Source: Deltaproteobacteria bacterium
Lineage (GTDB): Bacteria > Campylobacterota_A > Desulfurellia > JAGGSF01
NCBI GenBank assembly: GCA_021159235.1
Contig: JAGGSF010000083.1
Coordinates: 1 to 33,584 of the forward strand
Length of the DNA stretch: 33,584 nt
Direction of reading: 5' to 3'
Positions 1-33,584 of this stretch are shown here, piece by piece. Every line of letters starts with the position of its first letter. Position 1 is the first letter of the stretch. The notes under the pieces are model-generated. The model saw only the letters and a program-made list of their open reading frames with translations. It was not told the origin of the DNA and ran no database searches. The translations under genes were made by a program, and so were the position numbers.

Positions 1-2
1 GT

Positions 3-284
3 ATAGATGTGATTATAAGTAAGAAGAAACGATGGGATTTTAAAAATCATCTTATCTCCTGTAATATTCGCTATTGGGAGTGGTTCACGGAGTTTAATTT
101 AGAAAATGCAATAATTTCTATTGAAGCAGATGCAATAAATACATTAAAGGAGGTTTACGATTTCCTCGAAAAAATGCAACTGGAATCACGCCTTATCCTC
201 CCCAACGGAACACGCATAAAAACAAGAGAAAAAACATTTGAGGAGATAGAAAGATATTTGGATGAAATATTGGAAGGAGAGTAA
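3..284 (+). CDS. hypothetical protein, 5'-truncated by the window edge
   Basis: Frame is open to the window start (ATA GAT GTG ATT ATA AGT...), so the listed GTG at 9 is probably internal; ends at TAA 282-284, just before the next gene. No family recognised. Confidence 0.5.
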   Translation: MDVIISKKKRWDFKNHLISCNIRYWEWFTEFNLENAIISIEADAINTLKEVYDFLEKMQLESRLILPNGTRIKTREKTFEEIERYLDEILEGE

Positions 285-285
285 A

Positions 286-2658
286 ATGTCCGTTTCACTT
301 ATTTCTCCGGAAGAGCTTCAATCACGGTTTGAAGTGACAAAAGAACGAAAGAAAGAGGGAAAATATTTCATCGCCCAGAAAAGGGTAGAAAAAGCCATTC
401 AGACTATATTAAACATAAGGGATAGCGAATATAATGCCTATATCTCCGGTAATTTTACAAAACAGGATATCGAAACAATTAAAGAACTCATCAGAAAAAC
501 ACTGGCCGACTTCAACATCGAGAACAAACTATATGACTGGTGTTATGTAAATAACTTCAAAAACCCGCGAACACCGACCGTCGTTAATCTGCCCCAGGGA
601 AAAGGAGAGGAGTTAAAAAAGGATATGGAAGAGCTGGTAGAGTATTTGAGAAAGACTGTTCCATCTGTCTTTGAAAGCAAAGAATATGAGGAGAGGATAC
701 AGGAAATAGTAAGGGAGTATGATGAAAAACAAAAGGAGTTGTTTAGAAATATTGAAGAAAGTGCACACAAGTTGAACTTTATTGTCAAGCCCTCTCAAGC
801 AGGAATCATTATAAATCCTGTGGTTAACGGAAAAGCTATCAATGAGAGGGAATTCAGTCTGCTCTCTGCTGAGGTAAAAAGAGACATTGAGGAAAAAAAG
901 AGGATGCTGGAAGATAAGATAAACGACTTCTTAAGAGAAAGCAGAAAGCTGGAAAAAGAAAAGCATCGGAAAGTAGAAAAGGTAAATGAAGAAATGGGCA
1001 TATTTATTGTATCTCACAAGATAGAGGACTTAAAACGAAAGTATAAAGGGGTGGAGAAATTACAGAAGTACTTTGATGATGTTGAAGATTACACCTTAAA
1101 AAACATATCTGCATTCCTTCCTCAGAAGCCTCCAGACTCCTTCTTCGCCGCCTTTTCACCCAAGCCGAGATATACAGAGTACAAGGTTAATGTACTTGTA
1201 GATAACAGCCAGACAAAGGAGGTGCCTGTTATCTATGAAGAGGATCCCACATACTACAATTTGTTTGGTAAAATAGAAAAGCAAGCCTATTTCGGGGCAT
1301 TTATTACAGATTTTACCCGTATTCGTCCTGGTACAATCCACTATGCAAACGGTGGGTACCTGATCTTAGATGCATACTCCGTGTTGATGAACCCCAATGT
1401 ATGGGAAACACTTAAGAAAACCATCTCTTCAAAGAAATGTGTGATAGAGGAATGGACGGAGAGATATGGTATACTTGCTTCCGAAACCATAAAACCAGAA
1501 CCTGCACCACTGGAAACAAAGATTATTCTTTTAGGTCCTGTATTCCTGTATGAACTCTTATATGTCTTTGATAAGGATTTTAAACAGCTATTTAAAGTAA
1601 AAACCGATTTCAATCCCATCATTGAAGTAACTCCACACAATCTTACCCAGTATATCACCAGAATTGACCATCTATGCGAAAAAAACACGCTACCCAAGCT
1701 CAGCGATGATGCACTGAAGGAAATTCTCACCTTCAGCAGTCGTATATCAGAGCACAAAGACCGACTTTATGCTTATACGGATAAGATAATAGATACAATT
1801 AAGGAAGCAAGTTTCTACGCCAAACGAGAAAAAGTAGAAACTATCTACGGGCAGCATATTAAAAAAGCCATTGAAGAAAGCATATTCAGGAAAAATCTCA
1901 TTAGAGATAAGATTTTAGAAATGATTAAAGAAGGCACACTTATCATAAATATAGATGGGATAAAGATAGGCCAGATAAATGGTCTATCTGTAATCTCAAT
2001 GGGTGATTTTTCCTTTGGCATACCAGCGAGAATTAGTGCCCGCACCTTTGTGGGAAAAACAGGTATAATCAATATAGAAAAAGAATCAGAAATGGCTGGT
2101 AAGATATTCAATAAGAGTGTGCTCATTCTATCCGGTTACTTAGGATGGAAGTATGCCTATGACAAACCCCTGAGCATATCCATTACCCTGGCATTTGAAC
2201 AATCATATACAATGGTAGAGGGAGACAGCGCCAGTGTAGCAGAACTCTTATCCATACTTTCGGCAATTGGAGAAATACCGTTGAAGCAAAGTCTTGCCGC
2301 TACAGGTTCTATAAGTCAGGACGGAACAGTACAGCCCATCGGAGGAGTCAATGAAAAGGTAGAGGGATTTTTTGAAGTATGTAAATTGAAAGATATGCTG
2401 GATGGGGAACACGGTGTAGTAATACCGAGAAGAAATATAAACAATCTGATCTTAAATGATGAGGTAAAGAAAGCGGTGGAAGAAAGGAAATTTAATATCT
2501 ATTGTATAGACACTATAGACGATGCAATAGAAATATTTACGGGAATGAAAGCCGGCAAAAAACTGAAAAGAGGATATGAAAAGGGCACCTTTCACTGGAT
2601 TGTAGATAACAGATTACGGAAGATAAGCAAGCTGGCAGAGAAGAAGGAAGCTGAATGA
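286..2658 (+). CDS. Lon-like protease (AAA_32/Lon_C architecture, probably LonC-type lacking a functional P-loop)
   Basis: Ser-Lys dyad regions EGDSASVAELLSILSAIGEIPLKQSLAATGSIS and GGVNEKVEGFFEVC; family motifs DWCYVNNF, LPQGKGEELKKDM, ANGGYLILDA, EPEPAPLETKIILLG. ATG at 286 follows SD GGAAGGAGAG; the ORF-track start at 262 is probably too early. Confidence 0.9.
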   Translation: MSVSLISPEELQSRFEVTKERKKEGKYFIAQKRVEKAIQTILNIRDSEYNAYISGNFTKQDIETIKELIRKTLADFNIENKLYDWCYVNNFKNPRTPTVVNLPQGKGEELKKDMEELVEYLRKTVPSVFESKEYEERIQEIVREYDEKQKELFRNIEESAHKLNFIVKPSQAGIIINPVVNGKAINEREFSLLSAEVKRDIEEKKRMLEDKINDFLRESRKLEKEKHRKVEKVNEEMGIFIVSHKIEDLKRKYKGVEKLQKYFDDVEDYTLKNISAFLPQKPPDSFFAAFSPKPRYTEYKVNVLVDNSQTKEVPVIYEEDPTYYNLFGKIEKQAYFGAFITDFTRIRPGTIHYANGGYLILDAYSVLMNPNVWETLKKTISSKKCVIEEWTERYGILASETIKPEPAPLETKIILLGPVFLYELLYVFDKDFKQLFKVKTDFNPIIEVTPHNLTQYITRIDHLCEKNTLPKLSDDALKEILTFSSRISEHKDRLYAYTDKIIDTIKEASFYAKREKVETIYGQHIKKAIEESIFRKNLIRDKILEMIKEGTLIINIDGIKIGQINGLSVISMGDFSFGIPARISARTFVGKTGIINIEKESEMAGKIFNKSVLILSGYLGWKYAYDKPLSISITLAFEQSYTMVEGDSASVAELLSILSAIGEIPLKQSLAATGSISQDGTVQPIGGVNEKVEGFFEVCKLKDMLDGEHGVVIPRRNINNLILNDEVKKAVEERKFNIYCIDTIDDAIEIFTGMKAGKKLKRGYEKGTFHWIVDNRLRKISKLAEKKEAE

Positions 2659-3809
2659 GCCTGAGGTGGATGGATGGCGGAGAATCACATGGAAAGGGTT
2701 TAACGGTAATCATTGATGGAATTCCTGCAGGTTTAAAAATAAATCCTGAAAGAATCAACACCTACCTTCAAAAGAGACAAAAAGGTTATGGACGCGGCGG
2801 CAGGATGAGTATAGAGAAGGATGTCGTAGATATAAGAGGGGGAATAAGGAGAGGAGAAACAACCGGTTCCCCTGTTGTTATATTCATTGAAAATAGGGAT
2901 TGGATAAACTGGAAAGAAAAAATGGACCCTTTTAAGGTAAGCGGAGAACGGTTAACTAAACCCAGACCTGGCCATGCAGATCTACCTGGTTACCTCAAGT
3001 ACAATAGAAGGGATTTAAGAGATGTTTTAGAAAGATCCAGTGCCAGACAAACAGCAACCCGCACGGCAGTGGGAGCGATAGCCAGAGAGATATTAGAAAA
3101 ATTAGGGGTTTATGTAACGGGCTTTGTAAGACAAATAGGAAAGATAGGTTTTTCCGGAGAAGTTAAAAGCGGAAAAGCAATAGGTGAAAAGATAGAGAAG
3201 TCTATTGTTCGCTGCCCGGATGAAGAAACCACGAAACTTATGTGCGAAGAGATAGAAAGAGCGAAACAAGAAGGAGATACACTGGGAGGGGTGATAGAGG
3301 TTATCTGCGAAAATGTAGTGCCGGGTCTTGGTACTTATGTTCAATGGGATAGAAGACTGGATGCTCACCTTGCCTTTTCCTTGATGAGCATTCAGGCCAT
3401 TAAAGCGGTGGAGATAGGAAGCGGTATAGAAAATGCCTCAAAGAGGGGGTCAGAGGTACATGATGAAATATTCTATTCCAGGGATAAGGGATATTTTCGC
3501 AAAACAAACAGGGCTGGCGGCATAGAGGGAGGAACGAGCAACGGCGAGAACATTGTTCTCAGAGCTTACATGAAACCCATACCCACGTTGAGAAAGAGAT
3601 TACACTCAGTAGATGTAGAGAGCAAAAAGGAAGAATTTGCTTTTTTTGAAAGGTCAGATGTTTGTGCTGTGCCTTCCGCATCTGTAATATGTGAAGCCGC
3701 CGTATCCATAGAGCTGGCATCCTTTTATCTGGAAAAATTTGGTGGCGATACAATGGACGAACTAAGAGAAAACCTCTATCATTACAATGAATACCTTAAA
3801 AGAAAATGA
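2655..3809 (+). CDS. aroC: chorismate synthase
   Basis: GESHGKGLTVIIDGIPAG, QKRQKGYGRGGRMSIEKD, RPGHADLPGYLKY, RSSARQTATRTAVGAIA, GGIEGGTSNGENIVLRAYMKPIPT; ATGA overlap with the upstream gene. Confidence 0.97.
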   Translation: MSLRWMDGGESHGKGLTVIIDGIPAGLKINPERINTYLQKRQKGYGRGGRMSIEKDVVDIRGGIRRGETTGSPVVIFIENRDWINWKEKMDPFKVSGERLTKPRPGHADLPGYLKYNRRDLRDVLERSSARQTATRTAVGAIAREILEKLGVYVTGFVRQIGKIGFSGEVKSGKAIGEKIEKSIVRCPDEETTKLMCEEIERAKQEGDTLGGVIEVICENVVPGLGTYVQWDRRLDAHLAFSLMSIQAIKAVEIGSGIENASKRGSEVHDEIFYSRDKGYFRKTNRAGGIEGGTSNGENIVLRAYMKPIPTLRKRLHSVDVESKKEEFAFFERSDVCAVPSASVICEAAVSIELASFYLEKFGGDTMDELRENLYHYNEYLKRK

Positions 3810-4306
3810 ACATATTCCTTGTTGGATTTATGGGAGCGGGAAAGAGTAGCGTAGGGAAGAAGTTGTCTGAGGAGATGAACTACAATTTTATAGACACAGA
3901 TAGCTTTATTGAAAAACAGACGGAGAGAAGGATTGAGGATTTCTTTGATAGAGGTGAGGAAGAAATATTCAGAGAGAAAGAGAGAGAATTTTTACAGAAT
4001 TTTGATTCAGAAAACACTGTCATATCTACCGGTGGTGGGATGGCATGCAGCATGAAAAATATCTCCCTGATGAAGAAAAAAGGGACAATAGTTTATCTGT
4101 TTATAACCTTAAAAGAAGCAATAAAAAGAACCCACTTCAACAGGCCGCTTCTTAAAAATAGAGAGAATATAGATAGTCTTTTCAAAAAGAGATTGCATTT
4201 TTACAAGAATGCACATATCATAATACCTGTAGGTAAAAAAACAGTGGAGGAGGTGAGCAAGAGAATAAAGGCACTTTTATGTTGTATAACTCCAGAAGGG
4301 GGTTAA
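3806..4306 (+). CDS. aroK: shikimate kinase
   Basis: Walker A GFMGAGKSSVGKKL, DTDSFIEK, STGGGMACS, NRPLL; ATGA overlap with aroC. Confidence 0.93.
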   Translation: MNIFLVGFMGAGKSSVGKKLSEEMNYNFIDTDSFIEKQTERRIEDFFDRGEEEIFREKEREFLQNFDSENTVISTGGGMACSMKNISLMKKKGTIVYLFITLKEAIKRTHFNRPLLKNRENIDSLFKKRLHFYKNAHIIIPVGKKTVEEVSKRIKALLCCITPEGG

Positions 4307-4308
4307 CA

Positions 4309-5349
4309 ATGAAAGCATTAAGAGTATGCGTTATCTTGGTATGGTTGTTGTTTGGTTGTTATGTAGCAAAAGCAGATGTTGTATATAAAGTAAAAAGAGG
4401 TGATAATTTAGCAAAAATCGCCTCTCTATATAATGTTCCATTACGAAAAATTCAAAAAGTAAATGATGTAAACAAATATATACATCCCGGAGAGAAGATA
4501 GTCATTCCTATAAAAGAGGTTTATGCACCGTGGAGTGATTACATCTATACCGTGAAAAAAGGAGATTCTTTAATAAAACTTGCTCAACGTTTTAACCTTT
4601 CAGTAGAGACATTGAAGAAAAACAATGGACTTGAGACAGACAGAATAATTCCTGGAGACCGGTTGTATATCAAGAAAACCTTGCCGCCAAGAAACCTCTA
4701 CTTAACAAGAAAAAGAAAAGATTACTCCATACTGTCTTTCAACAGAATACATGTCGTGAAAAGAGGAGAGAGCTTGTATACCTTATCTCAAAAGTACAAT
4801 GTTCCCATAAATCTAATCAAATTGGTAAATGGAATAAAGGGAAGAATAATAAGGGAAAAAGAGATGTTACTGGTTCCGGGAGAAGTGGAATATGTTACAG
4901 TAAAGGAAAGGGCAGTAGATGTTTTATATGAAATAAGAAGGGTTTCGGCACAAAGAAATTTTCAAGCCAATGCAAAAGGAAGAAAAGTAGCAAAAATAGC
5001 CAAACAATACTTAGGTATTCCTTACAAGTATGGTGGATCGGGTAAAGATGGTATGGACTGTTCGGCATTTGTTCAGATTGTATATAAAAAATTGCATATA
5101 CATCTTCCTCGAACAACCCGCGGACAAATAAATAGAGGAAAGCCTGTGCGTTTAAGTCAATTGAAACCTGGAGATCTCGTATTCTTCGAGGCACATGGCA
5201 AGCGTCCGGCTCATGTAGGAATATACATAGGGAATAATAAATTTATACACGCCTCTTCATGGAAACGCCATGTGACCATAAACAAATTACGAGGGTATTA
5301 CCTCAATCATTTCATAGCCGCGCGCAGGGTTTTAAGGAGCGGTTCCTGA
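4309..5349 (+). CDS. secreted peptidoglycan endopeptidase with three LysM repeats and an NlpC/P60 domain
   Basis: Signal-peptide-like N-terminus MKALRVCVILVWLLFGCYVAKA; three LysM modules (YKVKRGDNLAKIA, YTVKKGDSLIKLA, HVVKRGESLYTLS); Cys/His/His in MDCSAF, AHVGIYIG, FIHASS. Confidence 0.92.
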   Translation: MKALRVCVILVWLLFGCYVAKADVVYKVKRGDNLAKIASLYNVPLRKIQKVNDVNKYIHPGEKIVIPIKEVYAPWSDYIYTVKKGDSLIKLAQRFNLSVETLKKNNGLETDRIIPGDRLYIKKTLPPRNLYLTRKRKDYSILSFNRIHVVKRGESLYTLSQKYNVPINLIKLVNGIKGRIIREKEMLLVPGEVEYVTVKERAVDVLYEIRRVSAQRNFQANAKGRKVAKIAKQYLGIPYKYGGSGKDGMDCSAFVQIVYKKLHIHLPRTTRGQINRGKPVRLSQLKPGDLVFFEAHGKRPAHVGIYIGNNKFIHASSWKRHVTINKLRGYYLNHFIAARRVLRSGS

Positions 5350-5855
5350 TGCTTACGCTGGGCATAGATCCTGGCTCAAAAGTAACGGGATTTGGTATAG
5401 TGGATGGGAAAAATGTATGCGTTATGTATGAGAGTTTTAAACTATCGCCTAAAATGGATTTTGCAGATAAGCTAAATGCATTGCACAGAAGGGTCATAGA
5501 GATAATAAACATCTTTCACCCTACAGAAACGGCTATTGAAAAAGCATTTGTGTTCATGAATGCCACCACGGCTCTAAAGCTGGGAGAGGTAAGGGGATCT
5601 CTGATTGCCGCCGTAAGAAATTGTAATTTGCCGGTATACGAATACACGCCCACCAGCATCAAGCGCTCACTGACTGGATATGGAAGAGCGACAAAGGAAG
5701 AGGTGAAGGTTGCTGTAGAAAATATACTACACACTAAAATAAACGATAAGGGCAACAATGCTACGGATGCTTTAGCTATTGCTTTGTGCCATATCCGCCA
5801 CTTAGAAAATTTGTCCCAACAGGATGCGTGCAATGTGACCCACAAGCACATTTAA
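5349..5855 (+). CDS. ruvC: Holliday junction endodeoxyribonuclease RuvC
   Basis: MLTLGIDPGSKVTGFGIVD, ETAIEKAFVFMNATTALKLGEVRG, PTSIKRSLTGYGRATKEEV, NNATDALAIALCH. ATG 5349 overlaps the preceding stop (TGATG); ORF-track start at 5259 is upstream of the likely start. Confidence 0.95.
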   Translation: MLTLGIDPGSKVTGFGIVDGKNVCVMYESFKLSPKMDFADKLNALHRRVIEIINIFHPTETAIEKAFVFMNATTALKLGEVRGSLIAAVRNCNLPVYEYTPTSIKRSLTGYGRATKEEVKVAVENILHTKINDKGNNATDALAIALCHIRHLENLSQQDACNVTHKHI

Positions 5856-7388
5856 TCGCACATAAAAATCTAAAACATCCAGATAAGAAAACATCAAATC
5901 TGCACCTTCTCCCAGATACGCTTTTTGAAAGTATTTCTTTTTGAGTGATCTTTCAAATTCTCTTATGGATAATCTTTCTTCAAAAGCAGCTAAAGCAGTA
6001 CGGCGACTGTTTTCAACGAAGGCTCTTCTAACCAGATAAAAATTATCTAAAATGCGTTTATGTAAGGATGCAATATCATTGCTCTTCTCAGAACAAAAAT
6101 ATATACCGCCTATCTCCGGCAACCGTCTCTTTACAAGCTGTGCAATGTGCCCCAGCTCACTGGCTATGGAAACAAGCATCGTCATTTCTAAGGATTCTGC
6201 CTCACTAAGAGATTTTTGAGACATCTTGGAAGAAAAGGAGATAATTTCAGGAACATAATTTTCAACATAATTTATCCCTCTGAGAAGTTCCCGCTCATCA
6301 AGCCCCTCTTTCAATATCGCCTTCCTGCTTTCTTCTGTTACTTTTATCGTTACATTTAAAAGATGCGCCACGTGTTTATGTAAGATGGACAGAGCCATTT
6401 GAGGAGTGAGAATCAACGCATCATTCAAACTTAGATAATGAAATCTCTTCAGTGGAATAAGAAAAGAGATGAATTGAGAAAAGGGCTTTAGAAATAAAAG
6501 AAATGGTATTGCCACTAAAACATTAAATAAAAGATGAGCGGTAGCAATCTGCCTGTCTATCTGAAAGGCAAGGGGATGAGAAAGTGCGGCTACCAGGAAG
6601 GAAAAGTAGTATAGAAATGGAAAGATTAAGATTACACCAATGACATTGAATAAAAGGTGAGAAAAAGCTACCTGCAAAGCTCTCCTATCTCTTATGCCTG
6701 CATAAGCAAAGAATGTAACTATACATGTTCCTATATTTGCTCCAAAAACTATCGGTATGGCAGAAGTTAGACTCAGGTATCCCGAATGTGCCAGAACCAT
6801 GGTTATGCTAATTGTAACCAAACTGGATTGGATAAAGGCGGTAAGTATTATAGCTATAAGAAGGAGCAGGAAATAATTATAATTATGAGAAAATCCTTTT
6901 ATGAGAGGAAAAATCTTATCCCCTGCTGTACCTGCAATGGTAGAAACAATGTATAAACCGAAAAAAACGAGTGAAAGTCCTAAGAAGATAGAAACTATTA
7001 CCCGGTGTTTTGTCTTAAATGTAAAGAGATATACGAGGAGAATGAGAAAAAAGGCCAGGGGCGCAAGACTGTATATATGAAAGGCAACAATCTGAGCAGC
7101 GATCGTGGTACCGATATTTGCTCCGATGATAAAAGAAATGGCATCGTATAGACTTATCAATGCCGCAGAGGTAAAACCAACTAACATCACGCTCGTTGCA
7201 CCAGAACTCTGAAGTAACGCTGTCAAAAAAAAGCCAATTAAAAAGGATTTGTATTTACCACCTGCAAATCGATCCACAAGTGTTCTCACGCCCTTTGATG
7301 TAACAACCTGAAGATTTGAGCTGACCATATTCACTCCATACATAAGTAAAGCGGTGCCGCCTAATATTCCGATGATAGTGCTAATCAT
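5802..7388 (-). CDS. Na/Pi cotransporter family protein with C-terminal PhoU-like helical region
   Basis: Duplicated motif GANIGTTIAAQIVA / GANIGTCIVTFFA and QSSGATSVMLVGF / QSSLVTISITMV, followed by a charged helical C-terminus. Confidence 0.9.
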   Translation of the reverse strand: MISTIIGILGGTALLMYGVNMVSSNLQVVTSKGVRTLVDRFAGGKYKSFLIGFFLTALLQSSGATSVMLVGFTSAALISLYDAISFIIGANIGTTIAAQIVAFHIYSLAPLAFFLILLVYLFTFKTKHRVIVSIFLGLSLVFFGLYIVSTIAGTAGDKIFPLIKGFSHNYNYFLLLLIAIILTAFIQSSLVTISITMVLAHSGYLSLTSAIPIVFGANIGTCIVTFFAYAGIRDRRALQVAFSHLLFNVIGVILIFPFLYYFSFLVAALSHPLAFQIDRQIATAHLLFNVLVAIPFLLFLKPFSQFISFLIPLKRFHYLSLNDALILTPQMALSILHKHVAHLLNVTIKVTEESRKAILKEGLDERELLRGINYVENYVPEIISFSSKMSQKSLSEAESLEMTMLVSIASELGHIAQLVKRRLPEIGGIYFCSEKSNDIASLHKRILDNFYLVRRAFVENSRRTALAAFEERLSIREFERSLKKKYFQKAYLGEGADLMFSYLDVLDFYVRLNVLVGHIARILLGQIF

Positions 7389-8190
7389 TCATTATCTTCA
7401 GGATCTTTTCTATGTCTTTTTTTGACTTAAGGGCAAAAAAGGCGCAACTCTCATTTAGATTTAATGGAAAACTGAACTCATGTCCTTTCATATCTACCAT
7501 TACGCCGCCCGTTTCTTTTAAAATGACACCTGCTGCGGACCAATCCACTACTCTTGAGGGAAGGGGATGAATAAAAACATCAAAAAAACCGGCGGAAAGG
7601 TAACACATATCCAGTGCGGTAGAACCCATCATCCTTAACCGATAAAAATGATTAACCATACTTTCAAACATCCGAACATCTTTCGTTCTATCTATTCCCT
7701 CACAAACGGCGAAAGAAAAACTATTACTTTCATTGACAATGTGTTTTTGAAAGGAGCCTGTTACATCAGATAAAAAGGCCCCCCTTCCTCTGATAGCTGA
7801 AAATTCTTCGCCAGTAGGAATGTTGAGCACATAACCTACAGTTAAACCGTTCGTTTCGCTTGTCTCTGAAAGAGCGATGGAAAAAGCATAGTATGGAATA
7901 CCTCTCTTTGCATTAAGGCTGCCATCTATCGGGTCTACAACCACAATTGGAACTCTGCTCCCAAAATCTCTAATTCCCACTTCCTCTGAAAGAAGCATAC
8001 ATGGCACATTGAATCTCTTTAATTCTTCTATTACTATGTTTTCTGCTACTTTATCTATGAATACAGTGACATCACCTCCTGCTCCTTTGCCCAAAGTCTG
8101 CTTTGCCTTTTCGGTGCCAGCAATCTTCTTTACCTCATAAAATATTCTTTTTCCCATTGTTTTAAAAAGATCAAGCCACCTGTCTTCCAT
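7381..8190 (-). CDS. inositol monophosphatase family protein (IMPase/FBPase-like)
   Basis: LLSEEVG, VVVDPIDGSLNAKRGIPYYAFSIAL, VDWSAAGVILKETGGV. Confidence 0.9.
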   Translation of the reverse strand: MEDRWLDLFKTMGKRIFYEVKKIAGTEKAKQTLGKGAGGDVTVFIDKVAENIVIEELKRFNVPCMLLSEEVGIRDFGSRVPIVVVDPIDGSLNAKRGIPYYAFSIALSETSETNGLTVGYVLNIPTGEEFSAIRGRGAFLSDVTGSFQKHIVNESNSFSFAVCEGIDRTKDVRMFESMVNHFYRLRMMGSTALDMCYLSAGFFDVFIHPLPSRVVDWSAAGVILKETGGVMVDMKGHEFSFPLNLNESCAFFALKSKKDIEKILKIMND

Positions 8191-9014
8191 TACATGTTCT
8201 CTAATGTTTCACGCACTTCTTCTATCACGTAATCAGGTGTGGAAGCACCAGCTGTTATACCTACAACCTTACATCCCTTAAACCATTCCTTCTTCACTTC
8301 TTCTGCCCTCTCAATATGATAACAACAAGAACATATAGTTTTACATATATCATACAATCTGCGGGTATTGCTGCTATTGTAACCTCCCACCACTATCATC
8401 ACATCCACATCCTTAGCCAGTTTCTTCGCACTCTTCTGCCTTTCTACAGTCGCACTGCATATCGTATTAAATATACGTAACTCCTCTACCTTCTTCAAAA
8501 GTTCATCTACTACATTGATCAACTTGGATGTTGATTGAGTGGTTTGGGAAACAACACCTATTTTCCTGCCCCTTATCTTTTTCGCCTCATCTACACTGTT
8601 GATCACCACAGCTTTTTTGGCATAGCCCAATAATCCTTTTACTTCAGGATGATTGTTGTCTCCAACGATCACTACTCTGTAATCCTCATCACTCAGCATC
8701 TTTACAAAATTCTGCGTTTCTTTTACAAAGGGACAGGTAGCGTCAACCACCTCCAATCCTTTTTCGCGTGCTTTTCTTACCATTTGAGGGGGAACGCCAT
8801 GAGAACGAATAACAACCACACCCTCTTTTATTCCATCTATCGTGTTGATAACTTTTACCCCCTCCTTCTGTAGTGCTTCTACTACCTGTGGATTGTGGAT
8901 CAAAGGACCCAAGGAGTAAACCGTCTGTTTTCTCTTAACAACCTCACGTGTTAAAGCAATAGCCCTTTTTACACCAAAACAGAACCCTGCGTTATCTGCT
9001 ACTATTACTTTCAT
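8190..9014 (-). CDS. ispH: 4-hydroxy-3-methylbut-2-enyl diphosphate reductase
   Basis: AGFCFGVKRAI, IRSHGVPP, DATCPFVKE, GDNNHPEVKG, SQTTQST, NTICSATVERQ, VVGGYNSSNTRRLYDIC, GITAGASTPD. Confidence 0.96.
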   Translation of the reverse strand: MKVIVADNAGFCFGVKRAIALTREVVKRKQTVYSLGPLIHNPQVVEALQKEGVKVINTIDGIKEGVVVIRSHGVPPQMVRKAREKGLEVVDATCPFVKETQNFVKMLSDEDYRVVIVGDNNHPEVKGLLGYAKKAVVINSVDEAKKIRGRKIGVVSQTTQSTSKLINVVDELLKKVEELRIFNTICSATVERQKSAKKLAKDVDVMIVVGGYNSSNTRRLYDICKTICSCCYHIERAEEVKKEWFKGCKVVGITAGASTPDYVIEEVRETLENM

Positions 9015-9631
9015 TTCAACAATGATATTACCTGTATGTACACTTCTTCCTGTGTTTTATTCGTTGTATCTATTACATGAGCACCTTCAGGTATAACCAG
9101 CGGTGAATCTTTCCTGGTTATGTCTTTTTCATCTCTTTCTTTAATTTTGTATAAAATCATATCTTTTTCTACATGAAGTTCTTTTGCCCTCCTCATTGCT
9201 CTTTCTTTAAGGTCTGCCTGAAGGTATATCTTAACCTGCGCTTCAGGGAAAATCACACTACCTGCATCTCTTCCCTCCACTACATATCTTCCCTCTTTTA
9301 CACTCCCCCTTACCATATTATTCACAAATCTTCTTACAAAAGGCAACTTTGCTATTATAGAAGCATCTTTACCCACTTCCTCCCCTCTTATGTAAGGTTC
9401 CATGTCCCTGTTAAAAACAAATAGATGATATTCTGTGTTTACCTTTTTCCATGAAATACTTAGTTTGCTTAATTTCTCAGGTGTTGGTTGTGTAGAAAAT
9501 AGATAAGCAATGCTTCTATACAAAGCACCCGTGTCTATGTAAAAAAACCTTTCCCTGCAGGCAAGCAGCTTGGCCAAAGTACTTTTTCCAGAACCCGAAG
9601 GACCGTCAATGGTTACTATCAATCTATCCAT
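9011..9631 (-). CDS. cmk: (d)CMP kinase
   Basis: MDRLIVTIDGPSGSGKSTLAKLLA, YIDTGALYRSIA, VEGRDAGSVIFPEAQVKIYL, ARRAKEL-like and ERDEKDITRKDSPL. Start at 9631 preferred over the longer ORF start at 9691. Confidence 0.93.
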   Translation of the reverse strand: MDRLIVTIDGPSGSGKSTLAKLLACRERFFYIDTGALYRSIAYLFSTQPTPEKLSKLSISWKKVNTEYHLFVFNRDMEPYIRGEEVGKDASIIAKLPFVRRFVNNMVRGSVKEGRYVVEGRDAGSVIFPEAQVKIYLQADLKERAMRRAKELHVEKDMILYKIKERDEKDITRKDSPLVIPEGAHVIDTTNKTQEEVYIQVISLLK

Positions 9632-10460
9632 CAAGTTTTTCTCTGAAGAGTCTTGCTTCCCTCCATAAACCTGTGAGCTTGGCCCTATCACTGCAAGAAA
9701 TGGCCTTTTTTATCTTACTCCATCCCTTGAACAGTCTTTCCATAGCTTTCAGCACATAGTGTTTATTGGCAATAACAATATCTGCCCATATCTCTTCATT
9801 TGATTTAGCAATGCGGGTAAAATCCTTAAATCCAGTTCCTATTAGAAACCTTACATTGTTCACATTCATTTCTCTCAATAGATTTACATTTGCAAACGAT
9901 AATATATGAGGAATGTGGCTGGATATGGCAAACAACTCATCATGTAGTTTGTAGTCCATGTAAATCGGCACAGCCCCTATGGCTTCAATCAGCTCCTCAA
10001 TCTTTTTCCATCTTTCATTTCTTATTGGTGTGATCACTACTGTACGTCCTTCAAATAACCTTTCCTCAGCCGATTCAGGCCCAGAGATTTCTTTCCCTGC
10101 GACGGGGTGCAGAGGCACATAATCTATTCCTGGAGGTATCTTGTTTTCTACTTTTTCCACAACATATCCTTTAACACTACCCACATCCAGAATATATGCA
10201 CCCTTTTTTAACATCGGGAAGACAGAAAGCAAGACAGAAGGAATGGATAAAACAGGTACACTCACTATTACCAGATCACACTCATTTACCTCTTTCAACT
10301 CTGCCTGCCTGTCAATAATTCCCAGACTTTCTGCCTTATTTAAATTCTCCAAGGATCTATCGTAACCAAGAATCTCCTTTACCAATTTTCTCTTCTTAAA
10401 AGCAATGGCAAGTGAGCCGCCAATCAGTCCTGTACCTATAATAAAAGCACGTTTAAACAC
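9624..10460 (-). CDS. tyrA: prephenate dehydrogenase
   Basis: IIGTGLIGGSLAIAFKK, DLVIVSVPV, DVGSVKGYVVE, PLHPVAGKEISGPESA, SSHIPHILSFA, GTGFKDFTRIAKSNEEIWADI. Confidence 0.92.
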   Translation of the reverse strand: MFKRAFIIGTGLIGGSLAIAFKKRKLVKEILGYDRSLENLNKAESLGIIDRQAELKEVNECDLVIVSVPVLSIPSVLLSVFPMLKKGAYILDVGSVKGYVVEKVENKIPPGIDYVPLHPVAGKEISGPESAEERLFEGRTVVITPIRNERWKKIEELIEAIGAVPIYMDYKLHDELFAISSHIPHILSFANVNLLREMNVNNVRFLIGTGFKDFTRIAKSNEEIWADIVIANKHYVLKAMERLFKGWSKIKKAISCSDRAKLTGLWREARLFREKLDG

Positions 10461-11541
10461 CCATTACTTCCTTTAAACACTCTATAAATTTTCTATTCTG
10501 GTCTTCTGTGCCTACGGTTACGCGGAGGCATGTTTTATAACCATATCCTTTCATCGAGCGAATGATCACTCCTTTATGTAAGAGTTTGTTGTAAATCTCT
10601 TCGGCATCCTGCTTCACATCAAACAATATGTAGTTGGCATAGGTGGGAATATATTCAATATTCATGTCTTCAAATGCCCTGTACAGGAATTCTTTACCCT
10701 TTTTATTTATTTCCAATGTCCGTTTGATATGTTCTTTATCATCCAGGGCCGCTCTTGCTCCTATCTGAGCCAGACTATTTACATTGAATGGCTGGCGCAC
10801 CCGATTCAGGTAATCAACAATTTCCTCATCACCTATACCATATCCTATTCTCAGTCCTGCCAATCCGTAAAGCTTGGCAAATGTTCTCAATACAAAAACA
10901 TTTTTATTGTTGCGAAAAAAGGAAAGAATATCGGGATAATCTTTACCGGTGCCATATCCAAAGTATGCTTCATCCAAAACAACCAGACAATCATCATCTA
11001 TGCCATTTATAAACTTATTCAATTCATCTTCATAGACGATTGTTCCGGTAGGGTTATTGGGTATATCAATAAACACCAGTCGTGTGTTTTTGCTTATCTT
11101 ATCTTTAATTTCAGAAAGGTTATGACGATAATCTTTGAGTGGAATTTCTATTTTTCTTCTACCCATTGCCTGGGCAATTAGACGATAAACAGCAAATGAG
11201 GGAAAAGAAAAGATTACCTCATCATCTTCAGAAGTAAGAAAGGTACGACACAGAAGTTCTATAATCTCATTGGAACCATTACCCAGAATGATATTTTCCA
11301 TCTTTACATCTAACTCCTGTGCCAATCTTCTGCGTAGATAGTACCCGCTGCCATCAGGATAAAAATTGATCTTATTTAAAAAATCTTTTATGGCCTGAAC
11401 TGCTAAAGGAGAGGGTCCAATTGGATTTTCGTTGGAAGCCATCTTTATTACATCCCTTAATCCCAGTTCCCTTTTCAACTCTTCGACAGGTTTTCCTGGT
11501 GGATAAGGCACTAAATCCCTGATGTATGATGCTACTTTCAT
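10453..11541 (-). CDS. hisC: HisC-type aminotransferase (histidinol-phosphate and/or aromatic aminotransferase)
   Basis: YPPGKPVEELKRELGLRDVIKMASNENPIGPSP, GNGSNEIIELL, DIPNNPTGTI, VLDEAYFGY, RTFAKLYGLAGLRIGYG. Confidence 0.9.
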   Translation of the reverse strand: MKVASYIRDLVPYPPGKPVEELKRELGLRDVIKMASNENPIGPSPLAVQAIKDFLNKINFYPDGSGYYLRRRLAQELDVKMENIILGNGSNEIIELLCRTFLTSEDDEVIFSFPSFAVYRLIAQAMGRRKIEIPLKDYRHNLSEIKDKISKNTRLVFIDIPNNPTGTIVYEDELNKFINGIDDDCLVVLDEAYFGYGTGKDYPDILSFFRNNKNVFVLRTFAKLYGLAGLRIGYGIGDEEIVDYLNRVRQPFNVNSLAQIGARAALDDKEHIKRTLEINKKGKEFLYRAFEDMNIEYIPTYANYILFDVKQDAEEIYNKLLHKGVIIRSMKGYGYKTCLRVTVGTEDQNRKFIECLKEVMGV

Positions 11542-12632
11542 CTCTCTTCCGCAGGGTAAGAACCCAGTACCTTTAAAAATACCGTTTCTTCCCTTATTTT
11601 ATCTATAGATTTTTTTACACAATCATCCTCTATATGACCACAAAGGTCCACATAGAATACATAGTCCCAGGCTCCTCTTCCCGAAGGTCGAGACTGAATG
11701 CGTGTAAGGTTAACACCATTTTCATAAACTGGCTTCAAAATATGATAGAGTGCACCTACTCTATCCTTAATGGAAAACATAATGGATGTTTTATCCCGGC
11801 CACTTCTATGAGGAATGTATTTCCCTATAACTAAAAAACGGGTGATATTGTTCAATCTGTCCTCTATACCATTCGCTATTATTTTAAGGTTGTAGAGTTC
11901 ACTCGCCGCCTGAGAGGCAATGGATGCTGTATCCCTGTTTTCTTGAGCTATTTTAGCTGCTTTTGCGGTGCTGGTAGTTTCAAAGGTGGGGACATCCGGA
12001 AAGTTTTTCTTCAACCATCCTCTACATTGAGCAAGAGCATTGGGATGAGAATAAATAACCTTAACATCCTCCGCCTTCCCGGACTTATTCATTAAGGCAT
12101 GTTTTATCTCCAGAATAATTTCAGAAACAATATAAACATTTGTATTCATAAACATATCCAGAGTATAGTTCACCACTCCTTCAATAGAATTTTCTACAGG
12201 CACTACACCGAAATCTACTCTCTCGTTTTCTACATCCAGAAATATGTCTTCTATCCTTTCCTCCGGGAGATACTCTAAGGATAGACCAAATCGTTTTATT
12301 GCCGCTTGATGAGTGAATGTCGCTTCCGGTCCTAAATAAGCAATCCTCAATGGTTTTTCTAAGGATAGGGAGGCAGACATCACCTCCCTGAATATTATCT
12401 TCAATCCTTTATCAGGAAACAACTTTGCTTTATTCAGCACATTATTGTATACTTCCTTTTCTCTATCCGGTGCATAAAACACTAAATTTGATTTTCTTTT
12501 TAAACGAGCAATCTCCTGCACACAGGACATTCTCTCGTCTAAAAGTTCAACAATCTTTTCGTCTATACGGGAAATCCTGTTTCTCAAGCTATTTATAGAA
12601 ACTGAGTGGTCATCTTTCTTATTTTTTTCCAT
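11538..12632 (-). CDS. pheA: bifunctional chorismate mutase / prephenate dehydratase with C-terminal ACT domain
   Basis: INSLRNRISRIDEKIVELLDERMSCVQEIARLK (mutase); IAYLGPEATFTHQAA, VPVENSIEGVVNYTLDM, SHPNALAQCRGWL, TSTAKAAKIA (dehydratase); KTSIMFSIKDRVGALYHIL and ESRPSG-like RIQSRPSG (ACT). SD CTGGAG before ATG 12632. Confidence 0.94.
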   Translation of the reverse strand: MEKNKKDDHSVSINSLRNRISRIDEKIVELLDERMSCVQEIARLKRKSNLVFYAPDREKEVYNNVLNKAKLFPDKGLKIIFREVMSASLSLEKPLRIAYLGPEATFTHQAAIKRFGLSLEYLPEERIEDIFLDVENERVDFGVVPVENSIEGVVNYTLDMFMNTNVYIVSEIILEIKHALMNKSGKAEDVKVIYSHPNALAQCRGWLKKNFPDVPTFETTSTAKAAKIAQENRDTASIASQAASELYNLKIIANGIEDRLNNITRFLVIGKYIPHRSGRDKTSIMFSIKDRVGALYHILKPVYENGVNLTRIQSRPSGRGAWDYVFYVDLCGHIEDDCVKKSIDKIREETVFLKVLGSYPAEER

Positions 12633-13543
12633 CTGTTCTCCAGAATTTCTTCTTCAGTTAAAGGAACAAGCTCTGATAGAGTTTTGACGATGAAAGCTTT
12701 CACTCTCCTGGCCATTTCATCATAGTTCCTGTGAGCACCACCTACAGGTTCTTCTATTATCTCATCTATAACGCCAACCTCATACAGGTCGCGAGCTGTT
12801 ATCCGCATAGCTTTTGCTGCTTCCTTAGTATGTTCTGCATCCCTCCACAGGATGGAAGAACATCCCTCTGGAGAGATAACACTATAAAAGGCATGAGAGA
12901 GCATGCCCACCTTATCTCCTACACCAATACCCAGGGCACCACCACTGCCACCTTCTCCTGTAACGACAACCACGATGGGCACCCTCAACCCTGCCATTTC
13001 ATAAAGATTGGTGGCAATGGCTTCTGCCTGCCCCCTTTCTTCCGCTCCAACGCCTGGATAGGCACCAGGGGTATCTATAAGGGTAACAACACTTAACTTA
13101 AACTTTTCTGCCAGTTTCATCACTCTTAATGCTTTTCTATAACCTTCAGGATGGGCCATTCCAAAGTTGCGTCTCAGGTTCTCCTTTGTGTTTTTTCCCT
13201 TCTGGTGGCCAATTATTGCTACCTTAAAATCGTCTATCTTAGCCAATCCCGTGACCATTGCCCTGTCATCGGCAAATCTCCTGTCACCATGAAGCTCTAT
13301 AAAATCCACTGCTATTCTTTCTATGTAATCCAATGTATAGGGTCTTGAGGGATGGCGAGCAATCTTTACTACCTCCTCTATGGAAAGATGGGAAAATTTT
13401 TCTTTTATCAACTCATCCTTTTTCTTTTCCAACATCCTTATTTCTTTTGAAATATCCATCCCCTTCTTTCCGGCCAACTTCTTTAAATCATCTATTCTCC
13501 TTTCTATCTCATATATGGGTTTTTCAAAATCGTATATAAACAT
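12593..13543 (-). CDS. accA: acetyl-CoA carboxylase carboxyltransferase subunit alpha
   Basis: ARHPSRPYTLDYIERI, ELHGDRRFADDRAMVTGLA, GHQKGKNTKENLRRNFGMAHPEGYRKALRVMKLAEKF, LIDTPGAYPGVGAEERGQAEAIA, GEGGSGGALGIGVGD. Confidence 0.97.
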   Translation of the reverse strand: MFIYDFEKPIYEIERRIDDLKKLAGKKGMDISKEIRMLEKKKDELIKEKFSHLSIEEVVKIARHPSRPYTLDYIERIAVDFIELHGDRRFADDRAMVTGLAKIDDFKVAIIGHQKGKNTKENLRRNFGMAHPEGYRKALRVMKLAEKFKLSVVTLIDTPGAYPGVGAEERGQAEAIATNLYEMAGLRVPIVVVVTGEGGSGGALGIGVGDKVGMLSHAFYSVISPEGCSSILWRDAEHTKEAAKAMRITARDLYEVGVIDEIIEEPVGGAHRNYDEMARRVKAFIVKTLSELVPLTEEEILENRWKKIRKMTTQFL

Positions 13544-13546
13544 ACT

Positions 13547-15136
13547 TTATTTCCTGGAGAGAGAAACCAGGCCATCATCTTTCATCAGCTTGTAGACAGC
13601 AGCATCAATCAAAGCCTGTCTGGAAGCATCTATTATATCTGTTGCCACTCCCACTGTTTCCCATGTGTCTTTTCCATCTCCAGATGTAATTAGAACCCTT
13701 ATCGTAGATGCCGTGCCTCTCTCTCCCAGCAGTATCCTCACCTTATAATTTAAGAGTTTCAGCTTTTCCAATGACGGATAGAACTTCAACAATGCTTTTC
13801 TTAAGGCACAATCCAGGGCATTTACTGGACCGTTACCCACAGATGCGGTATGTTCTATTTCCTCTCCCACTCTTACCATCACTGTAGCTTCAATACCTGC
13901 CATATCCTCTTTCTTTCTTTCATCGATAACACGATAGGATAAAAGCTCAAAGTAATCGCGAACCTCTCCTTTGTTCCTTAGTAGCATAAGTTCAAAGGAG
14001 GCATCTGCAGTTTCAAAGTAAAAACCCTGATTTTCCAACCTTTTTATTTCTTCCAATGTTTTTTTGCCTGCCACTGTATCTTTATCTATTTCTATGCCCA
14101 TCTCTTTCGCTTTATATATAATATTACTTATACCGGAAAGGTCAGAAATAAGTGCCCGTCTCTTGTTCCCTACCAGCTCAGGATTCACATGCTCGTAGCA
14201 CTGCGGATTTCTCAAAACGGCACTCACATGTACGCCACCTTTATGTGCAAAAGCACTATCCCCTACATAGGGCAGACGACTGTTGTGAGGAAGATTAAAT
14301 ATCTCATCAATCTTCTTAGAAACGAAGGTAATCTTTTTTAAGTTTTCATCACTTATACAGTCAATGCCCATCTTAAGCTTCAAATTGGGTATAACAGAGG
14401 TAAGGTCAGCGTTGGCACATCTTTCTCCATAACCATTGAATGTTCCCTGAACCTGCGTTATTCCGTGCCTTACGGAGGCGAGAGTATTTGCAACTGCCAG
14501 CCCAGAGTCATTGTGTGCATGTATACCCAGAGGAACCCCGGGAAACTTCTGCTTGATTTCCTCTATTATCCTTTCCAGTTCCCAGGTTATGGTTCCACCA
14601 TTCGTATCACATAAAACTATAACGTCTGCTCCTCCCTCAACAGCCGCCTGTATAGTTTTCAAGGCGTATTCTGAATTTCCCTTATAGCCATCAAAGGTAT
14701 GCTCTGCATCATAGAACAACTCATCGGTGTAATTCTTCAGATACCTTACAGAGTCGAAAATAATCTCTAAGTTCTTCTCCAGATCAATCTTTAATGCGTC
14801 TGTAACATGCAGATCCCATGTTTTTCCAAAAATAGCAATAGCCGGGACCTCTGATTCAACCAGAGCCTGAATATTGGGATCATCCTCCGGTTTTAGTTTT
14901 GCTCTCCTCGTACTACCGAAAGCAGTGATCTTAGCCTGCTTTAGATTTAGTTTTTTTACTTGAAGGAAGTATTCTTCGTCCTTTGGATTTGAACCTGGCC
15001 ACCCTCCTTCAATATAATGAATACCCATATCATCCAGTAACTCTGTTATTCTTAATTTATCCTGCACCAGCAAACTTATCTTCTCCCCCTGTGTGCCATC
15101 ACGCAATGTCGTATCAAACAACTTCACCTCACCCAT
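13547..15136 (-). CDS. cimA: citramalate synthase (LeuA-like)
   Basis: [119 protein letters not shown]-terminal regulatory domain. Confidence 0.93.
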
Positions 15137-16353
15137 AACTCCTCCTTATCCAGATTAAAACCTCTATGCAGTGCTCTCACTGCTGATTCTGTGAGCTTCT
15201 CATCAATAATGCAGGAAATCTTAATCTCCGATGTGCTGATCATCTTTATATTTATGCCTTCTTCAGCCAGTATACGAAACATCCGGGCCGCTACACCCCA
15301 GTGACTTCTCATCCCTACACCAACTATGGAAACTTTGCTCACATTTTTGTTTAATGTAACCTCTCCTCCCCCAATTTCTCTTGAAACCTCATCTGCTATC
15401 TTCGATGCATCGTCTGCGTCATCTTTTGGTACTGTAAATGATATGTCAGTGAAACCCTCTTCGCTTACATTCTGCACAATCATATCTACCACGATATTTT
15501 TTGAGGCTATCCTTTCAAAGATTTGAGCTGCTATACCCGGTCTGTCTGGCACTCTGGTTATTGTTAAGCGAGCCTGGTTCTTATCGCTTACAACTCCAGA
15601 GACAACAACTTCTTCCATCTTTCCTCCATCATCTATTAATGTTCCCGGTCTATATGTAAAACTGGATAAAACTTCTATTGGAACCCCATACTTTTTCCCC
15701 AATTCTACCGATCTTATCTGCATTACCTTAGCTCCCAAACTTGACATTTCCATTACCTCATCGTAACTGATTCTGTCTATTTTTCGTGCATATTTAACAA
15801 TTTTTGGGTCTGCGGTGAAAATCCCATCCACATCTGTGTATATCTCACATTTATCTGCATTAAGGGATGCTGCCAGGGCTACTGCTGAGGTATCAGAACC
15901 GCCCCTTCCCAATGTAGTCACTTCACCTTTCTCATTGATGCCCTGAAAACCGGCCACCACCACCACATATCCATCCTTCAAATAACGCATAACTCTATCC
16001 TTGTCTATGTGCATTATTCTCGCTTTCAGATGAATATTGTCAGTCAAAATACCGCTTTGCCTGCCCGTTAAAGCTATTGCTTTACATCCTATCTCGTTTA
16101 GTCTGATAGCCACCAATGCACTGGAGATCCTCTCTCCGCTGGAAAGGAGCAGATCCATTTCTCTCTCTGTTGGATGTGAAGACAGACTTCGAGCCAGGTT
16201 AATTAACCTATCCGTTTCTCCCGCTATAGCAGAGATAACCACCACTATATCGTTTCCCTTTTCCCTGCCTTCCTTTATATGATTGGATACATTCCTCACC
16301 CGTTCTATATTAGCTACCGATGTTCCCCCGTATTTCTGCACAATTAGAGCCAT
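15124..16353 (-). CDS. lysC: aspartate kinase
   Basis: [66 protein letters not shown], tandem ACT domains. Start near 16353/16356 after a GGGGGG SD; the ORF-track start at 16392 is probably too long. Confidence 0.95.
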
Positions 16354-16375
16354 CATCCCCCCAAAAGATTTAACT

Positions 16376-16404
16376 AAAATATAGAAATACACTTAAAAAA
16401 TCAA
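16376..16404 (-). promoter_or_regulatory. candidate sigma70-type promoter for the lysC-led operon
   Basis: On the - strand: TTGATT (16404-16399), 17-nt spacer, TATTTT (16381-16376), or TATATT with a 15-nt spacer. Confidence 0.45.
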
Positions 16405-16427
16405 GCAATTGCTTTAAATGTAAAGAG

Positions 16428-16456
16428 TTGACTTATTTAAAAATTTGTTTTAAAGA
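16428..16456 (+). promoter_or_regulatory. candidate sigma70-type promoter for the M29-like operon
   Basis: TTGACT (16428-16433), 17-nt spacer, TAAAGA (16451-16456), 6 nt before ATG 16463. Confidence 0.5.
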
Positions 16457-16462
16457 TAAGGC

Positions 16463-17563
16463 ATGAAAGCGATGAAGAATCTGTTTACCGTAAACCTGAA
16501 AGTAAAAAAGGATGAAAGAGTTCTCGTATTTACGGACACGATAAATGAAGAGGAAAATATATCTTCTAAGGAGAGAGAAAGAAGAGAAAAATTATTCCTG
16601 CTGGCTAAACAAATACAGATGGCAGGAGAAAAATACTGTCATACCTCTTTCTTCTCTTATCCCGCTTTGATGTCCCATGGAAAAGAACCGCCAAGAAAAC
16701 TGTGGGAGGAGGTATTTGGAAAAGAAAACATAAGAAAGATAGAAGAATTTTGGCAAAAGATAGAGGAAAAAACACTAACAGAAGATGAAGAAAAAAAGAT
16801 AAGAGATACACTGAAAGGTGCTCATTACGATGCCTTTATTGCATTATCAAACTTCTCTACCACCCATACCCTATTCAGGCGCATACTGACAGATGTATGC
16901 GGAGCAAGGTATGCCAGTATGCCACTGTTTGATGAAGAAATGTTTTCTGGTCCTATGGCTGTAGACTGGCAGAAGATGTGGCAGAGAACAGAAAAGGTAA
17001 AAAATATATTAGAGGGAACAAAGATGTTAGAAGTTTTTACACCTCAGGGTACACACCTTGAAATCTATCTGAATGGAAGGAATATTCTTTCCGATACCGG
17101 TGATTTGAGTAAAAAGGGTTCCTGCAGTAATTTGCCAGCAGGTGAGGTATACTTTGCTCCTGAGGAAGGAAAAACAAAAGGAAAAATGGTTATTGAGTAT
17201 TCACCTACACACAGGTTAAAAAACCCTCTTATACTGCATATAGAAAAAGGAAATTTATTGAACATAGAGGGTGATGACCCTTTTAAGGAAAGATTAAATG
17301 CTATCTTTGAAAGAATGCCCTTGGCTAAGAATGTGGCAGAACTGGGCATAGGAACGAATGATAAGGCAAAGAGGGCAGACAATATATTGGAAGCAGAAAA
17401 GATATTGGGCACGGTGCATGTAGCATTTGGAGACAATGCATCCTTCGGCGGTAATGTTTCTGTTCCATTTCATGAAGACTATATCCAGTTTTATCCCACT
17501 GTGGTTTTACACAAAGAAACGGGCAGTTTTCTTCTCCTGCAGGGAGGAGAATTGTGCATATGA
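16463..17563 (+). CDS. M29-like aminopeptidase (leucyl aminopeptidase / aminopeptidase T family)
   Basis: Metal-ligand-type motifs in order: NLPAGEVYFAPEEGKTKG, NVAELGIGTND, EAEKILGTVHVAFGDNASFGG, VPFHEDYI. Confidence 0.8.
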   Translation: MKAMKNLFTVNLKVKKDERVLVFTDTINEEENISSKERERREKLFLLAKQIQMAGEKYCHTSFFSYPALMSHGKEPPRKLWEEVFGKENIRKIEEFWQKIEEKTLTEDEEKKIRDTLKGAHYDAFIALSNFSTTHTLFRRILTDVCGARYASMPLFDEEMFSGPMAVDWQKMWQRTEKVKNILEGTKMLEVFTPQGTHLEIYLNGRNILSDTGDLSKKGSCSNLPAGEVYFAPEEGKTKGKMVIEYSPTHRLKNPLILHIEKGNLLNIEGDDPFKERLNAIFERMPLAKNVAELGIGTNDKAKRADNILEAEKILGTVHVAFGDNASFGGNVSVPFHEDYIQFYPTVVLHKETGSFLLLQGGELCI

Positions 17564-18522
17564 TTTTTATACTCTTTATTTTTTCCTTCATTGTTGCTTT
17601 TATTCTATTTCCTTATCACATTAAATGTTTTGTCAGAAGAAAGATTACAGGAAAGGACATGCACAAGAAAGGTAAAAGGATGGTCCCGGAGATGGGGGGT
17701 ATGGTTATCGTCTTTTCCTTTTCCTCGGGCATTGTCTTACTTACAGGATGGAAAACATTCTTACAGAAGGATCTTCCAGTGGATACCTCTTCTTTGCTTT
17801 CCGTCTTGTCCGTTGTTCTTATCATAGGTTTGATAGGTGTTATGGATGATTTTTTGAACATCAGACAGAGGGTAAAGGCTATCTTGCCTATATTTGCCGC
17901 TCTGCCACTATCTGCCATTAAAGCCGGTACACCAACCATGTCTCTTCCCTTCGTAGGTCAGGTTTACTTTGGCATTTTCTATCCACTTTTACTTGTTCCC
18001 ATCGGTGTAACAGGTGCCTCTAATGCCTGGAACATGCTGGCAGGATTTAACGGACTGGAAGTAGGAATGGGCATTGTAGCTATGATTTTTTTATCTGTTG
18101 TTGCCTACCTGGTAGGATCTACAACTGCACTCTATATTTTAGCCATAGCACTGGGGACACTTTCTGCTACTTTATACTACAACTGGTATCCGGCTAAGGT
18201 TTTCATCGGTGATGCAGGGACACTATCCATAGGAGCAATTATAGCCTGCTGTGTAATCTTGGGTAATTTTGAAAAGGCAGGTGTAATTATCGTTATTCCC
18301 CATATTGTTGATTTTTTAATAAAAGCCATACACCGGTTTCCAAGCAAAGGATGGTGGGGTTTGTATAAAAATGGTAAACTCCATTGCCCAAATAATAGTC
18401 CCGTAGGCTTATGTCAGCTTATTATGAAGATTTTCAAAGGCATCAGTGAAAAGAATCTGGTTTTGCTCCTGATGGGTATTGAGACAATATTTGGGGCAGT
18501 AGCGGTTCTGGTTTATCTATGA
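17560..18522 (+). CDS. GT4-family UDP-GlcNAc (or similar): polyprenyl/dolichyl-phosphate sugar-1-phosphate transferase, archaeal/eukaryotic GPT-like
   Basis: Multi-TM protein; DMHKKGKRMVPEMGG, GVMDDFLNIRQRVKAILP, ASNAWNMLAGFNGLEVGMGI, NWYPAKVFIGDAGTLSIGAI, IPHIVDFLIKAIHRFPS. ATGA overlap with upstream stop; SD GGAGGAGA. Confidence 0.85.
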   Translation: MIFILFIFSFIVAFILFPYHIKCFVRRKITGKDMHKKGKRMVPEMGGMVIVFSFSSGIVLLTGWKTFLQKDLPVDTSSLLSVLSVVLIIGLIGVMDDFLNIRQRVKAILPIFAALPLSAIKAGTPTMSLPFVGQVYFGIFYPLLLVPIGVTGASNAWNMLAGFNGLEVGMGIVAMIFLSVVAYLVGSTTALYILAIALGTLSATLYYNWYPAKVFIGDAGTLSIGAIIACCVILGNFEKAGVIIVIPHIVDFLIKAIHRFPSKGWWGLYKNGKLHCPNNSPVGLCQLIMKIFKGISEKNLVLLLMGIETIFGAVAVLVYL

Positions 18523-19241
18523 TTACATTTAAGGTTTTGCAACAGTTTTTACTTCCCAGCGTGTTTTTATTCGTATTACTTATCATCGGTTTAATCCTCT
18601 TCAGTAAAAGAATAGGAAAGATTTTTGTCATCCTCTCTATATTTTTCTATTATATCTTTTCTATTTCCCCTACTGCCGATCTAATCATTTACCCCCTGGA
18701 AGGAAAATACAGACAATGCAGAAGTTATATAGATACGGTTGTGGTTTTGACAGGTGGTGTAAAAAAAGGGAATCTGCCTTTGACCAGCAGATTGAATGAA
18801 AGCACCTTGTATAGGGCGGTGGAGGCGTTACGCATATTTGAAAACAATAAGAATGTAAGAATCATCATCTCTGGCAGAAATCCTATGAATGAAAAGGAAA
18901 GAGAGGCAGTATTTGTAGAGGAATTCATGAAGAGATTTGGTGTTCCAGAGGAAAATATACTGGTGGATACAAGGTCCAGGAATACCCGTGAAAGTGCCTT
19001 TAACCTGAAACTATCTTTAAGAAAAAAACCATTTCTTCTGGTAACCTCTGCTTATCATATGCCCCGTGCTCTATATATATTTAGAAGATATGGCACAAAT
19101 CCCGTGCCCTGTCCCTGTGACTTTAAGAGAGAAAAGCATTACAACATTTTAGATTTTTTTCCCAATCCCCGAAACTTGAGAAAATGCAACTTAGCGTTTC
19201 ACGAATACTTTGGCATCCTGTGGTATCATGTGGGATTTTGA
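18519..19241 (+). CDS. DUF218 (YdcF/SanA/ElyC-like) membrane protein
   Basis: Two N-terminal TM helices, then VVVLTGGVKKG, RAVEALRIFE, IIISGRN, VDTRSRNTRESAFN, PFLLVTSAYHMPRALYIFRRYG. Confidence 0.88.
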   Translation: MITFKVLQQFLLPSVFLFVLLIIGLILFSKRIGKIFVILSIFFYYIFSISPTADLIIYPLEGKYRQCRSYIDTVVVLTGGVKKGNLPLTSRLNESTLYRAVEALRIFENNKNVRIIISGRNPMNEKEREAVFVEEFMKRFGVPEENILVDTRSRNTRESAFNLKLSLRKKPFLLVTSAYHMPRALYIFRRYGTNPVPCPCDFKREKHYNILDFFPNPRNLRKCNLAFHEYFGILWYHVGF

Positions 19242-20373
19242 TGTAGTCATAATTGGGGGCGGACCTGCAGGATGCGTGTTGGCGGAAGAGATAGGAGATG
19301 AGGTCTCTACCCTGGTGGTGGAGGAGGACAGAGAGATAGGAAAACCTGTAAGGTGCGCAGGTTTTGTCAGTGAAAGATGTATAAAGGAAGCAGACGCATA
19401 CGAATCAATACTGAAACAAACCAGTAAAATAGTTATTCATTCACCCAAGAGATCTGTGGTTGTAAATACAAAGGAAAGATTGTTTGTTATAAAGAGAGAC
19501 AGGTTTGATCAAATTATATTTAAAAGAGCAGTAAAAAAGAAAAAGGTAGAATTTGAATTAAATACAAGAGCCATAGGAAATGATGGAAATACTATTTTTT
19601 TAAAGAGTAAAGATGGATTAAAGACTGTAAGAGCAAAAGTTGTTGCAGGTGCGGATGGGGCTTTGAGCAATGTGGCAAGATGGTTTTCCTTCCCGCCTGT
19701 AAGCAAAAATTTATATGCATTTCAGCCATATATCCCCTACAATAAAGAAGAGGTGGAGGTCTTCTGGGGGAAAGATATTACTCCTTCATTTTTTTCATGG
19801 ATTATACCGGAAAATGGTATAGCGAGAATTGGTCTGGCTTCTCAAGAAAATCCATATTTTTATTTTAAAAATTTTTTAAACCGATTTACGGATGAAAGGT
19901 TAAAGATTACAGGAGGAGTTATCCCTATTGGGGCAAGAAAGAAAACGGTGAAGGGAAATGTAATACTCATAGGCGATGCAGCAGGGCAGGTGAAACCCAC
20001 CTCGGGAGGAGGACTGTATACCGGCATCGTTTGTGCGAAGGAAGCAGCCAATGCAATTAAAGAGGCAATATTTTCTGAAGACATAAAAAGACTTTCAAAT
20101 TATGAAAGAAACTGGAGAAAAAAGATAGGAAGAGAACTTTATTTCGGAATGCTTGTTCATAAGATGAGATGCAGGATTTCAGATGAAGGAAGAGATAGAT
20201 TTGTATCTTTTGTTTCTCGTTACAAAAGATTGGTAGAAGACAATGCAGATATAGATTATTTGAGTAAGATAGCAAAGAAGATATGGAGATACCCTGCTGC
20301 CTGGCGTGAAATATTGCACATCATTCCTCCCTACAGGTTTATTCCTTTAATGATTCGCTCTATATTCAGGTGA
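19228..20373 (+). CDS. geranylgeranyl reductase family FAD-dependent oxidoreductase
   Basis: N-terminal FAD site FDVVIIGGGPAGCVLAEEI, GKPVRCAGFVSE, RDRFDQIIFKRA, GADGALSNVARW, VILIGDAAGQVKPTSGGGLYTGIVCAKEAANAI. Confidence 0.88.
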   Translation: MWDFDVVIIGGGPAGCVLAEEIGDEVSTLVVEEDREIGKPVRCAGFVSERCIKEADAYESILKQTSKIVIHSPKRSVVVNTKERLFVIKRDRFDQIIFKRAVKKKKVEFELNTRAIGNDGNTIFLKSKDGLKTVRAKVVAGADGALSNVARWFSFPPVSKNLYAFQPYIPYNKEEVEVFWGKDITPSFFSWIIPENGIARIGLASQENPYFYFKNFLNRFTDERLKITGGVIPIGARKKTVKGNVILIGDAAGQVKPTSGGGLYTGIVCAKEAANAIKEAIFSEDIKRLSNYERNWRKKIGRELYFGMLVHKMRCRISDEGRDRFVSFVSRYKRLVEDNADIDYLSKIAKKIWRYPAAWREILHIIPPYRFIPLMIRSIFR

Positions 20374-20374
20374 T

Positions 20375-20419
20375 ATGCAGATAAAAATACTCGGCGCAGA
20401 ATCATTGGGTGTCAGGTAA
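20375..20419 (+). pseudogene. 14-codon stub MQIKILGAESLGVR*, resembling the N-terminus of a UPF0282-type (beta-lactamase-fold) protein
   Basis: ATG two nt after the upstream stop; peptide matches the recalled N-terminal signature xESLGVRS of UPF0282 proteins, then TAA and loss of similarity in all three frames up to the convergent gene. Confidence 0.5.
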
Positions 20420-20429
20420 GTTTACAATT

Positions 20430-21203
20430 TCATCTCTTAGTGAATTCGATATTTCTTACCTTATGGGGATCAATTTTCTCAATGAATTTTAATTCTCTTT
20501 CCGTAGGTAGTTTTGTTACTTTCAGATTTTCTGGAATTATTAAATCGAATCCCGTATTCTCTATTACCTCTTTTAATTCTACACCGGGATGAATAGATTC
20601 TATCCTCATTTTCTTTGTTTCTTCATCAAAATTCAAAACGCACAGATTTGTTATCACCTTTTTTGGTCCACCGTCTAATCCCTTTATTTTTCTCTCTTGT
20701 CCTCCCTTTAAATATCCCTGTCCTGTGATAAAATCCAATTTTTCTACAAAAACCCTTCTGTTGTGGTTTGGTATCCATATGATTGTGGGAATAATCGCAC
20801 AGAGATGGGCAGTTGCTGCTCCACCGGGAAGTCTTACCTTTGGTTTTTTGTAGTCTCCAATAACGCTTAAATTCGTGTTTCCATACCTGTCTATCTGGGC
20901 AGCTCCTAAGAATATCAGGTCTATCTTTTTTCTTTGAGCAAGATCAAAAACATCAGATAGTGGGATATAGGCTACAGCTCTTTCTTCCAGCTTTGGACCT
21001 GCTGTTGAAAATGGAACAAAGTCCGGCTCGGGGTCTATCGTATCTGCTGTATTGAAATATACCATATTCGGAGCATGAAAATTTTTTGCCAACAGGCAAG
21101 CGATCATGGGCATCGGTGAATAAAGTCCCTGCAAGACCATATCTCCATCTGCTATCTCCCTTGCCATGCATGTTATCATCAACTCTGCAATACTTACCAT
21201 CAT
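20430..21203 (-). CDS. CoA-transferase family subunit beta (GctB/IpdB-like)
   Basis: GAAQIDRYGNTNLSVIGDYKKPKVRLPGGAA, NRRVFVEKLDFITGQGYLKGG, VITNLCVLNFDEETKKMRIESIHPGVELKEVIENTGFDL. Confidence 0.85.
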   Translation of the reverse strand: MMVSIAELMITCMAREIADGDMVLQGLYSPMPMIACLLAKNFHAPNMVYFNTADTIDPEPDFVPFSTAGPKLEERAVAYIPLSDVFDLAQRKKIDLIFLGAAQIDRYGNTNLSVIGDYKKPKVRLPGGAATAHLCAIIPTIIWIPNHNRRVFVEKLDFITGQGYLKGGQERKIKGLDGGPKKVITNLCVLNFDEETKKMRIESIHPGVELKEVIENTGFDLIIPENLKVTKLPTERELKFIEKIDPHKVRNIEFTKR

Positions 21204-22015
21204 TCTTCCTTTTCAAAACAGTATTTATCTAAGTATTCCTTAAATCCTTCCTCCGTTTTTGTAGCTTGCGCATAGAGTTTTATGTGCTCGTCATCACTAT
21301 CATAAAAAACATCACAGGATGTAGGCCATGCTCCCTCAGGCTTATGCACCAGAGCAGTTACATAGATATACGGTATCGTTGTCAGGTAAGGATTCTTCCT
21401 TATCTCTTCTGAAGACAAAATTTCTTCCACTGTTACTATTGTTCTTTCTGCTGCCTGTGCCATAAGCACATCTTCAAACGGGGGACCAACTGTTATAATG
21501 TTTCCATACCTGTCTGCACCATGAGCATGAATAAGAGCAACATCAGGTTTTATTGCTTTTACCGCAACCAGGTGCTGTCCCGTAAAAGGGCAGTTTATCT
21601 CTTTCATATTTTTGTTTACCTTCAAAACATCGGATTCAAACATTCCTCCAATAGGCAGGAAAGGAATACCCATTTTCGCAGCTCTTAAGGCAGAGATAAT
21701 GGAATAACAGGCGTGTTCATCTACTTCAACTTCTCTCTTTTCGATTTTCCTTCTAAAGTTCATAGCCAGACCAAATTCTTCCAGAGATACCATAGCAAAT
21801 GAAACCTTTCTTACACAATTTGCCCCTATCAGCATGTCAAAATCCATGCCCTTTTCTCTGCCTACGATGTGAAGATCTCTCTTGTTTTGTCTTATAACTT
21901 CTCTTATCAAAGCCATAGGCGAGCGATTCCTTCCACAGCCGCCAATAGCAACTGTGTCTCCATTCTGAACAAACCGACCTATTGCTTCCTTCAGATCCAT
22001 AAGTTTTCCTTGCAT
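21200..22015 (-). CDS. CoA-transferase family subunit alpha (GctA/IpdA-like)
   Basis: GDTVAIGGCGRNRSPMALIREVIRQ, VRKVSFAMVSLEEFG, VDEHACYSIISALRAAKMGIPFLPIGG, PDVALIHAHGADRYGNI, QAAERTIVTVEEI. Confidence 0.87.
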   Translation of the reverse strand: MQGKLMDLKEAIGRFVQNGDTVAIGGCGRNRSPMALIREVIRQNKRDLHIVGREKGMDFDMLIGANCVRKVSFAMVSLEEFGLAMNFRRKIEKREVEVDEHACYSIISALRAAKMGIPFLPIGGMFESDVLKVNKNMKEINCPFTGQHLVAVKAIKPDVALIHAHGADRYGNIITVGPPFEDVLMAQAAERTIVTVEEILSSEEIRKNPYLTTIPYIYVTALVHKPEGAWPTSCDVFYDSDDEHIKLYAQATKTEEGFKEYLDKYCFEKEE

Positions 22016-22024
22016 GTCTTTTAT

Positions 22025-23398
22025 TTACTCCATTAAAAGTAGATTGAACAGTGATTTGAAATTTTCCAATTTTTCAATGTTCCACAATATATTTAACACC
22101 TCATCTATTCTGTTTTTATCTATCATGTTTTTCACATTGCTTCTGAATTTTTCTTCAACTTCAGAATCTGTCATGGGATTTTTGGCATGTCCTTTTGGAT
22201 AACACACCTCTTCTGAAAACACTTTTCCATCTTTTGTTCTTACGATAATTCTATTGGGTATGCCATCGGGGTAAAGTCTGGATAAATCCTTGCAGCTGTT
22301 CAATTTGACATTATTCTTTAGAAAATTCATTGTTTTTTTATCATTCAATCTCTCTTTACTGAAAGACTCCTTTGTAACCTTTCCATCTAAAAGTGCAGTT
22401 AAAGTGATATAAGGCAAAGAGTGATCCGCCGTTTCTCTGGTTTTAGGCTGCCATTTCTCCGGGTCTTTGGCCAGTATCTCGTAGGATACATCAAATGTAT
22501 CAATGGTGAGTTCTTCTATCTTTTCTACGTTCAGATTTTCCTTCAGGTTGATGGCTGCTTCCACTGCACTCTGAGCATGATACTCAACAGGCCAGAATTT
22601 GATATGTGTATCCATTATCCTTTCCGGAGGTCTCTTTTCTGAAATGGTTTTCAATCCTTCCATATGGATAGAATCTTTTAATAATAATTTGTTAAAACCC
22701 ATTTCACCTTCAAATGGTCTGTTAGGTCCGGTAAAACCCTTTTCTGCCAGTAGAGAGGAAAATATTGCATTTTTAGAAGCATTTGCAGCGGCAGCTCCTT
22801 TCCACATGGAGAGTTCTCCTGCTCTGGTTTGTCTCATTGCTGCATGCGGCACAATCGTTAGAGCGATGGCGTTTTTTGTGTTTTGAACATTCATATTCAG
22901 AAGTTTTGATGCTCCTAAAACCACACCAATTGCTATGAAGTTTACATGGTCCCAGCCATTTTTCCTTAAAGATCCACTATCGCAGAGAGAAACTGCTGCC
23001 TCATATGCTGTGGCAATGGATGTAACCAGATCCTTCCCATTATTTTTATTATATTCGGCAAGGGCTAAAAGAGGCATTATGACATCCGATGGATGAATGG
23101 GTTCCAATGATAGGTAGGTGTCGCTGAAATCGAGGTATCTTACATGAAGACCATTTATGAAGGCAGCAAGTCCTGGTGTGGTTTTAACAGGCGTGCCAAT
23201 GACCGTTGCCCCGTTGGACAGTCTAAAGTCGTATCCCATCTTCCTTGCAATTTCTGGTGTCTGCTCGGAATATGCGGCAACAGCCACCCCTACGGAATCT
23301 ATTATACGCCTCTTTACTTCATGTATGACCTTCGAAGAGATTTTCTCAAAACTTACATTTTTTGCATAATCCGCAAACAAACTGGAAAACCTGTCCAT
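22025..23398 (-). CDS. MmgE/PrpD family protein (2-methylcitrate dehydratase-like)
   Basis: HEVKRRIIDSVGVAVAAY, NGATVIGTPVKTTPGLAAFINGLHVRYLDFSDTYL, HPSDVIMPLLALAEY, NGWDHVNFIAIGVVLGASKLL, MWKGAAAANASKNAIFSSLLAEKGFTGPNRPFEG. Confidence 0.92.
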   Translation of the reverse strand: MDRFSSLFADYAKNVSFEKISSKVIHEVKRRIIDSVGVAVAAYSEQTPEIARKMGYDFRLSNGATVIGTPVKTTPGLAAFINGLHVRYLDFSDTYLSLEPIHPSDVIMPLLALAEYNKNNGKDLVTSIATAYEAAVSLCDSGSLRKNGWDHVNFIAIGVVLGASKLLNMNVQNTKNAIALTIVPHAAMRQTRAGELSMWKGAAAANASKNAIFSSLLAEKGFTGPNRPFEGEMGFNKLLLKDSIHMEGLKTISEKRPPERIMDTHIKFWPVEYHAQSAVEAAINLKENLNVEKIEELTIDTFDVSYEILAKDPEKWQPKTRETADHSLPYITLTALLDGKVTKESFSKERLNDKKTMNFLKNNVKLNSCKDLSRLYPDGIPNRIIVRTKDGKVFSEEVCYPKGHAKNPMTDSEVEEKFRSNVKNMIDKNRIDEVLNILWNIEKLENFKSLFNLLLME

Positions 23399-23409
23399 AT
23401 AGAACTCCC

Positions 23410-24492
23410 TTATTTAAAGATGATATAAGGGACATATACCCTACCATCCATCAGGCGGCGTGCTGTTCTTCCCATAGAAACACTCCTTACACTTATCTCT
23501 TTATTAAATTCTATTTCTGTTTTTACATCCATAATGCCAGAGGGGTGAAGAATGTTCAGTTTATCTCCATTTTTTCTGGCAACTTCATATACGACTGTTC
23601 CCGGGATTTTAGATGCCGCTCCTATGCATACCGCAGCTGTTGCGGCATAACTTTCATGCACTCTGCCCATAGAGAGCATAAAAGAGATAATATCAGCATT
23701 TTCATCCTTTGAAGACTGAACCAGTGCTATTTTGGGAATGGCTGCTGACCTTGAAGATGCCTCTTCTAAGTTCTCTGCAAATCCTAAAACACAGGCCACA
23801 TAATCCCTTATTTCATTCAATCTATCAACTGAGCTTCTCTTATCCCATGTTCTTAAATCTATTTCCACATCCTCTGCCCTTACAAAAACCATAGGATTTG
23901 ATACATCCAGGATGGATGCCTCAATTGCTTTTTCACCTATATTTAATGTTTCTTTTCTCTTCCCGGTGGGAAATAGTTTCCCCGTTTTTGCCCCTGCAGG
24001 TTCAATGTATTTTATATCTATTCTTGCGCCACTTTTTTTAACGCCGGCAATAGAATAGTTTCCCTGGCTAACGGACTTTCCATTCTTTACAGGGACAGTA
24101 ATTTCAAACCTCTTTCCCGTGTTAATGTTTAATACCTTTATGCTTGTCTTTGGTTCTTCTGCCTTTATCAAACCCTCATCTATGGCAAATGGTCCTACAG
24201 CAGAAAGCAGATTCCCGCACATTCCCTTATAATCAACAATGGGTTTATCTATTCCTACCTGTGCAAAGAGATAATTTATATATTCATCCTTTTTTGAAAT
24301 TACCACCACTTTACTGGTATGTGAAGTTGCACCACCCAAACCGTCTATCTCTCTTTTATCCGGACTTCCTAAGGCAGCTAAAAATACATCATCCCAGAAT
24401 TTTCTTTCTGGAAGGTCCTTTTCATGAAAAAATAGTCCCCTGCTGGTGCCACCACGGTATACAACAGCAGGTATGCCGAAAAGATCATACAT
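23410..24492 (-). CDS. prpF: PrpF-family isomerase (2-methylaconitate / methylitaconate isomerase-like)
   Basis: IPAVVYRGGTSRGLFFHEKDLP, LAALGSPDKREIDGLGGATSHTSKVVVIS, YLFAQVGIDKPIVDYKGMCGNLLSAVGPFAIDEGL, NTGKRFEITVPV. Confidence 0.93.
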   Translation of the reverse strand: MYDLFGIPAVVYRGGTSRGLFFHEKDLPERKFWDDVFLAALGSPDKREIDGLGGATSHTSKVVVISKKDEYINYLFAQVGIDKPIVDYKGMCGNLLSAVGPFAIDEGLIKAEEPKTSIKVLNINTGKRFEITVPVKNGKSVSQGNYSIAGVKKSGARIDIKYIEPAGAKTGKLFPTGKRKETLNIGEKAIEASILDVSNPMVFVRAEDVEIDLRTWDKRSSVDRLNEIRDYVACVLGFAENLEEASSRSAAIPKIALVQSSKDENADIISFMLSMGRVHESYAATAAVCIGAASKIPGTVVYEVARKNGDKLNILHPSGIMDVKTEIEFNKEISVRSVSMGRTARRLMDGRVYVPYIIFK

Positions 24493-25339
24493 ATTTTTTT
24501 AAATACTCATTGTAACCTATGAGTTTATAAAGCTCATCTCTGGTATACATCAAAGGAACAGAATCCTTCTGGCTGCCTGTTTCCTTTATCTCTTTTAATA
24601 CATGAAATGTGGCTTTCATAGCCATTCTCAATGTGGTAACGGGAAATATTACCATCCTGTATCCCATCTGTTCAAACTCTTTAGCGGAGATATACGGACT
24701 TTTTCCGAATTCTGTCATGTTTGCAAGTAAAGCGCCATTTACTTCCTTAGAATAGATTTCAAATTCTTCTCTCGATTCCAATGCTTCTGGAAATATCATG
24801 TCTGCTCCTGCTCCTAAATATGCCTGTCCTCTTTCTACAGCCTCTTTAAATCCCAGAGGAGTTCTCGCATCTGTTCTTGCTATTATTAAGAAATTTTTGT
24901 CCTTTCTTGCTTCCACAGCTGCTTTTATCTTGTCTATCATCTCCTCTTTGGTGATAACCTCTTTTCCTTGAAGATGACCACATCTTTTAGGAGATACCTG
25001 ATCTTCTATATGAATGCCGCATACGCCTGTAGACTCAAATTCTTTCACCGTTCTTTCAACATTGAGCACTCCTCCATAACCTGTATCTGCATCAGAGATG
25101 ACAGGAAGATTAACGGCTTTTACTATCCTGGATGCACATTCCACCATCTCTGTTAATGTCAGCAGCCCGTGGTCCGGCAGTCCATACTGTGCCACGCATA
25201 CTCCTCCCCCCGTCATATACACTGCATCGAATCCCAAATTTTCTACCATTTTAGCAGATATGGCATCGTAAGCGCCGGGAACAACGAGGATATTATCTTT
25301 TTTCAAAAGCTCTCTTAACCTTTTTCTTCTCTCTAACAT
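24485..25339 (-). CDS. isocitrate lyase / PEP mutase superfamily lyase (PrpB- or dimethylmalate-lyase-like)
   Basis: VVPGAYDAISAKMVENLGFDAVYMTGGG, PVISDADTGYGGVLNVERTV, GIHIEDQVSPKRCGHLQGKEVI, FLIIARTDAR, GADMIFPEALES. Confidence 0.92.
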   Translation of the reverse strand: MLERRKRLRELLKKDNILVVPGAYDAISAKMVENLGFDAVYMTGGGVCVAQYGLPDHGLLTLTEMVECASRIVKAVNLPVISDADTGYGGVLNVERTVKEFESTGVCGIHIEDQVSPKRCGHLQGKEVITKEEMIDKIKAAVEARKDKNFLIIARTDARTPLGFKEAVERGQAYLGAGADMIFPEALESREEFEIYSKEVNGALLANMTEFGKSPYISAKEFEQMGYRMVIFPVTTLRMAMKATFHVLKEIKETGSQKDSVPLMYTRDELYKLIGYNEYLKKYV

Positions 25340-25343
25340 TCAA

Positions 25344-26192
25344 TCATCTTCTGGCCATTTCTTTCAATCTTTTGATCCTTTCCTCTATTGGAGGATGGGT
25401 GCTGAAAAGATTCATCAATGTTTTGCCTTTCAGAGGGTTTACAATAAACATATGTGCAGTGGAGGGTTGAGCATTTAATGGAACAGATTTTGAATAGGCA
25501 TCCAGTTTTTCCAGTGCATTTGCTAAATACAATGGATTTCCTGAGAATTTTGCTCCTGCTTTGTCTGCTTCATATTCCCTTGTTCTTGAAATAGCCAGTT
25601 GAATAAGCATAGCAGCGATGGGAGCCAGGATAGCTACAGCGATAAGGCCGATTATGCCTCCTCCTTCTTCATCCTCGCTTCTACCAAAGCCACCGAATAT
25701 TGCCGCCCATCGGGCCATGCTGGCAACAATCATTACAGCACCGGCAACTGTAGCGGCAACAGAGCCGATGAGTATATCTCTGTGTTTAACGTGACCCAAC
25801 TCGTGCCCTAAAACACCCATCAATTCTTCTTTGTTTAAAAGATTCAATGCTCCTTCTGTTACTGCAACTGCAGCGTGATGAGGACCTCTCCCTGTTGCAA
25901 ATGCATTGGGGGAAGAAGAGGGTATAATATAAAGCTTAGGCATAGGCAATTTTGCTCTTTCTGCCAGTTTTCTTACTATCTCATGCAGTAGAGGTGATTG
26001 TTCCTTGTTTGTTTCTCTTGCCCTATACATACTTAGAGCAATCTTATCCGAGAAATAATAGCTGCTGAAATTCATAATAAGAGCAAACACAAAGGCAATG
26101 ATAATACCTGTTTTTCCACCCAGAAGTTCACCGATCAACAACAGCAAAATGGTAAGCAAACCCAGAAAAAATGCTGTTTTTACTGTATTCAT
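25344..26192 (-). CDS. htpX: M48 family zinc metalloprotease HtpX
   Basis: MGVLGHELGHVKHRDILIG (HExxH), NAFATGRGPHHAAVAVTEGAL, SRTREYEADKAGA, FSTHPPIEERIKRLKEMA. Confidence 0.95.
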   Translation of the reverse strand: MNTVKTAFFLGLLTILLLLIGELLGGKTGIIIAFVFALIMNFSSYYFSDKIALSMYRARETNKEQSPLLHEIVRKLAERAKLPMPKLYIIPSSSPNAFATGRGPHHAAVAVTEGALNLLNKEELMGVLGHELGHVKHRDILIGSVAATVAGAVMIVASMARWAAIFGGFGRSEDEEGGGIIGLIAVAILAPIAAMLIQLAISRTREYEADKAGAKFSGNPLYLANALEKLDAYSKSVPLNAQPSTAHMFIVNPLKGKTLMNLFSTHPPIEERIKRLKEMARR

Positions 26193-26236
26193 TCACTCCC
26201 TCCTATCAATTAACAACTTCATCAAAGGTAAATTAA

Positions 26237-26264
26237 ATTATAATCAGTGTTCTTTCTTTTTCAA
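26237..26264 (-). promoter_or_regulatory. candidate sigma70-type promoter for htpX and downstream island
   Basis: On the - strand: TTGAAA (26264-26259), 16-nt spacer, consensus TATAAT (26242-26237); SD AGGAGGGAG before htpX ATG. Confidence 0.6.
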
Positions 26265-26300
26265 CTTTAAAATCAGTGTATTTTATGCTAAATTTCGTAT

Positions 26301-26969
26301 ATGTATGTAGAACTTGTTTCTTTCACGCCCGAACCTGAAAAACTATGTGCTTTAGCAGCTCGTATCTGCTACACAAACAAAAACTGGCAGACATTGAAAC
26401 AATCCATTACAGAAAAGGAAATACATAATCTGTTAGAAAGAATAATTTCCTCCGGACACCTGTCTGTCATTGAACACGCTTCTTTTTCCTTTTATATCGA
26501 AGGTATATCCCGTGTCTGCAGCCACCAGTTAGTAAGACATCGCCTTGCTTCATTTTCTCAACAAAGCCACAGATATTCAAAACCAGAAAGATTTATTATA
26601 CCCCCGCCGTTAAAAAACGAAAAAACATGTCTTGAAATCTTAGATAAGGCACAGAAAACATATAACCTGCTGCTAAAAAAAGGCGTAAAGAAAGAAGATG
26701 CAAGGTTTATTCTGCCTCAAGCTGCATCTACCCGCATTTTCCTCACCATGAACGCCAGGGAACTCCTGCACTTCTTTCGTTTAAGGTGCTGCTACCGCGC
26801 CCAATGGGAAATCAGAAATGTAGCCATGGAAATGCTGAAGCAGGTAAAAAGGGTAGCACCATTTATCTTTAAATCAGCCGGGCCCCCATGCCTTACAGGT
26901 CCATGTCCAGAAAAAGAACCCTGCGGAATAGATATAACAGAGATTAGAAATCTCTTCAAAGATCTATGA
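26301..26969 (+). CDS. thyX: FAD-dependent thymidylate synthase
   Basis: ThyX motif RHRLASFSQQSHRYSK (RHRX7S), AARICYTNK, SGHLSVIEHASFSFYIEGISR, RELLHFFRLRCCYRAQWEIR. Confidence 0.96.
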   Translation: MYVELVSFTPEPEKLCALAARICYTNKNWQTLKQSITEKEIHNLLERIISSGHLSVIEHASFSFYIEGISRVCSHQLVRHRLASFSQQSHRYSKPERFIIPPPLKNEKTCLEILDKAQKTYNLLLKKGVKKEDARFILPQAASTRIFLTMNARELLHFFRLRCCYRAQWEIRNVAMEMLKQVKRVAPFIFKSAGPPCLTGPCPEKEPCGIDITEIRNLFKDL

Positions 26970-27634
26970 TAGGGAAATTATTTGTCATTGCCACACCGAT
27001 AGGAAATATGAAGGATATAACCCTGCGTGCGATTGATACTTTAAAAGATGTAGATGTCATCTTTGCAGAAAGACCCAGACATTCACTAAAATTATTTCAC
27101 CACTATGGAATAAAGAAACCCCTTTATCCATACAACGATAAAAACTGGCAGAGGCAGATAGAAACTGCCTTAAAATTGGTGAAAGACGGAAAAAATATTG
27201 CTCTAATCTCAGATGCCGGAACTCCCGCTATTCAAGACCCGGGCTACCGTATGGTTAATTACTTCCGCCAGAAAAATATAGGTGTTGTTCCCGTACCCGG
27301 CCCATGTGCTTTTGTATGTGCCCTGCAAGCCTCCGGCCTTCCCACCGACAGATTCGTATTCTTGGGTTTCCTTCCTCGCTCTTCAGAAAAAAAGAAAAAA
27401 ATATTAAAAACATACGGCTCTTTAAGTGCTACCTTAATCATCTATGAATCACCGTTGAGGGTGAAAAAAACATTAAACGATATAAAGGATTCGTTGGGAG
27501 AAAGAGAAGTGGTGATAGTCAGAGAACTGACAAAGGTTCACGAGGAATTTTTATTCGGCACACCTTCACAACTCATCCCAAAGTTAGAAAAGATAAAAGG
27601 GGAATGCGTAATTCTGGTAAAAAAAAGTGATTAA
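26966..27634 (+). CDS. rsmI: 16S rRNA (cytidine(1402)-2'-O)-methyltransferase
   Basis: LFVIATPIGNMKDITLRAIDTLKDVDVIFAE, ALISDAGTPAIQDPGYRMV, VPVPGPCAFVCALQASGLPTDRFVFLGFLPR, IIYESPLRVKKTLNDI. Confidence 0.95.
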   Translation: MIGKLFVIATPIGNMKDITLRAIDTLKDVDVIFAERPRHSLKLFHHYGIKKPLYPYNDKNWQRQIETALKLVKDGKNIALISDAGTPAIQDPGYRMVNYFRQKNIGVVPVPGPCAFVCALQASGLPTDRFVFLGFLPRSSEKKKKILKTYGSLSATLIIYESPLRVKKTLNDIKDSLGEREVVIVRELTKVHEEFLFGTPSQLIPKLEKIKGECVILVKKSD

Positions 27635-29087
27635 AAATATCATAAAGGGTGCAAAAACAATCGGTTTCTATACCATTCTAAGTAGAATAACGGGCTTTTT
27701 CAGAGACATTGTTATCGCCCATTTTTTTGGTGCTTCACCTCTAACCGACATATTTTTTGTCTCCTTTCGCATACCCAATACCTTCCGTGCATTCCTGGGT
27801 GAGGGAGCGATGAATGCCGCAGTAGTGCCTGTTTTATCCGAGCATAAAGAAGATGCAGAGGCAACAGGCAACCTTGTAGTAGTATTTTTCTCTATTTTTC
27901 TTGCCTTGACGGCAATAGGTATGCTCTTTCCTCAAATCTTCGCTTACATATTTGCTCCCGGTTTGTTAAAATATCCTCTACTCATAAAACTTATCCGCAT
28001 AAATTTTCCATATATACTTCTTATCGGTTTGGCCATCCTTTTCTCCGGTATGATGAATACATACAAACATTTCGGTATTCCTGCTTTTTCCCCTGTGCTT
28101 TTAAATGTAAGTCTTATCGCCTGCACTTATATTTTCTACAACTTCTTTCACATCCATATCTACGCATTATGCGCAGGCGTGCTGATAGGTGGACTGCTCC
28201 AGATGCTGTTTTGCATGGGAGGTGTATTTTACCTGCGTATCCCGGTGAAACTGTCCCTGTCTCTTAAACCTTCCACAAAAAAGATCTTTACATTATTGCT
28301 GCCCGCCTTAGGATCTATGACTGCTATTCAACTCTATTCTATATTCAGCACACTTATTGCCAGCCTTCTCGAAAAAGGTAGCATCTCTTATATCTGGTAT
28401 GCCGACCGTCTATTTCAGCTACCATTTGCCGTCCTTTCCATAAGCCTTTCTCAAGCTGCATTACCCTATCTTTCAGATATGAAAAAAAAGGAGATAAACA
28501 CCCACCTTTCTCGCCTGTTCCGCCTTATCACATTCATTGTTCCTCCCATCAGTGTTTTTCTTATAATATGGGGAGAGGATGTGGTAAGGATTGTATTCGT
28601 AAGAGGGGCGTTTACACCTTCCGATGCCCATAAGACTTACCTTGCCTTAGCTATGTTCATGATTGGTCTTTTGCCCTATTCCTATGTAAAACTCTTCTCA
28701 TCAACCTTCTATTCATTCAAAGATACAAAAACACCGATGAAGACAGCGGTTAAGACGGCAATCTTTTCCATCATCATGGCTTTCTTACTGGGTTTTACAC
28801 TGGGCTTCTGGGGATTGGCGCTGGCTTTCTCCTTGGGCGGTATAATGAATGCATTTCTACTATCACATCAGTTAAAAAAGAAAGTGGGAAAATTTGCAGG
28901 AAGGAAAGAACTGGGTCTTATCTGTGGCTCATTTGCCCTCTCTTTCCTATGTGCCTCTCTTGTCTGCTTTATTCTGTCTTTTCTCAACATCTCCTTCATT
29001 TTAAAAATAATCCTGGAATTCTCTCTATTCTTTTCTCTGGTCTTTATATTTATAGCGGTTTTTAAACTGCAAAGAGTGCATCTGTAA
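27627..29087 (+). CDS. murJ: lipid II flippase MurJ (MviN)
   Basis: LSRITGFFRDIVIAHFFGASPLTDIFFVSFRIPNTFRAFLGEGAMNAAVVPVLSEH, YADRLFQLPFAVLSISLSQAALPYLS, RGAFTPSDAHKTYLALAMF; multi-TM. Confidence 0.94.
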   Translation: MIKNIIKGAKTIGFYTILSRITGFFRDIVIAHFFGASPLTDIFFVSFRIPNTFRAFLGEGAMNAAVVPVLSEHKEDAEATGNLVVVFFSIFLALTAIGMLFPQIFAYIFAPGLLKYPLLIKLIRINFPYILLIGLAILFSGMMNTYKHFGIPAFSPVLLNVSLIACTYIFYNFFHIHIYALCAGVLIGGLLQMLFCMGGVFYLRIPVKLSLSLKPSTKKIFTLLLPALGSMTAIQLYSIFSTLIASLLEKGSISYIWYADRLFQLPFAVLSISLSQAALPYLSDMKKKEINTHLSRLFRLITFIVPPISVFLIIWGEDVVRIVFVRGAFTPSDAHKTYLALAMFMIGLLPYSYVKLFSSTFYSFKDTKTPMKTAVKTAIFSIIMAFLLGFTLGFWGLALAFSLGGIMNAFLLSHQLKKKVGKFAGRKELGLICGSFALSFLCASLVCFILSFLNISFILKIILEFSLFFSLVFIFIAVFKLQRVHL

Positions 29088-29964
29088 ACTGACGGGCATC
29101 AAATCCCCTTATATCCTCCAATTCCTGACCAATACCGATATATTTTACAGGAATATGAAGCTGTGATGCTATGGCCACGATGATACCCCCTTTTGATGTC
29201 CCATCCATCTTGGTAAGAACAATACCCGTTATCCCCAGCGCATTGTTGAATTCCCTTGCCTGTGAAATGGCATTCTGCCCGGTGGTTGCATCCAGAATGA
29301 GCAAGATCTCCTGAGGTGCGGAGGGAATAACCTTTTTAATTACCCTTTTCATCTTTTTCATCTCTTCCATGAGATTCTTTCTGGTATGCATTCTGCCCGC
29401 TGTATCCAATATGACCACATCAACATTCCTCGCATTAGCAGAACTCACCGCATCATAGGCTACGGCTGAAGGGTCACTGCCTTCTTTCTGTTTTATTACA
29501 GGAACATTTATCCTTTTAGCCCACTCTTCAAGTTGCTCTATAGCTGCCGCTCGAAATGTATCACATGCTCCCAGGAGCACACTTTTACCTCTTTCTGTAA
29601 ACAAAGAAGACAACTTGGCAATGGTAGTGGTCTTTCCTCCCCCATTTGTCCCTACCATCATAATTACAAACGGTTTTTCTCTCAATGCCAGGGGACTTTC
29701 TACCGTCTTCAAAATACTGTATGTCTTCTCTCTTAAGAACAACTCTGCATCTTTGGTTGTCTTTATGCTTTTGTTTTTAGAAAGCTCCTCTATCATCTCT
29801 TCTACTACATTTACACCGAAGTCTGCTTCAATCATAAGTTCTTCTATTTTCTCTATATATTCCTGATCTATCCTCTTCTCTTCTTCACCGAGTTTATGGA
29901 CTTCTTCTGTAAACTGTCTTCTGGTCTTAGTCAAGCTTTCTGCCAACCTTTTGAAAAATGTCAT
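29062..29964 (-). CDS. ftsY: signal recognition particle receptor FtsY
   Basis: MMVGTNGGGKTTTIAKLSSLF, LLGACDTFRAAAIEQLEEWA, VVILDTAGRMHTRKNLMEEMKKM, LVLDATTGQNA-like LILDATTGQNAISQAREF, GIVLTKMDGTSKGG, PVKYIGIGQELEDI. Confidence 0.96.
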   Translation of the reverse strand: MTFFKRLAESLTKTRRQFTEEVHKLGEEEKRIDQEYIEKIEELMIEADFGVNVVEEMIEELSKNKSIKTTKDAELFLREKTYSILKTVESPLALREKPFVIMMVGTNGGGKTTTIAKLSSLFTERGKSVLLGACDTFRAAAIEQLEEWAKRINVPVIKQKEGSDPSAVAYDAVSSANARNVDVVILDTAGRMHTRKNLMEEMKKMKRVIKKVIPSAPQEILLILDATTGQNAISQAREFNNALGITGIVLTKMDGTSKGGIIVAIASQLHIPVKYIGIGQELEDIRGFDARQFTDALFAV

Positions 29965-29982
29965 CTCATTCCTCTTTCTACA

Positions 29983-31167
29983 TTACCAGTTTTCATAGAT
30001 ATAACTTCTGTTGAGAGGAACAGTTCCCCTCAAACTGTTTGAAAAAACTATCTGATACACATTCAATTTCCCAACCTTAAAACTAACAGAAGCGGCATTA
30101 AGATAAAGCCTCCACATGTTTATGAATCTTTCATCAAACATCGTTTTAATCTTATCAATGTTGGATTCAAAACGTTTAATCCATTCATCCAATGTCTTTG
30201 CATAATTGGGGCGTAGATTCTCCACATCAATGATATAGAATCCCTCAACAGCCATATCCCTTAAGATATCAGATAAAACAGGTATATATCCACCGGGGAA
30301 TATATACTTTCTGGTCCAGGAATCCGTTGGTTCATACACATTGCGCGCTATGGTATGTAAAACACCGATAGCCTTATCCTCTAAAATTTCCCTTGCCTTT
30401 TTAAAAAATAAGCGAGAATACCTTTTCCCCACATGTTCAAACATTCCTATTGAAACAAACTTGTTAAACTTCCCCTTTACATCTCTATAATCTTTCAAAA
30501 GCACATCAGCTTTACCCTCAAGACACTCTTCTTTGATGCGCTTTTTCGCATATTCATACTGATTTTCAGAAATATTAACTCCTGTAGCCTTTACATTGAA
30601 TCTCTTTGCCGCATATATTATCATACCTCCCCATCCACAACCTACATCAATGAGCCTGTCACCATCTTTCAAATCCAGCTTTCTGCATATCAGTTCATAC
30701 TTGTTTTCCTGAGCTTTTTCCAGCGTATCATTTTCATTCTTAAAATAAGCACAGGAATAAGTCATACCTTCATCCAGCATAAGCCTGTAAAAATCGTTGC
30801 CCAGATCATAATGATGGGATATATTCTTTTTTGCCCTTTTTACTGTATTCAAGGTTTTTATATAGTTGAAGAGTATTTTCATCTTTGTTTTGTTTGAAAC
30901 TTTAAATTTTCGCGCATCTTCTTCATACTTTATACCTATAAGCTTTTGTAGGTCACCTTCTACAACAATGTTACCGTCCATGTAATTTTCGCCAAAGCCC
31001 AGCGAAAGACTATTCATAATATCCCTTATAACATTCGGCGATTTTATATGTATACGGATTTGAGGCCTGTCCCTGCCAAAGTTTACCCGTTCACCATCCC
31101 AGTATATCACCTCGCACGGCATCCTATCAGAAACACTGTTTAAAAATTCGTTCACTATGGTTTTCAT
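29983..31167 (-). CDS. cfa: cyclopropane-fatty-acyl-phospholipid synthase family methyltransferase
   Basis: HHYDLGNDFYRLMLDEGMTYSCAYFKNENDTLEKAQENKYELICRKLDLKDGDRLIDVGCGWGGMIIYAAKRF, GMFEHVGKRYSRLFFKKA, KYIFPGGYIPVLSDI. Confidence 0.94.
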   Translation of the reverse strand: MKTIVNEFLNSVSDRMPCEVIYWDGERVNFGRDRPQIRIHIKSPNVIRDIMNSLSLGFGENYMDGNIVVEGDLQKLIGIKYEEDARKFKVSNKTKMKILFNYIKTLNTVKRAKKNISHHYDLGNDFYRLMLDEGMTYSCAYFKNENDTLEKAQENKYELICRKLDLKDGDRLIDVGCGWGGMIIYAAKRFNVKATGVNISENQYEYAKKRIKEECLEGKADVLLKDYRDVKGKFNKFVSIGMFEHVGKRYSRLFFKKAREILEDKAIGVLHTIARNVYEPTDSWTRKYIFPGGYIPVLSDILRDMAVEGFYIIDVENLRPNYAKTLDEWIKRFESNIDKIKTMFDERFINMWRLYLNAASVSFKVGKLNVYQIVFSNSLRGTVPLNRSYIYENW

Positions 31168-31217
31168 AGTTCACCCCCAGGAAAATTTTATAACTTTAAT
31201 TTCCGGTGTGCAATAAG

Positions 31218-31223
31218 TATAAT
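31218..31223 (+). promoter_or_regulatory. consensus -10 box (TATAAT) immediately upstream of hemE
   Basis: TATAAT at 31218-31223, 9 nt before ATG 31233; -35 not convincing (TTTAAT with 17-nt spacing). Confidence 0.45.
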
Positions 31224-31232
31224 ACAAATTGG

Positions 31233-32210
31233 ATGAAGGCAATAATTGAACTTGTAAAAGGCAAAAATATTTCATACACACCTGTCTGGTTTATGCGTCA
31301 GGCGGGCAGATACCTCAGCTCCTACAGAAGAATAAGAAAAAGGTATACATTTCTGGAGATGTGTGAAACACCTGAGCTGGCAGCAGAAATTACATTGCAA
31401 CCTGTAAGAAAACTGAATGTAGATGCCGCCATAATATTTTCTGACATTCTGCTTCCCCTACGAGCAATGGGACTGAAGGTCTACTTTACTGAAAAAGGAC
31501 CATTTGTCTTTGGAGATGAAATTCACAGCATAGATATGGAAAAGATGTTATTTACAGGCAAAATCATGCGCATACTGAAGAAGGAGCTAACCGATAAAAC
31601 CCTCATCGGATTCTGTGGTGCACCGTTTACCCTGATGTCCTACATTATAGGTAAGGGAAGGCCTGACGAAAATCGTACAAAGTATCTGATGTACAACAGG
31701 AAGGAAGATTTCAAAAACAGATTAAATACAATTACAGATTCAATGATAGAGTATCTAAAATTGCAGATGGAAAGCGGTGCAGATATGCTGCAGATATTTG
31801 ACACCCAGGCCGGTATACTTTCGCCCTGCGATTGGAAGGAATTTGCCCTTCCATTTGTAAAAAAACTCATCACTCCTTTTAAAGGAAAAACACCCACCTC
31901 CTACTATGTAAATGGAATGAGCGGAATACTAAACATAGTGGAAGAAACAGGAGCAGATATCTTAAGCATAGATTGGAGAATTGATATCAAAAACTGTAAA
32001 AATTCAAACAAAACTGTTCAGGGAAATTTAGACCCATCGGCACTTTTAGCAGAAAAAACAATCATAGAAGAAAAGGCAACATACATTATGAAGATGATGG
32101 AAGGCAAAAGACACATCTTTAATTCAGGAGGCGGCATTCTTCCTCAAACCGACGAGGATAAGGTAAAATTCTTGGTGGATGTGGTACATGAATGGAAAAA
32201 AGAGCTATAG
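31233..32210 (+). CDS. hemE: uroporphyrinogen decarboxylase
   Basis: PVWFMRQAGRYLSSYR, DAAIIFSDILLPLRAMG, GFCGAPFTLMSYIIG, LQIFDTQAGILSP, GNLDPSALL, HIFNSGGGILPQT. ATG 31233 preferred over GTG 31206, which lies upstream of the -10 box. Confidence 0.95.
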   Translation: MKAIIELVKGKNISYTPVWFMRQAGRYLSSYRRIRKRYTFLEMCETPELAAEITLQPVRKLNVDAAIIFSDILLPLRAMGLKVYFTEKGPFVFGDEIHSIDMEKMLFTGKIMRILKKELTDKTLIGFCGAPFTLMSYIIGKGRPDENRTKYLMYNRKEDFKNRLNTITDSMIEYLKLQMESGADMLQIFDTQAGILSPCDWKEFALPFVKKLITPFKGKTPTSYYVNGMSGILNIVEETGADILSIDWRIDIKNCKNSNKTVQGNLDPSALLAEKTIIEEKATYIMKMMEGKRHIFNSGGGILPQTDEDKVKFLVDVVHEWKKEL

Positions 32211-33124
32211 TTCTACTTTCCTCAGGCAGTCCTAAGAATAAAAAAGAGATAAGGAAATTTCTGTTCAATCTGTTTTTTGACAGACATATCACTCCTCTTC
32301 CTTTAATGTTGAGACTTCCTGTCGCTATTTTTTTATCTTCAATGAGACTTCCAGAAGCCAGAAAACACTATGCACTCATCAAAGGTTCTCCTCTGATAGA
32401 GAATGTAAAGAAACAGGCAGATTTATTAAGACAGAGAATAAAGGATGATGTATTCATATGTATGAGATACAGCAGACCCAGGGCAAAAGAGGTGGTAAAA
32501 GAGATAAAAGAGAAGGACATAAGAAATGTAGTTCTGTTTCCATTGTATCCACATTATTCCAAAACCACGGTCGGTTCATCGGTAGATGATTTCCTGTATC
32601 AGATAAAAAAACAAAATCTCAATACAAATATAAGGGTTATTTCACACTGGCATAAGGAAAAAAGGTTTATCAACATCGTCAAAAACCTCATCTATGAAGA
32701 ATGGGGGAAAATGCCGGATGATTTAAAAGCCCATTCTATTATCATTTTTTCCGCTCATAGTTTGCCTCAAAAGATAGTAAGAAATGGAGACCCTTACCTT
32801 GGGGAGTTAAAAGACTGCATAAACCGGATAATGAAGGATACAGCATTAGACTATACACTCTCTTTCCAATCTAAGGCTACCCCTGTAAAATGGCTTGAAC
32901 CATCCACTGAAAAGGTTATAAAACAATCTATAAAGAAGGGGAAAAAGGCAATAATAATTGTTCCCATCAGTTTTGTTTCAGAACATATAGAAACATTGTT
33001 TGAAATAGATATAACGTATAGAGATTTAGCCCGCAGGGAGGGTGCAAGGTATTTTTCCCGCATCAAAACGGACTACATTTGTCCGGAATTTATAGATTTT
33101 ATGAAGGAGATGATAAATGATTAA
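32192..33124 (+). CDS. hemH: ferrochelatase family protein (protoporphyrin or coproporphyrin)
   Basis: HYALIKGSPLIENVKKQADLL, MRYSRPRAKEVVKEI, VVLFPLYPHYSKTTVGSSVDD, IIFSAHSLPQKIVRNGDPY, LSFQSKATPVKWLEPSTEKVI, IIVPISFVSEHIETLFEIDITY. Confidence 0.93.
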   Translation: MEKRAIVLLSSGSPKNKKEIRKFLFNLFFDRHITPLPLMLRLPVAIFLSSMRLPEARKHYALIKGSPLIENVKKQADLLRQRIKDDVFICMRYSRPRAKEVVKEIKEKDIRNVVLFPLYPHYSKTTVGSSVDDFLYQIKKQNLNTNIRVISHWHKEKRFINIVKNLIYEEWGKMPDDLKAHSIIIFSAHSLPQKIVRNGDPYLGELKDCINRIMKDTALDYTLSFQSKATPVKWLEPSTEKVIKQSIKKGKKAIIIVPISFVSEHIETLFEIDITYRDLARREGARYFSRIKTDYICPEFIDFMKEMIND

Positions 33125-33584
33125 AGCGGCGATTTTAGGAGGAGGACTTTCTGGATTATCTCTGGCTTTCGTTCTTAAAAAAGGTTTAAAGCAAAGGGGA
33201 ATAGATGCAGAGATAAAACTATTTGAAAAAGAGAAAACATTGGGAGGAACAATCGGCACAAAAAAGATAGATGGGTTCATCATTGAAAAGAGTGCCAACG
33301 GTTTCTTAGACAACAAACCATACACCGTAAAGCTGTGTGAAGATCTGAACATCCAAACCATCAAAAGCAATGAAAAGGCAAAGAAGAGGTACATATACAG
33401 CAAGGGGAAACTCCATCTTCTCCCCGAAAAACAATTTTTAATACTGCTTAAGGGTCTCATGTCACCGTTGGGAAGGCTGAGGTTTTTAGCGGAACCATTG
33501 ATAAAGCAAAGAATAGAAGATGAAACGGTAGCAGAATTTGTAATAAGAAGACTGGGCAAAGAGACACTGATAAAACTCATAGGT
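33117..33584 (+). CDS. protoporphyrinogen/coproporphyrinogen oxidase (HemG/HemY-like), 3'-truncated by the window edge
   Basis: Not in the supplied ORF track. ATG 33117 overlaps the hemH end; translation MIKAAILGGGLSGLSLAFVLKKGLKQRGIDAEIKLFEKEKTLGGTIGTKKIDGFIIEKSANGFLDNKPYTVKLCEDLNIQ... is the FAD-binding N-terminus of the PPOX family. Confidence 0.88.
   Translation, partial: MIKAAILGGGLSGLSLAFVLKKGLKQRGIDAEIKLFEKEKTLGGTIGTKKIDGFIIEKSANGFLDNKPYTVKLCEDLNIQTIKSNEKAKKRYIYSKGKLHLLPEKQFLILLKGLMSPLGRLRFLAEPLIKQRIEDETVAEFVIRRLGKETLIKLIG

Follow-up and report, generated by a model that had tools for sequence, protein, structure and literature searches.

The window, a stretch of 33,584 nucleotides, stems from the 1.1 Mb genome of an uncultured relative of Desulfurella and Hippea. 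It harbours the following features:

16463..17563, + strand: M29-like gene (thermophilic aminopeptidase family; PF02073, 36.1 bits, cut-off 27)
17560..18522, + strand: GPT-type polyprenyl-phosphate sugar-1-phosphate transferase (GPT), 320 amino acids (PF00953, GT4, 120 bits)
18519..19241, + strand: DUF218 protein, ElyC-like, 240 amino acids (PF02698, 102 bits)
19228..20373, + strand: geranylgeranyl-reductase-family FAD protein (GGR), 381 amino acids (TIGR02032, 193.4 bits, cut-off 158.8)
20375..20416, + strand: MBL-fold gene remnant, 14 codons (recognized by tblastn with the MBL protein and by aligning the DNA to that of L074)

A preliminary description of this DNA had delineated a unit of three overlapping reading frames between 17560 and 20373. 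Their positions and overlaps are confirmed, with the transferase and DUF218 genes sharing an ATGA (18519-18522) and the DUF218 and reductase genes sharing 14 nucleotides (19228-19241). The unit does not, however, begin at the transferase, which is overlapped upstream by the M29-like peptidase gene by 4 nucleotides (ATGA, 17560-17563). This first gene is kept in the same position in the genus-mates G001 and G002, and its order relative to the transferase is retained in both; the transferase could also start at a GTG (17554). Three independent assemblies of the genus agree in this gene order, with protein identities of 85–92%, so that the arrangement is not due to chance. In the genus-mates, the unit runs on into MBL-fold and DUF748 genes (intact in L074 and L077); in the window, both were lost through a deletion of about 1.7 kb, which left the 14 MBL codons. 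An Rfam scan of the window gave no matches.

Within the MraY-like (GT4 phosphotransferase) family, the transferase belongs to the archaeal/eukaryotic GPT branch, an assignment already put forward in the preliminary description and now supported by phylogeny, AU tests, motifs and fold, which together rule out MraY and WecA. In the GT4 tree, where WecA is represented solely among unlabelled "other GT4" rows and characterised AglH sequences are absent, the protein falls into the GPT clade (support 100/100), outside MraY and the other bacterial GT4 clades; AU tests reject its joining either MraY (p 0.0003) or other GT4 (p 4e-52). Its best match among solved structures is DPAGT1 (79 bits versus 44 for MraY), and the profile match follows the same order (107 versus 60 bits), whereas the genome's own MraY, serving as a control, ranks oppositely (MraY 253, DPAGT1 37). 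The structural model (pLDDT 90.6) resembles human DPAGT1 (TM 0.84–0.89) more closely than MraY (TM 0.67–0.78).

Equivalents of the DPAGT1 catalytic residues K125, N185 and D252 are retained. With residue roles taken from the work on DPAGT1 (PMC6218659), K106 corresponds to the catalytic lysine, N158 and D218 to Mg-binding residues, N164 to the uracil-binding and E44 to the ribose-binding residue. Asparagine at the site of the uracil-binding N191 of DPAGT1 and the glutamate within GFNGLE are both found in 3/3 genus, 33/33 bacterial and 49/49 archaeal GPT rows; the former site is occupied by aspartate in 20/20 MraY and 27 of the 29 other GT4 rows. The window's transferase has neither this uracil-site aspartate nor MraY's HHH motif. 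With eukaryotic DPAGT1/Alg7 and archaeal GPT (AglH), it shares the clade and fold, the catalytic Lys, Asn and Asp, the Asn and Glu that bind uridine, and a C-terminal segment. Unlike in DPAGT1, however, the RHR loop that recognizes GlcNAc after TM9 is absent and replaced by a loop of the type FPSKGWWG...GKLYCP (HRFPSKGWWG in the window); hence, the candidate identity as DPAGT1/Alg7 itself was dropped and no donor sugar is assigned. From its family, its fold and the residues of its active site, GPT is predicted to move a UDP-linked sugar-1-phosphate to polyprenyl phosphate.

According to a family phylogeny of 2025, GPT occurs in archaea only, and a scenario of early evolution rests on that distribution (PMC11915815). 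Several bacterial groups contradict it, as the GPT-type enzyme is also present in Aminicenantes, Aerophobetes, Atribacteria, Bipolaricaulota and a few others. In the tree, the bacterial GPTs form their own cluster nested inside the archaeal ones, with the window's enzyme being sister to that of Aminicenantes; these occurrences point to transfer between the domains.

As previously proposed, the last gene of the unit encodes a flavoprotein of the GGR family, scoring above the TIGR02032 (GG-red-SF) cut-off. Its model (pLDDT 92.1) finds its best fold match in the archaeal DGGGPL reductase 3oz2 (TM 0.84). The protein contains the FAD-binding GxGxxG and GD motifs and, also in the alignment to 3oz2, the conserved tryptophan of the xxWxxP segment; invariant alignment columns are G10, G12, G15, C43, W191 and G249. 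In these features, including the conserved cysteine and tryptophan and the best sequence match, it resembles archaeal GGRs (3oz2; Haloferax GGR), from which it differs by staying far under the equivalog cut-offs for archaeal lipids (NF041080, NF041160 and NF041385; about 90 bits or fewer versus 580–780), chlorophyll (ChlP, TIGR02028; 63 versus 505 bits) and menaquinone. The menaquinone model MenJ (NF045655) is not among the 25 best matches of the window's GGR and gives 43 bits on the L079 reductase (cut-off 700). Clustering with menaquinone- or chlorophyll-specific reductases, which the preliminary description had named as a counter-indication, was checked through these curated model scores, which disfavour it.

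Phylogenetically, the window's GGR is set apart from the reductases sampled from its own class and from most sampled bacterial GGRs, and falls into a clade of GGRs from GPT-bearing genomes. This clade is not specific to GPT, since at least eight bacterial families in which no GPT was detected have it as well. For one of the genomes without GPT, G051, the missing GPT is possibly a contig-end artefact, as its GGR lies 400 bases from the end. A plain count of GGR presence is uninformative, because about half of the bacterial genomes (186 of 386) match GG-red-SF strongly.

The pairing of the two genes exceeds chance expectation. A GGR gene downstream of GPT on the same strand is found in four lineages besides the window's genus, and at 6 of 29 bacterial GPT loci versus about 0.1–0.2 expected; this repeated adjacency in other phyla supports the functional link suggested earlier. 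As for neighbourhood conservation, the order is kept within the genus and the GPT-GGR pair recurs beyond it, but the three-gene cassette does not and is no general unit, as DUF218 adjoins GPT in this genus only. An adjacent GGR is lacking at 9 of the 15 bacterial GPT loci with more than 3 kb downstream; 13 of 14 sampled non-adjacent GGRs of GPT-bearing bacteria share a clade with the adjacent ones (99/98). Strict co-inheritance was downgraded, given that the trees conflict (the window's GPT is sister to that of Aminicenantes, its GGR is not) and that some genomes have a GGR of this clade but no detected GPT. GGR adjoins a Wzy_C O-antigen ligase gene in Bipolaricaulota, and genes of sugar activation (phosphomannomutase/phosphoglucomutase) in Atribacteria. 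Some candidates were discarded: flavoproteins beside GPT in Altiarchaeota match the GGR profile weakly and are CrtI/amine-oxidase-like, and that of L102 is glutamate-synthase-like. The GPT-GGR pair was not found in the literature on Bipolaricaulota and dolichol or in that on partly saturated bacterial carriers.

The DUF218 protein reaches 117 bits with the ElyC model NF007794, under its cut-off of 205, and was filed as DUF218, ElyC-like; by sequence, it has no solved relative. ElyC has a role in lipid-carrier metabolism (PMC3879167) and regulates the enterobacterial common antigen (ECA; PMC8609368). A genome search with PF00953 gave two matches only, namely MraY of the mur operon and the window's GPT, and PF02397 is absent in 3/3 genus members while being present in 3/3 Hippea/Desulfurella-type genomes tested. 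In the genus, GPT is therefore the only non-peptidoglycan initiator found; neither a WecA-type nor a PglC/WbaP-type starter was found. Within the window, there is no glycosyltransferase cluster and wec genes were not seen.

On balance, we regard it as somewhat more likely than not that the unit constitutes an acquired archaeal-type start module, in which GPT would prime a non-peptidoglycan glycan of the envelope on polyprenyl phosphate, the latter being partly saturated by GGR. At the cytoplasmic face, GPT would load the polyprenyl phosphate with a sugar-1-phosphate from a UDP-linked donor (GlcNAc or a related sugar), substituting for the usual WecA- or PglC/WbaP-type starters alongside the normal MraY/MurJ peptidoglycan pathway. 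GGR may act on the polyprenyl carrier or its diphosphate precursor by reducing part of the double bonds; the resulting carrier, partly saturated and similar to dolichol, might be preferred by GPT and would be kept separate from the undecaprenyl phosphate (Und-P) of peptidoglycan. By analogy to ElyC of E. coli, the DUF218 protein may tune the sharing of carrier or precursors with peptidoglycan. As the end product, an STT3-type N-glycan is less likely than a polysaccharide or a glycan resembling an O-antigen.

Other readings differ in how well they agree with these data. A rather unlikely one, though not lightly dismissed, holds that GGR acts on menaquinone and saturates its side chains, an activity known from GGR-family enzymes of archaea and actinobacteria; the adjacency to GPT would then be a loose grouping of membrane-lipid genes, with GPT using ordinary Und-P. 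The GGR-family enzyme AF_0648 reduces menaquinone (PMC10821996), UbiA is present in 3/3 genus genomes as well as in Hippea/Desulfurella relatives, and the window's genome also contains a cytochrome c assembly gene, so that its reductase could act on menaquinone. On the other hand, the same GGR clade adjoins GPT in genomes in which UbiA was not found (G262, G387, G390, G393 and G403), the MenJ scores are negligible, and the GGRs of the UbiA-bearing Hippea/Desulfurella relatives branch off elsewhere (joining rejected by AU, p 4e-43). Of 12 GPT-bearing bacteria tested outside the genus, 10 yielded no UbiA, G124 and G262 among them, which makes menaquinone and archaeal lipids unlikely substrates there; a cis-prenyltransferase is present in nearly all GPT-bearing bacteria tested. 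In Haloferax, loss of GGR abolishes saturated dolichol phosphates (PMC10821996). From gene linkage and the elimination of other substrates, we infer that GGR may saturate the glycan carrier.

Full archaeal-style N-glycosylation, with GPT starting a dolichol-linked glycan and STT3/AglB transferring it to protein, is very improbable. GPT does start N-glycans in eukaryotes and Sulfolobus (PMC5222938), and STT3 is present in two tested GPT-bearing bacterial genomes, G398 and G401 (the record of the latter being labelled archaeal), but no match passed the curated threshold in the genome of the window, in the genus-mates or in the remaining GPT-bearing bacteria tested. Since no STT3 (PF02516) was found in G000, G001 and G002, with archaeal controls positive, a glycoprotein, one of the products considered in the preliminary description, lacks support in the genus as far as archaeal-type N-glycosylation is concerned, and STT3-type N-glycosylation was rejected for the genus. 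That GPT is a spare or replacement peptidoglycan transferase with MraY function, serving no separate glycan, draws on the common superfamily fold and the sister position of the MraY and GPT clades in the midpoint-rooted tree; it is hardly credible given the normal MraY on another contig (C21), which ranks with solved MraY structures, the missing MraY residues and the AU test against grouping with MraY. Equally far-fetched is archaeal contamination of metagenome bins. Nearly all bacterial GPT sequences do come from metagenome-assembled genomes, and the L113 record is labelled archaeal while its GPT groups with bacterial ones; against this stand the bacterial neighbours of the transferase on its contig (aspartate kinase, accA, MurJ and MmgE/PrpD), the agreement of the three genus assemblies, the separate bacterial cluster inside archaeal GPTs, and the single-contig bacterial genomes with GPT, G124 and G262 (99 and 96% complete).

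Compared to DPAGT1/Alg7 and archaeal GPT (AglH), the proposed start module differs by its bacterial host with normal peptidoglycan genes and by the lack of an STT3 partner in the genus. Unlike archaeal GGRs, the window's GGR has relatives in bacteria without UbiA found, where there is, hence, no known archaeol route. With the WecA-started ECA and ElyC the proposed module has in common a GlcNAc-1-P-type starter beside peptidoglycan and an ElyC-like DUF218 protein; it is distinguished by a starter of the GPT branch, a DUF218 score under the ElyC cut-off and the lack of wec genes in the window. Among bacteria, partly saturated polyprenyl phosphates have a precedent as carriers in mycobacteria (octahydroheptaprenyl phosphate), which, to our knowledge, possess neither a GPT-type starter nor a GPT-GGR gene pair.

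In textbooks as well as in recent phylogenies, carriers and starters are divided by domain, with MraY/WecA and unsaturated undecaprenyl phosphate in bacteria, and GPT and saturated dolichyl phosphate in archaea. The present sequence comparisons suggest that a carrier resembling dolichol may serve some bacteria in building their surface sugars. A dolichol-type route spanning several phyla, with a carrier partly saturated by GGR and primed by GPT that serves an envelope glycan in parallel to, and chemically apart from, the undecaprenyl phosphate of peptidoglycan, is a tentative extension to which we give slightly less than an even chance. If GGR truly saturates the carrier, bacteria would gain a chemical means of separating two carrier pools, which would bear on the sharing of Und-P between peptidoglycan and other surface glycans.

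The three genes at 17560–20373 overlap head-to-tail as the preliminary description had it, and since an M29-like peptidase gene lies upstream, overlapping the 5′ end of the transferase gene by 4 nt, the unit comprises four genes. The features of this region are:

17560–18522, forward strand, archaeal/eukaryotic-type sugar-1-phosphate transferase (GPT)
18519–19241, forward strand, DUF218 (ElyC-like) protein
19228–20373, forward strand, geranylgeranyl-reductase-family FAD protein (GGR)
20375–20416, remnant (14 codons) of an MBL-fold gene
20430–25339, reverse strand, methylcitrate-cycle-like cluster (CoA-transferase A/B, MmgE/PrpD, PrpF and a PEP-mutase/isocitrate-lyase-family gene)

The order M29–GPT–DUF218–GGR is kept in both genus-mates (G001, G002), in which the unit runs on into an MBL-fold gene and then a DUF748 gene. 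Compared with the genus-mate locus L074, the window carries a clean deletion of ~1.7 kb at 20375–20430, with loss of the MBL-fold and DUF748/TIGR03545-like genes. The host, a relative of Desulfurella and Hippea (NCBI: Campylobacterota, Desulfurellia), has a small genome of 1.13 Mb, assembled as 122 contigs; genomes G003–G024 are probably Desulfurella/Hippea-type class relatives.

Assignment of the transferase to the archaeal/eukaryotic GPT branch, rather than to MraY or WecA, had been proposed from the sequence and is borne out by phylogeny, topology tests, fold and residues alike, so that we regard it as close to certain. Among solved structures, the single protein matches human DPAGT1 best (79 bits vs 44 for MraY), as does the family profile (107 vs 60), while the ranking is reversed for the genome's own MraY from the mur operon on contig C21 (MraY 253 vs DPAGT1 37), used as a control. 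Support for the GPT clade is 100/100 in a phylogeny of 43 proteins, and forcing the window's genus into MraY (p-AU 0.0003) or into other bacterial GT4 enzymes (p-AU 4e-52) is rejected. The AlphaFold2 model (pLDDT 90.6) superposes on DPAGT1 with a TM-score of 0.84–0.89 vs 0.67–0.78 on MraY. Equivalents of DPAGT1 K125, N185 and D252 (for their roles, see PMC6218659) are conserved, and the uracil-binding position is Asn in 85/85 GPT-type rows vs Asp in 20/20 MraY and 27/29 other GT4 rows. The GlcNAc-binding RHR loop of DPAGT1 is missing; bacterial GPTs possess a FPSKGWWG...GKLYCP-type loop, common also to some archaeal GPTs.

A clear GPT (≥306 bits) occurs in 6 of 386 bacterial genomes sampled around the window, the next match scoring 86 bits. 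Scanning named genomes retrieved GPTs at 48–60% identity from Aminicenantes, Aerophobetes, Atribacteria, Bipolaricaulota/Acetothermia and single Dehalococcoidia, Clostridia and Planctomycetota records, together with archaeal GPTs from Altiarchaeota, Methanothrix, Micrarchaeota and Bathyarchaeota. Archaeal contamination is an unlikely source of the bacterial GPTs, given that two carriers (G124, G262) are single-contig bacterial genomes and that bacterial genes surround the GPT gene in the window. The closest GPT outside the window's genus is that of Aminicenantes JdFR-78 (support 99/97). Because the bacterial GPTs cluster beside Methanothrix, within archaeal lines, the tree, whose root was not inferred, suggests archaea-to-bacteria transfer. 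A recent phylogeny restricts GPT to archaea (PMC11915815); an earlier one describes two groups, one largely bacterial and the other containing the majority of archaeal and eukaryotic sequences, and the leaf colours in its figure include bacteria (PMC4973528). The GPTs of L113 (labelled Thermoplasmatales archaeon JdFR-43, probably wrongly) and L119 (bacterial Acetocimmeria) are close, and some Atribacteria encode two different GPT-type transferases within a single glycosyltransferase cluster (L090:3187–4155, 7995–8957; L092:2625–3593, 6300–7268).

The last gene of the unit had been described as a GGR-family flavoprotein, and its product indeed exceeds the GG-red-SF cut-off. Its scores against the equivalog models of archaeal-lipid and chlorophyll reductases fall far short of the cut-offs, the menaquinone reductase model is not among its best 25 model matches, and its structural model fits best the archaeal DGGGPL reductase 3oz2 (TM 0.84). 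In 6 of 29 bacterial loci (window genus, Aminicenantes, Aerophobetes, two Atribacteria, Bipolaricaulota), a co-directional GGR gene lies no more than 3.3 kb downstream of GPT; the number predicted by chance, for a 1.7-Mb genome with one or two GGR genes, is 0.1–0.2. Once the window's genus is excluded, as the source of the hypothesis, and the two Atribacteria are counted as one, four lineages remain, with a hand-calculated Poisson probability of ~5e-6 to 6e-5, a rough figure owing to unequal flanks and short metagenome contigs. Non-adjacent GGRs of GPT-bearing bacteria fall into the clade of the GPT-adjacent ones in 13 of 14 cases; those of the window's own class are placed elsewhere, and joining them is rejected (p-AU 4e-43). 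The clade is not exclusive to GPT carriers, as at least eight families have it with GPT undetected. In the Desulfurella-type genomes G006 (L235:5011–7044, 7103–8158), G013 and G019, another GGR-family gene is located beside an STT3/PglB-type oligosaccharyltransferase gene, in divergent orientation. Directly 3′ of GPT in Altiarchaeota is a CrtI/amine-oxidase-like FAD protein (PRK07233-like; L089:2861–4207, L094:973–2397, L110:1200–2516; also L091, L093, L098, L103), possibly an unrelated flavoprotein partner of the GPT pathway.

Regarding the reductase substrate, a search for UbiA in 12 GPT-bearing bacteria from outside the window's genus found it in G386 and G399 but in none of the other 10. 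To our knowledge, there is no route to menaquinone, archaeol-type lipids or chlorophyll without a UbiA-family enzyme; hence, in the genomes in which UbiA was not found, the obvious isoprenoid substrates are the polyprenyl carrier and precursors of it. A cis-prenyltransferase is present in 18 of 20 genomes tested. The GGR gene adjoins a Wzy_C O-antigen-ligase gene in seven Bipolaricaulota loci (assigned by Pfam in two, by sequence similarity in the others), including deep-branching ones without adjacent GPT, and a phosphomannomutase/phosphoglucomutase gene in Atribacteria. In Haloferax, saturated dolichol phosphates require GGR (PMC10821996). Since the window's genome contains both UbiA and a cytochrome c assembly gene, the unit's GGR may there act on menaquinone instead; menaquinone reduction could also be performed by a second, very divergent GGR-family protein, a candidate menaquinone reductase encoded beside TatD and PAS hybrid kinase genes on contig C18 (L076:3700–4812). 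On balance, we lean slightly towards the glycan carrier as the substrate of the unit's GGR.

As the only two PF00953 proteins of the window's genome are MraY and GPT, and PF02397 starters are absent from 3/3 genus members, GPT is, judged from gene content, the only candidate found in the genus to start a non-peptidoglycan lipid-linked glycan, a function it probably has. PF02397 starters are present in 3/3 class relatives and absent from 6/8 other GPT-bearing bacteria tested. No STT3 was found in the window's genus, which speaks against N-glycosylation and argues for a polysaccharide as the pathway product. The DUF218–GPT pairing was seen in the window's genus only. Because ElyC influences carrier metabolism in E. 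coli (PMC3879167) and regulates ECA, an effect reported not to be due to Und-P allocation (PMC8609368), an ElyC-like regulator beside a HexNAc-1-P-type starter is plausible by analogy, and the DUF218 protein is tentatively assigned this role.
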